Positions 1 through 64,000 of a stretch of 64,000 nucleotides of DNA are shown here, piece by piece. A program made the translations under genes and the position numbers. The notes under the pieces are model-generated. The model did not search any database. It saw only the letters and a program-made list of their open reading frames with translations, and was not told the origin of the DNA. Source of the stretch: Thioclava atlantica. GTDB lineage: Bacteria > Pseudomonadota > Alphaproteobacteria > Rhodobacterales > Rhodobacteraceae. The stretch's first letter is position 1. Each line of letters begins with the position of its first letter. The stretch is from NCBI RefSeq assembly GCF_000737065.1, contig NZ_AQRC01000002.1:62001-126000 (forward strand), written 5' to 3'.

Positions 1-775
1 GGGCCATATCGCGGGCGCGGTGAACGCCCCTTACGGGCTCTTCCGCGGCCCCGCCGCCAATCCGGGCAAGGTTCCCCCCGTCGTCAAGCTCGAGGCAACC
101 TATGAACGCCTCGGTCTCGATCCCGCGCGCCCCGTCGTCGTGGTCTCGCAAGGCGACACGGATACCGATTTCGGCGCCGCCGCGCGGGTCTACTGGACCC
201 TCAAGAGCACCGGCTTCCGTGACCTGTCGATCCTCAATGGCGGCGCGACCGCCTGGGCCAATGCGGGCCTGCCGCTCTCGAACGAGGCGGTCACGCCCGC
301 CCCGACCCAGCTCTCTGTCACATGGAACGATGCCTGGACCGCGCAGACCCCGGCCGTCGAGGAGGTCGTGAAGGGCAAGCACAAGGCGGTGCTGGTCGAT
401 GCCCGCCCCAGACCCTTCTTCGAGGGCCGCAAGGCGCATCCGGCCGCGAAGCGTCCCGGCACCCTGCCCGGCGCCGAGAACCTGCCCTATACCAGTTTCT
501 TCCAGCCCGGCGCGACCGCGATCTCGGCCAAGGCCGATGCCGCCGCGCTGAAGGAGAAACTCGGGATCAAGGGCGGTGAGGAAGTGGTCTCCTTCTGCAA
601 TACCGGGCACTGGGCGGCGACCGACTGGTTCGCGCTCTCCGAGCTCGGCGGGATCGAGAACGTGAAGCTCTATCCCGGCTCGATGGTCGAATATTCGGCC
701 ACCGGTGCGAAGATGGAGAACACGCCCGGCCTGTTCCGCAACCTCCTCAACCAGATCATGGGGTCGCAGGGATGA
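1..775 (+). CDS. Sulfurtransferase with tandem rhodanese domains (5' end missing)
   Basis: The reading frame is open from base 2, so the gene starts left of the window; the GTG at base 20 is internal. The visible part begins with the typical rhodanese segment GHIAGAVNAPYG and carries the end of a first rhodanese domain plus a full second one. The second domain ends in an active-site loop with the catalytic cysteine in SFCNTGHWA. The first domain has no equivalent cysteine (it reads VSQGDTD), as in two-domain thiosulfate or 3-mercaptopyruvate sulfurtransferases. Its stop overlaps the ATG of the following YeeE/YedE permease (ATGA), so the two are co-translated. A role in handling imported sulfane sulfur is inferred from this coupling. 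Any signal peptide lies outside the window. Confidence 0.9.
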   Translation, partial: GHIAGAVNAPYGLFRGPAANPGKVPPVVKLEATYERLGLDPARPVVVVSQGDTDTDFGAAARVYWTLKSTGFRDLSILNGGATAWANAGLPLSNEAVTPAPTQLSVTWNDAWTAQTPAVEEVVKGKHKAVLVDARPRPFFEGRKAHPAAKRPGTLPGAENLPYTSFFQPGATAISAKADAAALKEKLGIKGGEEVVSFCNTGHWAATDWFALSELGGIENVKLYPGSMVEYSATGAKMENTPGLFRNLLNQIMGSQG

Positions 776-1902
776 TCAGCGCAACGCTGGACCGCACGCG
801 CGCGCCGGGCCTCACCGCCCGGCGTTCCGCACTTGTCGCCGCGGCCCTCGTGGCCATCGGAGTTCTGTCGCTCTTCGGAGGCGCGCGCTACGGGCTGATG
901 CTCGCGATCGGGCTCGGGTTCGGGATCGCGCTCGAGGGGCTGCGCTTCGGCTTCGCCGGCCCCTGGCGGGCGATGATCCTGCGCCGCGAACCGGCGGGCA
1001 TCCTCGCGCAGCTTCTCTCGATCGCGCTGGTCTCGATCGTCGCGATCCCGCTGCTCTCCTCCCATCCCGGAGAGCTTACCGGCGCCCAGGCGCCGATCGG
1101 CTGGGCGATGGTGGGCGGCGCCTTCGTCTTCGGCGCGGCGATGCAGGTGGTGCTGGGCTGCGGCTCGGGCACGCTCGTCAATGCCGGCTCGGGCAACCCG
1201 ATCGGGCTGCTCGCGCTCCCGTTCTTCGCGATCGGCAGCTTCGCGGGCGCCTATGGGCTGATCTGGTGGACCGGCCTCGGCGCGCTCCCGATCCTGCGCC
1301 TGAGCGGCTGGGGCGGGCTCGGCGTCACGCTGGTGCTGCTGGGGATCACGGCCGCGGTCTTCTACCGGCTCGGGGCGCCGGAGGCACGCCGCCTGCCGCG
1401 CCGCTACGTGATCGCCGCACTGGTGCTGGCGCTTCTGGCGATCGCCAACCTGATGGTCGCGGGCCAGCCCTGGGGCGTGGTCTACGGGCTTGGCCTGTGG
1501 GTCGCGAAGGGCGCGCAGGGTCTCGGCATGGATCTCTCGGGCTCGGCCTTCTGGACCGCGCCCGGGTCGGTGACACGACTGCATGAGAGCCTGCTCACCG
1601 ATTATACCTCCCTCACCGATCTGGGGCTGATCGCGGGGGCGTTCGGCGTCGCGAGCTGGCGTCGGGGCGGACTTGCGCAGCCCCTGCCGCGCTACCCGGC
1701 GAGAGCCTGGGTGGCGACGATCGTGGCCGGGTTCCTGCTCGGCTATTCCTCGCGCCTCGCCTTCGGCTGCAATGTCGGCGCGTTCTTCTCGGGGATCTCG
1801 ACCGGGAGCCTGCATGGCTGGGTCTGGTTCGCCGCGGCCTTCGCGGGGGCCGCGCTCGGCATCCGCCTGCGTCCGCATCTGGGACTGGAGGCCGCGAAAT
1901 GA
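772..1902 (+). CDS. YeeE/YedE family (TsuA-like) sulfur compound permease
   Basis: This is a 376-aa polytopic inner-membrane protein. It has the two cysteine-bearing motifs of the YeeE/YedE family: GCGSGTLVNAGSG near residue 125 and FGCNVGAFFSG near residue 328. In the thiosulfate transporter TsuA such cysteines relay the substrate through the membrane. Coupling to an upstream rhodanese and a downstream small membrane peptide, both by ATGA overlaps, supports uptake of thiosulfate or another sulfur species. The substrate is inferred, not shown. Confidence 0.88.
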   Translation: MISATLDRTRAPGLTARRSALVAAALVAIGVLSLFGGARYGLMLAIGLGFGIALEGLRFGFAGPWRAMILRREPAGILAQLLSIALVSIVAIPLLSSHPGELTGAQAPIGWAMVGGAFVFGAAMQVVLGCGSGTLVNAGSGNPIGLLALPFFAIGSFAGAYGLIWWTGLGALPILRLSGWGGLGVTLVLLGITAAVFYRLGAPEARRLPRRYVIAALVLALLAIANLMVAGQPWGVVYGLGLWVAKGAQGLGMDLSGSAFWTAPGSVTRLHESLLTDYTSLTDLGLIAGAFGVASWRRGGLAQPLPRYPARAWVATIVAGFLLGYSSRLAFGCNVGAFFSGISTGSLHGWVWFAAAFAGAALGIRLRPHLGLEAAK

Positions 1903-2063
1903 CCCGGGCCCTCACCGCATCCGTGGCGCTGGCCGCGCTCCTGCTCCTCGTCGCGCTCGACCTGACCGGTGCGCCGCTCAACCCCTATCGGGCGCCGCCC
2001 GTCTTCGCGTTCGGCTCCGGGGTCGCCGCGGCGGGCGGGTTCTGCGCCGCATTGCCGAACTGA
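1899..2063 (+). CDS. Small hydrophobic protein, 54 aa, in sulfur-uptake operon
   Basis: A 54-codon frame starts with an ATG that overlaps the permease stop (ATGA) and ends with TGA. The product opens with MTRALTASVALAALLLLVAL, a signal peptide or single membrane span, followed by a short Pro/Gly-rich tail with one cysteine near the C-terminus. Translational coupling and a credible N-terminus argue that it is real. No family is recognised. It could be an accessory membrane subunit of the permease, but that is inference from position only. Confidence 0.6.
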   Translation: MTRALTASVALAALLLLVALDLTGAPLNPYRAPPVFAFGSGVAAAGGFCAALPN

Positions 2064-2097
2064 AGGACGGGGGCGTCTGCGCGGCGCCCCCTTTCCG

Positions 2098-2859
2098 TCA
2101 CGCCCCCTCGCAGATCGTGATTTCGCAGCCCCAATCCGCACAGCGCTTGGCAAGCTCCTCGGGCAGGGGCTTGTCGATGAAGACCCGGTCGATCTCGGAA
2201 AGCGAGGCCAGCCGCACCGGGGCGGTGCGTTCGAGCTTCGAGGCATCGGTCACCAGATAGCGCGTGCGCGCCTGGCGCAGAATCCGCCGGCTGACGCGAA
2301 CCTCCGCCAGGTCGAAATCGAGAAGATCGCCCTCCGCATCGAGCGCCGAGGCCCCGATCACCGCGTAATCGACCTTGAACTCGGCCATGAAATCGGCCGT
2401 CAGATCGCCCACCAGCCCGCCATCCGAGCGCCGCAGATTGCCGCCCGCGACAAGGATGTCGCAGCTTTCATTGGCCATCAGGATATTGGCGACATTGATA
2501 TTATTGGTGACCACGGTGATGTTGCGATGGCCCAGCAGCTCGCGCGCCACCGCCTCGGTCGTGGTTCCGAGATTGAGCACGATCGAGCTGTTATCGGGGA
2601 TCGCCTGCGCGCAGGCCCGGCCGATCGCGGCCTTCGCCGCCTCGTTCATCCGCCGGCGCTCCTCATAGGCGAAATTGACGACGCCGGTGCGGATCACCGC
2701 CCCGCCATGCACCCGTTCGAGATGCCCCGTATCGGCCAGTTCGGAGAGGTCGCGCCGGATCGTCTGCAACGAGACATTGAACCGCGCGGCGAGCTCTTCC
2801 ACGCCCACGCGCCCTTCGTTGCGGGCGATCTCCAGGATTTCGTTCTGTCGGAAATTCAC
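2098..2859 (-). CDS. DeoR/GlpR-family transcriptional regulator
   Basis: The protein is 253 aa with the standard DeoR layout. An N-terminal winged helix (residues 1-57) includes VSLQTIRRDLSEL and the family hallmark HGGAV just after it. A C-terminal sugar-phosphate sensing domain follows, with NLGTTTEAVARELL and VTNNINVANIL. Such repressors usually respond to a phosphorylated sugar or polyol. No sugar-metabolism gene lies beside it, so the target is probably elsewhere or is itself. It is transcribed separately, with 222 bases upstream. Confidence 0.9.
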   Translation of the reverse strand: MNFRQNEILEIARNEGRVGVEELAARFNVSLQTIRRDLSELADTGHLERVHGGAVIRTGVVNFAYEERRRMNEAAKAAIGRACAQAIPDNSSIVLNLGTTTEAVARELLGHRNITVVTNNINVANILMANESCDILVAGGNLRRSDGGLVGDLTADFMAEFKVDYAVIGASALDAEGDLLDFDLAEVRVSRRILRQARTRYLVTDASKLERTAPVRLASLSEIDRVFIDKPLPEELAKRCADWGCEITICEGA

Positions 2860-3081
2860 GTCATGGCTCCTTCGCAGGCATGCCTGCCACAGCTGCGGGC
2901 GCTTGTCATCCTCCCGCAGGGAGATCGCGCGGCAAATCGCGTTTTCGTCATCGGGGCCGGCGCGTCAGGATCACAGGAACCGATCGCTTTGCGCCGATCT
3001 GAATTTAATGTTTTGCTTCAAGTATGATCCGCAAGTATTTGGCCTAAATGTATTTTATCGAGATTCCAAGTCGGCGCTGGA
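2860..3081 (-). other. Intergenic region upstream of the DeoR gene
   Basis: This 222-base gap separates the DUF3047-like gene from the DeoR-family gene, both on the minus strand. Bases 3000-3065 are clearly AT-richer than their surroundings and should hold the DeoR promoter. No convincing -35/-10 pair, operator palindrome or small gene could be assigned. Confidence 0.3.
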
Positions 3082-3717
3082 TCATTGCAAGCTGAGATCC
3101 GCAATTCTCGCGCGGATGCGGCTATCGGTATCGTCGCTATCGGCGGAAAGCGCGAGCCCGACGAGGCTGGTGGGCGCGCTCCCGAAGGCCCGACGATAAT
3201 CGCGCGCGAGATCGACCGTCTCGCTATGGCTCCCGGTGCCCGCGGGGCGCAGGATCACCGTCTTGCCGCGCGCACCCAGATAAGGCGAGGGCAGAACCGC
3301 GCCGCGGGCATGGTTGCCGCCCCAGACATACATCAGCACGCGCGCCTCCTCGATCCCGAGAAGCTGTCGGATGCCCGCATTGCGGTTCGCCTCGGCCACG
3401 GCTTTCGGCATGAAGATGAAATAGAGCGACAGGTCGCGATCATCCCCGCCCTTGCGGGTGAGATCGGTGGGCGGGACGCTCTGATCGACCGACCAGCGCC
3501 AGTCGGCCCGGCGCGTGCTCCAATCCGCCCCCGGCAATCTGCGCCAGAGCAGCGAGACCGTGCCATCCGATGCGACCGCCACCTGATCGGAGGATTGCTG
3601 CCACGCATTGCCCGAGAACAGCGAGAAGCGCTGCTCGGTCCAGCTGCCGAACAGCATCGCCTGCGCCCCGGCAGGCAGCAGAATGGCCGCCATCGCGACC
3701 GACAGGGTCTTTCGCAT
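3082..3717 (-). CDS. Exported DUF3047-like protein
   Basis: The 211-aa product starts with a cleavable signal peptide (MRKTLSVAMAAILLPAGAQA) and is predicted periplasmic. Its central part carries the WRWSVDQSVPPTDLTRKGGDDRD-type pattern of DUF3047, continuing to a conserved VWGGN segment. The family has no established function. It stands alone on the minus strand between the guanidine operon end and the DeoR gene, with no visible operon partner. Confidence 0.75.
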   Translation of the reverse strand: MRKTLSVAMAAILLPAGAQAMLFGSWTEQRFSLFSGNAWQQSSDQVAVASDGTVSLLWRRLPGADWSTRRADWRWSVDQSVPPTDLTRKGGDDRDLSLYFIFMPKAVAEANRNAGIRQLLGIEEARVLMYVWGGNHARGAVLPSPYLGARGKTVILRPAGTGSHSETVDLARDYRRAFGSAPTSLVGLALSADSDDTDSRIRARIADLSLQ

Positions 3718-3790
3718 CGGTGCCTCCGATCATCGCTATGTCTTGCGATTACGCCTCAACTCGGCGCCGCGATCAATCGTGAGGTGCGCG

Positions 3791-3813
3791 GACGGGGCGT
3801 TTTCCGCCCCGTC
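3791..3813 (-). terminator. Stem-loop at the end of the guanidine operon
   Basis: A perfect 9-bp inverted repeat (GACGGGGCG / CGCCCCGTC) with a 5-base loop lies 13 bases past the stop of the last gene of the minus-strand operon. There is no strong T-run after it, so it may be a weak intrinsic terminator or a 3' stability hairpin. Confidence 0.55.
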
Positions 3814-3825
3814 CAGGCCTTCAGG

Positions 3826-3993
3826 TCAGGAAAACCGCGCCTTCCCCAGCGAGACCAGCCCCCAGAAGGCGGCAGCGCCGAGACCGAGCGCGACGACGGT
3901 GCCGATCCCGTGCGGATGCATGTGCCCCCCCGGATGGGCGAGCGCGGGCGAGGCGACGAGCAGGGCTGCGAGGGTCAGGGAGAGAGATTTCAT
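3826..3993 (-). CDS. Small exported His-rich protein, 55 aa
   Basis: The ATG overlaps the stop of the His-rich gene upstream (ATGA), so the two are translationally coupled. The 55-aa product has a signal peptide ending near ALA, then a short HPGGHMHPHG stretch, then one membrane span (GTVVALGLGAAAFWGLVSLG) and a basic tail. It resembles small membrane peptides seen beside nickel enzymes such as urease in Rhodobacterales (DUF6732-like), an assignment from memory of the pattern. A metal-related role at the membrane is inferred from the histidines and neighbours. Confidence 0.65.
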   Translation of the reverse strand: MKSLSLTLAALLVASPALAHPGGHMHPHGIGTVVALGLGAAAFWGLVSLGKARFS

Positions 3994-4454
3994 GTGTCGA
4001 TTTCCTTTTTGCGTTGGAGGAGGAAGTCCCGGATGTCGAGGGCCGATTTCTCGTCCATCGAGACGTAGATCAGCGCCATGTTGGTGCGTTCGCGCACCAT
4101 TTCGCCGGGGAATGGCAGGTAGCTGAGTTCGCGCGAACCGAAGCTCGGCGAGGCGGTGCCCACCTGCCATTCGGTCCGGAGTTCGACATCGACGAGCTTG
4201 AGCGCCTTCGCACCGCCCTGCCCGGGCCGCTCGAACGGCACGCCCGCGAGCTTGAGGTAGCTCGTCTTGTCCGCGGCCTGCACGAAGCCGTCGATGAACT
4301 GCGCGGCGAGCACCTGAAGATCGGCCGCCTCGTCCTCGTGATGCATTTGGCTGTGCAGGTGATCGCCATGGGCATGGTTGTGGCCATGCCCGTGCGGGGC
4401 ATGGTCGTGGTGGTGATGATGGTGGTGGCCATGCGGGCCGTGGTCATGCGGCAT
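3990..4454 (-). CDS. His-rich putative metal-binding protein, candidate nickel chaperone
   Basis: The 154-aa protein opens with an extreme histidine-rich segment: about 20 of the first 39 residues are His, including a run of seven. A compact C-terminal part (residues 45-150) follows, starting LQVLAAQFIDGFVQAADKTSYLKLAGVPF; it has no recognised family. There is no signal peptide, so it is cytoplasmic. It lies 11 bases after the ureohydrolase gene and overlaps the next gene by 4 bases. Cyanobacterial nickel-dependent guanidine hydrolase is matured by HypA/HypB-like proteins, which are absent here, so this protein may store or deliver nickel. That role is inference. Confidence 0.8.
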   Translation of the reverse strand: MPHDHGPHGHHHHHHHDHAPHGHGHNHAHGDHLHSQMHHEDEAADLQVLAAQFIDGFVQAADKTSYLKLAGVPFERPGQGGAKALKLVDVELRTEWQVGTASPSFGSRELSYLPFPGEMVRERTNMALIYVSMDEKSALDIRDFLLQRKKEIDT

Positions 4455-4465
4455 CCTCGCCTCCC

Positions 4466-5737
4466 TCAGATCTTGTGCGGCTCGGGATTGGACCAGCGCT
4501 TGCCCTCGAATTCGCCATGCGGGATCGAGACCGGCTTGTCGATATGGGCCTTGTGCTTGCCCAGCGTCCCGTTCGAGACCATCGCGCCCAGCACATCGAC
4601 GATCACCCGGGTGCCCATCAGCGCGGTGATGTCGGACGTGTCATAGGGCGGCGAGACCTCGACGAGCTCCATCCCGCAGATCCCTTCGGCCGCCACGCCC
4701 GAGGCCAGCGCCAGCGCCTCGCGCGGCAGGAAGCCGCCCGGCTCGGGCCAGCCGGTGCCCGGCACGAAGCCGCAATCGATGCTGTCGATGTCGAAGGACA
4801 TATAGACCATGTCCACCCCGTCCCAGGCCAGTTCGAGCGCCATCTCGATCGTCTTGTCGATGCCCATCTTCTCGACATCGGACATGGTGATGATGTTGGT
4901 CTCGCGTTCGCGCGCGACCTTCACCGCCTCGCGCGGGACCTGCCAGCCGCCGATGCCGATCTGCACGAGGTTCTTCGCCGGCACGTTGGGCAGGTTGGTC
5001 GAGTGGAACCAGGGCGTGGTGTGCATCCGCTCGTCGAGATCCTTCTCCTGGATGTCGGCATGGCGGTCGAAATGCACGATCCCGATCTTCTTCGAGGTGC
5101 ATTCGGCGATGCCCCGCACGCAGGGGAAGCCGATCGAATGGTCGCCGCCGATCATGATCGGCAGCGAGCCGCTCGAATAGACATGGCTGACCGCGCGGCT
5201 GATCTGGTCGAAGCTCTTCTCGATATTGGCGGGGATGGTGAACACGTCGCCCGCGTCGCACAGCGTCATCTGCTCGCGCAGATCGACCCCGATCTCGTAA
5301 TTGTAGGGCGTGTAGAGCGCCGAGATCTTGCGCACGCCCTGCGGCCCGAAGCGGGTGCCGGGGCGGTAGGTGGTGCCGCCGTCGAAGGGGATCCCGAGCA
5401 CGGTCGCGTCGTAATGGGCGACCTCGAGCACATCCTCGACATAGGGCGCCTTGAGGAAGGTGTTGATGCCCGCGTAATGGGGCAACTCGCCGCGCGCGAA
5501 GGTCGGGATCGACTTGTCCTCGATGCTGTCCGCACCGGTCAGGCCCATGCGCAGCGCCCAGCGGCGCTCCTCGTCCCAGCGGCCCTCGGGCAGCTCGCCC
5601 TCCTTCTGCATCGCCTTCCAGCCCTGCAACCGGGTCAGGTCGGGGTGGTGCTGGCGCCGCTCGCGCAGCGCGCGTCGGGCAAGCGCGGCCTGCGGGTGGT
5701 GCGGGTGCGAGCGCCCGCCTGGCAAATCATGGAACAT
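4466..5737 (-). CDS. gdmH: Guanidine hydrolase (ureohydrolase/arginase family)
   Basis: Predicted to hydrolyse guanidine to urea and ammonia using two metal ions in the cytoplasm. The ureohydrolase metal motifs are present: GGDHS (H200), FDRHAD (D224, H226, D228) and FDIDSID (D316, D318). The second motif has Arg where agmatinases usually have Ala (DAHxD); DRHxD with a following LDERMHT is, to my knowledge, typical of the GdmH clade. At about 423 aa it is longer than agmatinases (near 310-320) because of an extended N-terminus. The guanidine-I riboswitch and NitT/TauT-type transporter upstream support guanidine over agmatine. I chose the ATG at 5737 (GGAG six bases upstream); 5749 is an alternative. 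No urease lies nearby. Confidence 0.85.
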   Translation of the reverse strand: MFHDLPGGRSHPHHPQAALARRALRERRQHHPDLTRLQGWKAMQKEGELPEGRWDEERRWALRMGLTGADSIEDKSIPTFARGELPHYAGINTFLKAPYVEDVLEVAHYDATVLGIPFDGGTTYRPGTRFGPQGVRKISALYTPYNYEIGVDLREQMTLCDAGDVFTIPANIEKSFDQISRAVSHVYSSGSLPIMIGGDHSIGFPCVRGIAECTSKKIGIVHFDRHADIQEKDLDERMHTTPWFHSTNLPNVPAKNLVQIGIGGWQVPREAVKVARERETNIITMSDVEKMGIDKTIEMALELAWDGVDMVYMSFDIDSIDCGFVPGTGWPEPGGFLPREALALASGVAAEGICGMELVEVSPPYDTSDITALMGTRVIVDVLGAMVSNGTLGKHKAHIDKPVSIPHGEFEGKRWSNPEPHKI

Positions 5738-5800
5738 CTCTGTCTCCATCCTGTCTCGCCCCGAACGCGCGGGGCTCTTCCTCTGGACCTTGGCGGCGTC

Positions 5801-5829
5801 CCGCGCGCGGGGCCCAGCGGCGCGCGCGG
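5801..5829 (-). other. Intercistronic stem-loop
   Basis: A 9-bp inverted repeat (CCGCGCGCG / CGCGCGCGG, 11-base loop) lies in the 106-base gap between the transporter ATPase and the hydrolase gene. There is no T-run. It may adjust relative expression of the two halves of the operon. Confidence 0.35.
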
Positions 5830-5843
5830 TGAAACGGGGTCTC

Positions 5844-6629
5844 TCAGGCGGGCGACGGCATCGCGGCCGCGGCCAGAGAGGGGATCTTGTCGAGGATGCG
5901 CTGATAGGGCACGCCATGGTCGCGCGCGTCGAAATCAAAGGTGATCGTCGCGCCATAGGCCTCGGGGAAATCGGGATCCCAGCGGGTCTTGTCGAAGACG
6001 AGGACGCGGTCGCCCAGCTTGAACCCCTCGGCCAGATCATGGGTCACCATGAAGACGGTCATCTTCGTCTCGGCGCGCAGATCGGTGAGGAATTCATGCA
6101 TCGAGACGCGGGTGCCGGGATCGAGCGCACCGAAGGGCTCGTCAAGGAGCAGGATGCGCGGGCGGGCATGGAGCGCCTGTCCGATCGCGAGCCGCTGCTG
6201 CATGCCCCCCGAAAGCGTCGCCGGGTAATTGCCCGCGACATGCGCCAGCCCGATCCGTTCGAGCACTTCGTCGGCGCGGCCGCGCGCCGCGCGCAGCTTG
6301 CCGCCCCGGAACCAGCCCCAGCCGGTGGGGAAGCTCTCGGCCGCCACGATATTGTCGCGCACGCTGAGATGCGGAAAGACCGAGTAGCGCTGGAACACGA
6401 CGCCACGCTCGCGCCCGGGTTCGCGTGCGGGGGCCCCGCCGGCCACGGTGATCGTGCCCCGCGTCGGCGTCTCGTCGGCCAGCAGGAGCCGCAGGAAGGT
6501 GGACTTGCCGCAGCCCGAGGCCCCGACGATCGAGACGAACTCACCCTCTTCCACCTCGAGATTGACGCGTTCGAGGATCGGCCGGCGATCGTAGCTCTGA
6601 AAGACGTTGCGCACGCTCACGAAGCTCAT
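5844..6629 (-). CDS. NitT/TauT-type ABC transporter ATPase (guanidine uptake)
   Basis: The 261-aa ATPase has Walker A GASGCGKST at residues 36-44, the signature LSGGMQQR, Walker B ILLLDEPFGALD and the switch histidine in VTHDLAEG. It belongs to the nitrate/sulfonate/taurine class. The first ATG that gives a normal ATPase N-terminus (MSFVSVRNV) overlaps the permease stop by 4 bases. Its C-terminus extends about 40 residues past the core. In Synechocystis an equivalent transporter lies beside the guanidine hydrolase gene, so guanidine is the likely substrate here. Confidence 0.88.
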   Translation of the reverse strand: MSFVSVRNVFQSYDRRPILERVNLEVEEGEFVSIVGASGCGKSTFLRLLLADETPTRGTITVAGGAPAREPGRERGVVFQRYSVFPHLSVRDNIVAAESFPTGWGWFRGGKLRAARGRADEVLERIGLAHVAGNYPATLSGGMQQRLAIGQALHARPRILLLDEPFGALDPGTRVSMHEFLTDLRAETKMTVFMVTHDLAEGFKLGDRVLVFDKTRWDPDFPEAYGATITFDFDARDHGVPYQRILDKIPSLAAAAMPSPA

Positions 6630-7438
6630 AGCCCGCCCTCCATCCAGGGGAAGGCCCGGCGCGCCAGCACCTTGAGCGCATAGTCGATCACGAAGGCCAG
6701 CAGCGTGATCCAGATCACGTAGGTCAGAATGATGTCCATCGCGAGATAGCGCCGCACGAGGAAGATCCGGTAGCCGAGCCCCTGCTCCGCCGCGACCGCC
6801 TCGGCCGCGATCAGGAACAGCCATGCCGCGCCCAGAGACAGCCGCACCCCCGCGATCAGACGCGGCAGGATCTGCGGCAGCACGACGCGCAGCGCGATCA
6901 CCCAGGTCGAGGCCCCGAGCGTCTGCGCCTTGACGATCTCCTCATGCGGGATGTCGAGCACGCGCTGGCTGAGATCGCGGATCAGGAAGGGCGTGATCCC
7001 GATCACGATGAGGACGACCTTCGAGGTCTCGCCCAGCCCGAAGACGATGAAGAGGATCGGCAGCAGCGCCAGCGGCGGAACCATCGAGATCACCGCGACG
7101 AAGCTCGAGAAGCCCCGCCGGACATAGGGCAGAAGCCCGATCCCGACCCCGAGGATCAGCGAGATCAGCGCGCCGCTGCCGACCCCGAGCGCGAGCCGGC
7201 GCAGGCTCGCCCAGGTATCGTGCCAGATCTGGATCTCGCCGCTGCGCTTGTTGGGCTCGGTGAAGAGCCGGATCGCGGTGTCGAGGATCGCGCCCGGCGC
7301 AGGCAGGAGCTTGTCCTGCGGGTTCGCCGCCAGGCGGATCTCGGAGCCGATCGCATAGGCGATCAGGACCACCGCGAAGGGAAGTGCGGCGAGCAAGATC
7401 GCGGTCGGGCGTGAGGGATGTCGGTTGAGAAGACGCAT
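6626..7438 (-). CDS. NitT/TauT-type ABC transporter permease (guanidine uptake)
   Basis: The 270-aa inner-membrane protein has about six spans and the binding-protein-dependent permease EAA-type loop (VKAQTLGASTWVIALRVVLPQILPRLIAG, near residues 170-198) that docks the ATPase. It lies between the binding-protein gene and the ATPase gene, overlapping the latter by 4 bases. Family and order match the nitrate/taurine ABC class. Guanidine as substrate follows from the riboswitch and the hydrolase in the same operon. Confidence 0.88.
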   Translation of the reverse strand: MRLLNRHPSRPTAILLAALPFAVVLIAYAIGSEIRLAANPQDKLLPAPGAILDTAIRLFTEPNKRSGEIQIWHDTWASLRRLALGVGSGALISLILGVGIGLLPYVRRGFSSFVAVISMVPPLALLPILFIVFGLGETSKVVLIVIGITPFLIRDLSQRVLDIPHEEIVKAQTLGASTWVIALRVVLPQILPRLIAGVRLSLGAAWLFLIAAEAVAAEQGLGYRIFLVRRYLAMDIILTYVIWITLLAFVIDYALKVLARRAFPWMEGGL

Positions 7439-7463
7439 GATCTCTTGGCCGAAGGGAAAGCGA

Positions 7464-7484
7464 CCCGGCCGGGGTTCGGCCGGG
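7464..7484 (-). other. Stem-loop between binding-protein and permease genes
   Basis: An 8-bp perfect inverted repeat (CCCGGCCG / CGGCCGGG, 5-base loop) sits in the 56-base gap after the binding-protein stop. Such hairpins often protect the upstream message so that the periplasmic binding protein is made in excess over membrane subunits. That role is inferred. Confidence 0.45.
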
Positions 7485-7494
7485 CGCGATGGGC

Positions 7495-8562
7495 TCAGAG
7501 GCTGCCGTCGGCGGCCATCTGCATGTAGGTCGTGTCGAAGCGCAGCTTCACATTGCCCTTGTCGCCGGCGACCGACCCGTCGGGATATTCGACCCCCACG
7601 AAATCGGCCGAGGGCGCGTCGACCCCGAGGATCCCCTTGTCGAACAGGAAATTCGCGACATGGGTCATGGTCTTGGGCATCTCCGCGCTCGAGGCCTGCG
7701 CGACCGCCTTGGCCGGGTCGTAGAACATCGCGGTCGCGTCGAGCTGCGCCTTGTAGCCCGCAAGATCGGTGCCCGCGGCCTCGGCCATTGCGGTCAGCGC
7801 CTCTTCGTCACCCGCTGCCATCTTGCCCATCACCTCGTACCAGGCCCCCGCGACCGCCTTGCCGAGTTCGGGATTGTCCTTGAGGGTCTCGGTATTGACC
7901 ACCATCAGGTCGAGGATCTCGCCCGGGATCTCGGAGCTGTCGAAGATCTTGTGGGCGTCGGGGTTCGAGGACATGATCTCGGAGACCAGCGGGTTCCAGG
8001 TCACCACCGTCTTCACCTCGGGCGTGGCGAAGGCCGCGATCATGTCGGCATCCGAGGTATTGACGACGCCTGCAAGATCCTTCTCGGCCAGCCCCGCCTT
8101 GTCGAGCGCGCGCGCCAGCAGGTAATGCGAGACCGACAGCTCGACGAGGTTCACCTTGGTGCCCTTGAGTTCGGCCACCGAGGTCGCGTCCTTCGAGATG
8201 ATCGCGTCATTGCCGTTCGAATAGTCGCCCACGATCAGCGCGGTCGTGTCCACGCCGCCGCCCGAGGGGATCGAGAGCGTGTCCATATTGGTCGCGCTCA
8301 CCCCGTCGAAGGCGCCCGCGGTGTATTGGTTGATCGACTCGATGTAGTCGTTGATCTGGACGATATCGACGGTGATGCCGTATTTCTTCGCCCATTTGTC
8401 CATGATCCCCGAGCTCTCGAGATAGCCCCAGGGCATCCAGCCGGCATAGATCGACCAGGCGAGTTTGAAATCGGCCTTCTTCTCGGCCATCGCGGGCGAG
8501 AAGGATGCGGCGAGAACCCCCAGCGAGAGGGCCGTGGCGGACAGGATCTTCGTTCTGGTCAT
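7495..8562 (-). CDS. Periplasmic substrate-binding protein of guanidine ABC transporter
   Basis: The 355-aa protein has a signal peptide (MTRTKILSATALSLGVLAASFSPAMA) followed by an NMT1/SsuA-like binding-protein fold beginning FKLAWSIYAGWMPWGYLESSG. It is the first gene after the guanidine-I riboswitch, so expression should rise with guanidine. The ATG at 8562 has GGGGAAG just upstream; an in-frame ATG six codons earlier is less likely. It should capture the substrate in the periplasm and deliver it to the permease/ATPase pair downstream. Guanidine binding is inferred from context. Confidence 0.87.
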   Translation of the reverse strand: MTRTKILSATALSLGVLAASFSPAMAEKKADFKLAWSIYAGWMPWGYLESSGIMDKWAKKYGITVDIVQINDYIESINQYTAGAFDGVSATNMDTLSIPSGGGVDTTALIVGDYSNGNDAIISKDATSVAELKGTKVNLVELSVSHYLLARALDKAGLAEKDLAGVVNTSDADMIAAFATPEVKTVVTWNPLVSEIMSSNPDAHKIFDSSEIPGEILDLMVVNTETLKDNPELGKAVAGAWYEVMGKMAAGDEEALTAMAEAAGTDLAGYKAQLDATAMFYDPAKAVAQASSAEMPKTMTHVANFLFDKGILGVDAPSADFVGVEYPDGSVAGDKGNVKLRFDTTYMQMAADGSL

Positions 8563-8659
8563 GGTCTTCCCCGTTGGCAACGTCCCGCCCGTATCATGGC
8601 GTTGAGGCCGGCCCGCTGGCGGAACAAAGAGACGAGGCGCGGGTCAGACCTGCGCAGTA

Positions 8660-8762
8660 CTCTCCCGGGATTTTGGCCCGCCGTGTGCCCGAGGCGGAAT
8701 TTGCCGCCCGGGTGGCGCTTCTCGGACCAGACCTGCCATTCGCGGCAACGGAACCCTAAGCG
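8660..8762 (-). promoter_or_regulatory. Guanidine-I (ykkC) riboswitch
   Basis: Read on the minus strand, the conserved blocks of the ykkC class occur in order: TTAGGGTTCCG (8760-8750), CTGGTCCGAGA (8730-8720), GGGCACACGGCGGG (8690-8677) and AAAATCCCGGGAGAG (8674-8660). They are separated by pairable arms such as GGGCGG with CCGCC-type partners. The element ends about 98 bases before the binding-protein ATG. This class binds guanidinium and usually turns on guanidine export or degradation genes. The expression platform is not resolved: a small CGTT/AACG hairpin lies directly before the ribosome site, but no clear terminator with a T-run was found. Confidence 0.93.
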
Positions 8763-9016
8763 CCCTGCCCCTCCATCAAAGGCACGCCACCCGTTTGCGC
8801 CAAGGGGGGCGCGGAGAAACGGCCGGTTCAAACGGCAATTGCCCACGAATTAATCACGAATTCGGAGCCGCTGACCAATCCTTCCGCGCAAGAAACGGCC
8901 CGGCGGGGCGCGTGCCCCGGACTCACCCCCCCGCGCGGTCTGCCTCGCAAAGCGATCCGCGATCCGGTTCGGCGCGTAGCCTCGGGAGGCGATTGACCAG
9001 AGAGGGCCGCGAGACG
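8763..9016. other. Divergent intergenic region upstream of riboswitch and MFS gene
   Basis: No gene was found in these 254 bases. The region must contain the minus-strand promoter of the guanidine operon and the plus-strand promoter of the MFS gene. The only AT-rich patch is at 8836-8863. It contains the 8-base direct repeat CACGAATT (8844-8851 and 8855-8862), spaced 11 bases start to start, about one helical turn, which may bind a regulator. Confidence 0.4.
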
Positions 9017-10291
9017 ATGACCGCATGTTCCGGGACGCCCCAAGGGCAAAGCGAGCGGCGCCTGCCCTATTGGCGGGTGAGCCTTGTCGCGCTCACCCTC
9101 GCCGCGGCGGGGCTTCCGATCTATATCCACCTGCCGCGCTTCGCGGTGACCGAACTCGGGCTGGGCCTCGGGCAGGTCGGCGCGGTCCTGATCGCGATCC
9201 GCATCGTCGATTTCGCGCAGGACCCGGCGCTCGGCTGGATGATCGACCGCTGGCCGGACCGGCGCGGGCAATTCGCCGGCCTCGCCCTTCTGCTGCTCGG
9301 AGCGGGTTTCGCGATGCTGTTTGCGCTGCCCGCCCCCTTGGCGCCCGCGCTCTGGCTGAGCGGGACGCTGCTTCTGCTCTTCACCGGCTACAGCCTCGGG
9401 ACGATCCTGCTCTACGGCCAGAGCACCGCGCTCGCCGGTTCGGCCCCCGCCGCCCAGTACCGGCTGGCGAGCTGGCGCGAGGCGGGCCTCCTTGCGGGCG
9501 TGATCCTGGCCGCCGCGGCCCCCGTCGCCTTCGCGCAGATCTTGCCTGCGCGGGGTGGTTATGCGGGTTTCGGCTGGGCCGTCGCCGCGCTGGCCATCCT
9601 GAGCGCGCTCCTCTCGCGCCCGGTCTGGGGCCTGTCCGCGCCCACCGCCCGCCGCCCGCGCCTGCGCGACTTCCTCTCGGGCGCGGCAGGGCGTCTGCTG
9701 GGGCTCGCCTTCGTCAACGCCTTGCCCGTCGCGGTCACCTCGACCCTCTTTCTCTTCTTCGTCGAGGACCGGCTGGAGCTGCCAGGGCTGGCCGGCCCCT
9801 TCCTGATCCTGTTCTTCGCCGCCGCCGGGCTGAGCGCGCCGCTCTGGAGCCGTCTCGCCGGCCGTTTCGGTGCCCGACGCGTCCTGCTCGCCGCGATGGT
9901 CCTCTCCATCGCGAGCTTCATCGGCGCGGCTGTCCTGCCAAAGGGCGCGGCGCTCGGTTTCGCAGCGATCTGTCTGGGTTCGGGGGTCGCGCTCGGCGCG
10001 GATATGGTGATCCTGCCCGCGCTCTTCGCCTCGGCGCTCGGCCGTGCCGGTCTGCGGGCCGGGCAGGCGTTCGGGATCTGGAGTTTCGCCGCCAAGCTCG
10101 CACTCGCGCTCGCCGCCGGGGTGGTCTTGCCGCTGCTGCAGCAGGCGGGCTTCACCCCCGGCGCGGAAAACAGCCCCGCCGCGCTCACGGCGCTAACCCT
10201 TGCCTATGCGCTCCTGCCCTGCGGGCTCAAACTCATTGCACTCGCGATGGTCTTCGCCCTGCCCCGCGAGTTTGCCGAGGGACAGGGCTGA
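9017..10291 (+). CDS. MFS transporter
   Basis: The 424-aa integral membrane protein has about 12 hydrophobic spans, with a sugar/cation-symporter-like N-terminus (PRFAVTELGLGLGQVGAVLIAIRIVDFAQDPALGWMIDRW). The start is the ATG at 9017, preceded by GAGAGG; the long upstream extension has no membrane or motif content and is rejected. It is divergent from the guanidine operon and could export or import a related compound. Nothing in the sequence identifies the substrate. Confidence 0.8.
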   Translation: MTACSGTPQGQSERRLPYWRVSLVALTLAAAGLPIYIHLPRFAVTELGLGLGQVGAVLIAIRIVDFAQDPALGWMIDRWPDRRGQFAGLALLLLGAGFAMLFALPAPLAPALWLSGTLLLLFTGYSLGTILLYGQSTALAGSAPAAQYRLASWREAGLLAGVILAAAAPVAFAQILPARGGYAGFGWAVAALAILSALLSRPVWGLSAPTARRPRLRDFLSGAAGRLLGLAFVNALPVAVTSTLFLFFVEDRLELPGLAGPFLILFFAAAGLSAPLWSRLAGRFGARRVLLAAMVLSIASFIGAAVLPKGAALGFAAICLGSGVALGADMVILPALFASALGRAGLRAGQAFGIWSFAAKLALALAAGVVLPLLQQAGFTPGAENSPAALTALTLAYALLPCGLKLIALAMVFALPREFAEGQG

Positions 10292-10304
10292 TCGGGCCGC
10301 CCCC

Positions 10305-10529
10305 TCAGGAGGCGGGGCCGCGCAGCGTCGCGGTCAAGGGCGCGAGACGCACCGCTTCGATATGGAAATACCGGGCGATCTCGGCATCGCTCAGCCCGAG
10401 ATCGACGAAACATTCGAGCGTTGCGCGCGGATCCGGCCCGAGCTCGGCGGGCAGGTTCGACTGACGGAGGTAGCCGGGGCGGCGCGGACCGAAGCCGGCC
10501 GGGCTCGGCAAGGCAGGTTGAAACGTCAT
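10305..10529 (-). CDS. Small conserved hypothetical protein, 74 aa
   Basis: The ATG at 10529 follows a clear AGGGAG ribosome site. The soluble product has a Pro-rich N-terminus and a C-terminal helix pattern (ECFVDLGLSDAEIARYFHIEAVRLAPL) resembling a small helix-turn-helix-like segment. It runs convergently into the MFS gene, with 13 bases between the two stops. I do not recognise a characterised family. A regulatory role is possible but unproven. Confidence 0.6.
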   Translation of the reverse strand: MTFQPALPSPAGFGPRRPGYLRQSNLPAELGPDPRATLECFVDLGLSDAEIARYFHIEAVRLAPLTATLRGPAS

Positions 10530-10661
10530 TGGCAACTCCCTGATCCAGTGAAGGACCGACTCAGAATACACGCATAACGCGATCCGTGTAGTCACTCTGC
10601 ACAACAACGCCGTGACAGCGGCGACAATTTGCGAGAGCGCGTAAAAATACTCTTAAGCCGG

Positions 10662-12041
10662 TCACAATGCGTAGCTTTCGTGCGGTTTGGGCATCGTCAC
10701 CCTCTCGGGATCGAGATCGCGTGCGAAGGCTTGCATCGATTTCGGCTCGCCATGCACGAGAAAGACCTTCCGCGGATTGCCCGTCCGCGCGAGCCAGCGA
10801 TGCAGGTCCGCGCGTCCGGCATGGGCGGAGAACCCGTTGATCGTGTGGATGCGCGCGCGCACCGGGACGTGCTCGCCGAAGAGCTTCACCTCCTTCGCGC
10901 CGTCGATGATGATCCGCGCAAGCGTGCCCTCGGCGGCATACCCAACGAAGATCACGCTGCATTCGGGGCGCGCGAGGTTGCGCAGCAGGTGATGGCGCAC
11001 CCGCCCGCCCGTCGCCATTCCCGAGCCCGCCATGATCACCGCCCCCGAGCGGATCTCGTTGAGCGCGATCGATTCCTGCGTCTCGCGGGTGAAATGCAGC
11101 TGCGGCAGCGCGAAGGGATCCCTGCCATGCGCGATCATGCCGGCCAGTTCGGGGCGCATCGCCTCGGGATGGCGCTGGAAGATCCGCGTGGCCGAGATCG
11201 CCATCGGCGAGTCGAGGAAGACCTCGAGCGCGCGGGGCAGCTTGCCCGCTTCCATCCCCTCGCGCAGGAACCAGAGCAATTCCTGCGTCCGCTCGAGCGC
11301 GAAGGTCGGGATGACGACATTGCCGCCGCGGCTGCCGGCGTGACGGACCGCAGACAAGAACTCCTCCACCGAGGCGTCGAGATCGCGGTGATCGCGATCG
11401 CCATAGGTCGTCTCCATCACTACGACATCGGCATCGCCGGGCGGATCGGGATCGTTCAGGAGCGGCCGGTCGTCGGGTCCGATATCGCCCGAGAACAGCA
11501 CCTTGCGCCGCTGCCCGTGCTCTTCGAGGTCGAGCCGGATCGAGGCCGAGCCGAGGATATGGCCCGCCTCGAAATAGGTGGCGGTGATGCCGGGGAAAAG
11601 CTCGAGCGGCTCGCGATACGCAGCCTCGCGCCCGAACCGGTCCACCGCGTCGAGCGCGTCCATCGTGTCGTAGAGAGCCCGATGCGCGCCGCCGTTGCGC
11701 CCGTGACGGTGATCGTGGCGCTCTTCCTCTTCCTGGAGATGGGCCGCATCGAGCATCACCAGCCGCGCCAGATCGCGGGTGGCCGAGGTCGCGATGATCT
11801 CGCCCCGGAAGCCGCGCTTGACCAGAAGCGGCAGGCGTCCGCAGTGATCGAGATGGGCATGGGTGAGCAACACCAGGTCGATCGCCGCGGGATCGAAGCC
11901 GAAGGGCGCGGCATTGTCGTCGACGAGCTCGTGACGGCCCTGGAACATGCCGCAATCGATCAGGATGTTGCGGCCCCGGCAGGTGACCAGATGGCACGAG
12001 CCCGTCACCTCCTGCGCGGCGCCGTGAAAGGATATCCGCAT
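10662..12041 (-). CDS. Beta-CASP metallo-beta-lactamase-fold hydrolase (RNase-like)
   Basis: The 459-aa protein starts with a metallo-beta-lactamase domain whose zinc motif HAHLDH is at residues 61-66. Further ligands appear in FEAGHILGSASI and LFSGDIG. The beta-CASP region and a late VLVHGEP-like block follow (VFLVHGEP near residue 430). This arrangement is that of RNA-processing nucleases of the YSH1/RNase J-like group. The gene directly abuts the LOG gene upstream, its ATG touching that stop. With LOG and the divergent PEP synthase it forms a set that I associate with low-oxygen or stress regulons. Confidence 0.88.
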   Translation of the reverse strand: MRISFHGAAQEVTGSCHLVTCRGRNILIDCGMFQGRHELVDDNAAPFGFDPAAIDLVLLTHAHLDHCGRLPLLVKRGFRGEIIATSATRDLARLVMLDAAHLQEEEERHDHRHGRNGGAHRALYDTMDALDAVDRFGREAAYREPLELFPGITATYFEAGHILGSASIRLDLEEHGQRRKVLFSGDIGPDDRPLLNDPDPPGDADVVVMETTYGDRDHRDLDASVEEFLSAVRHAGSRGGNVVIPTFALERTQELLWFLREGMEAGKLPRALEVFLDSPMAISATRIFQRHPEAMRPELAGMIAHGRDPFALPQLHFTRETQESIALNEIRSGAVIMAGSGMATGGRVRHHLLRNLARPECSVIFVGYAAEGTLARIIIDGAKEVKLFGEHVPVRARIHTINGFSAHAGRADLHRWLARTGNPRKVFLVHGEPKSMQAFARDLDPERVTMPKPHESYAL

Positions 12042-13013
12042 CTATTCCACCCCCGTTTCGGCTTCACGCATGTCGCGCCCGGCGCGCGCATACCACTGCC
12101 GGATATCGTCCCAGATCTCCTGCGCGGTCTCGGCATACCAGAAGAGCTCCCGGTCCTCCGGGTCGATCACCCCTTCCTCGACGAGGAAATCCGGGTCGAA
12201 GGCGCGCTCCCAGAAGGCGCGACCGACCAGGATCACCGGCACCGGCCGGAGCCTGCGGGTCTGGATCAGGGTCAGCGTCTCGAAGAGTTCGTCGAACGTC
12301 CCGAACCCGCCCGGAAAGACCACGAGCGCGCGGGCGCGCATCAGGAAGTGGAGCTTGCGCAGGGCGAAGTAGCGAAAGCGCAGGCACAGGCCGGGCGTGA
12401 TATAGGGGTTGGGGAATTGCTCATGCGGCAGGGTGATGTTGAGCCCGATCGTCTTCGCGCCCGCATCATGCGCGCCGCGATTGGCTCCCTCCATCATTCC
12501 CGGCCCGCCCCCGGTCACCACCACGAGCCGATTGTCGCCCGAGCCTTCCGCGGCCCCGACGATCCGGCCGAATTCGCGCGCGACCTCGTAATAGTCGCTC
12601 TTGGCGAGGACGCGCTCGGCGACCCTGACCTGGCGGTGCAGATCGGCATCCTCGGGACAGACCTCGCAGCGCGCCCGCAGCACCTCGAGATGCTCGCGCG
12701 CGGCCGCGGGTTCGGGAATGCGGGTGCTGCCGAAGACGACGATGGAATGCGCGACCCCGTGTTCGCGCAGCAGCGTCTCGGGTTTCTGGTAGTCGAGCAG
12801 GAGCCGCGTCGCGCGCATGTCGTCGCGATTGAGGAAATCGATATCCTCGTCGGCCTGCCGGTAATTCGGATGCCCCATGATCTCGCGCAGCAGATCGGGC
12901 GCGCGGCTATCCTCGTGCCCCGGTTTCGGCCGGCACCAGGGCAGTTGCACCTCGCGGCGACGTTCGTCGGGAGGCAAGGGCTTATGCCCGTCCTCTTTGA
13001 TGTCCACAGTCAT
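12042..13013 (-). CDS. LOG family protein (nucleotide phosphoribohydrolase-like)
   Basis: The 323-aa protein carries both LOG motifs: GGGPGMMEG at residues 168-176 and PGGFGTFDE at 234-242. They form the Rossmann-like active site that removes ribose 5-phosphate from nucleoside monophosphates. The N-terminal 85 residues are an extra, charged extension compared with short LOG proteins. Its stop abuts the beta-CASP gene start, so the two are one transcript. The exact substrate is unknown; the older label lysine decarboxylase is unlikely. Confidence 0.88.
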   Translation of the reverse strand: MTVDIKEDGHKPLPPDERRREVQLPWCRPKPGHEDSRAPDLLREIMGHPNYRQADEDIDFLNRDDMRATRLLLDYQKPETLLREHGVAHSIVVFGSTRIPEPAAAREHLEVLRARCEVCPEDADLHRQVRVAERVLAKSDYYEVAREFGRIVGAAEGSGDNRLVVVTGGGPGMMEGANRGAHDAGAKTIGLNITLPHEQFPNPYITPGLCLRFRYFALRKLHFLMRARALVVFPGGFGTFDELFETLTLIQTRRLRPVPVILVGRAFWERAFDPDFLVEEGVIDPEDRELFWYAETAQEIWDDIRQWYARAGRDMREAETGVE

Positions 13014-13084
13014 TGCGCGTTCTCCCTTCCCCGCGCCCGCGGGGTCCTCCTGCCGGTATAAACCAGACTATCGACCCCAAGGAC

Positions 13085-13098
13085 TTGATCTCGCTCAA
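13085..13098. promoter_or_regulatory. FNR/FnrL-like binding site
   Basis: The sequence TTGATCTCGCTCAA matches the FNR consensus TTGAT-N4-ATCAA at 9 of the 10 fixed bases. It lies in the divergent gap between the LOG gene (start 13013, minus) and ppsA (start 13218, plus). It could control either or both in response to oxygen limitation. No matching -10 was pinned down. Confidence 0.55.
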
Positions 13099-13217
13099 AT
13101 CTCCCGCTGGCGCGAAACCTGCGCGATCGCTTCGATACGGCCCGCGATTTGACGCGGATCATTGTGGCGGCCCCTTCCTCGGCTAAGCTCAGCCGCGAAC
13201 AGGAGAGGAGATCCGTC

Positions 13218-15617
13218 ATGGCGCTGAATTCATCGAGACCCGCAGAGAATCTTGTCTGGCTCGAAAAGCTCAGGCGCGAGGACGTGCCGAAAGTGGGCGG
13301 CAAGAACGCCTCGCTGGGAGAGATGATCCAGACCCTCGGCGCGGCCGGGATCCGCGTGCCACCGGGTTTCGCCACCACCGCCACCGCCTATTGGGACTAT
13401 CTCGAGGAGAACAGCTTCGGCGCGGTGCTCGAGGACGAACTCGCCAAGCTCGCCGACGGCCGGCAGACCCTGGCCGAGACCGGCCAGGCGATCCGCGCGG
13501 CGCTGCGCGCGGGCCGGTTCCCCGCCGCGCTCGAAGAGGAGATCCGCACCGCCTATCGCGAACTGGGCGAACGTCTGGGGCGCGCGAACCCGTCGGTCGC
13601 GGTGCGCTCCTCGGCCACCGCCGAGGACCTGCCCGATGCGAGTTTCGCGGGCCAGCAGGAGACCTTCCTCAACGTCGTGGGCGAAGAGGCGCTGCTTTCG
13701 GCCTGCCGACGCTGCTATGCCTCGCTCTTCACCGACCGCGCGATCACTTATCGCAACCTGCGCGGGTTCGACCATCTCGAGGTCGCGCTCTCGATCGGGG
13801 TGCAGCTGATGGTGCGCTCGGATCTCAGCGGCTCGGGCGTGATGTTCTCGATCGACACCGAGAGCGGCTATGACAAGGTCGTGCTGATCAACGCGGCCTG
13901 GGGCCTGGGCGAGAATGTCGTGCAGGGCGCGGTCAGCCCCGACGAATACCAGGTCTTCAAACCCTTCCTCGGGCGCGAGGGCACGGTGCCGATCCTGCAC
14001 AAGGCGCTCGGCTCGAAGGAGATCAAGATGATCCATGGCGGCACGGGCGGGGCGGCGACGCGCAACGTGCCCACCTCGAAGGCCGAGCGCGAAAGTTTCG
14101 TTCTCGACGACCCCGAGATCCTCGAACTGGCGCGGATGGCGGCGACGATCGAGGCGCATTACGGCTGCCCGATGGATATGGAATGGGCGCGCGACGGCGA
14201 GGACGGCAAGCTCTATATCGTGCAGGCGCGTCCCGAAACCGTGCAGTCGCGCGCGACCGCGGGGGCGATGAAATCCTACCATCTGGGCAAACATGGCGCG
14301 AAGCTCGCCTCGGGTCTCAGCGTGGGATCGGCCGTGGCCTCGGGCGAGGTCTGCATCATCGAGAGCGCCGAGCAGATCGACCGGTTCATCGACGGGGCGG
14401 TGCTGGTCACCGGCAATACCGACCCGGACTGGGTGCCGATCATGAAACGCGCCTCGGCGATCGTCACCGACCATGGCGGGCGCACCTCCCATGCCGCGAT
14501 CATCAGCCGCGAACTGGGCGTGCCGGCGATCGTGGGCACCGGCAATGCGACCCGCGTCCTGCACGACCACCAGATGATCACCGTCTCCTGCGCGGAAGGC
14601 GAGGATGGCGCGATCTATGAGGGCAAGGCCGAGGTCACGGTCGAGGAGCTCGATCTCGCGGCGGTTCCGCAGACCCGCACCAAGGTCATGCTCAACCTCG
14701 CCAACCCCTCCGCCGCGATGCGCTGGTGGCGACTGCCCGCCGATGGCGTGGGGCTCGCGCGGATGGAATTCGTGGTCTCGAACGAAGTGAAGGTCCACCC
14801 GCTCGCGCTGACCCGCTACGACCAGCTCAAAGAGGCCGCGGACCGCGAGGCGATCGACGCGCTCACCCGCGGCTACGAGGAGCGCGCGGATTATTTCGTC
14901 GACAAGCTCGCGATGGGGCTCTCGCGGATCGCCGCGGTCTGGTATCCGAACCCGGTCATCATCCGGATGAGCGATTTCAAGACCAATGAATATGCCGACC
15001 TGCTGGGCGGGCGCAGCTTCGAGCCCTCCGAGGAGAACCCGATGATCGGCTTCCGCGGCGCCTCGCGCTACTATTCGGATCACTATCGCGACGGCTTCGC
15101 GCTCGAATGTCGCGCGCTCAAGCGGCTGCGCGAGGAGATGGGCTTCGACAATGCGATCGTGATGATCCCGTTCTGCCGGACGCTGGGCGAGGCCGATCAG
15201 GTGCTCGAGGTGATGGCGCAGAACGGGCTCACGCGCGGGGAGAACGGGCTGCAGGTCTATGTGATGGCCGAGATCCCCTCGAACGTGATCTCGGCCGAGG
15301 CCTTCGCCGAGCGTTTCGACGGCTTCTCGATCGGGTCGAACGACCTGACCCAGCTCACCCTCGGGATCGACCGCGATTCCGAGGAACTGGCCGGGCTCTT
15401 CAGCGAACGCGACCCGGCGGTGCTGTGGATGATCGAGACGGTGATCGAGAAAGCGCACAAGGCGGGGCGCAAGGTCGGTCTCTGCGGTCAGGCGCCGAGC
15501 AACGATCCCGCCTTCGCCAAGCTGCTCGTGAAGGCCGGGATCGACACGATCTCGGTCACGCCCGACAGCTATCTCGCGGTGAAAACGAATGTCGCAGCGG
15601 CCGAGGCGGAGGGCTGA
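13218..15617 (+). CDS. ppsA: Phosphoenolpyruvate synthase
   Basis: This 799-aa enzyme makes PEP from pyruvate and ATP (with AMP and phosphate) for gluconeogenesis. An N-terminal ATP-grasp domain (about 15-340, with VGGKNASLGEMI and VRSSATAEDLPDASFAGQQ) is followed by the swivelling phospho-histidine domain. Its catalytic residue is H425 in GGRTSHAAIISRE. The C-terminal PEP-binding barrel ends with GLCGQAPS. Length agrees with bacterial PpsA. The ATG at 13218 follows AGGAG; the upstream in-frame codons have no homology. The FNR-like site upstream suggests oxygen control. Confidence 0.95.
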   Translation: MALNSSRPAENLVWLEKLRREDVPKVGGKNASLGEMIQTLGAAGIRVPPGFATTATAYWDYLEENSFGAVLEDELAKLADGRQTLAETGQAIRAALRAGRFPAALEEEIRTAYRELGERLGRANPSVAVRSSATAEDLPDASFAGQQETFLNVVGEEALLSACRRCYASLFTDRAITYRNLRGFDHLEVALSIGVQLMVRSDLSGSGVMFSIDTESGYDKVVLINAAWGLGENVVQGAVSPDEYQVFKPFLGREGTVPILHKALGSKEIKMIHGGTGGAATRNVPTSKAERESFVLDDPEILELARMAATIEAHYGCPMDMEWARDGEDGKLYIVQARPETVQSRATAGAMKSYHLGKHGAKLASGLSVGSAVASGEVCIIESAEQIDRFIDGAVLVTGNTDPDWVPIMKRASAIVTDHGGRTSHAAIISRELGVPAIVGTGNATRVLHDHQMITVSCAEGEDGAIYEGKAEVTVEELDLAAVPQTRTKVMLNLANPSAAMRWWRLPADGVGLARMEFVVSNEVKVHPLALTRYDQLKEAADREAIDALTRGYEERADYFVDKLAMGLSRIAAVWYPNPVIIRMSDFKTNEYADLLGGRSFEPSEENPMIGFRGASRYYSDHYRDGFALECRALKRLREEMGFDNAIVMIPFCRTLGEADQVLEVMAQNGLTRGENGLQVYVMAEIPSNVISAEAFAERFDGFSIGSNDLTQLTLGIDRDSEELAGLFSERDPAVLWMIETVIEKAHKAGRKVGLCGQAPSNDPAFAKLLVKAGIDTISVTPDSYLAVKTNVAAAEAEG

Positions 15618-15642
15618 CACCCTCCCGTCGCGGCACCCGTTC

Positions 15643-15672
15643 GGGGCCCGGATGCGCGCGCGTCCGGGCCCC
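15643..15672 (+). terminator. Stem-loop after ppsA
   Basis: A perfect 10-bp inverted repeat (GGGGCCCGGA / TCCGGGCCCC, 10-base loop) starts 26 bases after the ppsA stop. It lacks a clear T-run, so it may be a weak terminator. It separates ppsA from the aldehyde oxidoreductase operon. Confidence 0.6.
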
Positions 15673-15806
15673 GCGCCGTCTTCACGCGCAATTTAACCTC
15701 CCGCACCCGGAACCAATCTTCGCCCCCTCCGTTGCCCCTTCGGAGGCACCCGCGCCCGTGGCGTGGACGGGCGTGGCCCGAGGCGAACAATTCCGAAGGG
15801 ATACCC

Positions 15807-16328
15807 ATGAAAATCACACTGGACGTCAACGGCGTGGAGAAGACACTCGATCTCGACGCGCGCGTGACCCTGCTCGACGCGCTACGCGATCATATGGGAC
15901 TGACCGGCACCAAGAAGGGCTGCGATCACGGGCAATGCGGGGCCTGCACCGTGCTGGTGGACGGGCGACGGATCAATGCCTGCCTGAGCCTCGCGGTGAT
16001 GCATGACGGCGATCAGGTCACCACGGTCGAGGGGCTCGGCACTCCCGAGGAAATGAACACGCTGCAACGCGAATTCGTCTCCTGCGACGGCTATCAATGC
16101 GGCTACTGCACCCCGGGCCAGATCATGTCCGCGACCGGGATGATGGCCGAGGCGGCCGAGGGCGCGCCCTCGCATGTCTCTGAGAGCCTCACCGCACCGG
16201 CCGACCTCGATGATGCCGAGATCGCCGAACGCATGAGCGGCAATCTGTGCCGCTGCTCCGCCTATCCCTTCATCCGCGAGGCGATCTCGCGGGCCCATGC
16301 GGCGCAGACCCGGGAGGGCCGCGAATGA
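15807..16328 (+). CDS. paoA: Aldehyde oxidoreductase 2Fe-2S subunit (PaoA-like)
   Basis: The 173-aa subunit has two [2Fe-2S] domains. The plant-type cluster is bound by CDHGQCGAC plus a later Cys, and the second by CGYCTPG and CRCSAYP. It passes electrons from the molybdenum site to FAD. E. coli PaoA begins with a twin-arginine signal peptide; this protein starts directly at the first domain ([12 protein letters not shown]), with GAAGGG before the ATG and no RR motif. The enzyme is therefore predicted cytoplasmic. It overlaps the FAD subunit by ATGA. Confidence 0.92.
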
Positions 16329-17347
16329 AACCCTTCGATTATCAGCGCGCCCGCGATCTCGAGACCGCGGCGGAGGCCGCGCAAGCCGGCGGCCGGATCA
16401 TCGCCGGCGGCACGAACCTGCTCGACCTGATGAAGCTGCAGGTGATGACGCCCGAGCGGCTGGTCGACATCACCCGCATCCCCGGCCTCGACCGGATCGA
16501 GAGCGACGGGCCGGGGCTGCGCATCGGCGCGCTGGTGCGCAATTCCGATCTTTCCGCGGATATGCGCATCCGCACCGGCTATCCGGTGCTTGCGCGCGCC
16601 CTTCTGGCCGGTGCCTCGGGCCAGATCCGCAACAAGGCGACCACCGGCGGCAACCTGCTGCAACGCACGCGCTGCCCCTATTTCTACGACCCGGCCATGG
16701 CCTGCAACAAACGCGAGCCCGGCGCGGGATGCGCCGCGATCGGCGGCGTGTCGCGGATGCTCGCGATCCTCGGCACCTCCGAGGCCTGCCGCGCCGCCCA
16801 CCCTTCCGACATGGCGGTGGCGCTGCGCGCGCTCGAGGCGGAGGTCGAGACGCGCCGCGCCGATGGCGCGACCCGCAGGCTCGGCCTCGACGCGCTCTAC
16901 CGCCTGCCCGGTGAACGCCCCGATCTCGAGACCACGCTCGAGCCCGGCGAGATCATCACCGCCGTCCTGCTGCCCGCCCCCCTTCCCGGCGCGACGCAGA
17001 GCTACCGCAAGATCCGCGACCGCGCCTCCTACGCCTTCGCGCTCGTTTCGGTCGCCGCCGTCGTGCGCATGGAGGACGCGCGGATCGCGACCGCGTCGCT
17101 CGCCTTCGGCGGGATCGGGGCGCGGCCCTGGAAGGATCCCGAGGTCGATGCGATGCTTTCGGGCCAGAGCCCGTCGGCGGAACTTTTCGTCCGCGCCGCC
17201 GACCGGCTGCTGGCGCAGGCCGAGACCGATGAGGGCAACGATTTCAAACGCGAGATGACCCGCCGCGCGCTGATCGCGGTGATGCGCGAGGCGACGGGGC
17301 TCGCCCCCGCCTCGACGGGCACGGACAAGGCGGAGGTTCCGGCATGA
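16325..17347 (+). CDS. paoB: Aldehyde oxidoreductase FAD subunit (PaoB-like, with 4Fe-4S segment)
   Basis: The 340-aa subunit has the FAD-binding fold of the xanthine oxidase family ([13 protein letters not shown] near residue 27; [16 protein letters not shown] near 105). The segment after it has cysteines spaced as in [20 protein letters not shown]. That matches the insertion that holds an extra [4Fe-4S] cluster in E. coli PaoB and 4-hydroxybenzoyl-CoA reductase. It is coupled by ATGA overlaps to the subunits on both sides. Confidence 0.92.
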
Positions 17348-19539
17348 GCGAGGCTTTCAAGATGGACGAGGCGCAGCCGCGCCTGCTCGACGAGACCGGA
17401 CAGGGGCTGATCGGGGAACCGCTCGACCGGCCCGAGGGGCGGCTCAAGGTGACGGGCCAGGCACGCTATAGCGCCGAATACGCCCCCGAACGGATGGTGC
17501 ATGGCGTGCTCGTGCGCGCGACGATCACCCGCGGCCGGGTGACCGGGTTCGACGACAGCGCCGCGCAGGCCCTGCCGGGCTATCTCGGGCTGTTCCACGG
17601 CCCGCGCTTCATCCGCAATCCCGCGCAGGGCATGGCCGACGAGGCCCCCTGCCAGCCGGGCGAAAGCATCGACTATCACGGCCAGCCGGTCGCGCTCGTC
17701 GTGGCCGAGAGCTTCGAGACCGCGCGCGACGCCGCGGCCCGGATCGTCGTGCATTACGACGAAGCGCCCGGCGCGCCGGTCGCTCCGGACACCGGCGAGA
17801 TCGAGGAGAACGAGAAACGCAAATCGGTTCAGGGCGATCTGGAGGCGGCGATGGCGGGCGCAGCCGCCGTGGTCGATGCCGAATATACCACCGCCGGTCA
17901 CGCGGCCGCCGCGATGGAGCCCCATGCCGCGATCGCCGAATGGCGCGACGGTCGGCTCCTGATGCATGGTTCGCTGCAGATGATCCGCTTCAACAAGAAC
18001 GAGCTCGCCGATGCGCTCGGCGTCTCCCCCGAGGCCGTGCGCATCCTCGCCCCCTATGTGGGCGGCGGGTTCGGCTCGAAACTCGGGATCTCGTCGGAAC
18101 ATGTCTCGGCGGCGCTCGCCGCGCGGGCGCTCGAACGCCCCGTGCGCGTGGTGATGAGCCGCCAGACCGTGTTCGACGCGGTGCTGCGCCGCACCGAGAC
18201 CTGGCAGCGGCTGCGTCTGGGCGCGGACAAGGACGGCCGGCTGACCGCGATCGGCCACGAGGACCGCGTCTCGAACCTGGAAGGCGAAGGCTTCGCCGAA
18301 CCGGTCAGCGCCGCGACGCGCTTCCTCTACTCCGCGCCCAACCGGCTGATCCGCCAGCATATCTCGCGCAATCACCGCACGCCTTCGGGCTCGGTGCGCG
18401 CGCCGGGCGAAGCGGTGGGCATGTTCGCGCTCGAGACCGCGATGGACGAACTGGCCGAGAAGCTGGGCCTCGACCCGGTGGAGCTGCGGCTGCGCAACAT
18501 CCCCGAACGCCACCCCGTGACCGGTCAGGCCTATACCGCGCGCGCATTGGCCGAGAGCCTGCGCGAGGGGGCGAAGCGCTTCGGTTGGGATCAGCGACCC
18601 GAGACCGGCAGCCGCCGCGAGGGCGAATGGCTGATCGGGATGGGGATGGCGGGCGCGGGCCGCTCCAACATGCTCGTACCCTCGGCCGCCCGCGTCACGC
18701 TCAGCCGCGACGGCGCGCTGGTCGAGACCGACATGACCGATATCGGAACCGGCAGCTACGCGATCCTCGGACAGATCGCCGGCGAGATGCTGGGACTGCC
18801 GATCGACAAGGTGGCGGTGCATCTGGCCGATAGCGACCTGCCCGGCGCCTCGGGCTCGGGCGGCTCCTTCGGCGCCTCCTCCTCGGGCTCGTCGGTCTTC
18901 CTCGCCGCGCGCAAGATCCGCGAGATCCTCGCCCAGCGTCTGGGCTGCAAACCGGAGGAGCTGAAAGTGTCGGGCGGCGAGGTTTCGGGCGGCGGCACCC
19001 GCGCCAAGCTTGCCGATCTGCTGCCCGAACCGATCAGCGCCGAGGCGAAGATCGAGAAGGGCAAGACCGCGGAGAGCCATTTCTCGGCCGGCTTCGGCGC
19101 GCATTTCGTCGAGGTCGCGGTGAGCGAGGTCTCGGGCGAGATCCGCGTGCGCCGGATGCTCGGCGTGTTCGGGATCGGCCGGGTGCTCAACGAGAAGACC
19201 GCGCGCAGCCAGGCGGTGGGCGGCATGGTCTGGGGCGTCGGATCGGCGCTCCATGAAGAGCTGGGCCACGACCCGCGCACCGGCCATATCGTCACCCGCG
19301 ATCTGGCGAATTACCACATCCCCGCCCATGCGGATATTCCGCGCGACATGGAAGTGGTCTTCCTGCCCGAGCGCGACGATCAGGCCAATCCGATCCAGTC
19401 GAAGGGGATCGGCGAGCTCGGCATCTCGGGCTCGGGCGCGGCGGTGATCAACGCCGTGCACAACGCGACCGGGCTGCGGCTGCGCCATTTCCCGGCCACG
19501 CCCGACAAGGTGCTCGCGGGGTGGGCCGATGGACGGTAG
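17344..19539 (+). CDS. paoC: Aldehyde oxidoreductase molybdenum subunit (PaoC-like)
   Basis: The 731-aa catalytic subunit binds the molybdenum cofactor (expected as the cytosine dinucleotide form) and oxidises aldehydes to acids. Visible features include the Mo-cofactor loops [13 protein letters not shown] and GGGFGSKLG, the substrate-side arginine in VRAPGEAVG, and the catalytic glutamate in [13 protein letters not shown] near the C-terminus. Length agrees with E. coli PaoC (732 aa). It overlaps the XdhC-like gene by 11 bases. The substrate is unknown; aromatic aldehydes are typical for the group. Confidence 0.93.
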
Positions 19540-20446
19540 TCTCACCTTCGAGCGGGTCGCGATCACGAGCACGCTCGATCTCTCCGAGCTGCCCCTGCCG
19601 GTGCCAGGACAGCTCGCCGCGCTCGCCATCCTCACCCGGATCGAGGGGGCGAGCTATCGCCCGCTCGGCGCTGCGATGAGCCTCGATTGCGCGGGCCATC
19701 TGCGCGGCCAACTCTCGGCGGGCTGCATCGACGCGGATATCGCCCACCATCTGCGCAAGGTCGCGCAGGAAAACCGGCCGCGCAGGCTTCGCTACGGCGC
19801 GGGCTCGCCCTTCGCCGATCTGCCCCTGCCCTGCGGCGGCGCGCTGGAGGTCGTGGTGATGCCGCCTCCCGCCGAGACCTTGCAGCAAAGCATCGAGCAC
19901 GCCCGAACGAAGCGCCGCGAGATCACGCTGCATGTGGCGCCCGGCCCCGGCCAGGTCAGCGCCGCCCCCGGCCCCGAGACCGAACTCAGCCTGCATCTGC
20001 GCCCCGAGCCGCGGTTCGCCGTCTTCGGCGCGGGACCGGAGGCGGAAACCTTCGCACGGCTCGCCCAATCGGCGGGCTACCAGACCGTTCTCGCCTGCCC
20101 CGAGCCCGGAGAGTTCCGCTCGGTGGAGACCCACCGCCTGAACCGCAATGCGCCGCTGGCCGGGATGGAGATCGACGCGCGCACGGCGGCGGTGCTGTTC
20201 TTCCACGATCACGAGCGCGAAATCCCGATCCTGCGCGCGCTGCTCGACAGCCCCGCCTATTACATCGGTGCGCAGGGCAGCCGGCGCGCGGCGCAACAGC
20301 GGGCCGAGCGGCTGAGCGCGCTCGGGCTCGCGCAGGAGCAGATCGCCCGCATCCGCGGCCCGGTCGGGCTGATCGCGCGCGCCCGCGACCCCAAGCTGCT
20401 CGCGGTCTCGGTGCTCGCCGAGGCGTTGGAGGCGGCACAGGGATGA
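19529..20446 (+). CDS. XdhC/PaoD-like molybdenum cofactor insertion chaperone
   Basis: The 305-aa protein has the XdhC layout. The N-terminal domain includes GQLSAGCIDADI with the conserved cysteine. The C-terminal Rossmann-like domain starts RFAVFGAGPEAETFARLA and ends with YYIGAQGSRRAAQQR and LGLAQEQIARIRGPVGL. Such proteins bind and sulfurylate the cofactor and insert it into the partner enzyme. Its start inside the end of the Mo-subunit gene shows it serves that enzyme. Confidence 0.9.
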   Translation: MDGSLTFERVAITSTLDLSELPLPVPGQLAALAILTRIEGASYRPLGAAMSLDCAGHLRGQLSAGCIDADIAHHLRKVAQENRPRRLRYGAGSPFADLPLPCGGALEVVVMPPPAETLQQSIEHARTKRREITLHVAPGPGQVSAAPGPETELSLHLRPEPRFAVFGAGPEAETFARLAQSAGYQTVLACPEPGEFRSVETHRLNRNAPLAGMEIDARTAAVLFFHDHEREIPILRALLDSPAYYIGAQGSRRAAQQRAERLSALGLAQEQIARIRGPVGLIARARDPKLLAVSVLAEALEAAQG

Positions 20447-21015
20447 AGGGCCGGATCGTGGGCGTGGTTCTCGCCGCGGGCGCCTCGCGCCGGTTCGGGG
20501 CGCGCGACAAGCTCGCAGCCCGCATCTCCGGACGAGCGATGGTGCAGGCACCTGCCCGCGCGCTTTCCGGTCTCGGGCTTTCCCGGCGCGCCGCGATCAC
20601 CCGGACGCCCCGGCAACCCCATGCCCTGCGCGGAACCGGCACCGCGCTCTGGAGCGTCGGACATCGCCGGCCGCAGGCCGCCAGCTTGCGCCGCGCGGTG
20701 CGGGGCGCGCGCGCCACGGGTGCGAGCCACCTTCTGATCGTGCTCGGGGACATGCCGGGGATCGGCCGCGCCGAGCTGCGCGCCCTTCTGCGCCACGGCG
20801 GCCTGCATCCCGCGATGGCCACGGACGGGCGCAGCCTCGCGCCGCCCGCGCTGATCCCGCGCCGTATCTTCGGCCCGCTCTTGCGCCTGCGCGGCGACCG
20901 GGGCGCGGGGGCGCTCTTGCGGCGCCGCCCCGATCTGCGCCGCGTTCCCCTCGGAGCGGGCGCCCTGCGCGATGTCGACCGTCCCGAGGATCTCCGCCCG
21001 CCTCGTACCGGCTGA
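20443..21015 (+). CDS. MocA-like nucleotidyltransferase (Mo cofactor cytidylylation)
   Basis: The 190-aa protein has the nucleotidyltransferase motif LAAGASRRFGARDKL at residues 10-24 and the metal-binding VLGDMPG motif near residue 100. It overlaps the XdhC-like gene by ATGA, so it belongs to the aldehyde oxidoreductase operon. There a MocA enzyme would convert molybdopterin to the cytosine dinucleotide. The central part is unusually Arg/Ala-rich and the acceptor-site region is less conserved than in E. coli MocA, so specificity is tentative. Confidence 0.78.
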   Translation: MKGRIVGVVLAAGASRRFGARDKLAARISGRAMVQAPARALSGLGLSRRAAITRTPRQPHALRGTGTALWSVGHRRPQAASLRRAVRGARATGASHLLIVLGDMPGIGRAELRALLRHGGLHPAMATDGRSLAPPALIPRRIFGPLLRLRGDRGAGALLRRRPDLRRVPLGAGALRDVDRPEDLRPPRTG

Positions 21016-21099
21016 CCCACGCCCGGTTGCCTCCGCCGCGCGCGCCGGGCAAGGATGGCCGCGACGACCGGCACAGGTCGCGCCGCCACGGAGCCCAGA

Positions 21100-22302
21100 A
21101 TGACCCGATCCGCAACCGCGCTTCCCCGCAAGGCCGATTTCGAGCTGCCCGCCGGGGTGATCTATCTCGACGGGAATTCGCTCGGACCGCTGCCGCGCGG
21201 CGCGGCCGAACGCGCGATGAGGACGATCCGCGAGGAATGGGGCAATGAACTCATCAGGGCGTGGAACAGCGCCGACTGGATCGCGCTGCCGCAACGGGTG
21301 GGCGACAGGATCGCGCGGCTGATCGGCGCGTCGGAGGGCTCGGTCACCACCGGCGACACGCTCTCGATCAAGGTCTATCAGGCGTTGGCCGCGGCGCTGA
21401 GGATGCGGCCCGAACGGCGGGTGATCCTGTCGGATAGCGGAAATTTCCCGACCGATCTCTACATGGCCGAGGGGCTGATCGAGACGCTCGGGCGGGGCCA
21501 CGAATTGCGCATGCCCGCGCCCGATCAGGTGCTCGATGCGATCGACGAGAGCGTGGCGGCGGTGATGCTCACCCATGTCGATTATCGCACGGGGCGATGC
21601 CACGATATGGCGGCGATCACCCGGCGCGCCCATGAGGCGGGCGCGGTGATGATCTGGGATCTCGCGCATTCGGCGGGCGCGATGCCGCTCGGGATCGGCG
21701 CGATCGGAGCGGAATTCGCGGTCGGCTGCAGCTACAAGTATCTCAATGGCGGGCCGGGCGCGCCCGCCTTCATCCATGTCCGCCCCGATCTGGTCGAGAC
21801 GGTCGACCCCGCCCTTTCGGGCTGGATGGGTCATGCCGCGCCCTTCGCGATGGAGCCGCAGTACCGCCCCGCCCGGGCGATCGAGCGGATGCGCGTGGGC
21901 ACGCCCCCGGTGATCCAGCTCGCGATCCTCGACGCGGCGCTCGATATCTGGGAGGGCGTCGATCTGGCGGCGCTGCGGACGCGCTCGATCGAGCTGTCGG
22001 AGCAGTTCATCGCGGGCGTCGAGGCGCGCTGTCCCCAGCTCACCCTCGCCTCGCCGCGCGATCCCCAGGCCCGCGGGTCGCAGGTGTCCTTCGCGTTCGA
22101 AGAAGGCTACGCCGCGATGCAGGCGCTGATCGCCCATGGCGTGATCGGGGATTTCCGTACGCCCGACATCATGCGTTTCGGCTTCACGCCGCTCTATCTC
22201 GATGCGCAGGACGTGGCCCGCGCGGTCGATATCCTCGCCGATGTGATGGCGCGCGATCTCTGGCGCGATCCGCGCTTCCAGACCCGCGCGCGGGTGACCT
22301 GA
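21100..22302 (+). CDS. kynU: Kynureninase
   Basis: This 400-aa PLP enzyme cleaves kynurenine to anthranilate and alanine. The PLP lysine is K213 in GCSYKYLNGGPGAPAF. Other family marks are YLDGNSLGPLP at the N-terminus, VTTGDTLSIKVYQ and DYRTGRCHDM. The ATG at 21100 has GGAG upstream; an ATG 15 codons earlier is possible. No tryptophan dioxygenase or formamidase gene is beside it. Its stop is only 3 bases from the stop of convergent fdsD. Confidence 0.95.
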   Translation: MTRSATALPRKADFELPAGVIYLDGNSLGPLPRGAAERAMRTIREEWGNELIRAWNSADWIALPQRVGDRIARLIGASEGSVTTGDTLSIKVYQALAAALRMRPERRVILSDSGNFPTDLYMAEGLIETLGRGHELRMPAPDQVLDAIDESVAAVMLTHVDYRTGRCHDMAAITRRAHEAGAVMIWDLAHSAGAMPLGIGAIGAEFAVGCSYKYLNGGPGAPAFIHVRPDLVETVDPALSGWMGHAAPFAMEPQYRPARAIERMRVGTPPVIQLAILDAALDIWEGVDLAALRTRSIELSEQFIAGVEARCPQLTLASPRDPQARGSQVSFAFEEGYAAMQALIAHGVIGDFRTPDIMRFGFTPLYLDAQDVARAVDILADVMARDLWRDPRFQTRARVT

Positions 22303-22305
22303 GCC

Positions 22306-22521
22306 TCAGGCCCCCGCCCGAAGCTCGGCGACGGCCGCGATCACCGCGGGGTCGAGCCCGGCACCGCCCGCATCCACATGGGCGCAGAGCTGGTCGCGCA
22401 TCCGCGGCTCCCAGAAATCGTGGATATGCGCCGCGACCCGCGCCGCGACATCCTCGCCGGGCTGGGTCTTGAAGAAGGTGGCGATCTGGTTGGCCATATA
22501 GACCATCTTTTCAGGCGACAT
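22306..22521 (-). CDS. fdsD: Formate dehydrogenase delta subunit
   Basis: The 71-aa small subunit begins MSPEKMVYMANQIATFF and contains HIHDFWEPRMRDQL, as in FdsD of NAD-dependent formate dehydrogenases. Here it follows fdsA directly after 81 bases, whereas Rhodobacter capsulatus has fdsC between them. The GAGGTG ribosome site supports the ATG at 22521. FdsD is needed for assembly or stability of the complex. Confidence 0.88.
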   Translation of the reverse strand: MSPEKMVYMANQIATFFKTQPGEDVAARVAAHIHDFWEPRMRDQLCAHVDAGGAGLDPAVIAAVAELRAGA

Positions 22522-22602
22522 GGGACACCTCGTCATTCTCCGTGAAACGACCGGGCGCGACGGGCGGGACCGTGATCCTGCCCGCCGCACCCGGTGCGCG
22601 CG

Positions 22603-25512
22603 TCATTCGGCGGCGGGCAGGATGCGGCGCGCGCGTTCCGTGCGGGCGGCGTATTCTTCCTGCCAGTCGGTCGGCCCGTTCGACGGCCCCACCTGAACCG
22701 CGGTCACCTTGTATTCCGGGCAGTTCGTCGCCCAGTCGGAGAAATCCGTGGTGATCACGTTGGCCTGCGTGTCGGGATGGTGGAAGGTGGTGTAGACCAC
22801 GCCCGGGCTGACCCGGTCGGTGAGCTTCGCGATCAGCGTCGTCTCGCCCGTGCGCGAGGCCAGCCGCACCCAGTCGCCATCCTTGATCCCGCGCTGCTCG
22901 GCATCGTGGGGATGGATCTCGAGCAGGTCGCGCTCGTGCCAGACCACGTTCTCCGTGCGCCGCGTCTGCGCGCCGACATTGTATTGCGACAGGATCCGCC
23001 CCGTCGTCAGCAGAAGCGGGAAGCGCGGGCCGGTCTTCTCGTCGGTCGCGACATATTCGGTGACGATGAAGCGTCCCTTGCCGCGCACGAAGCCGTCGAC
23101 ATGCATCACCGGCGTGCCTTCGGGATGGGCCTCGTTGCAGGGCCATTGCACCGAGCCCTTCTCTTCGAGCAGGGCATAGTCGACGCCCGCGAAACTCGGC
23201 GTGGTGGCGGCGATCTCCTCCATGATCTGCGCGGGGTGGGTATAGTTCCAGCCCGCCCCCATCGCATTGGCGAGAAGCTGCGTCACCTCCCAGTCGGCAT
23301 AGCCGTTGCGCGGCGCCATCACCTTGCGCACGCGGTTGATCCGGCGCTCGGCATTGGTGAAGGTCCCGTCCTTCTCGAGGAAGGTGGAGCCGGGCAGGAA
23401 GACATGGGCGTAATTGGCGGTCTCGTTGAGGAAGAGATCGTGCACGATCACGCACTCCATCGCCGCCAAGCCGGCCGCGACATGCTTGGTGTCGGGATCC
23501 GATTGCAGGATGTCCTCGCCCTGGATGTAGAGCCCCTTGAAGCTGCCATCGACCGCCGCATCGAGCATGTTGTTGATGCGCAGGCCCGGCTCGGGGTCGA
23601 TCTCGACGCCCCAGGCCTGTTCGAAGATCTCGCGCACCTCGGGCAGCTTCACATGGCGATAGCCCGGCAACTCATGCGGGAAGGACCCCATGTCGCACGA
23701 GCCCTGCACGTTGTTCTGGCCGCGCAGCGGGTTCACGCCGACGCCGGGACGCCCGAGATTGCCGGTGAGCATGGCGAGGTTCGCGATGCCCATCACCGAG
23801 GTCGAGCCCTGGCTGTGTTCGGTCACGCCGAGCCCGTAATAGATCGCCCCGTTTCCGCCGGTGGCGAAGAGGCGCGCGGCCGCGCGCAGCTCGGCCGCCG
23901 GGACGCCGGTCAGGGCCTCGGTCGCCTCCGGGCTGTGGCGCGGATCGGAGACGAATTCCGCGTAGTCCTGGAATTCGTCCCAGTCGCAGCGCTCGCGGAT
24001 GAAGGCCTCGTCCATCAGCCCCTCGGTCACGATCACATGCGACAGCGCGGTGAGCACGGCCACGTTGGTGCCGGGCTTGAGCGCGAGGTGATGGGCGGCC
24101 TGTATATGGGCCGATTTCACCAGGTCGATCCGGCGCGGGTCGATCACGATCAGCTTCGCCCCCTCCCGCAGCCGCTTCTTGAGACGCGAGCCGAAGACCG
24201 GGTGACCGTCGGTCGGGTTGGCGCCGATCACGACGACCACATCGGTCTTCTCGACCGAGTCGAAATCCTGCGTGCCCGCCGAGGTGCCGAAGGCCTGGCC
24301 CAGACCGTAGCCGGTGGGCGAATGGCAGACGCGTGCGCAGGTATCGGTGTTGTTGTTGCCGAAGACCGCACGGGTGAGTTTCTGAACGAGGAAGGTTTCC
24401 TCGTTGGTGCAGCGGCTCGAGGTGATGACCCCGATGCTGCGTCGACCGTGAACTTCTTGCAGGCCGCGCAGCTTGGTCGCGGCGAAGCTCAGCGCCTCGT
24501 CCCAGCTCACTTCGCGCCACGGCTCGTCGATGGTCTCGCGGATCATCGGGTTGAGGATCCGGTCCTTGTGCGTGGCATAGCCATAGGCGAAGCGGCCCTT
24601 GACGCAGCTATGGCCGCGATTGGCCTTGCCGTGCTTGTAGGGCACCATCCGCACGAGCTGATCGCCCTGCATCTCGGCCTTGAACGAGCAGCCCACGCCG
24701 CAATAGGCGCAGGTGGTGATGACCGAGCGCTCGGGCGTGCCGAGCTCGATCACCGATTTCTCCTGCAGCGTCGCGGTCGGGCAGGCCTGCACGCAGGCGC
24801 CGCAGCTCACGCAATCGGAGGCAAGGAAATCGTCGCCCGCGCCGCCGGCGCTGACCCGGCTGTCGAAGCCGCGGCCCTCGATGGTGAGCGCGAAGGTCCC
24901 CTGCACTTCCTCGCAGGCCCGCACGCAACGATTGCACACGATGCACTTGCTCGGATCATAGGAGAAATAGGGATTGCTGTCGTCTTTCGGCAGCCATTCG
25001 GGATTGACCTGACCGCTGGTGTCGCGCGCCTCGAAATGGTTCGCGAGCCCCGCGCCCTCGGGGGCCTTGTAGCGCACGTCGCGCAGGCCCACCGCACCCG
25101 CCATGTCCTGCAATTCGCAATCGCCGTTGGCCGCGCAGGTGAGGCAGTCGAGCGGGTGATCGGAGATGTAGAGCTCCATCACGCCGCGGCGCAGCTTGCG
25201 CAGCTTCTCGTTCTGGGTCTGCACCACCATGCCCGGCGCGACCGGGGTCGTGCACGAGGCGGGGAGCCCGCGGCGTCCCTCGATCTCGACCGCGCACAGC
25301 CGGCACGAGCCGAAGGCCTCGAGATTGTCCGACGCGCAGAGCTTGGGCACCTGGATACCGGCCTCGGCGGCGGCGCGCATCACGCTGGTGCCCTCGGGCA
25401 CGGTAATCTCGAAGCCGTCGATGGTGAGCGTGACGGGCTTGCCCTCCTTCGCGGGGGTGCCCATGTCGCGCTCATCGGAACGCTCGTTCCAGGGGATGAT
25501 GAAATCCTTCAT
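22603..25512 (-). CDS. fdsA: NAD-dependent formate dehydrogenase alpha (catalytic) subunit
   Basis: The 969-aa subunit oxidises formate to CO2 at a bis-MGD molybdenum centre. From the N-terminus it has a NuoG-like [2Fe-2S] domain (CASDNLEAFGSCRLCAVE), a His/Cys cluster region (CLTCAANGDCELQD), two ferredoxin-type 4Fe-4S motifs (CIVCNRCVRAC, CVSCGACVQAC) and a 4Fe-4S motif in CAYCGVGC. The molybdopterin domain follows, with the Mo-ligand cysteine C396 in RVCHSPTGYG, cysteine rather than selenocysteine. Size matches FdsA of Rhodobacter and Cupriavidus. The ATG at 25512 overlaps the fdsB stop. Confidence 0.96.
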   Translation of the reverse strand: MKDFIIPWNERSDERDMGTPAKEGKPVTLTIDGFEITVPEGTSVMRAAAEAGIQVPKLCASDNLEAFGSCRLCAVEIEGRRGLPASCTTPVAPGMVVQTQNEKLRKLRRGVMELYISDHPLDCLTCAANGDCELQDMAGAVGLRDVRYKAPEGAGLANHFEARDTSGQVNPEWLPKDDSNPYFSYDPSKCIVCNRCVRACEEVQGTFALTIEGRGFDSRVSAGGAGDDFLASDCVSCGACVQACPTATLQEKSVIELGTPERSVITTCAYCGVGCSFKAEMQGDQLVRMVPYKHGKANRGHSCVKGRFAYGYATHKDRILNPMIRETIDEPWREVSWDEALSFAATKLRGLQEVHGRRSIGVITSSRCTNEETFLVQKLTRAVFGNNNTDTCARVCHSPTGYGLGQAFGTSAGTQDFDSVEKTDVVVVIGANPTDGHPVFGSRLKKRLREGAKLIVIDPRRIDLVKSAHIQAAHHLALKPGTNVAVLTALSHVIVTEGLMDEAFIRERCDWDEFQDYAEFVSDPRHSPEATEALTGVPAAELRAAARLFATGGNGAIYYGLGVTEHSQGSTSVMGIANLAMLTGNLGRPGVGVNPLRGQNNVQGSCDMGSFPHELPGYRHVKLPEVREIFEQAWGVEIDPEPGLRINNMLDAAVDGSFKGLYIQGEDILQSDPDTKHVAAGLAAMECVIVHDLFLNETANYAHVFLPGSTFLEKDGTFTNAERRINRVRKVMAPRNGYADWEVTQLLANAMGAGWNYTHPAQIMEEIAATTPSFAGVDYALLEEKGSVQWPCNEAHPEGTPVMHVDGFVRGKGRFIVTEYVATDEKTGPRFPLLLTTGRILSQYNVGAQTRRTENVVWHERDLLEIHPHDAEQRGIKDGDWVRLASRTGETTLIAKLTDRVSPGVVYTTFHHPDTQANVITTDFSDWATNCPEYKVTAVQVGPSNGPTDWQEEYAARTERARRILPAAE

Positions 25513-27029
25513 TCCGCAGCCTCCTTCGCGGTGGCAAAATCGTCGGGGAAATGGGTCAGGGCCGACATCACGGGATAGGGCGTGAAGCCGCCAAGCGCGC
25601 AGAGCGAGCCATCCCGCATCGTGTCGCACAGATCGGTGAGCAGCGCCGGAGCCTGCGGATCGCCCTGCGCGATCCGGTCGATCGTCTCGACCCCGCGCAC
25701 CGCGCCGATCCGGCAGGGCGTGCATTTGCCGCAGCTCTCGACCGCGCAGAACTCCATCGCGAAGCGCGCCATCTGCAGCATGTCCGCGCTCTCGTCGAAG
25801 ACCACGAGCCCGGCGTGGCCGATCAGCCCGCCCTCGGCGTCGAATTCCTCGTAGCCGATCGCGGTGTCGAATTTCGACACCGGCATATAGGCACCAAGGG
25901 GGCCGCCGACCTGAACCGCCTTGACCGGACGTCCCGAGGCGGTGCCGCCGCCGATATAATTGACGACCTCGCCGAGGCTCATCCCGAAAGCGGTCTCGAA
26001 GAGCCCGCCACGCGCGACATTGCCTGCGATCTGGAGCGTCACCGTCCCGCGCGACCGGCCGAGGCCGAAATCGGCGTAATGCTGCGCGCCCTTCTCGAAG
26101 ATCACCGGCACCGTCGCGAGGCTGATCACGTTGTTGACCACGGTGGGTCGGCCCAGGAAGCCCTCGAGCGCAGGCAGCGGGGGCTTGGCGCGCACCACGC
26201 CGCGCTTGCCCTCGAGCGAATTGAGAAGCGAGGTCTCCTCGCCGCAGACATAGGCGCCCGCACCGACGCGGATCTCCATGTCGAAGGCACGGCCCGAGCC
26301 CAGCACATCCGAGCCCAGCACGCCTTCCGCCCGCGCGATCTCGACCGCCCGGCGCATCACCTTGATCGCATCGGGATATTCCGAGCGGATATAGACGTAG
26401 CCCCTGGTCGCGCCGACGCCGATCCCGGCGATCGCCATCCCCTCGATCAGGGTGAAGGGGTCGCCTTCCATGATCATCCGGTCCGCGAAGGTGCCGCTGT
26501 CGCCCTCGTCGGCATTGCACACGATGTATTTCTGCGGCGCCTGCGCGTCATGCACGGTCTGCCACTTGATGCCGGTGGGGAACCCTGCCCCGCCGCGCCC
26601 ACGCAGACCCGAGGTCTTCACCTCGTCCACGATCTCCTGCCCCGAAAGCCCGAGCGCGCGGCGCAGGCCCGCAAGCCCGCCATGGGCCTCGTAATCGGCC
26701 AGAGAGAGCGGGTCGATCACGCCCACGCGGGCGAAGGTCAGCCGGGTCTGGCGCCGCATCCAGTCGAGCTCCTCGACGGGCCCGAGCGCCTTGGCCCCGC
26801 TTCCCGCGAGGATCGCCGCCGCGTCGCCGGGCTCGGCCGGGCCGTAGCCGTGGCGCGCACCGTCGATCTCGACCTCGACCAGCGGTTCGAGCCAGATCAT
26901 CCCGCGCGAGCCGTTGCGCACGATCTCGAGCTCGATCCCCTGCTTCGCCGCTTCGGCCTTCAGAGCCTCGACCACGGCTTCCGCCCCGAGCGCCTTCGCG
27001 GCGCTGTCCATCGGCACCCAGATCTTCAT
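25509..27029 (-). CDS. fdsB: NAD-dependent formate dehydrogenase beta (FMN/NAD) subunit
   Basis: The 506-aa subunit is related to NuoF and reduces NAD+ with electrons from formate. After an N-terminal extension of about 130 residues come the FMN/NAD glycine-rich loops (LRGRGGAGFPTG and GAGAYVCGEETSLLNSLEG). The C-terminal 4Fe-4S motif is ESCGKCTPCRIG. It overlaps fdsG and fdsA by 4 bases each, so all are one translational unit. Confidence 0.95.
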   Translation of the reverse strand: MKIWVPMDSAAKALGAEAVVEALKAEAAKQGIELEIVRNGSRGMIWLEPLVEVEIDGARHGYGPAEPGDAAAILAGSGAKALGPVEELDWMRRQTRLTFARVGVIDPLSLADYEAHGGLAGLRRALGLSGQEIVDEVKTSGLRGRGGAGFPTGIKWQTVHDAQAPQKYIVCNADEGDSGTFADRMIMEGDPFTLIEGMAIAGIGVGATRGYVYIRSEYPDAIKVMRRAVEIARAEGVLGSDVLGSGRAFDMEIRVGAGAYVCGEETSLLNSLEGKRGVVRAKPPLPALEGFLGRPTVVNNVISLATVPVIFEKGAQHYADFGLGRSRGTVTLQIAGNVARGGLFETAFGMSLGEVVNYIGGGTASGRPVKAVQVGGPLGAYMPVSKFDTAIGYEEFDAEGGLIGHAGLVVFDESADMLQMARFAMEFCAVESCGKCTPCRIGAVRGVETIDRIAQGDPQAPALLTDLCDTMRDGSLCALGGFTPYPVMSALTHFPDDFATAKEAAE

Positions 27030-27502
27030 GCCCGCGCCTCCTCGATCATCGCCTCGATCTTCGCGTCATCGACCCGGCCCACGACACGGTCGTCGATCAT
27101 CGCGGCAGGCGCGCAAGCGCACAGGCCGAGGCAATAGACCGGCTCCACCGTCACGGCGCCATCCGCCGAGGTGCCATGCCAGTCGAGCCCGAGCTTTTTC
27201 AGCGTGGCCTCGGCCAGAGCCGCGCCGCCCACCGACTGGCAGGCCTCGGCGCGGCAGATCTTGAGGACATGCCGTCCGGCGGGCGCCTTGCGGAAGTCGT
27301 GATAGAACGAGATCACCCCGTGCAATTCGGCGCGGGTGATGTTGAGCGCGTCGCAGATCGGCTGATGGGCCTCGGCGGGCACGAAGCCGAACGCCTCCTG
27401 AAGGGCGTGCAGCATCGGCAGCAGCGGGCCTTCGAGACCGCGATGGGCCTCGATGATCTGCGCGATCTCGTCGGCAGTAATTTCGGACCTGGCTGTGGGC
27501 AT
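27026..27502 (-). CDS. fdsG: NAD-dependent formate dehydrogenase gamma (2Fe-2S) subunit
   Basis: The 158-aa subunit is NuoE-like with a thioredoxin-like [2Fe-2S] fold; the cluster cysteines are in CRAEAC and CLGLCAC. It is the first gene of the fds operon and links to fdsB by an ATGA overlap. A good AGGAGG ribosome site precedes the ATG. The 89 bases upstream carry repeats that may be LysR operator sites. Confidence 0.94.
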   Translation of the reverse strand: MPTARSEITADEIAQIIEAHRGLEGPLLPMLHALQEAFGFVPAEAHQPICDALNITRAELHGVISFYHDFRKAPAGRHVLKICRAEACQSVGGAALAEATLKKLGLDWHGTSADGAVTVEPVYCLGLCACAPAAMIDDRVVGRVDDAKIEAMIEEARA

Positions 27503-27550
27503 GGCTGAGTCGTCCTCCTTTCGGAATACAATCGGATACCGAACGCATTC

Positions 27551-27595
27551 CGATCAATAACGGCGTCCCGTCGAGCGATCAGGATTTCCGATCAA
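27551..27595 (-). promoter_or_regulatory. Candidate LysR operator upstream of fdsG
   Basis: CGATCA (TGATCG on the minus strand) occurs three times, at 27551, 27576 and 27590. The last two form a GATC-N9-GATC dyad (27577-27593) containing a T-N11-A LysR-type core. The same hexamer recurs twice upstream of the LysR gene itself. Binding by the adjacent LysR protein is inferred. Confidence 0.4.
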
Positions 27596-28479
27596 ACGGG
27601 GCCTTCAAGACGCGCCGCCTCCGAATGAAGCGCCTCGAGAACGGGGGTGCGCGGATCGCGATGCGGCAGCACCAGCCCGACCCGGTAGCCCTTGCCCACA
27701 CCATCGAGCGGAACCAGCGACAGCCCCCGGCCCTGCGCGAGGAACCGCGCGATATCGTTGGGCAGCACCGTCACACAGCGCCCCGAGGCCACGCTCGAGA
27801 CCAGCGCGATGATCGAGTTGGACTCGATGAAGGTGTGCGGCTCGGCGCCGTTCTCGGCGAGTCTCTGATTGATGATACGCCTGTTTTGCATGTCGGGGGT
27901 CAAAAGCGCGAGAGCGACCCCATCGAGCTCCCCCCAGGCGACCTTGGCGCGGGCCGAAAGCGGCGAGCCCTGCGCGCAGACCAGCACGTAATCTTCCTCG
28001 TAGAGCGGCAATGTATCGACGCGCCCCAGCGGTTCGTTGTCGAGATAGGAAATCCCGGCATCGGCTTCGAAGCTTTCGAGCATCGCGAGGATCTCGCGCG
28101 AGTTGCGCGACAGGATGGTAAAGCGTACCCGCGGATGACGTTCGGAAAACCGCGAGGAAAGCTGCGCGGCCCAGGTGAGCGCGGTCGGGATCACCGCGAG
28201 GCGGATCTCTCCGGACAGGCCGTGGCGCTTGGCGCGCATCTCGTCGCGCAGCTGGCGCGTGTCGCCGACGATGCGTTGCGCCCAGACGAGCGCCGCCTGC
28301 CCCTCGGGCGTGAGCCCTCCGAAGCGCGAGCCGCGAAAGACGAGCTGCACCCCGAGCTGCTCCTCGAGCTGCTTGATGCCGGCCGAGAGCGTGGGCTGCG
28401 AGATATTGAGGCTTTGCGCCGCGCGCCCGAAATGGCTCTCCCGGGTCAGAGCGATGAACATTTCGAGCTTGTCGAGCAT
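27592..28479 (-). CDS. LysR-family regulator of formate dehydrogenase genes
   Basis: The 295-aa protein has a LysR N-terminal winged helix (MLDKLEMFIALTRESHFGRAAQSLNISQPTLS) and a periplasmic-binding-like effector domain. It lies immediately upstream of fdsG in the same direction. In other bacteria an fds operon is accompanied by a LysR regulator responding to formate, so it is probably the local activator or repressor. Here it is not divergent from the operon. The shared TGATCG repeats support autoregulation plus operon control. Confidence 0.9.
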   Translation of the reverse strand: MLDKLEMFIALTRESHFGRAAQSLNISQPTLSAGIKQLEEQLGVQLVFRGSRFGGLTPEGQAALVWAQRIVGDTRQLRDEMRAKRHGLSGEIRLAVIPTALTWAAQLSSRFSERHPRVRFTILSRNSREILAMLESFEADAGISYLDNEPLGRVDTLPLYEEDYVLVCAQGSPLSARAKVAWGELDGVALALLTPDMQNRRIINQRLAENGAEPHTFIESNSIIALVSSVASGRCVTVLPNDIARFLAQGRGLSLVPLDGVGKGYRVGLVLPHRDPRTPVLEALHSEAARLEGPV

Positions 28480-28489
28480 GATAGATATT

Positions 28490-28518
28490 TCCGATCAGAA
28501 ATTCGTTTCTCGATCAGA
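28490..28518 (-). promoter_or_regulatory. Candidate operator upstream of the LysR gene
   Basis: A direct repeat CGATCAG occurs at 28492-28498 and 28511-28517, just upstream of the LysR start at 28479. It shares the hexamer found three times before fdsG, fitting autoregulation. Confidence 0.4.
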
Positions 28519-28545
28519 TTTACCGCCTGACCGTTCAAGCGGCAA

Positions 28546-28575
28546 GCCGGGGCGCCGCCTGCGCGGCGCCCCGGC
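28546..28575 (-). terminator. Terminator-like hairpin after the OFA-type MFS gene
   Basis: A perfect 13-bp inverted repeat (GCCGGGGCGCCGC / GCGGCGCCCCGGC, 4-base loop) starts 7 bases after the stop of the MFS gene. It has no long T-run, but its strength makes it the best terminator candidate in the window. Confidence 0.7.
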
Positions 28576-28581
28576 AGAGGC

Positions 28582-30318
28582 TTACTCGCCCGGAACCGCT
28601 TCGACGTCGTTGTGATCGAAGGCAGGCTCTTCGTGGTGGTGATGCTCCTTCACCGGGCGCATGAAGAGGTTCGCGAAGAACGCGACGACCAGCAGCGCCG
28701 CCATGCAATACATGGTGGTGTTGTAGAGGCTCGGCGTCGGATCGATCGTGCCCTGCGGCGCGATCTCCATCAGCTTCGCGATCGTCACCGTCTTGGCCGC
28801 GACCAGCTCGTTGATCTGCGACAGCGGCGCGCCGAACTTCTGCGCGAAGGCCGCCGGATCGACCTTCGAGGCGAGATCCGAGATCGCGTTGTTCACCGAC
28901 ATCTGCCGCAGCGAGGTGATCGCGAGCGGTCCGAGCACACCGGCCGTCGACCAGGCGGTGAGGATGCGGCCGTGGATGCCGCCGACATGCATCGTGCCGA
29001 AGATATCGGCCAGATACGCCGGGATCGTCGCGAAGCCGCCGCCATACATCGAGAAGATGATCATCGTCGCGGCGTAGAAGCCCACGAGATAGATGATCGA
29101 GGGATGCGAGGCCGTGGCCGAGGCGAAATAGGGGATCGACAGGTACAGGATCGTGCCGAGCACGAAGAAGCACATATAGGTCGCCTTGCGCCCGATGAAG
29201 TCCGAGGTCGAGGCCCAGAAGAACCGCCCCACCATGTTGAAGACCGAAATCATCAAAACGTAGGTCGAGGCGAAGGCGGCGGTCACCACCAGCGGCATCA
29301 CCGAGCCGAAGATCTCCGACATCATGGTCTTGGCGACGCCGATCACGCCGATGCCCGCGGTCACGTTGAAGCACAGCATCAGCCACATCTGCCAGAATTG
29401 CGGCGTCTTGAGCGCCTGGTCGATATGGACGTTGTTGCGCGTCACGAGGCCCGAGGCCACGGGTTTCGGCGTCCAGCCCGCAGGCTTCCAACCCTCGGCC
29501 GGCACGCGATACTGGAACGAGGCGAAGAGCATCACGACGAAATAGACGATGCCGAGCGTCAGGAAGGTCTGCGCGGCGCCGGTATTGCCCGAGCCCACCA
29601 CATAGACGCCCGCCTGCCCGCCGAAATCGGCAGCCTGCGTGGCGGTGGCGACGACGACCTCGACCTTGCCGGCCGCGGTCTGCGCGAAGACCCGGCCGTT
29701 CTCGACCACGGTCTGCACGGCATCCTTCGCGCCGAGGAAGGTCGGGGCCTTCGAATAGAGCGAGAGCAGCCAGCCATTGAGCGGGGCGCCGATCATCGCG
29801 CCGCCGCCGAAGCCCATGATCGCCATGCCCGTCGCCATGCCGCGGCGGTCCGGGAACCAGCGGATCAGGGTCGAGACCGGCGAGACGTAGCCGAGACCGA
29901 GGCCCGCACCGCCGAGCACCCCGTAGCCGAGATAAAGGAGCCAGAGCTGATGGCTCGCGATCCCGAAGGAGCCGATGATGAAGCCGCCGCCCCAGAGGAA
30001 GGCCGCGACGACGCCGACCATGCGCGGGCCGACATCTTCGAGCCACTTGCCCGCGAAGGCCGCGGCCAGGCCGAGGAAGACGATCGCGACCGAGAAGATC
30101 CAGACGACCGAGCTGAGGCTCCAGTCCTCGGCGGCCGGCGCGACCACGCCGAGCTGGCGCGTCAGCGGCGGGTTGAACACCGACCACGCATAGACCGAGC
30201 CGATGCACAGGTGAATGGCGATCGAAGCCGGCGGGACCCGCCAGCGGTTGTAACCGGGTTCGGCGACAATGCGCTCCTTGTGCAGGAGCGCAAGCACGCC
30301 ACCAGACGTGTTGCTCAT
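28582..30318 (-). CDS. OFA-family (oxalate/formate antiporter type) MFS transporter
   Basis: The 578-aa protein has 12 predicted spans with OFA-type motifs near the N-terminus (HLCIGSVYAWSVFNPPLTRQLGVV and GYGVLGGAGLGLGYVSPVSTLIRWFPDRRGMATG). Compared with OxlT (about 420 aa) it has a long insert near residues 190-260 and a C-terminal tail with four consecutive histidines. GGGAGG precedes the ATG at 30318. Its place beside the formate dehydrogenase cluster suggests formate or a related monocarboxylate as substrate. The two-component genes just upstream may control it. Confidence 0.87.
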   Translation of the reverse strand: MSNTSGGVLALLHKERIVAEPGYNRWRVPPASIAIHLCIGSVYAWSVFNPPLTRQLGVVAPAAEDWSLSSVVWIFSVAIVFLGLAAAFAGKWLEDVGPRMVGVVAAFLWGGGFIIGSFGIASHQLWLLYLGYGVLGGAGLGLGYVSPVSTLIRWFPDRRGMATGMAIMGFGGGAMIGAPLNGWLLSLYSKAPTFLGAKDAVQTVVENGRVFAQTAAGKVEVVVATATQAADFGGQAGVYVVGSGNTGAAQTFLTLGIVYFVVMLFASFQYRVPAEGWKPAGWTPKPVASGLVTRNNVHIDQALKTPQFWQMWLMLCFNVTAGIGVIGVAKTMMSEIFGSVMPLVVTAAFASTYVLMISVFNMVGRFFWASTSDFIGRKATYMCFFVLGTILYLSIPYFASATASHPSIIYLVGFYAATMIIFSMYGGGFATIPAYLADIFGTMHVGGIHGRILTAWSTAGVLGPLAITSLRQMSVNNAISDLASKVDPAAFAQKFGAPLSQINELVAAKTVTIAKLMEIAPQGTIDPTPSLYNTTMYCMAALLVVAFFANLFMRPVKEHHHHEEPAFDHNDVEAVPGE

Positions 30319-30572
30319 GCTATTTCCTCCCAATGCGTTCCCTCCGGCGACCGCCTCGAACGGGCGATGCGCGGGCGGCATGCGACCGCATGCCGCGACA
30401 ATGGAAGCTATGGGACGATTGAGAAGTCAAGAATTTTTAACTATATTTCTCAATAGCTTAAGGCGACTTCTTGTCCCGAAATACTCCCCGCATCACCGGA
30501 ATATGGGACATTTTGACCCGACGCCTCTCCCGAGGGCGTCCCGAATGCCCCATTCTGTCCCTGACGCAGTTG
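30319..30572 (-). promoter_or_regulatory. Promoter/operator region of the OFA-type MFS gene
   Basis: This 254-base gap has an AT-rich core (30419-30460) and several ordered repeats. They are a perfect 10-bp palindrome GCGGCATGCG/CGCATGCCGC (30375-30396), an inverted repeat ATTGAGAA/TTCTCAAT (30419-30426, 30447-30454), and GGGACA or its complement at 30472-30477, 30505-30510 and 30556-30561. TTGACT on the minus strand (30430-30425) is a possible -35. No sigma-54 -24/-12 element was found. The repeats may bind the adjacent response regulator. Confidence 0.4.
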
Positions 30573-32531
30573 TCAGCCGCGGCGCGCGGCGGGCAGGAAG
30601 ATCGTGAAGCGGCTGCCCTCGCCGGGTTCCGAGGCGGCGGAAATCCGCCCACCCGCGCGACTCACGAGCTGCTGGCTGATCGACAGGCCGAGCCCCGTTC
30701 CCTGCGCCCGCTTGGTGGTGAAGAACGGATCGAAGATCCGCCCGAGCACCTCGGGCGACATCCCCGCGCCGCTATCGGCGACCACGATCTCCACGCCGCC
30801 CGCGACATCGCGCACCGACACCGCGAGCCGCCCGCCCTCGGGCATCGCATGCGCGGCGTTTAGGATCAGGTTCACCAGCACCTGCTGCAATTCGGTGCGC
30901 GACATCAGCACCTGCGCCTCGCTCTCGAGATGCTTCTCGGTCGCGATCCCGGCGCTTTCTATCTGGTGGCGCGTGAGCACGAGGCAGTCATTGACCACCT
31001 CGGCGGGGCTGATCAGGTTGGCCGAGCCGGAATATTCCTCGGGCCGGGCGAATTGCAGAAGCTTCGAGACGATCACCCCGATCCGGTAGACCTGATCGTC
31101 GATCAGCCGGAACTCGTCGGAGACCTTCTCGACATCCCGGCCCAGGGTCTCGCGCGCGAGATCGAGATTGCCCTGGATCACCGCGACGGGGTTGTTGATC
31201 TCATGCGCCACCGAGGCGGTGATCTCGCCCACCGCGGCAAGCTTTTCCGACATCACCAGCCGCTCGGTCGTCTGTTCGAGCTGCCGGTTGGCCGCGCGCA
31301 GATCGGCGGTGCGTTCCTCGACCTTCGCCTCGAGGCTCTCGGCCCAGTCGCGCAGCTCTCGGTCGCGCGCCTGCAACTGGTCGAGCAGATCGTCGAGATG
31401 GGCGGCGACCTGCGTGATCTCGCCGCCATCCTGATCGGGGCGGTTGCGCGCGGTCAGATCGCCCGCCTCCACCTGCGCGATGGTCCGGGTCATTCCTTCG
31501 AGCGGCCGGAAGATATGCCCCGCCCATCTGAGGAAGATCGGGACCGAGGCGAGCGCGATGAACAGGAAGGCCGCCGAGAGCGTGAAGACCGAGCTGCGCT
31601 TGGCCTGACGGAAGGGCGCTTCGAGAAAGCCGACATAGAGCATCCCCACTCGCGTGCCGCGGCTGTCGAGGATCGGCTCGTAACCCGAGATGTACCAGTC
31701 ATTGACCACGAAGGCCCGGTCGAGCCAGGTCTGCCCCTCCCCCAGAACCTTCGCGCGCACTGCCGAGGAAACGCGGGTGCCAAGCGCGCGGGCGCCCTCG
31801 AAGAGCCGCACATTGGTCGAGACCCGGACATCGTCGAGAAACAGCGTCGCGGTCCCCTTGGAGCCCTCGGGCAGGCTCTGGTCGCGGTAGACGAGCGCGT
31901 TGATCGTGTCGATGAAGTGAAGGTTGCGGTTGAGAAGCGTGCCGCCCACCAGCGCCGCGCGCTGGCCGTCGGGCAATGTCACGGGGGCGGCGGCATGGAT
32001 CACCATCCCGCGTGTCTCGACGGTGCGCTCGGTGGGCGCGGCGGCCCGGGTCGGCACCAAAGGCACCTCGGCGCGCGCGGCAAGGCCCGGATCGCGCGCA
32101 TCGAGCTGCGCCGACGACATGATATCGACCGCGCTCTTCCATTTGCCCCCGAGCGCCGCGCGGATCACCGGCCAGTCGGTCAAGGTGCCTCCCGCCCCGC
32201 TCCGCGCGATATAGAGGAAATCGAGGCCGAGCCGCGCTTTCTCGCGCGCGAGATAGGTGTCCGGGGCGCCCGCGCGCAGCGCCTCTTCGAGCGCGGCCGA
32301 CCGCGCCACCGCGTCCACGCGCTCGCCCGAGGTCTCGATCAACCGTCCGAGATACTGATCGGCAATGGTGAGATCGCCATTGACCTTGTTGATCAGGATC
32401 GTGTCGAGCTTCTGCGACCAGCGCCAGATCGTCGCGCCCAGCATCAGCGGCAGCAGGACGAGCATCGGCAGAAGCGCGATCACCAAGAGCCGCACGCGCA
32501 CCGAACTTGTCAGACGGGAGCGCCGCGCCAC
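30573..32531 (-). CDS. Membrane sensor histidine kinase with extracytoplasmic Cache-type domain
   Basis: The 652-aa kinase has a first membrane span at about 15-37 and a large periplasmic sensor region of some 275 residues of Cache type. A second span lies near 315-335, followed by HAMP, a coiled coil (RDRELRDWAESLEAKVEERTADLRAANRQL) and HisKA with the phospho-acceptor in VAHEINNPVAV. The HATPase domain has NLILNAAHAMPEGG, DSGAGM and GTGLGLSIS. Its start is 3 bases after the stop of the response-regulator gene. DctB-type architecture suggests sensing of a small carboxylate. Confidence 0.92.
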   Translation of the reverse strand: MARRSRLTSSVRVRLLVIALLPMLVLLPLMLGATIWRWSQKLDTILINKVNGDLTIADQYLGRLIETSGERVDAVARSAALEEALRAGAPDTYLAREKARLGLDFLYIARSGAGGTLTDWPVIRAALGGKWKSAVDIMSSAQLDARDPGLAARAEVPLVPTRAAAPTERTVETRGMVIHAAAPVTLPDGQRAALVGGTLLNRNLHFIDTINALVYRDQSLPEGSKGTATLFLDDVRVSTNVRLFEGARALGTRVSSAVRAKVLGEGQTWLDRAFVVNDWYISGYEPILDSRGTRVGMLYVGFLEAPFRQAKRSSVFTLSAAFLFIALASVPIFLRWAGHIFRPLEGMTRTIAQVEAGDLTARNRPDQDGGEITQVAAHLDDLLDQLQARDRELRDWAESLEAKVEERTADLRAANRQLEQTTERLVMSEKLAAVGEITASVAHEINNPVAVIQGNLDLARETLGRDVEKVSDEFRLIDDQVYRIGVIVSKLLQFARPEEYSGSANLISPAEVVNDCLVLTRHQIESAGIATEKHLESEAQVLMSRTELQQVLVNLILNAAHAMPEGGRLAVSVRDVAGGVEIVVADSGAGMSPEVLGRIFDPFFTTKRAQGTGLGLSISQQLVSRAGGRISAASEPGEGSRFTIFLPAARRG

Positions 32532-32534
32532 CGC

Positions 32535-33893
32535 TCAGAGCCCCCAGGAGGCGATCTTGCGGTCGATCGTCTTGCGCGAGACGCCCAGTTGCCGCGCCGC
32601 CTCGCTGCGATTGCCGCCCACCGCCTCGAGCGCGCGCAGGATCTCGCGCCGCTCGATCTCCTCGAGCGGCGTGATGTGCTCGGCCAACGGCACGGGCCCC
32701 AGCGTCTCGAGCGGGAAGCGTCCGAAGATCAGCGAGCGTTCGATGAAGTTGCGCAGCTCGCGGATGTTGCCGGGCCAGTCATGGCGCAGCATCGCCGAGC
32801 GTACCGGCTGAGGGATCTCGAGCGCGGGCAGTTGCAGCCCCGCCGCCAGCTCGCCGATGAAGAGCTCGGCCAGTTCCAGCACATCCGTGCCCCGCTCGCG
32901 CAGCGGCGGCATCTCGATCTCGAGCACGTTGATGCGGAACAGCAGATCCTCGCGGAACCGCCCCTGTTCGACCGCGCGGCGCAGGGGCGTGCTCGAGGAC
33001 ATCACGAAACGCATGTCGAGCTGGATGTCGCGTTCGGTCCCGACGGGCCGGACCTTCCCGTCTTCGAGCACCCGGAGCAGCGCGCTTTGCGCCGCCGGGC
33101 TCAGCTCGGCCACCTCGTCGAGAAAGACGGTTCCGCCCATCGCCGAGGCCAGCAGCCCCTCGCGGCCCGATGTCGCTCCGGGAAAGGCGCCGGGCGCATG
33201 GCCGAAAAGCTCGAACTCGATCATGTCGGCCGGGATCGATCCGCACTGGATCGGCACGAAGGGCGCGCCGGCGCGGCCCGAGCGCGCATGAAGGTGACGC
33301 GCCGCCACCTCCTTGCCGGTGCCCGAGGCCCCGGTGATCAGAACCGGCGTCGAGACATTGGCGATCCGCTCGAGCACCGCGCGGATCTCGTGGACAGCCG
33401 GAGAGTCCCCGATCAGTTCGTGCCGTCGCCTGCGGCCGATATCGGTCTCTTCGAGTTCGCGCTTGAGCAGCATGTTCTCGCGCCTGAGCCGCGCCATCTC
33501 GAGGGAACGGCGCAGCGCATTCAGGATCTGGTTCGAGCGGAAGGGCTTGAGCACGAAATCCGACGCCCCCGCCCGCAAGGCGTCGATCGCGGTCTGCAGA
33601 TCGGCATAGGCGGTGATCAGGATCGTGTCCGTCACCCCGCCCTCGCGGCGCTGATCGGCCAGCCAGTCGAGCCCCTTCTGCCCCGGCATGATATTGTCGA
33701 GGATCATCACGTCGTATTGGCGCGATTTCAGCCGCTCGGCGGCCTCCACCGTGGTCCCCGCCTCGTCGACGATGCGGCAAAGCGGCTTGAGCGTCTTGAC
33801 GAGGAAATGGCGCATCCCCGGCTCGTCATCGACAATCAGAATGCTCGCCTGCCCGAGCAGTCCGGACGCCTCCCCGAATCTGGTCTCCCCCAT
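32535..33893 (-). CDS. NtrC-family response regulator with altered GAFTGA loop
   Basis: The 452-aa protein has a receiver domain (acidic pocket DDE near 22, phospho-acceptor D66, K116). An AAA+ domain follows (Walker A GASGTGKE, Walker B GTVFLDEVAEL, arginine-finger region REDLLFRINVLEIEMPPLRER), then a Fis-type helix-turn-helix (GNRSEAARQLGVSRKTIDRKI). The sigma-54-contact loop reads GAFPGA at residues 225-230, with Pro replacing the key Thr of GAFTGA. That may weaken or abolish sigma-54 activation. It is paired with the histidine kinase downstream and reads toward the OFA-type MFS gene, the likely target. Confidence 0.92.
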   Translation of the reverse strand: MGETRFGEASGLLGQASILIVDDEPGMRHFLVKTLKPLCRIVDEAGTTVEAAERLKSRQYDVMILDNIMPGQKGLDWLADQRREGGVTDTILITAYADLQTAIDALRAGASDFVLKPFRSNQILNALRRSLEMARLRRENMLLKRELEETDIGRRRRHELIGDSPAVHEIRAVLERIANVSTPVLITGASGTGKEVAARHLHARSGRAGAPFVPIQCGSIPADMIEFELFGHAPGAFPGATSGREGLLASAMGGTVFLDEVAELSPAAQSALLRVLEDGKVRPVGTERDIQLDMRFVMSSSTPLRRAVEQGRFREDLLFRINVLEIEMPPLRERGTDVLELAELFIGELAAGLQLPALEIPQPVRSAMLRHDWPGNIRELRNFIERSLIFGRFPLETLGPVPLAEHITPLEEIERREILRALEAVGGNRSEAARQLGVSRKTIDRKIASWGL

Positions 33894-34140
33894 CTTGCGC
33901 TCCTCGTCGCCTCTCTCCCCCGGCCTCCGTCTTGTCGGAAAACCGCCGCAGGATCAATCGCGCAGGGGGATGTGCGGGAATGCGAGCCGCCCCCGCGCCC
34001 TTCGCGCTGCGGAAACCGCGGGGCCTCGCGCGGGCGTGATCTCATCGCACAGGCGCGGGCGAAATGCGCACTTGCGGGCGCGGGGCGTTCCGGGCGAGCG
34101 TCTTTCTCTCGCAACCGCCCGTTCAGGAGGACACCCGTTC
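33894..34140. other. Divergent promoter region, no gene
   Basis: This 247-base gap lies between the response-regulator start (minus) and the frameshifted MFS start (plus). It should hold two promoters, but neither could be assigned. No credible small gene was seen. Confidence 0.3.
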
Positions 34141-35381
34141 ATGGCCTCGACCGACCCGACCCGCGCGCAACCGCATTGGCGCCGCCTGCCCGCGGGCATC
34201 TGGGCGCTCGGTTTCGTCTCGCTGCTGATGGATGTCTCCTCCGAGATGATCCACGCGCTCCTGCCGGTCTACCTGACGGTCGGGCTGGGTGCGACGGCGC
34301 TGGCGGTGGGCGTGATCGAGGGGATCGCCGAGGCCACCGCCGCGATCACCAAGGTCTTCTCGGGCGCGCTTTCGGACCGGCTGGGCCGGCGCAAGGAACT
34401 GGCCGCGCTCGGCTACGGCCTGGCGGCGGTGACCAAACCGATCTTTCCCTCGCGCCCTCGCTCGGCTGGCTGATCGCTGCGCGTTTCATCGACCGGGTCG
34501 GCAAGGGCATCCGGGGCGCGCCGCGCGACGCGCTGGTGGCCGATCTCGCCCCCCCGACCCTGCGCGGCGCGGCCTTCGGGCTGCGGCAATCGCTCGACAC
34601 GGTGGGCGCCTTCCTCGGCCCGCTTCTCGCGATCGGGCTGATGTGGCTCTTCGCCGACAATCTCCGCAACGTCTTCTGGGTCGCGGTGATCCCGGCCTTC
34701 CTGTCGCTGGCGCTCATTCTCTTCGTCGTGCACGAGCCCGCCCGCCCCGCCAACCGCCGCGCGGTACGCAATCCGCTCTCGCGCGCGGAGCTGCGCCATC
34801 TCGGGTCGATCTACTGGTGGGTCGTGGCGGTCGCGACGCTGTTCACCATGGCGCGCTTCAGCGAGGCCTTCCTGATTCTGCGCGCCGAGGAAACCGGCGT
34901 GCCGATCATGCTGGTCCCGCTCGTTTTCGTGGGGATGAACGCGGTCTATGCGCTCTCGGCCTATCCGGTGGGTGCGCTTTCGGACCGGATCGGGCGGGTC
35001 GAATTGCTCGGGCTCGGGCTCGCGACCCTGATCGTCGCCGATCTCTTTCTCGCCTTCGCGCAGGGCTATGTCCTGCTTTCCGCGGGCATCCTGATCTGGG
35101 GGCTGCATATGGGGCTGACCCAGGGGCTGCTTTCGGCGCTGGTGGCCGAGACGGTGCCCGAGGAACTGCGCGGAACCGCCTTCGGGATGTTCAACCTCGT
35201 CACCGGCGTCGCGCTGCTGGCGGCGAGCGTGCTGGCGGGCGTGCTCTGGCAGGAATTCGGAGCGAGCTGGAGCTTTTTCGCGGGCGCGGGATTTGCCGGG
35301 CTCGCCGCGCTCGGACTGCTCCGCCTGCGGGGACGGCTGAACCATCATGCGAAGGCGATGCGGGACGGGGGCGGCGCGTAA
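34141..35381 (+). pseudogene. MFS transporter gene with a frameshift
   Basis: The gene starts with an AGGAGG ribosome site and ATG at 34141, and the first frame reads through MDVSSEMIHALLPVYLTVGLGATALAVGVIEG. In the C-run at 34447-34449 the frame breaks: frame one stops within a few codons, while the expected continuation LAPSLGWLIAARFIDRVGKGIRG resumes in the next frame and runs to 35381. Adding a single C would restore one MFS protein of about 413 aa. Either a real 1-base deletion has inactivated it or this is a sequencing error. The downstream two-thirds is otherwise undamaged, favouring a recent change or an error. Confidence 0.8.
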
Positions 35382-35502
35382 CGTCCCACCCGCACGGGAG
35401 CGGCAGGCCGGGTTTCGGCCCGTCCGCCCCGGATTTTCAATTTGCAATTATCCCGCATATTTCTACCATAAGGCGAGTCGCACCACCTCAGGATGATTTT
35501 CG

Positions 35503-36123
35503 TTGATCCGCCCCCTGGCCCTCTGGATGATGATGCTCGCCGGTCTCGGCCAGCCCGCTGTCACGGAGCGGCCCGATACGCCATCGGCAGACCGGGCCGC
35601 GGACCGGACCGGAGGCTGGAGCCTGCGCGACGTGACGGATTCCCTCGATGACAGCAGGGCGATGAGCCTCTCGCTCAGAGCGGTCGGAGGCACGAATACC
35701 TTCGGCGATGCCCCGACCCTGATCGCCTTTTGCAACGGCGAGGTGAGCGAACTTTTCGTGGATTGGGGTGAATTCGTGGGCTTCGACGGGATCGCGTTGA
35801 GCGTCTCGCTCGGTCGGACCCCGGCGCGCACGCAGCTCTGGAAGGCGTCCTATAACGGCAGCGCGACCTTCCTGCCCGATCGCGTCGAAGCGCAGCTGAA
35901 CGCGATCGCGCAAGTCCGTCATCTGGTGATCGAGACCACGCCGCCGCATGGGCACCCGATCCGCGCGGTCTTCGAGACCCATGGGCTTGCCGAGATGCTC
36001 CCGCAATTCGCGGCGCAATGCCATTGGAATGGTCCGGCGGTGCCGAAGTCCCGGCAGGGAGCCGACCGGATGGTTCTATCGCCTGCCATGCCGCTCCCGG
36101 TCACGGCGCGCGAGACCTCCTGA
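35503..36123 (+). CDS. Exported VasI-like protein
   Basis: The 206-aa product uses a TTG start at 35503 with an AGGAT ribosome site and has a signal peptide-like N-terminus (MIRPLALWMMMLAGLGQPAV). The body follows a pattern seen in VasI-like proteins: W-x(n)-DDSRAMSLSL, then IAFCNGEVSELFVDWGEFV, then LWKASYNGSATFLPD. VasI occurs in type VI secretion loci, but no secretion gene is nearby, so the function is open. An ATG a few codons in is an alternative start. Confidence 0.65.
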   Translation: MIRPLALWMMMLAGLGQPAVTERPDTPSADRAADRTGGWSLRDVTDSLDDSRAMSLSLRAVGGTNTFGDAPTLIAFCNGEVSELFVDWGEFVGFDGIALSVSLGRTPARTQLWKASYNGSATFLPDRVEAQLNAIAQVRHLVIETTPPHGHPIRAVFETHGLAEMLPQFAAQCHWNGPAVPKSRQGADRMVLSPAMPLPVTARETS

Positions 36124-36185
36124 ATTCGGTTTTGCGCATTTCCACCCTCCCCTCGCCGCGCGCTCCGTGACATTCTGGAAGCATC

Positions 36186-37112
36186 ATGCGGCTCGCCAGC
36201 TTCAATATGCAGAACCTGCGGCTCCTCGAAAACGGGGGGGCTGCGCGGCTGCACGGGGCCTGGGACAGCGACGATCTGGAGGATGAGGGCCCGCCGGGGC
36301 TCGACCGGACCGACCGGCGGCTTGCGGCGGAGCTTCTCGCCGAGATCGACGCGGATGTCGTGGCCTTGCAGGAGGTGTTCGACCTTCCCACCCTCGAGGC
36401 GTTCCACGACGACTATCTTCTGGCGACCGGCACCCGCCCCTATCCCGAGCGGCACTGCCTGCCGGGCAATGACGGGCGCGGGCTCGACGTGGCGCTGCTC
36501 TCGCGCCGCCCCGTCGTGCGAGTGCAAAGCCATGCCTCCCTGACGCCGGGCGCGCTCGGCATCGAAATGCCCGAGGGCGTCGATCCCGAGATGCCGGTCT
36601 TTCGCCGCGACTGCCTGCTGGTGCAGGTGGGCGCGCTCACGCTCTTCCTGTGCCATTTCAAATCGCCCTATCCCGACCCGGACGCCGCATGGCGCACCCG
36701 CAGCCTCGAGGCACTCGCGGCCCGACGCCTGATCGAGCGGATATTCGCGGATCCGGCGGAGGAGCTGTGGCTGATCGTCGGAGACCTGAACGAGCCGACC
36801 ACCGAAGAGGGCGCCCCGCGCGCGATCGCACCGCTCGAGGGCGGGTTCTCGGCCGATCTGATGGCGCGGATACCGCGCCCCGACCGCTGGTCCTATTTCG
36901 ATCCGCATTCCGGGCTCTACCACTGCCCCGACGCGCTTCTCGCCTCGCCCGCGCTCGCGCGGCACTATCCCGAGGCGGTGCCGCGGATCCTGCGCAAGGG
37001 GCTCGGCACGGAGGCGGCGCGGTTTCGCGGGGAGCGACTGCCCGGCGTCGGAGATCACCGCCCCCATGCCAGCGACCATGCCGCGGTGGTGATCGACCTG
37101 CCGGGCCTGTGA
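36186..37112 (+). CDS. Endonuclease/exonuclease/phosphatase family protein
   Basis: The 308-aa protein begins MRLASFNMQNLRLLE and shows the family metal and catalytic sites: Asn in FNMQN, Glu in VVALQEVFD, the GDLNEP block near residue 198 and the C-terminal SDHAAV. There is no signal peptide. It may act on DNA, phosphoinositide-like or other phosphodiester substrates; the sequence does not decide. It ends 9 bases from the stop of the convergent ligase gene. Confidence 0.85.
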   Translation: MRLASFNMQNLRLLENGGAARLHGAWDSDDLEDEGPPGLDRTDRRLAAELLAEIDADVVALQEVFDLPTLEAFHDDYLLATGTRPYPERHCLPGNDGRGLDVALLSRRPVVRVQSHASLTPGALGIEMPEGVDPEMPVFRRDCLLVQVGALTLFLCHFKSPYPDPDAAWRTRSLEALAARRLIERIFADPAEELWLIVGDLNEPTTEEGAPRAIAPLEGGFSADLMARIPRPDRWSYFDPHSGLYHCPDALLASPALARHYPEAVPRILRKGLGTEAARFRGERLPGVGDHRPHASDHAAVVIDLPGL

Positions 37113-37121
37113 TCGCCTGCG

Positions 37122-38648
37122 TCAGGCGGGTTCGGCGCGGTCGAGCAGCGCGCGCAGTTCGGTCTTCGCCACCTTGCCGTAATTGTTCTTCGGCAGCGCG
37201 GCGACGAAGCGATAGGCTTTCGGGCGCTTGAACCGCGCGATCCGGTCGAGACAGAGCGCATCAAGCTCCGCCTCGCCCGGGGCCTCGCCCTCGCCCGCGA
37301 CGACGAAGGCCACCACGACCTCGCCCCAGTCCGGGTCGGGCTGGCCGACCACCGCCACCTCGCGGATCGCGGGATGGGCCAGCAGCACCTCCTCCACCTC
37401 GCGCGGATAGATGTTCGAGCCGCCCGAGATGATCACATCCTTCGAGCGGTCCTGCAGCGTGACGAACCCGTCCGCGTCCATCCGCCCCATATCGCCGGTC
37501 CAGAGCCAGCCGTCGCGGATCGTGCGCGCCGTCGCCTGCGGGTTGCGCCAGTAGCCCTGCATCACGGTCGGTCCGCGCACCGCGATCTCGCCCACCTCGC
37601 CGGCGGGCAGTTCCCGCCCGGCCTCGTCGAGGATCGCGACCCGCACCGCCGATTGCGCGCAGCCCACCGAGTTGAGCCGCTCACGCCAGTTCGGATGCCG
37701 GCGGTCGGTGACGGCGGCACGCGGCAGCGCGGTGATCCCCATCGGACATTCGCCCTGCCCGTAGATCTGCACGAAACGCGCGCCCATCACCTCGACCGCC
37801 TCGAGAATGTCGGCCTCGTACATCGGCCCGCCTGCATAGACGATCGTGCGGATGCCCTTGCCGCTCGCGCCCGTGGCCTTCGCCGTATCGACGAGGCGGC
37901 GCACCATCGTGGGGGCGGCGAACATCGAGATCGGCCCGATCCGCGGCGCCAGTTCCAGGATTTCGCCCGGATCGAACCCTCCCGAGGGCGGCACCACATG
38001 GCGCGCGCCGCGCATCACATGCATGAAGTTGTAGAGCCCCGCCCCGTGGCTCATCGGCGCGGCATAGAGGATCGCATCCTCGCCGCGCACCTCGTCCACA
38101 TCGACGAAATAGCACAGGCTCATCGCGGCGAGATTGCCGCATGAGAGCATCACGCCCTTGGGCTGGCCCGTGGTGCCGGAGGTGTAGAAGAGCCAGGCCA
38201 GGTCATCGGCATCGCGCGGTTCGGGGGCGTCCCTTCCCGTCCCCGCGCGCATCACCGCGAAATCCGGCCCCTGCAGCGAGATCACGGGCGGGTCGCCCAG
38301 AAGACCGGCCAGCGCCGCGGCCGATTTGTCATCGCCAAAGACCAGCCGCGCCTCGGAATTGCCGATGATCCAGGCGGCCTCGCGCGGATGCAGCTTGCCG
38401 TTGATCGGCACCGCCACCGCGCCGCGCCACCAGATACCGTAAAGCGCCTCGAGATATTCGGTGCAATTGCCGGCAAAGAGCGCGACCCGGTCTCCGGCCC
38501 CGATCCCCTGCGCCGTCAGCGCCTGCGCGATCGCCGCCGCACGCCGGGCAAATTCCGCGTAATCCGCCTCGAGCCGCGTGCCCGTCACGAGCGCGGCGGA
38601 TGCGGGGCAGCGCTTGGCCGTGCGCGAAAGCCATTCCGCGGGGTTCAT
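37122..38648 (-). CDS. AMP-dependent acyl-CoA synthetase/ligase
   Basis: The 508-aa adenylate-forming enzyme activates a carboxylic acid to its CoA thioester. It has the P-loop-like FYTSGTTGQPKGVMLS near residue 155, the QIYGQGECP block, the DGWLWTGDMGRMDADGF hinge region and the C-terminal catalytic lysine region PKNNYGKVAKTEL. No beta-oxidation or aromatic pathway genes adjoin it, so the acid substrate is unknown. Confidence 0.9.
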   Translation of the reverse strand: MNPAEWLSRTAKRCPASAALVTGTRLEADYAEFARRAAAIAQALTAQGIGAGDRVALFAGNCTEYLEALYGIWWRGAVAVPINGKLHPREAAWIIGNSEARLVFGDDKSAAALAGLLGDPPVISLQGPDFAVMRAGTGRDAPEPRDADDLAWLFYTSGTTGQPKGVMLSCGNLAAMSLCYFVDVDEVRGEDAILYAAPMSHGAGLYNFMHVMRGARHVVPPSGGFDPGEILELAPRIGPISMFAAPTMVRRLVDTAKATGASGKGIRTIVYAGGPMYEADILEAVEVMGARFVQIYGQGECPMGITALPRAAVTDRRHPNWRERLNSVGCAQSAVRVAILDEAGRELPAGEVGEIAVRGPTVMQGYWRNPQATARTIRDGWLWTGDMGRMDADGFVTLQDRSKDVIISGGSNIYPREVEEVLLAHPAIREVAVVGQPDPDWGEVVVAFVVAGEGEAPGEAELDALCLDRIARFKRPKAYRFVAALPKNNYGKVAKTELRALLDRAEPA

Positions 38649-38824
38649 GCAAGCCTCGCACGAAGAACGCGCGCCTCATTCCACGGCCTAGGCACGGGGA
38701 ATACCCCGGTCGAACATCTCGAAATCATCACTGTCTCCTCCACCGAGGACACAGATAGCATGAACGGAACGCGGCGGAACAGCCCGCCCGCCGCGTCCCC
38801 TTGCAACCCGGTTTGCCCGCGCGG

Positions 38825-39844
38825 TCAGTGCGCGCGGTAGGCGCCCTGACGCTCGAGCATCCAGCCCGGATATTCCTCGGGCAGCGCCGAGACCTTGTCG
38901 AGCGCGGCCAGGTCATCCTCGCTCAGCTCGATCGCGGTCGCCCCGATATTGTCGCTGAGCTGATCGACCCGCTTCGCGCCCACGATCACGCTGGTGACCG
39001 CGTCCTGATGGAGAAGCCAGGCGAGCGCGACCTGCGCGACCGAGCAGCCCTTCGCCTCGGCGATCGGGCGCATCACCTCGATCACCTCGAAGGCGCGGTC
39101 CTTGTTGAGCGGCGGGAAGTCGAAATTGGCGCGGCGCCCGTCGGCCCCCTTGCCCTCGCGATCGTATTTGCCCGAGAGGAAGCCGCCCGCGAGCGGGCTC
39201 CAGACCATCAGGCCGATCCCGGTATCCTTGAGCATCGGCACGACCTCGCGCTCCAGATCCCGGCCCGCGATGGTGTAATAGGCCTGCAGAGACAGGATCG
39301 GCGCGAGCCGGCGGGCCTCGGCGATCCCCACCGCCTTCACGATCTGCCACGCCGCCCAGTTCGACAGACCGATATAGCGGACATGGCCGTGCCGCACGAG
39401 CGTATCGAGCGCCTCGAGCGTCTCGACGATCGGCGTGTGCGGGTCGAAACCGTGGATCTGGTAGAGGTCGATATGATCGAGCTGGAGCCGCTCGAGGCTC
39501 GCCTTGCACTGGTCCATGATGTGATAGCGCGAGGCCCCGCGCGAGTTGATCCCCTCGCCCATCGGCCCGAGCACCTTGGTGGCGATCACCACCTCGTCGC
39601 GCCGCACCCCGAGGTTCTTGAGCGATTTGCCGAGGATGCGCTCGCTCTCGCCCCCGGCATAGATATTGGCGGTGTCGATGAAATTGATGCCCGCATCGAG
39701 CGCGGTTTTCACCAGCCCGTCGGCCTCTTTCTGGCCGAGCTGGCCGATCTGGCCCCACATCCCCTCGGACCCGCCGAAGGTCATCGTGCCGAGGCAGAGT
39801 TCGGAAACAAACAGGCCGCTCGGGCCCAGACGACGATAGCGCAT
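38825..39844 (-). CDS. Aldo/keto reductase
   Basis: The 339-aa NADPH-dependent oxidoreductase has the family tetrad in order: Asp in FIDTANIYAGG, Tyr in the same segment, Lys in VIATKVLGPMG and His in YQIHGFDPH. The cofactor-binding end is SVIVGAKRVDQLSDNIGA. It resembles the YajO/PhdYeaE-type branch acting on small aldehydes and ketones. It is a single gene, divergent from the COG4315 gene. Confidence 0.92.
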   Translation of the reverse strand: MRYRRLGPSGLFVSELCLGTMTFGGSEGMWGQIGQLGQKEADGLVKTALDAGINFIDTANIYAGGESERILGKSLKNLGVRRDEVVIATKVLGPMGEGINSRGASRYHIMDQCKASLERLQLDHIDLYQIHGFDPHTPIVETLEALDTLVRHGHVRYIGLSNWAAWQIVKAVGIAEARRLAPILSLQAYYTIAGRDLEREVVPMLKDTGIGLMVWSPLAGGFLSGKYDREGKGADGRRANFDFPPLNKDRAFEVIEVMRPIAEAKGCSVAQVALAWLLHQDAVTSVIVGAKRVDQLSDNIGATAIELSEDDLAALDKVSALPEEYPGWMLERQGAYRAH

Positions 39845-39897
39845 GGTTGAGGTCCTTCTTACCGATTGGATTGGTTATGCATTCGCAATGAAGACGC

Positions 39898-39916
39898 CCG
39901 GGCCGAGAGGGCCCGG
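39898..39916. repeat. Inverted repeat in divergent promoter region
   Basis: A 7-bp perfect inverted repeat (CCGGGCC / GGCCCGG, 5-base loop) lies 54 bases upstream of the aldo/keto reductase start. It could be an operator. No regulator gene is adjacent to suggest a partner. Confidence 0.35.
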
Positions 39917-40056
39917 TCTGCCCGACATATGGGCCGGCGGCGGCGCAAGGCCATGAAAAGACGGATCACATGATCGCGGGGAGCCCCTCTGCGCGTTGCG
40001 ATCCGCATCGGGCCGGAACGAAATCTCGCGGGATCGGAATTTTTTTCGTACCGCCG

Positions 40057-40083
40057 GGAATAAGCGGCGCCGCGCAGCGTCTT
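40057..40083 (+). promoter_or_regulatory. Putative ECF-type promoter
   Basis: GGAATA (40057-40062) and CGTCTT (40078-40083) are separated by 15 bases, resembling the GGAAN / CGTC pattern of ECF-sigma promoters. They lie 35 bases before the ATG of the COG4315 gene. The ECF sigma gene downstream could use it for autoregulation. Confidence 0.35.
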
Positions 40084-40118
40084 TCTCTGCACAGTTCCTC
40101 ATATCCAAGGAGACGACG

Positions 40119-40490
40119 ATGAGAAAATTCCTGCTGGCCGGCGCGATGATGATGGCCGCCACGATCGCCCAGGCCGACCCCGCCCAGATCGCCGAAACCG
40201 CCAAGGGCCCGACGCTGGTCGACGCGGCGGGCATGACGCTCTACACTTTCGCCAAGGACAGCGCGGAGACATCCGCCTGCAACGGCCCGTGCGCGGCGAA
40301 CTGGCCGCCGCTGATGGCCGGCTCGGATGCGATGCCGATGGGCGAGTGGAGCGTGATCATCCGTGACGACGGTTCGAAGCAATGGGCCTACAAGGGCCAG
40401 CCTCTCTACACCTGGGTCAAGGACCAGAAGCCGGGCGACATCACCGGCGACGGGTTCCTCGAAGGGGCCTGGCACGTCGCCCAGCCCTGA
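40119..40490 (+). CDS. Exported COG4315-type repeat protein
   Basis: The 123-aa protein has a signal peptide (MRKFLLAGAMMMAATIAQA). It then has two copies of the secreted-repeat pattern typical of the family: GPTLVDAAGMTLYTFAKD with CNGPCAANWPPL, and WAYKGQPLYTWVKDQKPGD. AAGGAG precedes the ATG. The function is unknown; the two conserved cysteines may form a disulfide. It lies upstream of an ECF sigma/anti-sigma pair, a combination that suggests an envelope or redox stress unit. Confidence 0.85.
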   Translation: MRKFLLAGAMMMAATIAQADPAQIAETAKGPTLVDAAGMTLYTFAKDSAETSACNGPCAANWPPLMAGSDAMPMGEWSVIIRDDGSKQWAYKGQPLYTWVKDQKPGDITGDGFLEGAWHVAQP

Positions 40491-40541
40491 ACGACGGACA
40501 GGCGGCGCCGGGTGGCGCCGCCCCCACCAGCGAGGCCTCGC

Positions 40542-41063
40542 GTGACCCGCCGTTCCCGCCATGTGATCGAGAGCCAGATCCCCGCGCTGCGCCGCTTCGC
40601 CTTCGCGCTGACCCGCGATCGCGACCGGGCGGACGATCTCGTGCAGGACTGCCTCGCGCGGGCGCTCTCGCGCTGGCATCTGCTGCGCTCGGAGGATAGC
40701 CTGCGCACCTGGCTGTTCCGGATCCTGCGCAATCTGCATCTCGACAGCGGCAGGCGGCAGGCGCGGCACCCCGAACAGGGCGGGTTCGATCCCGACAGCC
40801 ATCCCGGACATGCGGGCAATCCCGAAACCGCGCTGTTTCTCTCCGACGTGATGGGGGCGCTTTTCCGCCTACCCGCGGAGCAGCAGGAGGTTTTGCTTCT
40901 CGTGGGCGTCGAGGATTTCAGCTATGACGCGACCGCCGAGATTTTGGGGATCCCCCGAGGCACGGTGATGTCGCGCCTGGCGCGCGGCCGCGAGGCGCTG
41001 CGCGAGATGACCGGGCATGAGCGCCCCCCGCGGCGCGGTGCCCATCTGCGGAGTTTGAAATGA
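40542..41063 (+). CDS. ECF-type RNA polymerase sigma factor
   Basis: The 173-aa protein has sigma region 2 (FALTRDRDRADDLVQDCLARAL, then RTWLFRILRNLHLD) and region 4 (LPAEQQEVLLLVGVEDFSYDATAEILGIPRGTVMSRLARGREAL), with no sigma-1.1 or region 3. A GTG start at 40542 gives the normal family length. Its stop overlaps the anti-sigma start by ATGA, the usual arrangement. Confidence 0.92.
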   Translation: MTRRSRHVIESQIPALRRFAFALTRDRDRADDLVQDCLARALSRWHLLRSEDSLRTWLFRILRNLHLDSGRRQARHPEQGGFDPDSHPGHAGNPETALFLSDVMGALFRLPAEQQEVLLLVGVEDFSYDATAEILGIPRGTVMSRLARGREALREMTGHERPPRRGAHLRSLK

Positions 41064-41830
41064 ACAGGACCCAGCCCCTCTCCGACGAGGATCTGCACGG
41101 TTACATCGACGATCGGCTCGACGCGGCGGGGCGGGCCCGCGTGCGCGCCGCGCTCGAGGCCGACCCCGCCCTGGCCGAAAAGGCGGCGCAGATGCGCGCC
41201 GACCGCGAGGCCCTGCGCGCGGCCTTCGCCCCGATCCATGACGAGCCGGTCCCCGGCCATCTGCGCCCGGCCGCCCCCGCCGCGCCTGACTGGCGCCGGC
41301 TGGCCGCCGGGGCGGTGCTCTTCGCGCTCGGGATCGGCGCGGGCTGGGGCGCGGCCCGCTGGGAAGGGCCGCAGACGGCCCCCGCCCGTGCGCCGCTGAA
41401 CGAGCTGGTCTCGGAGGCTCAGGTGGCCCATGCCGTCTATTCGGTCGAGGTCGCCCACCCGGTCGAGGTCGCCGCCGATCAGCAGACGCATCTCATGGCG
41501 TGGCTGTCGAAGCGTCTCGGGCACCCCCTCTCCGCGCCCGACCTTTCCGGGCAGGGCTACACCCTCGTGGGCGGGCGCCTGCTGCCATCCGACAAGGGAC
41601 CGGCGGCGCAGCTGATGTATGAAAACGCGGGCGGGCTGCGGGTCACGCTCTATGTCACCGCGCTCGACAGCGGCGAGACCGCGTTCCGGCTCGAGCAGGG
41701 CAAGAACGGCGTCTCGAGCCTGATCTGGGTCGATCAGGGCTACGGCTTCGCCCTCTCCGCCCCGCTCACCCGAAACCGGCTCTGGCCGCTCGGACAGTCC
41801 GTCTACCGCCAGGTCGCCTTCGCGGGCTGA
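41060..41830 (+). CDS. Membrane anti-sigma factor
   Basis: The 256-aa protein starts with an anti-sigma domain (LSDEDLHGYIDDRLDAAGRARVRAALEADP). A single membrane span follows near residue 85 (LAAGAVLFALGIGAGWGAA), then a periplasmic sensor part. It lacks the HxxxCxxC zinc motif, so it is not of the ZAS redox type. It should hold the co-encoded ECF sigma factor inactive at the membrane until an envelope signal arrives. Confidence 0.9.
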   Translation: MNRTQPLSDEDLHGYIDDRLDAAGRARVRAALEADPALAEKAAQMRADREALRAAFAPIHDEPVPGHLRPAAPAAPDWRRLAAGAVLFALGIGAGWGAARWEGPQTAPARAPLNELVSEAQVAHAVYSVEVAHPVEVAADQQTHLMAWLSKRLGHPLSAPDLSGQGYTLVGGRLLPSDKGPAAQLMYENAGGLRVTLYVTALDSGETAFRLEQGKNGVSSLIWVDQGYGFALSAPLTRNRLWPLGQSVYRQVAFAG

Positions 41831-41873
41831 ACCGTAGAACGCGCGCCAAGGGGGTGCATCGCGCCGCCCCCGT

Positions 41874-41929
41874 ACTGCTCGGCCCGTGCTGCTCGGCCCG
41901 TGCTGCTCGGGTCGTGCTGCTCGGGTCGG
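41874..41929 (+). repeat. Four tandem copies of a 14-base unit
   Basis: The unit GCTGCTCGGCCCGT is repeated four times head to tail, with a different first base in copy 1 and GGTC replacing GCCC in copies 3 and 4. It lies between the convergent anti-sigma and binding-protein genes. It looks like a slippage-generated minisatellite without coding role. A short GC hairpin (CCCCGG-TG-CCGGGG) follows near 41947-41960. Confidence 0.8.
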
Positions 41930-41975
41930 CCCGTCAGGACAGCGGACCCCGGTGCCGGGGCCCGCATCCGCGATC

Positions 41976-42944
41976 TCAGTTCGCCTCCGGGATCGGCTTG
42001 AGCTTGAGCTCCTCCGCGGAGGCCTCCCCGAAGCCGTATTTCGCATAGATCGCCTGCGCCTCGGGCGTGCCCAGATAGGCGAGATAGCGCATCGCGTTAT
42101 AGGCGTTGCGCCCGGTCTGGAGCGGCCCGATCGCGTAGCCCACCTTGTCCTGCATGTTGAGCGGCGCCGGGATCGGCACGCCGTCGACCTTGCGGTTCTC
42201 GGCCTTGGCGTGGACCACTTCCGTCGTCCAGACGATGCCGACATCGGCCTCGCCCGCCTCGATCCGCGCGGGCGTCTCGCGGTGGTGGCGCTTGGTGAAC
42301 CAGGTCCTGCCCTTGACCGCCCAGCAGCCGCTGCATTCCGCCCCGGCCGTGACCCTGTCATACATCTTCATGTTCCTGAGCATCTGGCTGCCGTAGAACT
42401 TGAAGATGCCTTCGGTCATCGGATTGGGATGCGACTGCACCAGATCCTCGCGCCCGAGATCCTCGGGGCCCTTGATCCCCTTGGGATTGCCCGCCGCGAC
42501 CATCAGTTCGAGCTTGTTATGGGTGTAGATCATGTAATCCGACATCACCCCCTTGGCCTTGAGCGCCTTGAGATGACCGAGATTGACCGAGGCGTAGAGA
42601 TCGGGGTTCATCGCCGTGTCCTGCCCCTCGATCTGGCCCTGCTGAAGGATCTGCCCCTTCAGGATCTGCCCCGGCGGGATCGTCTCGACATAGATCTTGC
42701 CGATATCTGGATTGCGGCTCTGGAAATCCTGGATCAGCTCTTCCATCACCATGAACTGGTTGCCCGCGAGGTACATGACGAGATCGGCGGTGTAGCTGTC
42801 GCCGATCTTGCCGTAATCGATCGTGCCTCCCGAAACGAAGGTGCGATAATCGTTGCTATGGCCGTCATCCTCGGCCGCCGCGACCGTGAGCGGCAGGACC
42901 GCGATGCCAAGCACCGCGACCCATCCCTGAATCGAATGTTTCAT
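41976..42944 (-). CDS. Periplasmic substrate-binding protein, ModA-like, without transporter
   Basis: The 322-aa protein has a signal peptide ending VAAA and a two-lobed binding-protein fold related to molybdate/sulfate-type proteins (LVMYLAGNQFMVMEELIQDFQSRNPDIGKIYVETIPPGQ; VQSHPNPMTEGIFKFYG; EAGEADVGIVWTTE). It contains an unusual ECSGCW pair of cysteines. GGAGG precedes the ATG at 42944. No permease or ATPase gene is near. It follows the LuxR-type membrane sensor by 116 bases on the same strand, so it may be its target or a ligand-presenting partner. Confidence 0.8.
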   Translation of the reverse strand: MKHSIQGWVAVLGIAVLPLTVAAAEDDGHSNDYRTFVSGGTIDYGKIGDSYTADLVMYLAGNQFMVMEELIQDFQSRNPDIGKIYVETIPPGQILKGQILQQGQIEGQDTAMNPDLYASVNLGHLKALKAKGVMSDYMIYTHNKLELMVAAGNPKGIKGPEDLGREDLVQSHPNPMTEGIFKFYGSQMLRNMKMYDRVTAGAECSGCWAVKGRTWFTKRHHRETPARIEAGEADVGIVWTTEVVHAKAENRKVDGVPIPAPLNMQDKVGYAIGPLQTGRNAYNAMRYLAYLGTPEAQAIYAKYGFGEASAEELKLKPIPEAN

Positions 42945-43060
42945 GAAGTCCTCCCTGAGCCCGCCTCCCAACGGGCTTTCCTCGATATGCGGAAGGCCAC
43001 GCCTTCCACCTTCAAGCGTGACAAAGCGGGAGGCGCGGGGATACTCGGGAGAGTGCCGGA

Positions 43061-44377
43061 TCAGGCCGGGAAATCGCCTCGGGAAAACCCGAGGTCATAG
43101 CCGAGACGGGTCGCCATCTGCACCAGACGCGCGGTCGTGCCCGCATCCGTCTTCTTGAGCAGATTCGCGCGGTGGAACTCGACCGTCTTGAGGCTGACGC
43201 CGAGCTTGCTCGCGATGCATTTCGACGGCTCGCCCGAGCAGATCAGGCACAGGATCTCGCGTTCGCGCGGGGTCAGCGCCTCGAACCGGGCCCGCGCCTC
43301 GGCCAGTTCGGGATCGGTGGGCGGTGCGGGGTCCTGCGTCTCCGGGGCCGCGTGCCTGCGCCGCCAGGCGGCCGAGACCCGTCCCCAGATCGCCGCGCCC
43401 GCAAGCAGGCCGGCAAGCGCGACGGCGATGGCGATCCCGGGCCCGATTGCCGCGCCCTGCCGCACCGGCGCGGGGGCGACACGCGCCTGATAGGCGAGGA
43501 CGAGCTGGCGGGCACGGGCATAGGGCAGCGGCGCCGACCAGGCGTCCGCGAGCCCGTAGTCGTGCCGCAGCTGCGGGTCTTGCGTGCGCAGGAGCGCCAG
43601 CGCCACCTGTTCGCGCAGCCGCTTGTCGGCCCCCGCCGTCGCGACGAACGGCCATTCGGGATAGAGCTGCCCGGTCACCCGATAGGGATAGTCGGGCTGG
43701 GCGCGGCTGTTGAGGATCTCGAAATCGCTCAGCGCGATCCGGCCCTCCGCGGCGAGGCTTTCGAGCAACCCGCTGCGCACCACCCCCGCATCGACCTCGC
43801 CCGAGGCCACCGCCGCGACCAGCGCGTCTTGCGGAAACCCCATGAATTGCAACGCGCTCAGATCGGTGAAGGGATCGACATTGTTATGGGTCATCTCGGA
43901 CCAGGCGAGCTGGAACCCCCCGAAGGCATCCGGGCTCACCGCGGCGAGGGTCTTGCCCCTGAGATCCCCGATCGTGCGAAGCCCCGCCCCCGCACGCGCG
44001 AAGATCACCGTCCCATAGGAGAGCAGCCCCGCCTGCCCTTCGCCGAGCGCACGCTCGCGCGTCGCCAGCGCGCTCAGGGGATGCCCCTCGGCAAGCGCCG
44101 CGAAATGGCCGGGATTGGTGATCAGGAAATCGAGCCTTTGCGCCGCGAGCTGTTCCTCCGCCGAGATCAGGCTCACCGGCACGATCTCGAAGCGCCAGCC
44201 CGGAACCGTCGCGCTCAGGTAATCCGCGAGCGGCTGCCAATAGGCGCGGGCCGACGCCGCGCCGCGATGGGCGAGCACCCCCAGCCACGCGGTCTTGCCC
44301 GGCCCCGATTGCGCCAGGACCGGCCCCGCGAGCACCTGCAACAGCGCCGCGAAAACGAGTGCGAAAAACCAGCGCAC
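43061..44377 (-). CDS. One-component membrane sensor: PhnD-like periplasmic domain fused to LuxR HTH
   Basis: The N-terminus is a signal anchor (VRWFFALVFAALLQVLAGPVLAQ). A PhnD-like periplasmic binding domain of about 270 residues follows (TAWLGVLAHRGAASARAYWQPLADYL, LDFLITNPGHFAAL, LRGKTLAAVSPDAFGGFQ). Next come a membrane span (IGPGIAIAVALAGLLAGAAIWG) and a cytoplasmic LuxR-type helix-turn-helix (LTPREREILCLICSGEPSKCIASKLGVSLKTVEFHRANLLKK). It therefore couples a periplasmic ligand directly to DNA binding, without kinase or receiver. The GTG at 44377 has GGAGGAG upstream; a GTG at 44425 is an alternative. PhnD-like sensors also occur in kinases such as TtrS. The ligand is unknown. Confidence 0.85.
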   Translation of the reverse strand: MRWFFALVFAALLQVLAGPVLAQSGPGKTAWLGVLAHRGAASARAYWQPLADYLSATVPGWRFEIVPVSLISAEEQLAAQRLDFLITNPGHFAALAEGHPLSALATRERALGEGQAGLLSYGTVIFARAGAGLRTIGDLRGKTLAAVSPDAFGGFQLAWSEMTHNNVDPFTDLSALQFMGFPQDALVAAVASGEVDAGVVRSGLLESLAAEGRIALSDFEILNSRAQPDYPYRVTGQLYPEWPFVATAGADKRLREQVALALLRTQDPQLRHDYGLADAWSAPLPYARARQLVLAYQARVAPAPVRQGAAIGPGIAIAVALAGLLAGAAIWGRVSAAWRRRHAAPETQDPAPPTDPELAEARARFEALTPREREILCLICSGEPSKCIASKLGVSLKTVEFHRANLLKKTDAGTTARLVQMATRLGYDLGFSRGDFPA

Positions 44378-44568
44378 GCCCCGACATCTCCTCCCTTGCC
44401 GGATGCACCTCTCCCAGGGTGCCACGTGGATGATACACGAAATCGCGTCCCGGCGTCACCGCCGCGCGGCCGCGATCCGATCACTGCGCCGGTCTTCGCG
44501 AAACGGCACGTTCCCGCGCCGGCTTCGAGCGCGGGAGAAGCCCGGCACAGACCGGGCGCGGGTCCGGA

Positions 44569-45960
44569 TCACTGGCGGTTTTCGCTCACCCGGCCGATCG
44601 TCTCGCGCCCTTTCAGGCCGATCGGGAAACTGTCGATATAGGCATTGGGCGATTCCGGATCGAAGGACTTGCCGTCGATGAAGATATTCTCGCCGCGCGA
44701 CAGGTAGCCATTGCTCGACCACGGGAAATCCTCGGCCGAGGCGTAGCCGTCTTTCACCAGACCCCGCGCGGCCGCGAGGTAGAGGTCGGGGCGGAAGACC
44801 GAATGCGCCATCCCGTCATACCAGATATCGGGGTGGAAGCTCTCGATCTGGCCCCAGCGGCGCATCTGGGTCAGATACCAGACCGCGTCCGTCAGGTCGG
44901 GAAAGCTCACATCGTTCTTGAAGAAGAGGCTCGCGCCGCCGACGTCGCGATCGCCATCCGCCTTTTCCTCTGCGTGATCGTCGAGCGCGCGCAGGATATA
45001 GCTCGCGTCGATGCCGACATATTGCGGCGCGGAGAGGATCTTCGCCGCCTCGTCGCGGTTCGCCCCGTTATCCGCGTCGAGCCAGCGGGCGGCGCGGATC
45101 AGGGCGCGGGTCAGCCCAAGGGTCTCCTTGAGATGCTGGTTGGAGAACTCTTCGGGCACCGCGAAGACGGTTCCCGCGCAATTCGCATGGATATCGCGCG
45201 AACTGACCACGCCGACACCCGAGCCTGCCTCCGTCGCGAGCTGATGCCAGGGCTCGCCCGAGCTGAACCCGTCGATCCCGCCCGCTTCGAGTGTCGCCTG
45301 CATTCGGGCCGCGCGCATTTCCCAGATCCGGACATCGCCGTTGAAATCGCCGCTGCTATCCTCCGTCGTGAAGAACCCCGGAGAAATGCCTGACGCCGCC
45401 AGCCAGTAGCGGAGCTGGAAGTTGCTGGCCCCGAGCGCGTTGCCCGCGGCGAGGTTGAGGCGCTGGCCCCGCCTCTGGTAATCGGCAATGGCGGGACCAA
45501 GGATGTCTGCGTTCAGCGGCTCGCCCCGCGTGTTCCGTACGGCCAGTTGGTCGCGCAGAACGGTGGAAAGCGTCACCGCATTGCCATGCGTGCCCAGCAC
45601 CAGCGGAACCACGAGATCCGCGCGACGGCCATATCCGATCCGCGTCGCGAGCGGCACTGCCGCCGGCGCCTGCGATGCGTCGAGGTCGCCATCGAGAAGC
45701 CGGGTCTCGAGCGCCTCCCAGTCCGATTGTGGCTCCAGCGTGACGGTCAGGCCTTCCTGTTTGAAGAAGCCCTTTTCCATCGCGATGATGATGGGCGCGG
45801 CATTGATCTGTTTCAGGAACCCGATGCGCAGTTTCGTGCTGTCATGCGTCTTGGAATGCCCCTCATTCCCCCAAACCAAGACCGCGGAAAAAACCAAAGA
45901 AGCGAGAAGAAAACCGCCCACAAGTTTCCAAATTCTGTTCAATGCCCATGGGGGATGCAT
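44569..45960 (-). CDS. Membrane-anchored NrtA/CmpA-like binding protein without transporter
   Basis: The 463-aa protein begins with an uncleaved-looking hydrophobic segment (LVGGFLLASLVFSAVLVWG). The nitrate/bicarbonate-type binding fold follows (KLRIGFLKQINAAPIIIAMEKGFFKQEGL; GLDASQ-like region; SSGEPWHQLATEAGSGVGVVSSRDI; HPDIWYDGMAHSVFRPDLY). NrtA and CmpA are normally followed by permease and ATPase genes; here none is present on either side. Nitrate, nitrite or bicarbonate binding is the family expectation. It may be a sensor subunit or serve a transporter encoded elsewhere. The ATG at 45960 is preferred to one 25 codons upstream. Confidence 0.85.
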   Translation of the reverse strand: MHPPWALNRIWKLVGGFLLASLVFSAVLVWGNEGHSKTHDSTKLRIGFLKQINAAPIIIAMEKGFFKQEGLTVTLEPQSDWEALETRLLDGDLDASQAPAAVPLATRIGYGRRADLVVPLVLGTHGNAVTLSTVLRDQLAVRNTRGEPLNADILGPAIADYQRRGQRLNLAAGNALGASNFQLRYWLAASGISPGFFTTEDSSGDFNGDVRIWEMRAARMQATLEAGGIDGFSSGEPWHQLATEAGSGVGVVSSRDIHANCAGTVFAVPEEFSNQHLKETLGLTRALIRAARWLDADNGANRDEAAKILSAPQYVGIDASYILRALDDHAEEKADGDRDVGGASLFFKNDVSFPDLTDAVWYLTQMRRWGQIESFHPDIWYDGMAHSVFRPDLYLAAARGLVKDGYASAEDFPWSSNGYLSRGENIFIDGKSFDPESPNAYIDSFPIGLKGRETIGRVSENRQ

Positions 45961-46244
45961 TTTGTGTCTTCCGCTTCCGTCCGAATCAAAGCTAACAGTA
46001 GCCTTAGTCGGTTTTAAACGACGTTTACCCGACAACTTTTTCCTCCAGAGAAAAATTTTCTCCTTTGGTGCGAATTCGACCCGTTCGGCACTCTCGTCCC
46101 GGTTGTGCCGTTAACCCTTTGACGCAATAACGTCACAATTTGGGCCTGAGGCTGCCCCAACAACGTACGCATATTAACCATGAGGCGGAGACGGTCGCCG
46201 AAGATTACGGCGATTGTGCAAGAAACGAGTGTGCAGGGGCGGTT
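45961..46244. promoter_or_regulatory. Divergent AT-rich promoter region
   Basis: This 284-base gap separates the NrtA-like gene (minus) from the Cache-domain gene (plus) and is much AT-richer than the rest of the window. It contains the near-palindrome GAGAAAAATTTTCTC (46048-46062). TTAA-N7-TTAC (46014-46028) is one base off the CtrA consensus TTAA-N7-TTAA. Either could be an operator. No small gene was found. Confidence 0.4.
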
Positions 46245-47444
46245 ATGCGGTTATCGAACAAACTGACAGCGTGGCTCATCGTCTTCTCGGTGGGGTTCAT
46301 CATCGTCGGGCTTTATACGATCAGATCCTACCGCAACGTGTTCGAGGAACAGGTCCAGAGCGAAAGCGTCGAGCGCAGTGGTGAAGCCCTGAAGCTGCTC
46401 GTCAACCGCGCCTTCGATCGTGAATGGAGCAGTATCGAGGCACTCGCCAACGGCGCTGACATCAATGACGCCGAGCGCCTGAACCGCATGACGAACACGA
46501 TGCCGCAGGCCAGCCAAAAGCTGCAATGGGTGGGCGTGGTCTCCCCCACCGGCATCATCGAATACGGCACCGGCGGCGCCGAGGTCGGCAAGGATGTCTC
46601 GAAGGCACGCTGGTTCCACAATGCCCTGCGCGGCCCCACCCTGAGCGAACCGTTCCGCGCCCCGGTCGGAGACTCGCTCGAGGAATTCATCGACATGGCG
46701 CAGCCGATCCGGAACGCCAGCAGCGGCGTCGAGGGCATCATCGTCTACCGCGTGCGCATGAGCTGGCTGAAGGGTCTTCTCTTCGAATCCGCCACCTCGC
46801 TCCGCCTCGATGCCTTCATCACCGACACCGCGGGCAACGTGGTTGTCGAGGCGAATGCGATCTCGGACGGCCCGCCCTCGGCTGCGGCGCTGCAAGCCGC
46901 CCGTCTGAGCCTGCTCAAGAGCTACATGCCCGTCGCGACCAACCACAACGGCTTCGTCAGCGCCTCGATCCCGCGCCTGCTGGGGGATAGCGTGCGCGGC
47001 AACGACTGGAGCCTGATCGTCCGGATGCCCGGCATGCTGCCTGCTTCGGTCGGCGGGGCCGCCTGGCAGCACGCGGAACTCACGCTCATCCTCGCCGCGA
47101 TCGGCGTGATGGGGGTGCTAATCTTCGCGGTCCGCCTGTTCCTCGGTCCGATCGAGATCCAGACCCGTGCTCTGGTGGAATTCGCGCAAGGCAAGATGGT
47201 CTACCCGAAGGAGTTCAAGAGCTCCCGCGAGGCGCGCGAACTCGGGGCCGCGATCGCCCTGATCCAGACGCGCCTCGACACGCTCACCTCGCGTCCGAGC
47301 TCGAAAACCGCGCGTCCCGAGAAGACCGCGCCTGCCGAAAAGGAAACCGTCGTCGCCGTCCGTCCGGGCGAGCCCCCGGTACCGACCGCGAATGTCTACC
47401 GCATCACGCCCAAGCGCACCCGGGGCGGTGGCGGGCGCGCCTAA
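46245..47444 (+). CDS. Membrane protein with periplasmic Cache sensor domain
   Basis: The 399-aa protein has a membrane span at about 7-27 and a Cache-like extracytoplasmic domain of some 230 residues. Within it, VGVVSPTGIIEYGTGGAEVGKDVSKARWF and EPFRAPVGDSLEEFIDMAQPI are typical of double-Cache domains. A second span is near residue 280 (LILAAIGVMGVLIFAVRLFLGP), then a short HAMP-like region and a disordered Pro/Lys-rich tail ending in RGGGGRA. No kinase, cyclase or methyl-accepting domain follows, so it senses a ligand without obvious output. It may signal to the neighbouring glucan synthase. Confidence 0.8.
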   Translation: MRLSNKLTAWLIVFSVGFIIVGLYTIRSYRNVFEEQVQSESVERSGEALKLLVNRAFDREWSSIEALANGADINDAERLNRMTNTMPQASQKLQWVGVVSPTGIIEYGTGGAEVGKDVSKARWFHNALRGPTLSEPFRAPVGDSLEEFIDMAQPIRNASSGVEGIIVYRVRMSWLKGLLFESATSLRLDAFITDTAGNVVVEANAISDGPPSAAALQAARLSLLKSYMPVATNHNGFVSASIPRLLGDSVRGNDWSLIVRMPGMLPASVGGAAWQHAELTLILAAIGVMGVLIFAVRLFLGPIEIQTRALVEFAQGKMVYPKEFKSSREARELGAAIALIQTRLDTLTSRPSSKTARPEKTAPAEKETVVAVRPGEPPVPTANVYRITPKRTRGGGGRA

Positions 47445-47504
47445 CGCGCGCCGCCCCTTCCGCTCCGCCCCTTCCGCGCCGCACCCCCGGCCCGATTTCT
47501 CCGT

Positions 47505-49493
47505 TTAGCGCTTCGGGTCGGCCGGGTTCAGGCGGGTGAGCAGGTCTCGTGCCAGCGCCCAACGGCGCACATTCGTCACCCCCGGGATGCCCCCCTGCGC
47601 ATAGAAGCGCCGGAACAGCTGGTCGCGCTGCTGGTCGGTGGTGCGCAGCTGGAGCACCGCGCCGTCGCTGGTCGCGGCCACCACGTCGCAATCGATATCG
47701 CCCACATTCGAGATACGGATCACCCCGCGCGTTTCCGGCGGGAAGGTATAGCCACGGATCCGGGCGGTATCGACCGTCAGATCCACGAGCCAGACCCGGC
47801 GGGGCTTGTCCTCGTCGATCACCGCGATGGCCCGCTCGGGCTGGTCGCCGACATGCATCTCCCGGCGCGGAAGCTCGATGCAGGTCAGCATGGTGACGAA
47901 GAGGACCAGCAGGTTGTAGACCGACCAGAACAGGATGACGACCTTGCCGTCGCCCGCATCCGAAAAGGCGAAACTGTCCGAGAAGATACCGATCCAGAGC
48001 CCCACCAGCGTGAGCCCGAAGAGCACGAGATAGGGCCCCATCATGCTCCATTGGATGACGATCGCGTCGCGTTCGCCCCCTTTCGCCGTCACCTTGAAAC
48101 TCTGATGCTTGCGGCTCAGGAGCCCGGTGAGCACCCCGCGCGAGATCGGAATCGCGCCGACGAGCTGCTGGACGTCGTTGAGAACGGGCACCAGGACGTT
48201 GCGGAACAGAAGATTGTAGGTCATCAGCGTCCACAGGAAATAGCAGCCGAAGAAGTCGATCGCTTCGTGGAGCGGTGCGTTGACTACCGTGATGTTCCCG
48301 AACCAGTAGAGCAGCGGAAAGGTCAGCGCCGCCAGCCGGAACAGGAAGGTCGAGAGCCAGTAGAGCGAGGAATCCATGATGCTCCAGCGCCCGATGAAGC
48401 CGAGCTTCGCCTTTCCGAACGGGCCGAAACGGCTGCGCGCGATCTGCAGCGTCCCGAGCCCCCACCGCCCCCGCTGGGTGACGTATTCCTTCAGCCCCTC
48501 GGGCGCGAGCCCCTCGGTCACCGCCTCGTTGAGATAGACGGTCTTCCACCCTCCATCGCGCAGCACCTGGGTGAGCAGGAAATCCTCGGTCACGCTGAAG
48601 GTCGGAAAACCGCCCGCATCGGCGAGCGCGTCCCAGCGGATCATCGAGGAGGTGCCGCAGCAGATCGGCATGCCCCAGGCGTCGCGCGCGGGCTGGACAT
48701 GGTCGAAGAAGAAGCGCTGCTCGTCGGGGAAGGACCGGGTGAGGCCCAGGTTGTGCTGGATCGGGTCGGGGTTGAAGAAATGCTGCGGCGTCTGCACGAG
48801 CCCGACCTTGGGATCGTGAAACAGCGCCAGCGTGCGCGAGATGAAGCCCAGATGCGGCACGAAATCTGCATCGAGCACGGCGACGAAATCCGGCCGGTTC
48901 TTTTCCTGGGCGAGCTGCGCGAGGGCGTTGTTCAGGTTGCCCGCCTTCGCCCCCGCGTTATTGTCGCGCCGCATGTAGCGCACCGATTGCGCGGCGCAGT
49001 AATTGCGCAGCCAGTCGCGCCGGCCATCGTCGAGCACGATGATCTGCTTGTTGCCGTGGCGCAGCGCCTTGGCGCCGACGATGGTACGCTCGAGAACCTC
49101 GAGATCCTCGTTATAGGTCGCGATCAGGATCGCCACGCGCGGCGGCGGATCGGGCCGCCACCAGCCGAGATTGGCGCTCGCCTCGGCCTTGCGGTCCTTC
49201 GTCCGCGTCAGGATCACGCCTGCGCTGAGCGACCCGATCATCGTCACCATCTCGATCGCGAAGAAGGCGCCGCTAGCGAGGAAATCGAGCGTCAGCCCCG
49301 GAGGGGCGACCGTCGTCGTCGCGCGCCACCACATGTAACGGATCGCGAAGAAGAAGACGCCCGCATAGAGAAAGACCCGGTGGCTCGTGCGCTGGGGCAC
49401 GATCACCTGGGCGAGAAGGATGGACAGTCCGACAACCCCGCCCAGATGGATGAGCGAGGCTTCGATGGGCCCGGGAAAGAAGAAGGGATACAT
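47505..49493 (-). CDS. bgsA: Family 2 beta-glucan synthase, BgsA-like (cellulose synthase relative)
   Basis: The 662-aa inner-membrane glycosyltransferase has the processive GT2 motifs: DDG (155-157), DAD (208-210), TED (302-304) and QRGRW (340-344). Several membrane spans flank them. Unlike BcsA there is no recognisable PilZ domain: the C-terminal soluble part lacks the RxxxR and DxSxxG signatures. Together with a membrane-fusion partner gene directly upstream, this matches the Sinorhizobium meliloti bgsBA pair. That pair makes a mixed-linkage beta-1,3/1,4-glucan under c-di-GMP control. No bcsB, bcsC or bcsZ is present. The product here is inferred. Confidence 0.85.
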   Translation of the reverse strand: MYPFFFPGPIEASLIHLGGVVGLSILLAQVIVPQRTSHRVFLYAGVFFFAIRYMWWRATTTVAPPGLTLDFLASGAFFAIEMVTMIGSLSAGVILTRTKDRKAEASANLGWWRPDPPPRVAILIATYNEDLEVLERTIVGAKALRHGNKQIIVLDDGRRDWLRNYCAAQSVRYMRRDNNAGAKAGNLNNALAQLAQEKNRPDFVAVLDADFVPHLGFISRTLALFHDPKVGLVQTPQHFFNPDPIQHNLGLTRSFPDEQRFFFDHVQPARDAWGMPICCGTSSMIRWDALADAGGFPTFSVTEDFLLTQVLRDGGWKTVYLNEAVTEGLAPEGLKEYVTQRGRWGLGTLQIARSRFGPFGKAKLGFIGRWSIMDSSLYWLSTFLFRLAALTFPLLYWFGNITVVNAPLHEAIDFFGCYFLWTLMTYNLLFRNVLVPVLNDVQQLVGAIPISRGVLTGLLSRKHQSFKVTAKGGERDAIVIQWSMMGPYLVLFGLTLVGLWIGIFSDSFAFSDAGDGKVVILFWSVYNLLVLFVTMLTCIELPRREMHVGDQPERAIAVIDEDKPRRVWLVDLTVDTARIRGYTFPPETRGVIRISNVGDIDCDVVAATSDGAVLQLRTTDQQRDQLFRRFYAQGGIPGVTNVRRWALARDLLTRLNPADPKR

Positions 49494-49496
49494 CGC

Positions 49497-50612
49497 TCAG
49501 AACAGGCCGCGCAGCACGTCGAGCGGGCGCGCGTCGAAGAAGACCCGGCCCGTGCGTCCGATCGCGCATTGCAGATCGCTGTCGGAGGCGAGCCCCGGCA
49601 CCGCGACCGCGACGTCGTAGCGCTGCAGGTGGCGCTGGCTCGGCGCGACGGCCATTCCCTCGTAGACCGTAGCGGCACCGGCTCCGGCGAGGCGCACGAT
49701 ATAGCCCTCGAAGGTGGTGCGCTGCCCGATCGGACGGAAGGCCACGCGCTGCCCGCGCCGGAGCCTCTGATAGGTCATCTCGGGCACCGAGGCGGTCACC
49801 AGCACATTGCCGCAGTCGATCACGCGCGAAACCGGGTCGCCTCGGTTCACATAGGTGCCGTCATGCGCGAGCTCCTGCCAGTAGATCCCGGCGACATTTG
49901 ACTGGATCTGGGCGTTCTCCGACAGCTTCACCGCGCTGGTGCCAACCCTGATCCGCCATTTGAGCGCGGTGAGACGGGCTTTCTGCTCGTCGATGCGCGA
50001 CTGCGTGGCGGCGATCTCCCCCTCGAGCTGAAGCGCGCGCTGCTGCGATGCGGGAGCGTCGGCATAACCGTCGCCCACGAAGACCCCCGACTGCGCCGAG
50101 GCAAGCTCCGCCGCCAGCGCATCGACCTCCTCGCGGGCACGGTTCAGCGCAAGCGAGGGCGGCGCGGCATCTTCCCCGTTCCCGGCCTTGCCCCCCAGCA
50201 GATCGAGCCGTTCGCGCGCATATTTCAGCCGCGTCTCGAGCAGGTTCACGCGGTTCTCGCCATAGGTCTTGCTGCGCTTCGCCAGCGCCTCCTGCCGCGC
50301 CTTGAGATCGGTCAGCTCGCTCTGCATCTGCTGCAGCGTGGCCGTTGCGATATCGCGCTGCATCTGCAGATCGTCGAGATGCACGTGATCGCCGTTTTCG
50401 TCGTTCACCGTGGCCACGATGTCGTCAGGCGCCACCGCGCTGCCCAGCTGGCGTTCGGGAATGTCCAATGTCCCCGCAATCGGCGTGCGCAACGTCACGA
50501 CCGGCGCATTGATCGTCGCATCGGCGCTCACCCCCGTCAGCTGCTCCCCCACGACCACCCAGAGCGCGAGCAGGAGAAGGGCCGCACCGACAGCGAATTT
50601 CAGGACGCGCAT
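49497..50612 (-). CDS. bgsB: HlyD-family membrane fusion protein, BgsB-like
   Basis: The 371-aa protein has one N-terminal membrane span (FAVGAALLLLALWVVVGEQL) and a biotinyl-lipoyl-like half (INAPVVTLRTPIAGTLDI). A long coiled-coil hairpin (about 80-205, DLQMQRDIATATLQQMQSEL) precedes the second lipoyl and beta-barrel region (SNVAGIYWQELAHDGTYVNRGDPV). It should bridge the synthase to the cell exterior. It is the first gene of a two-gene operon; its stop is 3 bases before the synthase ATG. AAAGGTGA lies before the ATG at 50612. Confidence 0.85.
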   Translation of the reverse strand: MRVLKFAVGAALLLLALWVVVGEQLTGVSADATINAPVVTLRTPIAGTLDIPERQLGSAVAPDDIVATVNDENGDHVHLDDLQMQRDIATATLQQMQSELTDLKARQEALAKRSKTYGENRVNLLETRLKYARERLDLLGGKAGNGEDAAPPSLALNRAREEVDALAAELASAQSGVFVGDGYADAPASQQRALQLEGEIAATQSRIDEQKARLTALKWRIRVGTSAVKLSENAQIQSNVAGIYWQELAHDGTYVNRGDPVSRVIDCGNVLVTASVPEMTYQRLRRGQRVAFRPIGQRTTFEGYIVRLAGAGAATVYEGMAVAPSQRHLQRYDVAVAVPGLASDSDLQCAIGRTGRVFFDARPLDVLRGLF

Positions 50613-50774
50613 CACTCACCTTTTGCTGCAATATTCCCGAACAGAGTCAAAGGAATTGCCCGAAGGTGCAAGTACTAAAGTGTCGGCTCGCCCAGGCGCA
50701 GCGCGGTTGGACAGGTCCTGCGGCTCCCCCGCATCACTCCCCCACAGAACGCCCGCCGCGAGAGGCGCGCGCCC

Positions 50775-52574
50775 TCACATCGGCTCCGGCGCATCGGCCA
50801 CGAGATGCCCGTCTCCGAGATTTCGCAACGGCAGCCGCTGCGGCGCCTCGCCCACCGGGTAGACCGGGCTCGGGACCTCGCCGGCAAGCCGCGGCACGGG
50901 CGGACGGCGATGGGTCGGATCGGGCACCGGCACCGCGGCCATCAGGCGCTTGGTATAGGGGTGGCGCGGATTGCCGAAGATCTGCGCGCGAGTCCCCATC
51001 TCGACGATCTGCCCCATATACATCACCGCGACCCGGTCCGAGATATTCTCGACCACGGCCATGTCATGGCTGATGAACAGGTAGGCGATGCCGAATTCGC
51101 GCTTGAGCGCCGCCAGCAGATCGAGCACACGCGCCTGCACCGAGACATCGAGCGCCGAGACGCTTTCATCGGCGACGATCAGTTTCGGCTGGAGCGCGAG
51201 CGCGCGGGCGATGCAGATCCGCTGACGCTGCCCGCCCGAGAACTCGTGCGGGTAGCGGTCGAGCTGGTCGCGCGACAGGCCCACCCGCTCGAACAGCCCC
51301 GCGACACGTTCGCGCCGTTCCTCGGGCGTGCCGATAGCGTGGATCAAAAGCGGCTCGCCCACCAGTTCACCCACCCGCATCCGCGGGTCGAGCGCGGCCA
51401 TCGGATCTTGAAACACGATCTGAACATCGCGCCGCAATGACTTCATATCGCTGGATTTCATGCCGCCGAGGACATGGCCCGCAACCTCAATTCTGCCCTG
51501 GTGCGGGACGAGGCCGACCAGCGCCTTCGCGATCGTGGATTTGCCGCAGCCGCTTTCGCCCACGAGCGAAAACGTCTCGCCCGCCATGATGTCCAGGCTC
51601 ACATTCTCCACCGCATGGACGCGGTGGGTGACCTGCGACAGGATCCCGCCGCGAATGTCGAAACGCACCCGCACATCGCGCAGGCTCGCGACGGGGGCCG
51701 CATCGCCATCGCGCGCGGGCGCTCCGCTGCCATCGCCCATGCGCGGCACGGCGGCCAGCAGGTCGCGCGTGTAGCTTTCCTGCGGGGCCTCGAAGATCTG
51801 ACGCACCGGGCCCTGTTCGACCGCCCGGCCCTGTTTCATCACGATCACCCGCTCGGCCATCTCGGACACCACCCCCATGTCATGGGTGATCAGGATGATC
51901 GCGGTTCCCATCTCGCGCTGCAGATCGCGCAGCAGGTCGAGAACCTCGCGCTGCACCGTCACGTCGAGCGCGGTCGTGGGTTCATCCGCGATCAGCACGT
52001 CGGGGCGCAGCGCCAGCGCCATCGCGATCATCACCCGCTGGCGCATCCCGCCCGAAAGCTCGTGCGGGTATTGGCCCATCCGGCGTTCGGGCTCGGAAAT
52101 CCGAACCGCCTTCAACGCCTCGAGCGCGCGGGCGCGGGCCTCGCGCTTCGAGATCGGTTCATGCGCGCGGATCGCTTCGGCCAGTTGCAGCCCGATCGTG
52201 AGAACCGGGTTGAGCGAGGTCATCGGCTCCTGGAAGATCATCGCGATCCGGTTGCCGCGCACAGTTCGCATCCTGCTTTCAGAAAGGCTCGTAAGATCCT
52301 GATCATTCAGGAGTATCCTGCCTTCACTCACCCGCAAGGCTGGCGGCGGCAACAGCCCCATGATCGCCAGCGAGGTCAGCGATTTTCCCGAGCCGCTCTC
52401 GCCCGCGATGGCGATGGTTTCGCCGCGTGCGAGCGTGAAACTCAGATCGCTGACCAGCGGGCGTTCGCGCCCCTCGGCACGCACCGAAATCGTCAGCCCC
52501 TGAACCTGCAGGACCGGCGGGGCGGTGTCCGGGGCCGCGGCGGCCCCGGTTGTCATGTCTTTCACTTCGATCAT
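50775..52574 (-). CDS. Fused dipeptide-type ABC transporter ATPase (DppD-DppF fusion)
   Basis: The 599-aa protein contains two complete ATPase domains. The first has Walker A GESGSGKSL and signature LSGGMRQRV; the second has GESGCGKST and FSGGQRQRI. Each ends with an oligopeptide-type C-terminal extension (e.g. RHPYTKRLMAAVPVPDP). It powers the two permeases upstream in the operon. Its ATG overlaps the formamidase stop. The association with amiC/amiR and formamidase suggests amide rather than peptide import. Confidence 0.9.
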   Translation of the reverse strand: MIEVKDMTTGAAAAPDTAPPVLQVQGLTISVRAEGRERPLVSDLSFTLARGETIAIAGESGSGKSLTSLAIMGLLPPPALRVSEGRILLNDQDLTSLSESRMRTVRGNRIAMIFQEPMTSLNPVLTIGLQLAEAIRAHEPISKREARARALEALKAVRISEPERRMGQYPHELSGGMRQRVMIAMALALRPDVLIADEPTTALDVTVQREVLDLLRDLQREMGTAIILITHDMGVVSEMAERVIVMKQGRAVEQGPVRQIFEAPQESYTRDLLAAVPRMGDGSGAPARDGDAAPVASLRDVRVRFDIRGGILSQVTHRVHAVENVSLDIMAGETFSLVGESGCGKSTIAKALVGLVPHQGRIEVAGHVLGGMKSSDMKSLRRDVQIVFQDPMAALDPRMRVGELVGEPLLIHAIGTPEERRERVAGLFERVGLSRDQLDRYPHEFSGGQRQRICIARALALQPKLIVADESVSALDVSVQARVLDLLAALKREFGIAYLFISHDMAVVENISDRVAVMYMGQIVEMGTRAQIFGNPRHPYTKRLMAAVPVPDPTHRRPPVPRLAGEVPSPVYPVGEAPQRLPLRNLGDGHLVADAPEPM

Positions 52575-53530
52575 TCGAACACGTTTCTCGGGAAATAGAA
52601 GCTGACGACCCAGTTGGGCATGTCGACGATCTCGGAGATCCGCAGGTCGCCGCAGGTCGAGACCAGCATATAGGCATCGACCGCCGACATGCCGCGCTGC
52701 GCGCAGAGCAGGTCGATCATGCCCGATACCGCATCGCGCGCCGCCGTCATCAGGTCGGGGCCGATGCCGGTCGTGACCTCGTAGCCTGCGGTATCCAGGT
52801 GGCGGGTGACCGGGCCCGGCGTGGTGAAGCGCGGGAATTTCAGGCTCTCGCCCTTCACCAGATCGAAGCTGAGCACGCAGTTCATCGGGCTCTCGATCGC
52901 GGTGCCGCAGACCTCGCCATCGCCTTGCGCGGCATGGGTGTCGCCCACCGAGAACAGCGCCCCCTCGACCTCGACCGGCAGGTAGAGCGTGGTGCCCGCC
53001 GCCAGATCGCGGATGTCGAGATTGCCGCCCACCCGGCGCGGGGGCACGATCGAATGCAGGCCCGCCTCGGCAGGGGCGACGCCGATGGTGCCGCAAAACG
53101 GCTTGAGCGCGACCTTGCCCTCGGTGCCCCAGAGCGCGCGGTCGGGCGCGGCCGCGTCGTATTTCCAGATCGTCAGCGCAGGGTCCTCGAACTGGTCGGC
53201 GAGCAGCCCGAAACCGGGGATGTTCGCGGTCCAGCCCCAGGCCGAGCCTTCCTGCTCACGCGGGGCGAAGCTGTCGATCGTGACTTTCAGCACATCGCCG
53301 GGCTTGGCGCCCTCGACATAGATCGGCCCGGAGACCGGATTGATCTTGCCGAAATCGAGCGTCTTGACGTCTTCGACTGTCGAGGACGGGCCGAGCTGTC
53401 CGGCGGAACTGTCGTGACAGTGAAATTCGATGGTCGATCCGGGAGCCACCGTCTCGGCCGGGACAAGCGAATTGTCCCAGCCGAAATGGTGCTGTGCGCC
53501 GTGGATCGTGTAATCACAGGCTTTGCACAT
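52571..53530 (-). CDS. fmdA: Formamidase/acetamidase family amidohydrolase
   Basis: The 319-aa cytoplasmic enzyme belongs to the FmdA/AmdA family, which hydrolyses formamide or acetamide to ammonia and the acid. Conserved parts include VAPGSTIEFHCHDSSAGQL, the block GPIYVEGAKPGDVLKVTI, CGTIGVAPAEAG and VGDTHAAQGDGEVCGTAIE. It is unrelated to the nitrilase-type AmiE of Pseudomonas. It sits between binding-protein and ATPase genes in an operon headed by amiC-amiR, so it is probably the catabolic enzyme for the imported amide. Formate released from formamide could feed the fds formate dehydrogenase. Confidence 0.92.
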   Translation of the reverse strand: MCKACDYTIHGAQHHFGWDNSLVPAETVAPGSTIEFHCHDSSAGQLGPSSTVEDVKTLDFGKINPVSGPIYVEGAKPGDVLKVTIDSFAPREQEGSAWGWTANIPGFGLLADQFEDPALTIWKYDAAAPDRALWGTEGKVALKPFCGTIGVAPAEAGLHSIVPPRRVGGNLDIRDLAAGTTLYLPVEVEGALFSVGDTHAAQGDGEVCGTAIESPMNCVLSFDLVKGESLKFPRFTTPGPVTRHLDTAGYEVTTGIGPDLMTAARDAVSGMIDLLCAQRGMSAVDAYMLVSTCGDLRISEIVDMPNWVVSFYFPRNVFE

Positions 53531-53536
53531 GGTCGT

Positions 53537-55177
53537 TTACTCGGTCACATAGACATAGTCGTAATTGACGGGGATCGAGACCGGGTCGACATAGAGCGCA
53601 TCCGCCCCGCCCATCCGGGTCGATTTCATCGTGTAGCGGTTCTCGTTGAAGACCGGGACCCAGGGCGCGTCCTCCATCACCTTCATGTAGATATCGGACC
53701 ACATCTTGAGCCGCTCGTCGGTCTTCGCGGGATCGACGATGGAATCCGCTTCCGCCGCCATCGCGTCGAGATCCTTGTTGCAATACCACGACCAGTTCCA
53801 GCCGCCCTCGACCGCGCCGGCGCAGCCCAGGATCGGCCCGTAGAAGTTTGACGGATCGGGGAAATCCGCGATCCAGGCCATGCCGCCCGACCAGATCATC
53901 GGCGCGGTCTTGGGCGTTCCGCCCGCCTCGATCACGTTGGCCTGGGCCAGCGCCTTGATATCGGCCCTCACGCCGATCGACGAAAGATCCTGCTGGATCG
54001 CCTGCGCGATGCGCGGGTTCGGGTCGGTGTTCATCACGTAGAGCTCGGTCTCGAACCCGTCGGGATAACCCGCCTCGGCCAGCATCGCCTTGGCCTTCTC
54101 GGGATCGAAGGCGTAGCCCGCGTAATCCTTGGTGTAGCCCGGCATCGAGGGCGGCAGCGGCTGGGTCGCGGGGGTCGCGCGGCCGTTGATCATCTGCACG
54201 ATGCGATCCTTGTTGATCGCCATGTTGATCGCCTGACGGACCTCGACCTTGTCGAAGGGCGCCATCTCGACATTGAGGGTGATGTAGCCGGTATGCAGCT
54301 GGCCGCCCACGACGACATGGCTCGCCTCGTCGGGATTGCCCATCACCTCGTTGAATTTCGCGGGCGGAATGCCGTCGCCGGGCACGTCCACCTCACCCTT
54401 CTGCAGGCGCAACAGCGCCACGATCGGCTCCTGCCCGACTTCGAAGGTGATCTGGTCGAGATAGGGCACGCCGTCGCGCCAGTAATCGGCATTCTTGGTC
54501 AGCACGAGCTGCTGCCCGATCGTCCAGTCGGAAAGCTTGAACGCGCCGGTGCCCACCGGGTGCTTGCCGAAATCGGTGCCGTATTTCTCGACCTCTTCCT
54601 TCGGCACGACCGAGGAGAAGTTGAGCGCCATCACATGCAGGAAGGTCGCGTCGGGGCGCGAGAGCTCGATCTGGACGGTGTAGGGATCGACGACGGTGAC
54701 GCCCTCAAGGCTGGTGGCCGAGCCATCCGCCATCGCGTCATAGCCCTTGATCGAGCCGAAGAAGCCCGCGCCGGGCGATTGCGTGGCCGGGGTGGTCACC
54801 CGGTCGAGCGAGTATTTCACGTCCTCGGCGGTCATCTCGCGGCCATTGTGGAACTTCACCCCCTTGCGCAGGTGGAAGGTGAAGGTCTTGCCGTCATCCG
54901 AGATCTCGTAGCTCTCGGCCAGACCCGGGCGCAGTTCGGTCGTGCCGGGGACGTAATCCATCAGCCCGTCGAAGACCGATTTGATCATCGACCAGTTCTG
55001 CCAGTCATAGCCGATCGCGGGATCGAGCGTGGCGACATCGTCCTTGTAGGTGACGATGATATTGCCGCCCGGCTTGGCGTTGGGGTCGGGCTGGTAGTCC
55101 TGCGCGCCGGCCAGGCTGGCCAGGCTCAGCGAGACCGCCATCGCGCTGGTCGCGAGCATCGTTTTCATCAGGCTCAT
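53537..55177 (-). CDS. Dipeptide-type ABC substrate-binding protein (amide operon)
   Basis: The 546-aa family 5 binding protein has a signal peptide (MKTMLATSAMAVSLSLASLAGA) and the family core: GNIIVTYKDDVATLDPA, LRKGVKFHNGREMTAEDVKYSLDR and VRQAINMAINKDRIVQ. Such proteins bind oligopeptides, opines, nickel or glutathione. Here co-operonic formamidase and AmiC/AmiR point to an amide or small amino-compound ligand, which is inference. Confidence 0.9.
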   Translation of the reverse strand: MSLMKTMLATSAMAVSLSLASLAGAQDYQPDPNAKPGGNIIVTYKDDVATLDPAIGYDWQNWSMIKSVFDGLMDYVPGTTELRPGLAESYEISDDGKTFTFHLRKGVKFHNGREMTAEDVKYSLDRVTTPATQSPGAGFFGSIKGYDAMADGSATSLEGVTVVDPYTVQIELSRPDATFLHVMALNFSSVVPKEEVEKYGTDFGKHPVGTGAFKLSDWTIGQQLVLTKNADYWRDGVPYLDQITFEVGQEPIVALLRLQKGEVDVPGDGIPPAKFNEVMGNPDEASHVVVGGQLHTGYITLNVEMAPFDKVEVRQAINMAINKDRIVQMINGRATPATQPLPPSMPGYTKDYAGYAFDPEKAKAMLAEAGYPDGFETELYVMNTDPNPRIAQAIQQDLSSIGVRADIKALAQANVIEAGGTPKTAPMIWSGGMAWIADFPDPSNFYGPILGCAGAVEGGWNWSWYCNKDLDAMAAEADSIVDPAKTDERLKMWSDIYMKVMEDAPWVPVFNENRYTMKSTRMGGADALYVDPVSIPVNYDYVYVTE

Positions 55178-55246
55178 TTCACTCTCCGTCTGTTGGTTTT
55201 CCGGTTTTCGGGGTCTCCCCGGTTGGCCCGGGGTATCTGCTTGCGA

Positions 55247-56170
55247 TCAGCGCAGCTTGATGCGCGGGTCGATGAAAGGGGTGATCATGTCGGCCAGCAG
55301 GTTGCCCAGCACGATCGCGCAGGCCGAAACGAGCGTGACGCCCATGATGATCGGGATGTCGACGCGCTGGATCGCCTGCCAGGCGAGCTGGCCGATGCCG
55401 GGCCAGCCGAAGACGCTTTCGACCACCACGATCCCCGACATGAAGATGCCGATATCGATGCCGATCATCGCGATGATGGGCAGGATCGCGTTGGGCATGG
55501 CATGGAGCGCGAGCACGCGCATCCGCTTGAGCCCCTTGGCCCGCGCGGTGCGGATATAGTCCGAGCGCAGCACGTCGATCATCGACGAGCGCATCATCCG
55601 GCTATACCAGCCCGAGCCCATGATCCCGAGCGTGAGCGCGGGCAGCACCAGATGCGAGAAGCTGCCGTAACCGCCGATCGGGAACCAGCTCAGCTTGACC
55701 GCGAAGACGTAGAGCAGCAGCAGGCCGACCACGAATTGCGGCGCCGAGACCGCCACGAAGGAGGTGATCATCAAGGATTGGTCGAGCGCGCCCCCGCGCC
55801 GGATCGCGGCGATCACGCCAAGGCTGAGCCCGATCACCAGTTCCGCCACGATCGCGCCGAGCATCAGCAGCAGCGTCGCGGGCAGGCGCGCCGCGATCAA
55901 CGTCGCCACTTCGGTCTTCTGCAGGTAGCTGCGGCCCATATCGCCCTGCACTAGCCCGCCCAGATAGCGCGCATATTGCACCACGAAAGGCTGATCGAGC
56001 CCGAGCTGGTGGCGGATATTGGCGACCGTCTCGGCGGTGGCCGAGCGCCCCGCGATCTGGCGCACCGGATCGGCGGGCAGCACATAGAGCAGGAAGAAGG
56101 TGATGAAGGAGACGCCCAGCAGGATCAGCGCGGACTGGATCAGGCGGCGGGTCAGATAGGCCAGCATCAC
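55247..56170 (-). CDS. Dipeptide-type ABC permease (DppB-like)
   Basis: The 307-aa inner-membrane protein has about six spans, the DppB-type N-terminus (LIQSALILLGVSFITFFLLYVLPADPVRQIAG) and the coupling loop (YIRTARAKGLKRMRVLALHAMPNAILPI). It overlaps the second permease gene by 4 bases, so the two membrane subunits are co-translated. Confidence 0.92.
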   Translation of the reverse strand: MMLAYLTRRLIQSALILLGVSFITFFLLYVLPADPVRQIAGRSATAETVANIRHQLGLDQPFVVQYARYLGGLVQGDMGRSYLQKTEVATLIAARLPATLLLMLGAIVAELVIGLSLGVIAAIRRGGALDQSLMITSFVAVSAPQFVVGLLLLYVFAVKLSWFPIGGYGSFSHLVLPALTLGIMGSGWYSRMMRSSMIDVLRSDYIRTARAKGLKRMRVLALHAMPNAILPIIAMIGIDIGIFMSGIVVVESVFGWPGIGQLAWQAIQRVDIPIIMGVTLVSACAIVLGNLLADMITPFIDPRIKLR

Positions 56171-57054
56171 TCGCGCCCCCTCTGCGTCGGGTCAAGGACA
56201 TCGCGCAGCGCGTCACCGACAAGGTTGAAGGCCAAGGCAAGCAGCAGGATGGCTGCGCCGGGGATGAAGACCAGCCAGGGCGCCGCCTGGAAATAGGTCT
56301 GGTTCTCGAAGATGATGTTGCCCCAGCTGGGCGTGGGGGGCTGAACGCCCACGCCAAGATAGCTCAGCGTCGCTTCCAGCAGCACGGTCGTCGAGATCCC
56401 CAGCGTGCCCCAGACGATGATCATCGGCACCAGATGCGGCAGGATATGGCGAAACAGGATGCGCGCGGTCCCTGCCCCCAGCGTCTTTTCGGCGGCGACG
56501 AATTCCCGCTCGGCCAGCGCCGAGGTCTCGGTATAGACGACGCGCGCGGTCTGCACCCAGTTCACCAGCGCGATCACCATCGCGACGATCCACAGGGACG
56601 GCGTAAAGATCGCGGCAAGACAGATCGCCAGCAACAGCGCCGGGAAGGCCATCATAAGGTCGGTGAAGCGCATCAGCACCGCGCCGATCCAGCCGCGGAA
56701 ATAGCCCGCCGTCACCCCGATCAGCGTGCCGATGATCAACGCCAGACCGTTCGCCACGACACCAATGATCAGCGAGGTGCGAGCGCCGTAAAGGATGCGC
56801 GAGAACAGATCGCGGCCCAGAAGATCGGTGCCCAGCCAGAATTTCGCGTTCGGCCCCAGGGGCGAGCCCTCCAGCGTCAGCCCGTCGAACATCTGCTCTT
56901 GCGGCTGATAGGGCGCGATCCAGGGCGCGAAGATCGCCCCGATGGTCACGATGGCGATCACCGCGACGCCCAGCAGCGCCAGCTTGCGCCGCATCAGCCG
57001 GCGCAGCGCGCCTTGCGGGCGCACGGGCAGATCAGCCGAGGTCGCGTCGGTCAT
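56167..57054 (-). CDS. Dipeptide-type ABC permease (DppC-like)
   Basis: The 295-aa protein has a DppC-type N-terminal extension (LRRLMRRKLALLGVAVIAIVTIGAIFAPWIAPY) and the coupling loop EREFVAAEKTLGAGTARILFRHILPHLVP. AAGGAG six bases upstream supports the ATG at 57054 over one at 57075. Both starts lie inside the 3' end of amiR (stop at 57032), showing that regulator and transporter are one operon. Confidence 0.9.
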   Translation of the reverse strand: MTDATSADLPVRPQGALRRLMRRKLALLGVAVIAIVTIGAIFAPWIAPYQPQEQMFDGLTLEGSPLGPNAKFWLGTDLLGRDLFSRILYGARTSLIIGVVANGLALIIGTLIGVTAGYFRGWIGAVLMRFTDLMMAFPALLLAICLAAIFTPSLWIVAMVIALVNWVQTARVVYTETSALAEREFVAAEKTLGAGTARILFRHILPHLVPMIIVWGTLGISTTVLLEATLSYLGVGVQPPTPSWGNIIFENQTYFQAAPWLVFIPGAAILLLALAFNLVGDALRDVLDPTQRGRE

Positions 57055-57640
57055 TCCCGTCTCCTTGCTTGTCATGGCTCGACACGACGCGGCGCGCCGC
57101 GACCTCGAAACTCACCCGCCAGGCCATCGCCATCTGCCGCAGCTGGTCATAGGCCTCGGCCTCGCTCTTGCCGCGCGCGGCCAGCAGGGTGACGGCGCGC
57201 ACCACGGTCTGGCGCTCGTCGAGGCGGCGGCGCAGATCGGCGATCTCGGTCGAGAGCGACTGGCGCGCCTCGAAGGCCATGCGCGCGATCAGGAGCGCCG
57301 AATAGGCCCCGCCATCGCCCACGGGTTTGAGAAGCTGCGCATGCGCCCCGGCCTCGAGCGACCACTCGATCCGGCCCGGTGCCTCCGATCCGATCAGCGC
57401 GATCATCGGCATCGGGCCCTCGCCCGGCTTCCACGGGAATTGCGCGTCATAGCCCTGATCCGCATCGAAGAAGACGAAATCGCCCGAAAGCGCCTCGGCG
57501 GGAAGGTCCGGCCAGCAGGCCACCACCTCGAGCCCGATCGCGCGCAGCTGGCGTTCGAGCGCCTGCACCGTCGCATGGGGGCGGTGCAGCAGATAGGCGC
57601 GCGCGCCGCCCAGGTTCGGGATCCGGATCTTGCGCTTCAT
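57032..57640 (-). CDS. amiR: AmiR-like ANTAR-domain antiterminator
   Basis: The 202-aa protein has a degenerate receiver-like N-terminal domain (VFFDADQGYDAQF) without a clear phosphorylation pocket. A coiled coil and a C-terminal ANTAR RNA-binding domain follow (RRRLDERQTVVRAVTLLAARGKSEAEAYDQLRQMAMAWRVSFEVAARRVV). In Pseudomonas, AmiR prevents termination in the amidase leader RNA and is held inactive by AmiC until amide binds. Its ATG overlaps the amiC stop by 4 bases, the expected partnership. Confidence 0.92.
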   Translation of the reverse strand: MKRKIRIPNLGGARAYLLHRPHATVQALERQLRAIGLEVVACWPDLPAEALSGDFVFFDADQGYDAQFPWKPGEGPMPMIALIGSEAPGRIEWSLEAGAHAQLLKPVGDGGAYSALLIARMAFEARQSLSTEIADLRRRLDERQTVVRAVTLLAARGKSEAEAYDQLRQMAMAWRVSFEVAARRVVSSHDKQGDGNDRRDLG

Positions 57641-58740
57641 GACACCACCCTCAAGCTTGGCGCGCCCGGCACGACCGCGTCGCGGCCATGCGCGAGATAG
57701 GGATCGCCCGCGACCGGGCCGAGCCGTTCGCGCGGGACGAAGGCGCCGTTCTCGACCTGCGCGATCAGCACGGGCAGATCGGTGTGATGGGTCGAAGGGT
57801 CGATCCCCTCGGTGCCGCCCGGCGCATGGGCAAGCAGATCCGCAAGGCTCTCCGTCTCGGCCCCCGGATGCCCCGAGAGAAGCCGCGCCAGCCGATGCAC
57901 CGCGGAGAAGGCCGCCGCCTCATGCGAGGACCCGAAATTGCGCCCCGCATCGGGCCAACCGGTCGCGCCCCGGAAATAGGGCCCCGCCGCGATCAGCCCT
58001 TCGGCCGCGGCCGGATGGATCGCGGGCAGCTCGCATTCGGTGAGGTTGCACGACAGGATCGGGCAGGTCGCGGCGCGGAAATGCGCGTCTTCCTGACCCA
58101 GCCGGTGATAGGCTTCGAGGAAGGCATATTGCGACGGGCCGATCAGGTTGTTGAGGATGAAATCGGGCCGCGTCGCGCGGATCTCCTCGATCATCCGGTC
58201 GATTTCCAGCGCCCCGAGCGGCAGGTAGCGCTCGCCCAGAACCTCGCCCCCTGCCCCCAGGATCACGTCGCGCGCGAGCCGGTTCATCTCCCAGCCCCAG
58301 ATATAGTTCGACCCGGTCAGGTAGCCGCGCCGCCCCGCCTGCACGAAGGCCCAGCCCAGGAGCGGCAGCAGGTGCTGGTTCGGGCAGGCATGGGTATAGA
58401 CGACGTGATCGGAGGCCTCGAACCCTTCATAGGGCACCGCGTACCACAGCGTGCCGCCTGCCTTCTCGAGCGTCGGGATCACCTCCTTGCGGCTCCACGA
58501 GGTCACGCAGCCGATGACATGGCGCGCGGAACTTTCCCGCAGGATCTCTTCGCAAAGCGGGCCATAGGCGTCGGTATTGCCCTGCGGATCGCGCTCGATC
58601 GGCACGAAGCTCAGGCTCATCCCGGGATCGGCGTTGATCTCGGCAATCGCGCCGAGCACGCCGCTGCGGCAGGCCTCGGAGATCAGCGAATAGCTCCCCG
58701 AGCGGGAATAGAGCAATCCGAGTTCGATCCGTTCTTTCAT
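57637..58740 (-). CDS. amiC: AmiC-like amide sensor and negative regulator
   Basis: The 367-aa binding-protein-fold product has no signal peptide (starts MKERIELGLLYSRSGSYSLISEA) and is cytoplasmic, like Pseudomonas AmiC. It includes the conserved YGPLCEEILRESSARHVIGCVTSWSRKEVIPTLEK region and ending VENGAFVP. It should bind a short amide and release AmiR. As the first gene of the amide operon it is read together with transporter and formamidase, giving autogenous control. Confidence 0.92.
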   Translation of the reverse strand: MKERIELGLLYSRSGSYSLISEACRSGVLGAIAEINADPGMSLSFVPIERDPQGNTDAYGPLCEEILRESSARHVIGCVTSWSRKEVIPTLEKAGGTLWYAVPYEGFEASDHVVYTHACPNQHLLPLLGWAFVQAGRRGYLTGSNYIWGWEMNRLARDVILGAGGEVLGERYLPLGALEIDRMIEEIRATRPDFILNNLIGPSQYAFLEAYHRLGQEDAHFRAATCPILSCNLTECELPAIHPAAAEGLIAAGPYFRGATGWPDAGRNFGSSHEAAAFSAVHRLARLLSGHPGAETESLADLLAHAPGGTEGIDPSTHHTDLPVLIAQVENGAFVPRERLGPVAGDPYLAHGRDAVVPGAPSLRVVS

Positions 58741-59021
58741 GCGCAGCCGCCGTCCTGAGTTTTCCGAAACGAAAAACGCCCCGCTGACCGCACGCGAAAT
58801 TGCGAGGTTCAAGCGAGGCGCGAATGCCGTTCGGGATGTTCCGATGTAACGCAACGGTGACATCGCTCGCGGCCCGGAAACAAGACCTAAAAATGCATCA
58901 AAGCGCGAAAACGGGAAATTAAAGCGAATTCACCGGCGGTTTTGCCTAATTTTTGTGCTTACCGTTCGGTTTCGCTCGCCTATTGCGCGAAATTGACCTG
59001 ACCCGCCGGACTTCCGGGGGC
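58741..59021 (-). promoter_or_regulatory. Leader and promoter region of the amide operon, terminator-like element
   Basis: This 281-base region precedes amiC and holds no gene. The best structural signal is a 6-bp stem, CCTCGC/GCGGGG (58807-58802 with 58784-58779), with a 17-base loop. It is followed on the minus strand by TTTTT (58776-58772), 32 bases before the amiC ATG. It may be a weak terminator controlled by AmiR. Bases 58885-58965 are AT-rich and are the likely promoter. No hexaloop tandem hairpins typical of ANTAR targets could be assigned. Confidence 0.35.
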
Positions 59022-59741
59022 TCAGACGCCGCGTGTCGCGCGCGATCTCACCCGCCGCACCTCCGGGATCGCGATCGCGAGAAGCGCGACCCCGGCCAGG
59101 ATATAGGCGCCCGGCCCGATCAGTGCATAGACAAGAACGCCCAGAACCCCGCCCCCGATGAAGGCGATCAGGGTCGCCCCATGCAGCCAGAAGCGCGACA
59201 GCACGACGGATCGCGTGTCGGTATCGCGCGCGCCACCCAGAAGCACCGCCAGTTCGATCCCGATATCGGTGGCGATGCCGGAAAGATGGGTCGTGCGGAC
59301 CCGCGCATCCGAGATCCGCGTCGTCGCCGCGTTCTGGAGCCCCATGCAGAAGCTCAGCCCCGCCAGGATCATCGGCCCGCGCTGCGTCTCCGGCAGCGCG
59401 ATATCGACAAGGGCCAGCGCGCAGATCAGCACCGCCTCGAGCACGATACTATAGGCGAAGATGCTGCGGATGCGCCGCTTCTGGCCAAGCTCGATCAGCA
59501 GCGCGGAGACGAAGGCCCCGCCGATGAAGGCCGCGACCAGCCCCGCCGCGAAGAGCACGAGCGAGATCTGCCAGGCCGCGAGATGCTCGGCCAGCACCGA
59601 GACATTCCCCGTCATGTTCGCCGAGAAGAACCCCATCGCGCGAAACCCAGCCGCGTTCACCGCGCCCGCGATGGAGGAGAGCAGCACCGCCAGCCGAAGG
59701 TCGATCGCCGCGCTGCGATCCTTGCCCGAATGTATCAGCAT
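59022..59741 (-). CDS. DUF1275 (YoaK) family membrane protein
   Basis: The 239-aa protein has about six membrane spans and the family pattern: AGAVNAAGFRAMGFFSANMTGNVSVLAEHL near residue 25 and GLQNAATTRISDARVRTTHLSGIATDIG near residue 135. DUF1275 proteins are widespread inner-membrane proteins of unknown function. It is an isolated gene between the amide and aldehyde dehydrogenase operons. Confidence 0.9.
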   Translation of the reverse strand: MLIHSGKDRSAAIDLRLAVLLSSIAGAVNAAGFRAMGFFSANMTGNVSVLAEHLAAWQISLVLFAAGLVAAFIGGAFVSALLIELGQKRRIRSIFAYSIVLEAVLICALALVDIALPETQRGPMILAGLSFCMGLQNAATTRISDARVRTTHLSGIATDIGIELAVLLGGARDTDTRSVVLSRFWLHGATLIAFIGGGVLGVLVYALIGPGAYILAGVALLAIAIPEVRRVRSRATRGV

Positions 59742-59878
59742 CTGCCTGCCGCGTGAGGTTCGAGGGGGTGGCGCGGCGCGAAGGCGCCGCCGAAGCTGGT
59801 GAAAACCTCGGCGACGTCATTCCTTTTGTCAATGATGACCGCACATTGGCCTGCAAGACGACAACAGGCCGGGCGCGG

Positions 59879-61327
59879 TCACAGCGGGTAATGCAGCGGC
59901 CCGTCCTGCAGCGTGATCCAGCGCAGCTCGGTGAACTCGGCGATCCCCCAGGTGCCGCCGAACCGGCCGTAGCCCGAGGCCTTGACCCCGCCGAAGGGCA
60001 TCTGCGCCTCGTCATGCACGGTCGGGCCGTTGACATGGCAGATCCCGCTCTCGATCCGTTTCGCGACCGCCAGCGCATTCATCACGTCGCGCCCGAAGAC
60101 CGCGGCGGACAGGCCGAATTCGCTTTCATTGGCGATCCGCACCGCCTCGTCGACCGAGGCCGCGCGGATGATCGCGACGACCGGGCCGAAGCTTTCCTCC
60201 GCATAGATCCGCATCTCGGGGGTGACCTGATCGAGCGCGGCGGCGTTGAGGATGGTGCCCTGCCCGCCGCCCGCGATCAGCCGCGCGCCGTTTTCGACCG
60301 CGTCGTCGATCAGACCGCGCACCCGGTCCGCCGCCGCATCGGTGACGAGCGAGCCCAGCGGCTGTTCGCCCTTCACCGGGTCGCCGGCGGTGAGGCTCTC
60401 GACCTTCTTCGAGAAGGCCTCGACGAAGGCGTCGCCCGCCTTGCCCACGGTGATGATCCGCTCGGTCGACATGCAGATCTGGCCCTGGTTCATGTAGGCG
60501 CCGAAGCCTGCCGCCGCGACCGCCGCGTCGATATCGGCATCCTCCAGCACGATCATCGGAGCCTTGCCGCCAAGTTCGAGCAGCGCGGGTTTGAGACACC
60601 GCCCCGCCAGCTCGCCGATCACCTTGCCCACGCGGGTCGAGCCGGTGAAGTTCACCCGCCGCACCGCCGGGTTGGCGATCAGCGCCTCGACAAGCTCGGG
60701 CGCATCCTCGGGCGCGTTCGAGACCGCGTTGAGCACCCCGTCGGGGAAGCCCGCCTCCGCGACCGCCTCGATGATCAGCGCATGGACGCGGGGGCAGAGT
60801 TCGGAGGTCTTCATCACCACCGTGTTGCCGCAGGCCAGCGGCGTCGCGATCGAGCGCACGCCGAGGATCACCGGCGCGTTCCACGGCGCCATCGCGAGCA
60901 CCACGCCCGCCGGCTGACGAATCGCGAAGGCGGTCGTGCCGGGGCGGTTCGAGGGCACGATCTCGCCCTTGATCTGGGTGGTGAGCGCGGCGGCCTCGAC
61001 CAGCATGTCGGCGGCCAGCATGACGTTGAAGCGCGCCCAGCCCTCGGTCGCGCCGATCTCCTCCTTCATCGCCGCGACGATGTCATCGGCGCGCGCCTTG
61101 AGGCTTTCCGACGCGGCGAGCAGCTTCGCGCGCCGCTCGCCCGGCCCGGTCGCCGACCAGGCGGGAAAGGCGCGGGCCGCGGCGTCGACCGCCTTGGTCG
61201 CATCCGCGATGCTGGCCGCGGCGGCCTGCGTGACCTGCTCGCCCGTGACCGGGTTCTCGCGGGTGAAGCGCCGGTCGTTCTCGGCCGGGACATGCTGTCC
61301 GTTGATATAGAGATTGAGAGTTTCCAT
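59879..61327 (-). CDS. NAD(P)-dependent aldehyde dehydrogenase (salicylaldehyde/vanillin type)
   Basis: The 482-aa enzyme has the catalytic cysteine in NQGQICMSTERI and the general-base glutamate in LLELGGKAPMIV. The cofactor fold includes FTGSTRVGKVIGELAG, and the C-terminal motif is PFGGVKASGYGRFGG. Sequence character fits the benzaldehyde, salicylaldehyde and vanillin dehydrogenase branch. It lies 11 bases after a branched-chain amino acid-type ABC transporter gene on the same strand. The transported compound may be an aromatic or other precursor of its substrate; this is inferred. Confidence 0.9.
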   Translation of the reverse strand: METLNLYINGQHVPAENDRRFTRENPVTGEQVTQAAAASIADATKAVDAAARAFPAWSATGPGERRAKLLAASESLKARADDIVAAMKEEIGATEGWARFNVMLAADMLVEAAALTTQIKGEIVPSNRPGTTAFAIRQPAGVVLAMAPWNAPVILGVRSIATPLACGNTVVMKTSELCPRVHALIIEAVAEAGFPDGVLNAVSNAPEDAPELVEALIANPAVRRVNFTGSTRVGKVIGELAGRCLKPALLELGGKAPMIVLEDADIDAAVAAAGFGAYMNQGQICMSTERIITVGKAGDAFVEAFSKKVESLTAGDPVKGEQPLGSLVTDAAADRVRGLIDDAVENGARLIAGGGQGTILNAAALDQVTPEMRIYAEESFGPVVAIIRAASVDEAVRIANESEFGLSAAVFGRDVMNALAVAKRIESGICHVNGPTVHDEAQMPFGGVKASGYGRFGGTWGIAEFTELRWITLQDGPLHYPL

Positions 61328-61338
61328 GGCTTTTCCTT

Positions 61339-62061
61339 TCAGCTCTCGGCAACCGCCGCGCCCCCGAGGAAGGCGCGCACGACTGCGGGGTCGGTACGAA
61401 GAGTGTCGGCAGGACCAGATCCGGTGATCCGCCCCGCCTCGATGAGATAGGCGCGATCGGCAAGCGCCAGCGTCGCGCGCGCGTTCTGCTCGACGATCAT
61501 GATGGTCAGGCCGCTCGCACGGATCCGCGCGAGGGCGGCGAAGACCTCCTGCACCACGATCGGCGCGAGCCCGAGCGAGGGCTCGTCGAGCAACAGCAGA
61601 TCGGGGGCCGACATCAGCGCGCGCCCGATCGCCACCATCTGCTGCTCGCCGCCCGACATCGTGCCCGCGATCTGCGCGCGACGCTCGGCGAGCTTGGGAA
61701 AGAGCGTGAACACCTGCTCGCGGATCGCCCCGGCGCGCGCCTTCGCCCGTCGGGGCCGCGCGCCGAGATCGAGGTTTTCCGCGACGCTCAGTCCGGGAAA
61801 GATGCCGCGGCCCTCGGGGACCAGCGCGATCCCCTCCTCGACCAGCGCGTGCTGCGGCAGACGCAGCAGATCGCGCCCCTTGTAGGTGACCTGTCCGGAG
61901 GCGGGACGCACGCGGCCGCCCACCGCCCCCAGAAGCGAGGATTTGCCCGCCCCGTTCGCGCCGAGGATCGCCACCATCTCGCCCGCCCCGACCGAGATCG
62001 AGGCGCCGTCGAGCGCGACATGCTTGCCATAGGTGATCCGCAGATCCGTGACCTCAAGCAT
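61339..62061 (-). CDS. livF: Branched-chain amino acid-type ABC ATPase (LivF-like)
   Basis: The 240-aa ATPase has Walker A GANGAGKSS, signature MSGGEQQM, Walker B LLLLDEPSLGLAP and the LivF-type VEEGIALVPEGRGIFPGLSV block. Its ATG at 62061 lies 8 bases inside the LivG gene and follows GGGAGGGG. It is one of two ATPases of a HAAT-family importer; such systems carry amino acids, aromatic acids, urea or amides, so the substrate is not fixed. Confidence 0.9.
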   Translation of the reverse strand: MLEVTDLRITYGKHVALDGASISVGAGEMVAILGANGAGKSSLLGAVGGRVRPASGQVTYKGRDLLRLPQHALVEEGIALVPEGRGIFPGLSVAENLDLGARPRRAKARAGAIREQVFTLFPKLAERRAQIAGTMSGGEQQMVAIGRALMSAPDLLLLDEPSLGLAPIVVQEVFAALARIRASGLTIMIVEQNARATLALADRAYLIEAGRITGSGPADTLRTDPAVVRAFLGGAAVAES

Positions 62062-62782
62062 CGGTCCCCTCCCCCAGATAGGCCGCGATGACATGCGGAT
62101 CCCTCAGCGCGGTCTCGGTCGCCTCGTCCGCGATCAGCCGCCCCGAATTCATCACCACCACGCGCGAGCAGAGCGCCCGCACCGCTTCCATGATATGTTC
62201 GACGATGAGGATCGTGATCCCGCTTTCCGACAGCGAGCGGATCAGCGCGATCCCCTCGGCCAGTTCGGTCGGGTTGAGCCCCGCGAGCCATTCGTCGAGC
62301 AGGAGAAGCCGCGGCTCGGCGGCCAGCGCACGCGCCAGTTCGAGCCGTTTCTGGTCGATATAGGTCAGCGCACCGGCGCTGGTCTCGGCCCGCCCCGCGA
62401 GTCCGACCCGCTCGAGAGCGTCCCGCGCGACCGCGCGCGCCTCCGCGCCCCAATGGGATTTCGCGCCGAAGACCGCGGGGATCATCACGTTCTCGGTGAG
62501 GCTGAGCGAGGGCAGGATCCGCACCAGCTGGAACGTGCGCGCCACCCCGGCCCGCGCGACCTGGTCGGGCCGACGCCCGGTCAGGGTCTCGCCCGCCAGC
62601 GTGATCCGTCCCCCATCGGCCGCGAGATCGCCGGAGATCAGGTTCACCAGCGTCGTCTTGCCCGAGCCGTTCGGCCCCAGAAGCCCCACCACCTCGCCTT
62701 GCGCGAGGGTGAAGGACAGCTCGTTCACCGCCGTCAGCCCGCCGAACCGCTTGGTGACATGGTCGATCGCAAGCAGCGTCAT
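62054..62782 (-). CDS. livG: Branched-chain amino acid-type ABC ATPase (LivG-like)
   Basis: The 242-aa ATPase has Walker A GPNGSGKTT and the LivG-specific long loop containing GVARTFQLVRILPSLSLTENVM. The signature region departs from consensus: ALTYIDQKRLELARAL replaces the usual LSYGQQRRLEIARAL. Walker B is LLLLDEWLAGLNP (W instead of P after DE). It overlaps LivM by 4 bases. The altered signature and Walker B are unusual but every other ATPase element is present. Confidence 0.88.
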   Translation of the reverse strand: MTLLAIDHVTKRFGGLTAVNELSFTLAQGEVVGLLGPNGSGKTTLVNLISGDLAADGGRITLAGETLTGRRPDQVARAGVARTFQLVRILPSLSLTENVMIPAVFGAKSHWGAEARAVARDALERVGLAGRAETSAGALTYIDQKRLELARALAAEPRLLLLDEWLAGLNPTELAEGIALIRSLSESGITILIVEHIMEAVRALCSRVVVMNSGRLIADEATETALRDPHVIAAYLGEGTDA

Positions 62783-63690
62783 GCCCTGTCCTCCGTCTTG
62801 CGCGTCTTCAGCCGCTCCAGCCCGGCAAGGATACCGTCGGGCAGCGCGAAGACCACGAGAATGAACAGAAGCCCCAGGAAGATCGGGTAGGTGTCGGGAA
62901 ACCGTGCCGAGAGCCATTCGAAGGCGAGAAACAGCGGCACCGCGCCCAGAACCGGCCCCCAGAGCCGGTTCGCCCCGCCCAGCAGCGCCATGATCACGGT
63001 CAGGAAGCTGACGGTCGGATTGAACACGATCGAGGGCTCGACATAGACCCAGCGGGGGCTCGCGATCGCGCCGGCCAGCGTCAGGATCGTGGCCGAGAGC
63101 ACGAAAGCGGTGAGTTTCGTACGCGCGAGCGGAATGCCCGAATGCGCCGCCACCACCTCGTCATCGCCGATCACCCGCAGCGCAAGGCCCAGCCGGTGAC
63201 GCTGGATCCAGGCGGTCAGCGCGATCGTGGCCGCCCCGAGCGCGAGCATCTGCCAGTAGATCTCGCGCGCGCTCACATCGAGGAAGATGTAGCGCCCGAG
63301 GGTGCCGGTGACATTGACCTCGTACCAGGTGATGAGCTGGCGCACGAGTTCGGACAGGCCGAAGGTGAAGATCACGAAATAGACCCCGGCAAGGCGCAGG
63401 GTCGAGAGCCCGACCACCAGCGCGATCGCGGCCCCGATCAGCCCGGCGACGATCAGCACCAGCCAATAGGGCATCGCCTCGTTGAGCACCGCGACCGTGT
63501 AGGCGCCGGTTCCGTAGAAAGCGACCGTGGCGAGAGAGACATAGCGCGTATGGCCCGAGAACACGGCCCAGCCGCTGGCGAGCGTGACATAGGTGACCGC
63601 GCCGATCAGCAGTCCGAGCCCGTAATCGGAGACCCCGAAAGGCGCGAGCGCGAGGGCCACGAGGGCGGCAAGCGAGAGAGCGATCTTCAT
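62779..63690 (-). CDS. livM: Branched-chain amino acid-type ABC permease (LivM-like)
   Basis: The 303-aa permease has LivM motifs: SGHTRYVSLATVAFYGTGAYTVAVL near residue 45 and VIGDDEVVAAHSGIPLARTKLTAFVLSA near 175. About nine spans are predicted. It lies between LivH and LivG genes in the usual order. Its start is 1 base after the LivH stop. Confidence 0.9.
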   Translation of the reverse strand: MKIALSLAALVALALAPFGVSDYGLGLLIGAVTYVTLASGWAVFSGHTRYVSLATVAFYGTGAYTVAVLNEAMPYWLVLIVAGLIGAAIALVVGLSTLRLAGVYFVIFTFGLSELVRQLITWYEVNVTGTLGRYIFLDVSAREIYWQMLALGAATIALTAWIQRHRLGLALRVIGDDEVVAAHSGIPLARTKLTAFVLSATILTLAGAIASPRWVYVEPSIVFNPTVSFLTVIMALLGGANRLWGPVLGAVPLFLAFEWLSARFPDTYPIFLGLLFILVVFALPDGILAGLERLKTRKTEDRA

Positions 63691-63691
63691 C

Positions 63692-64000
63692 TCAGCGCCT
63701 CCCGAACAGGCCCTGCGGGCGCCACAGAAGGACCACGAGGAAGATCGCGAAGGTCGCCGCCAGCGTCAGTCCCGGGTCGATCGCGGTCGCGACGAAGGTC
63801 TCGACCAGCCCGAGCGCGAGCCCCGCGATCAGCGTGCCCGCGACATTGCCGACCCCGCCCATGATCACGATGACCAGCGCCTTCATGGTGAACACCACGC
63901 CATCGGTCGCCGAGAAGGTCTGGTGCATCGCGATGCTCGCCCCGGCAATCGCCGCGAGCGCCGTGCCGAGCGCGAAGCCCTGCCGCGCCACCCGGTTCAC
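63692..64000 (-). CDS. livH: Branched-chain amino acid-type ABC permease (LivH-like), partial
   Basis: Only the C-terminal part (just over 100 residues) is in the window; the reading frame continues beyond base 64000, so the start lies outside. The visible part has the LivH segment RQGFALGTALAAIAGASIAM and FTMKALVIVIMGGVGNVAGTLIAGLALGLVE, ending WRPQGLFGRR. The GTG near 64000 is internal. A periplasmic binding-protein gene is expected further upstream. Confidence 0.9.
   Translation of the reverse strand: MNRVARQGFALGTALAAIAGASIAMHQTFSATDGVVFTMKALVIVIMGGVGNVAGTLIAGLALGLVETFVATAIDPGLTLAATFAIFLVVLLWRPQGLFGRR

Follow-up and report, generated by a model that had tools for sequence, protein, structure and literature searches.

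A conserved fifth gene behind gdmH in a guanidine-I riboswitch operon of Thioclava atlantica, a candidate nickel-delivery partner of the predicted guanidine hydrolase

The discovery of the guanidine hydrolase GdmH is reportedly due to Funck et al. in 2022. In Synechocystis PCC 6803, the gdmH gene (sll1077) is part of an operon with a guanidine-I riboswitch and an SsuA/permease/NrtD-type importer (PMC8390497, PMC12186494), and genes for Sll1077 analogues are described as lying under guanidine riboswitches and as frequently sharing an operon with SsuA-type, permease and NrtD/SsuB-type genes (PMC8390497). The cyanobacterial operon also has hypA and hypB homologues. The guanidinase locus of Nitrospira inopinata likewise carries a guanidine-I riboswitch and a GdmH-clade enzyme (structure 9fek), together with an APC permease, and its authors report that no nickel chaperone was found (PMC11410670). 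They call the nickel loading of this comammox guanidinase unclear and, having found no nickel-loading protein, suspect an under-loaded enzyme (PMC11410670). The operons of metformin/dimethylguanidine hydrolase (MefH/DmgH) contain the genes of a nickel ureohydrolase, of nickel accessory proteins and of a HupE homologue (PMC11399263). For GdmH and MefH enzymes alike, nickel accessory proteins or HypA/HypB are encoded alongside and are described as needed for activity (PMC12186494, PMC11399263), and in the literature cited here an explanation for the nickel supply of guanidine hydrolases is given only for enzymes encoded together with HypA/HypB homologues. Guanidine carboxylase operons, such as those of Raoultella and Klebsiella, likewise carry a guanidine-I riboswitch together with an ABC importer for guanidine (PMC12186494).

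The locus described here lies in a 64 kb stretch of Thioclava atlantica DNA, the whole of which was analysed and is called the window below. As read from the sequence, its parts are a riboswitch, three genes of an ABC importer, gdmH and a fifth gene, in that order and all on the minus strand. The original prediction had put a guanidine-I riboswitch at the head of an operon, and a covariance-model scan bore this out. The guanidine-I (ykkC) aptamer RF00442 was matched at 8660–8770 (8770 to 8660, minus strand) over model positions 1–107 of 107, at 82.0 bits (gathering score 63 bits; E = 4.5e-13), which rules out a chance similarity. The element reaches 8770 and not 8762, where it had been taken to end. 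It is the sole gathering-level Rfam match in the window, and RF00442 has no second match in the 3.93 Mb genome. The same model was matched in 37 of 39 GdmH-positive genomes, in 36 of them above the gathering score, and the riboswitch was present in 8/8 named loci of a further check. In a search for the expression platform, a simple scan of 8400–9000 gave no terminator- or promoter-like site, and the fold energy of the leader was not unusual (z = 1.11).

The substrate-binding protein of the importer (7495–8562, minus strand) scored 519 bits with TIGR03427 against a cut-off of 334 bits; a relative of it is annotated as 'putative urea ABC transporter substrate-binding protein'. The permease (6626–7438, minus strand) matched PF00528 with 77 bits, and its best NCBIfam match was TauC, under the cut-off of that family. 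The ATPase (5844–6629, minus strand), the start of which overlaps the permease stop as ATGA, matched PF00005 with 114 bits, and its NCBIfam matches, among the best 25 listed, were ABC ATPase families, every one under its cut-off. The substrate of this importer, and the ligand of its binding protein, is presumed to be guanidine. Where N. inopinata has an APC permease, the window has an ABC importer. The pairing of importer and gdmH recurs across 80 named loci with few exceptions and also in nine further alphaproteobacterial families, a tenth family having gdmH without the importer; this recurrence makes the operon arrangement more than chance. A cyanobacteria-like pairing of transporter and guanidine hydrolase had been expected, as is known for Sll1077 analogues (PMC8390497), and the riboswitch-importer-GdmH route is of this already known kind. 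Beyond the five genes, the largest cluster of neighbours touches 28/80 loci and the next one 8/80; the former seems to consist of ABC-type ATPases in scattered positions. Large gene gaps at three loci were artefacts of stop-finding.

The gdmH gene (4466–5749, minus strand) encodes a protein of 427 amino acids (PF00491, 258 bits), with an inner ATG at 5737 as a possible alternative start. A NitT/TauT-type importer and a ureohydrolase with a DRHAD motif had been foreseen downstream of the riboswitch, and both are in place, the enzyme carrying the metal motifs GGDHS, DRHAD and SFDIDSID. Against PDB chains it scored 550 bits with 7esr and 537 bits with 9fek, and the next chain reached 175 bits; chains named agmatinase gave 131 bits at most and metformin hydrolase chains 135 bits at most. 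In a ureohydrolase tree the enzyme fell, as had been anticipated, with Synechocystis GdmH (Sll1077; 7esr/7oi1), and also with the N. inopinata guanidinase (9fek), split at 100/99, with a long-branch warning, from eight other ureohydrolases, none of them a characterised agmatinase. These outsiders were a guanidinobutyrase, a guanidinopropionase, a proclavaminate amidinohydrolase and five paralogues of the same genome. Thr97 and Trp305 (Synechocystis numbering) are described as setting guanidine specificity (PMC11410670). T127 and W334 of the window enzyme correspond to them, with the numbering fitted from the Trp and the PDB chain taken as offset by two. By sequence, the enzyme is a member of the GdmH clade, and it is predicted to be a nickel-dependent guanidine hydrolase. 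An identity as agmatinase is disfavoured by the scores, by the specificity residues and by the tree, the last without a characterised agmatinase in it. The suspicion that the gene would be mislabelled as agmatinase holds for relatives, which are annotated as 'agmatinase family protein'; the window protein falls below both NCBIfam agmatinase cut-offs. It is very improbable that the true substrate is a different guanidino compound (agmatine, methylguanidine or dimethylguanidine) and that guanidine serves as inducer only. Ureohydrolases are often misnamed, and the authors who measured a Km of 13.6 mM for the N. inopinata guanidinase discuss such a possibility (PMC11410670); however, the residues of guanidine specificity have their counterparts in T127 and W334, the scores with the two GdmH chains (550 and 537 bits) stand against 175 bits for the next chain and at most 135 bits for metformin hydrolase, and the guanidine-I riboswitch is found in 37 of the 39 genomes.

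Urease alpha was found in all 39 GdmH-positive genomes, this one included. The urea/guanidine carboxylase model TIGR02712 was over its cut-off in 0/39, and its sub-threshold matches, among those listed, covered about the first 440–520 of 1201 model positions. A carboxyguanidine route in the same genome was therefore rejected, in agreement with the original prediction of a distinct pathway, and the window differs in this from the guanidine carboxylase operons, which encode a carboxylase, a deiminase and an allophanate hydrolase.

The operon had been taken to end at 4466. A conserved fifth gene, overlooked at that time, follows at 3990–4454 (minus strand), starts 11 bases past the gdmH stop and belongs to the operon unit. 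It encodes a His-tailed protein of 154 amino acids, here called the partner, which is a candidate nickel-delivery protein of GdmH; in an annotated relative, where the gdmH product is filed as 'agmatinase family protein', it appears as 'hypothetical protein'. The partner gene comes after gdmH in 105 of 107 loci, a count in which some genomes were fetched twice, and the other two loci end before it. In a sample of the order, 27/284 genomes had it, 26 of which were GdmH-positive and the remaining one of which gave a match of 34 positions. In a sample of the class it was present in 11/11 GdmH-positive genomes, and two more genomes had remnant-like matches. Three further genomes had a diverged copy, and the alphaproteobacterial plasmid records with gdmH carried the partner in 7/7 cases. 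Among the GdmH-negative genomes sampled, the only traces of it were three matches, all short or remnant-like. These co-occurrences are given as raw counts, since Fisher tests on them ignore kinship and mix two genome samples. The gene tracks gdmH in eleven alphaproteobacterial families, and it adjoins gdmH also in two loci that showed no neighbouring importer genes of this kind. In four actinobacterial loci of the GdmH clade, no partner was seen in the 14–15 kb read, so it is not needed everywhere.

All 20 His residues of the window partner lie within residues 1–45, the His-rich tail (4320–4454, minus strand). The domain is free of His, and the protein has no Cys. In an alignment of 78 rows, the His columns H25, H27, H32, H34 and H36 each reached at least 90% conservation, the window partner having Gln at column 36. 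In 105 measured sequences the tail held 5–28 His, at least five in every copy; His-poor tails were seen at L130 (genome G416, one His), L128 (five) and L129 (four). In two AlphaFold models the tail is of low confidence and disordered-looking (mean pLDDT about 43–52), and the domain blocks reach 71–97. A fold search of these models against the PDB gave no match at E 0.001 or better, and the best matches (E 0.33 and 0.21) were COMMD-type proteins, so no fold match points to a function. Ten columns of the domain are invariant in 28 diverse members. The window partner matched no family in Pfam, NCBIfam and PHROGs and none of the HypA, HypB and UreE models, and it had no significant PDB relative by sequence. 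Its relatives gave only weak, scattered family matches, with one UreE match (E 0.094) among the 28 diverse members. No signal peptide was seen by eye, and the protein is probably cytosolic. No paper on the fifth gene turned up in a literature search that did not include Funck et al. 2022 or Nelson et al. 2017.

UreE and other His-rich nickel chaperones combine a His-rich tail with a small domain and are encoded with the nickel enzyme. The partner resembles them in tail and small domain, but in the window it matches no Pfam or NCBIfam model. Besides nickel, His-rich tails bind zinc, copper and cobalt, and they are known in metal storage. HypA was over its cut-off in 8/39 GdmH-positive genomes (one partial) and HypB in 7/39; by coordinates, neither stood beside gdmH in any of the 39 genomes, nor in the window operon. 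Both are encoded away from gdmH in seven partner-bearing genomes including this one, which has its own HypA and HypB on contig C5 and gdmH on C2. In contrast to the cyanobacterial operon, the window thus has the His-tailed unnamed protein instead of HypA/HypB beside gdmH. A HupE/UreJ nickel-permease gene was found just after the partner in three loci, which are distinct places among 154 fetched gdmH loci, many of them short or duplicate. This trait recalls the MefH/DmgH operons, which differ from the window in their two-subunit enzyme of low similarity (at most 135 bits) and their HypA/HypB chaperones. Urease accessory proteins could serve GdmH as well.

We consider it probable that the locus is a guanidine-induced uptake-and-hydrolysis operon in which the partner serves as the nickel-delivery protein of GdmH. 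Guanidine would bind the riboswitch and the operon would be expressed, the NitT/TauT-type ABC importer would carry guanidine into the cell, GdmH as a nickel ureohydrolase would cut it to urea and ammonium, and urease, encoded elsewhere in the genome, would degrade the urea. The disordered His-rich tail of the partner most likely gathers Ni(II), and its conserved compact domain may dock on GdmH or a folding intermediate and load the active site, filling the role that HypA/HypB homologues have in cyanobacteria. The support for such a nickel accessory protein consists of the linkage, the His tail and the three HupE/UreJ neighbours. At L130, L128 and L129 the tails are His-poor, so that nickel collection by the tail would not be the whole story there.

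The same HupE/UreJ genes, the variable length of the tail (5–28 His) and the known occurrence of such tails in metal storage would also suit a mere nickel buffer or store that makes no direct delivery to GdmH in an otherwise known guanidine route. We regard this as unlikely, since the conserved part is the domain, which has ten invariant columns and is retained even at L130, where little of the tail is left, and for a general nickel store it would be unexpected that the sampled GdmH-negative genomes have only short or remnant-like matches. Conservation centred on the domain, a tail almost lost in one genome and the tight linkage with gdmH could instead speak for a GdmH subunit with a structural or regulatory role, the His tail being secondary, and the related metformin hydrolase is described as needing a second subunit (PMC11399263). 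Such a subunit is quite unlikely, as the N. inopinata enzyme is reported to form a homohexamer similar to that of Synechocystis (PMC11410670), all 105 measured copies retain a tail of at least five His, and HupE/UreJ genes adjoin the partner in three loci.

Nickel delivery by the partner, which we prefer, has a further form towards which we lean only slightly. The partner would found a new family of nickel metallochaperones that serve one particular enzyme, with a new GdmH-docking domain and an interchangeable His tail, and this family would replace the GTPase-based HypA/HypB system in Alphaproteobacteria; a nickel ureohydrolase would then be matured without a dedicated NTPase. The new element at this locus is the conserved unnamed fifth gene as a candidate nickel-delivery family, and the gene is important because guanidine hydrolases need nickel. 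Predicted guanidine use extends to about one in ten of the sampled genomes of the order (27/292), and the close tie of this small unnamed gene to gdmH, in genomes of which only 8/39 have HypA over its cut-off, makes the question of nickel supply directly testable.

On the minus strand of the window, a guanidine-I riboswitch and five genes form a single unit (8770-3990). The riboswitch, noticed in the original prediction, matches the Rfam guanidine-I covariance model over its whole length at 8770-8660 (82.0 bits, gathering 63), which is the sole match in the 3.93 Mb genome. It is followed by genes for a substrate-binding protein (8562-7495), a permease (7438-6626), an ATPase (6629-5844), a ureohydrolase predicted to be GdmH (5749-4466) and a small His-rich protein (the fifth gene, 4454-3990), all on the minus strand. 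The binding protein scores 519 bits with TIGR03427 (cut-off 334), whose name describes part of a putative urea transporter; the family belongs with urea/guanidine carboxylase loci. No conserved surroundings were found beyond the five genes across 80 named loci, the pattern to be expected of a unit moving from site to site. In the window, a DUF3047 protein is encoded directly past the 3' end on the same strand (3082-3717, minus), and the DeoR/GlpR-type regulator further downstream (2098-2859, minus) looks unrelated.

The ureohydrolase is covered by PF00491, and its best PDB sequences are those of Synechocystis (7esr, 550 bits) and N. inopinata (9fek, 537 bits), followed by a guanidinobutyrase (175 bits), while metformin hydrolase and agmatinase chains reach at most 135 and 131 bits. 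The PDB titles of 7esr and 9fek read agmatinase 2; we take both to be GdmH, in part on the basis of PMC11410670. A maximum-likelihood tree built from 46 rows, with a long-branch warning and no characterised agmatinase among them, places the window protein, as had been predicted, with the two GdmH chains; together with actinobacterial rows they split from eight other ureohydrolases with support of 100/99. The closest named relatives are from Thioclava (93% identity, in a set that may omit very near genomes), and relatives are annotated 'agmatinase family protein', the mislabelling that had been expected. Guanidine specificity is set by Thr97 and Trp305, according to PMC11410670; their counterparts in the window are T127 and W334. 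The motifs GTTYR and WPEPGG are kept in the window, in 17/17 loci used and in 14/14 other alphaproteobacterial rows, and GTTYR occurs in none of the five ureohydrolase paralogues of the Thioclava atlantica genome. Not all members of the wider clade carry the pair of specificity residues, since two of four actinobacterial rows (L154, L155) have no GTTYR and a third (L156) has Thr in place of the Trp.

Urease alpha is present in all 39 GdmH-positive alphaproteobacterial genomes, Thioclava atlantica included, guanidine-I matches occur in 37 (36 above gathering; none in G386 and G604), and urea/guanidine carboxylase is above cut-off in none. Because of these three counts, a route in which guanidine would be imported, hydrolysed to urea and passed to urease is supported, and the guanidine route itself is very probable. 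The uptake-and-hydrolysis route apart from the carboxyguanidine pathway that had been proposed is supported, with importer, GdmH and urease present. It is of an already known kind, since such operons are reported for Sll1077 analogues across a wide range of microbes (PMC8390497). By coordinates, 36 of the 37 riboswitch matches share a contig with gdmH (G438 has its match on a different one), lying about 2.7-3.0 kb upstream in 35 genomes and 0.14 kb upstream in G747. Scans found the riboswitch in 8/8 named loci and in four of ten others (L153, L157, L158, L165; not in L125, L127, L133, L154, L155, L156). In G386, a urease match shares the contig with the binding-protein match and lies about 3.4 kb upstream of the latter. 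Genome G228 has a second guanidine-I riboswitch distant from gdmH (contig C11, 33894-34002, 70 bits).

The fifth gene lies downstream of gdmH in 105 of 107 fetched gdmH loci, a set including the window itself and some genomes twice; in the other two (L028, L078) the sequence stops before its position. Among named loci only, it is found in 79/80. The chosen start overlaps the gdmH stop or sits within 18 bases of it in 92 of the 105; gaps of 33-433 bases occur in ten, and three are artefacts. The importer is slightly less constant beside gdmH: locus L102 keeps gdmH and the fifth gene together, but the part of it that was fetched lacks permease and binding protein and gives an ATPase match of only 35%, the binding protein was undetected in L055 and L075 (the contig of L075 begins inside the permease), and no close importer homologue was found near the pair in L140, from G747. 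In an order-wide sample, gdmH occurs in 27/292 genomes and the fifth gene in 27/284, with 26 genomes in both lists; G012, in the fifth-gene list only, has a match of 34 model positions (33 bits), and the locus of G290, in the gdmH list only, is truncated where its contig ends. In a class-wide sample, the fifth gene occurs in 13/385 genomes and gdmH in 11/372, all 11 having both. The two copies without gdmH look like remnants, because the match in G415 is interrupted by a stop codon and has none of the operon genes near it, and in G652 a binding-protein fragment runs into the fifth gene with the intervening genes missing. In locus L131 (7269-7900), a binding-protein fragment leads into the partner domain, which is in a different frame and is itself followed by a His-rich segment; this is either a deletion remnant or an assembly error. 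Three more genomes of a phylum sample have diverged copies near gdmH (25-36% identity). Beyond Alphaproteobacteria, domain searches covered the plasmid collection only. There, the fifth gene lies no more than about 150 bases from gdmH in each of the seven plasmid records that have it, all alphaproteobacterial, and it was found in 0/4 actinobacterial gdmH records. On a Rubrobacter indicoceani plasmid (L153, 6250-9229), the riboswitch directly precedes a gene of the GdmH clade. Next come a sodium:solute symporter, which may represent a third kind of importer in addition to ABC and APC, and then a urease cluster; no His-tailed partner was found there.

The window's fifth protein has 154 residues and 20 His, all within residues 1-45, with neither His nor Cys beyond. 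It matches no Pfam or NCBIfam model; 78 relatives gave weak matches to a viral movement protein model (five), ZIP (one) and RlmM (one), the best at E 0.0049, and 28 diverse relatives matched a nickel/cobalt efflux transporter model (two, best E 1.3e-5) and three other models once each, including UreE at E 0.094. We read these matches as probably tail-driven. A PDB profile search gave nothing at E ≤0.05, and Foldseek of the models against the PDB no significant match. AlphaFold predicts a mostly confident domain of two helices, five to six strands and a final helix, preceded by a low-confidence tail. Ten columns are invariant in the 28 diverse sequences (F53, F57, D62, A70, L87, G99, P103, Y112, P116, Y130), nine of them in 40 sequences. 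No mention of the gene appeared in the literature listings searched; there may be an earlier one, for example in the key 2022 GdmH paper.

GdmH is nickel-dependent, and its operon in Synechocystis includes genes for a pair of nickel-loading accessory proteins (PMC12186494); HypA and HypB are required to activate metformin hydrolase (PMC11399263), and picocyanobacteria have hypA and hypB homologues within the same cluster (PMC10119275). In contrast, HypA and HypB never lie beside gdmH, by coordinates, in the 39 GdmH-positive genomes. HypA is above cut-off in eight (partial in G414; a further match in G035 is sub-threshold) and HypB in seven; sub-threshold HypB matches in the remaining genomes probably represent UreG and its relatives. 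GdmH could also be served by urease accessory proteins.

For the fifth protein, a nickel role of some kind appears fairly likely. The His tail can be lost, as in L130 (7141-7473), where the domain is retained but only one His is present; no HypA match was found in its genome, G416. This copy and those of L128 (five His) and L129 (four) count against a simple tail-only role. The domain columns are invariant while the tail is nearly lost in L130; the proposal is that the domain may dock and the tail may collect nickel. A HupE/UreJ gene directly follows the fifth gene in Sinorhizobium fredii SMH12 (L158, Pfam E 4.4e-46) and NGR234 (L165, 79% identity to L158) and in L141 (Pfam E 7.7e-50). This support for nickel comes from a small corner of loci, since no further HupE/UreJ was found in all those fetched (154 with gdmH, many short or duplicate). 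On the rhizobial megaplasmids of both S. fredii strains, the riboswitch and gdmH occur with a diverged copy of the His-tailed partner and with the HupE/UreJ gene, so the ability to use guanidine may be of importance in soil or nodules.
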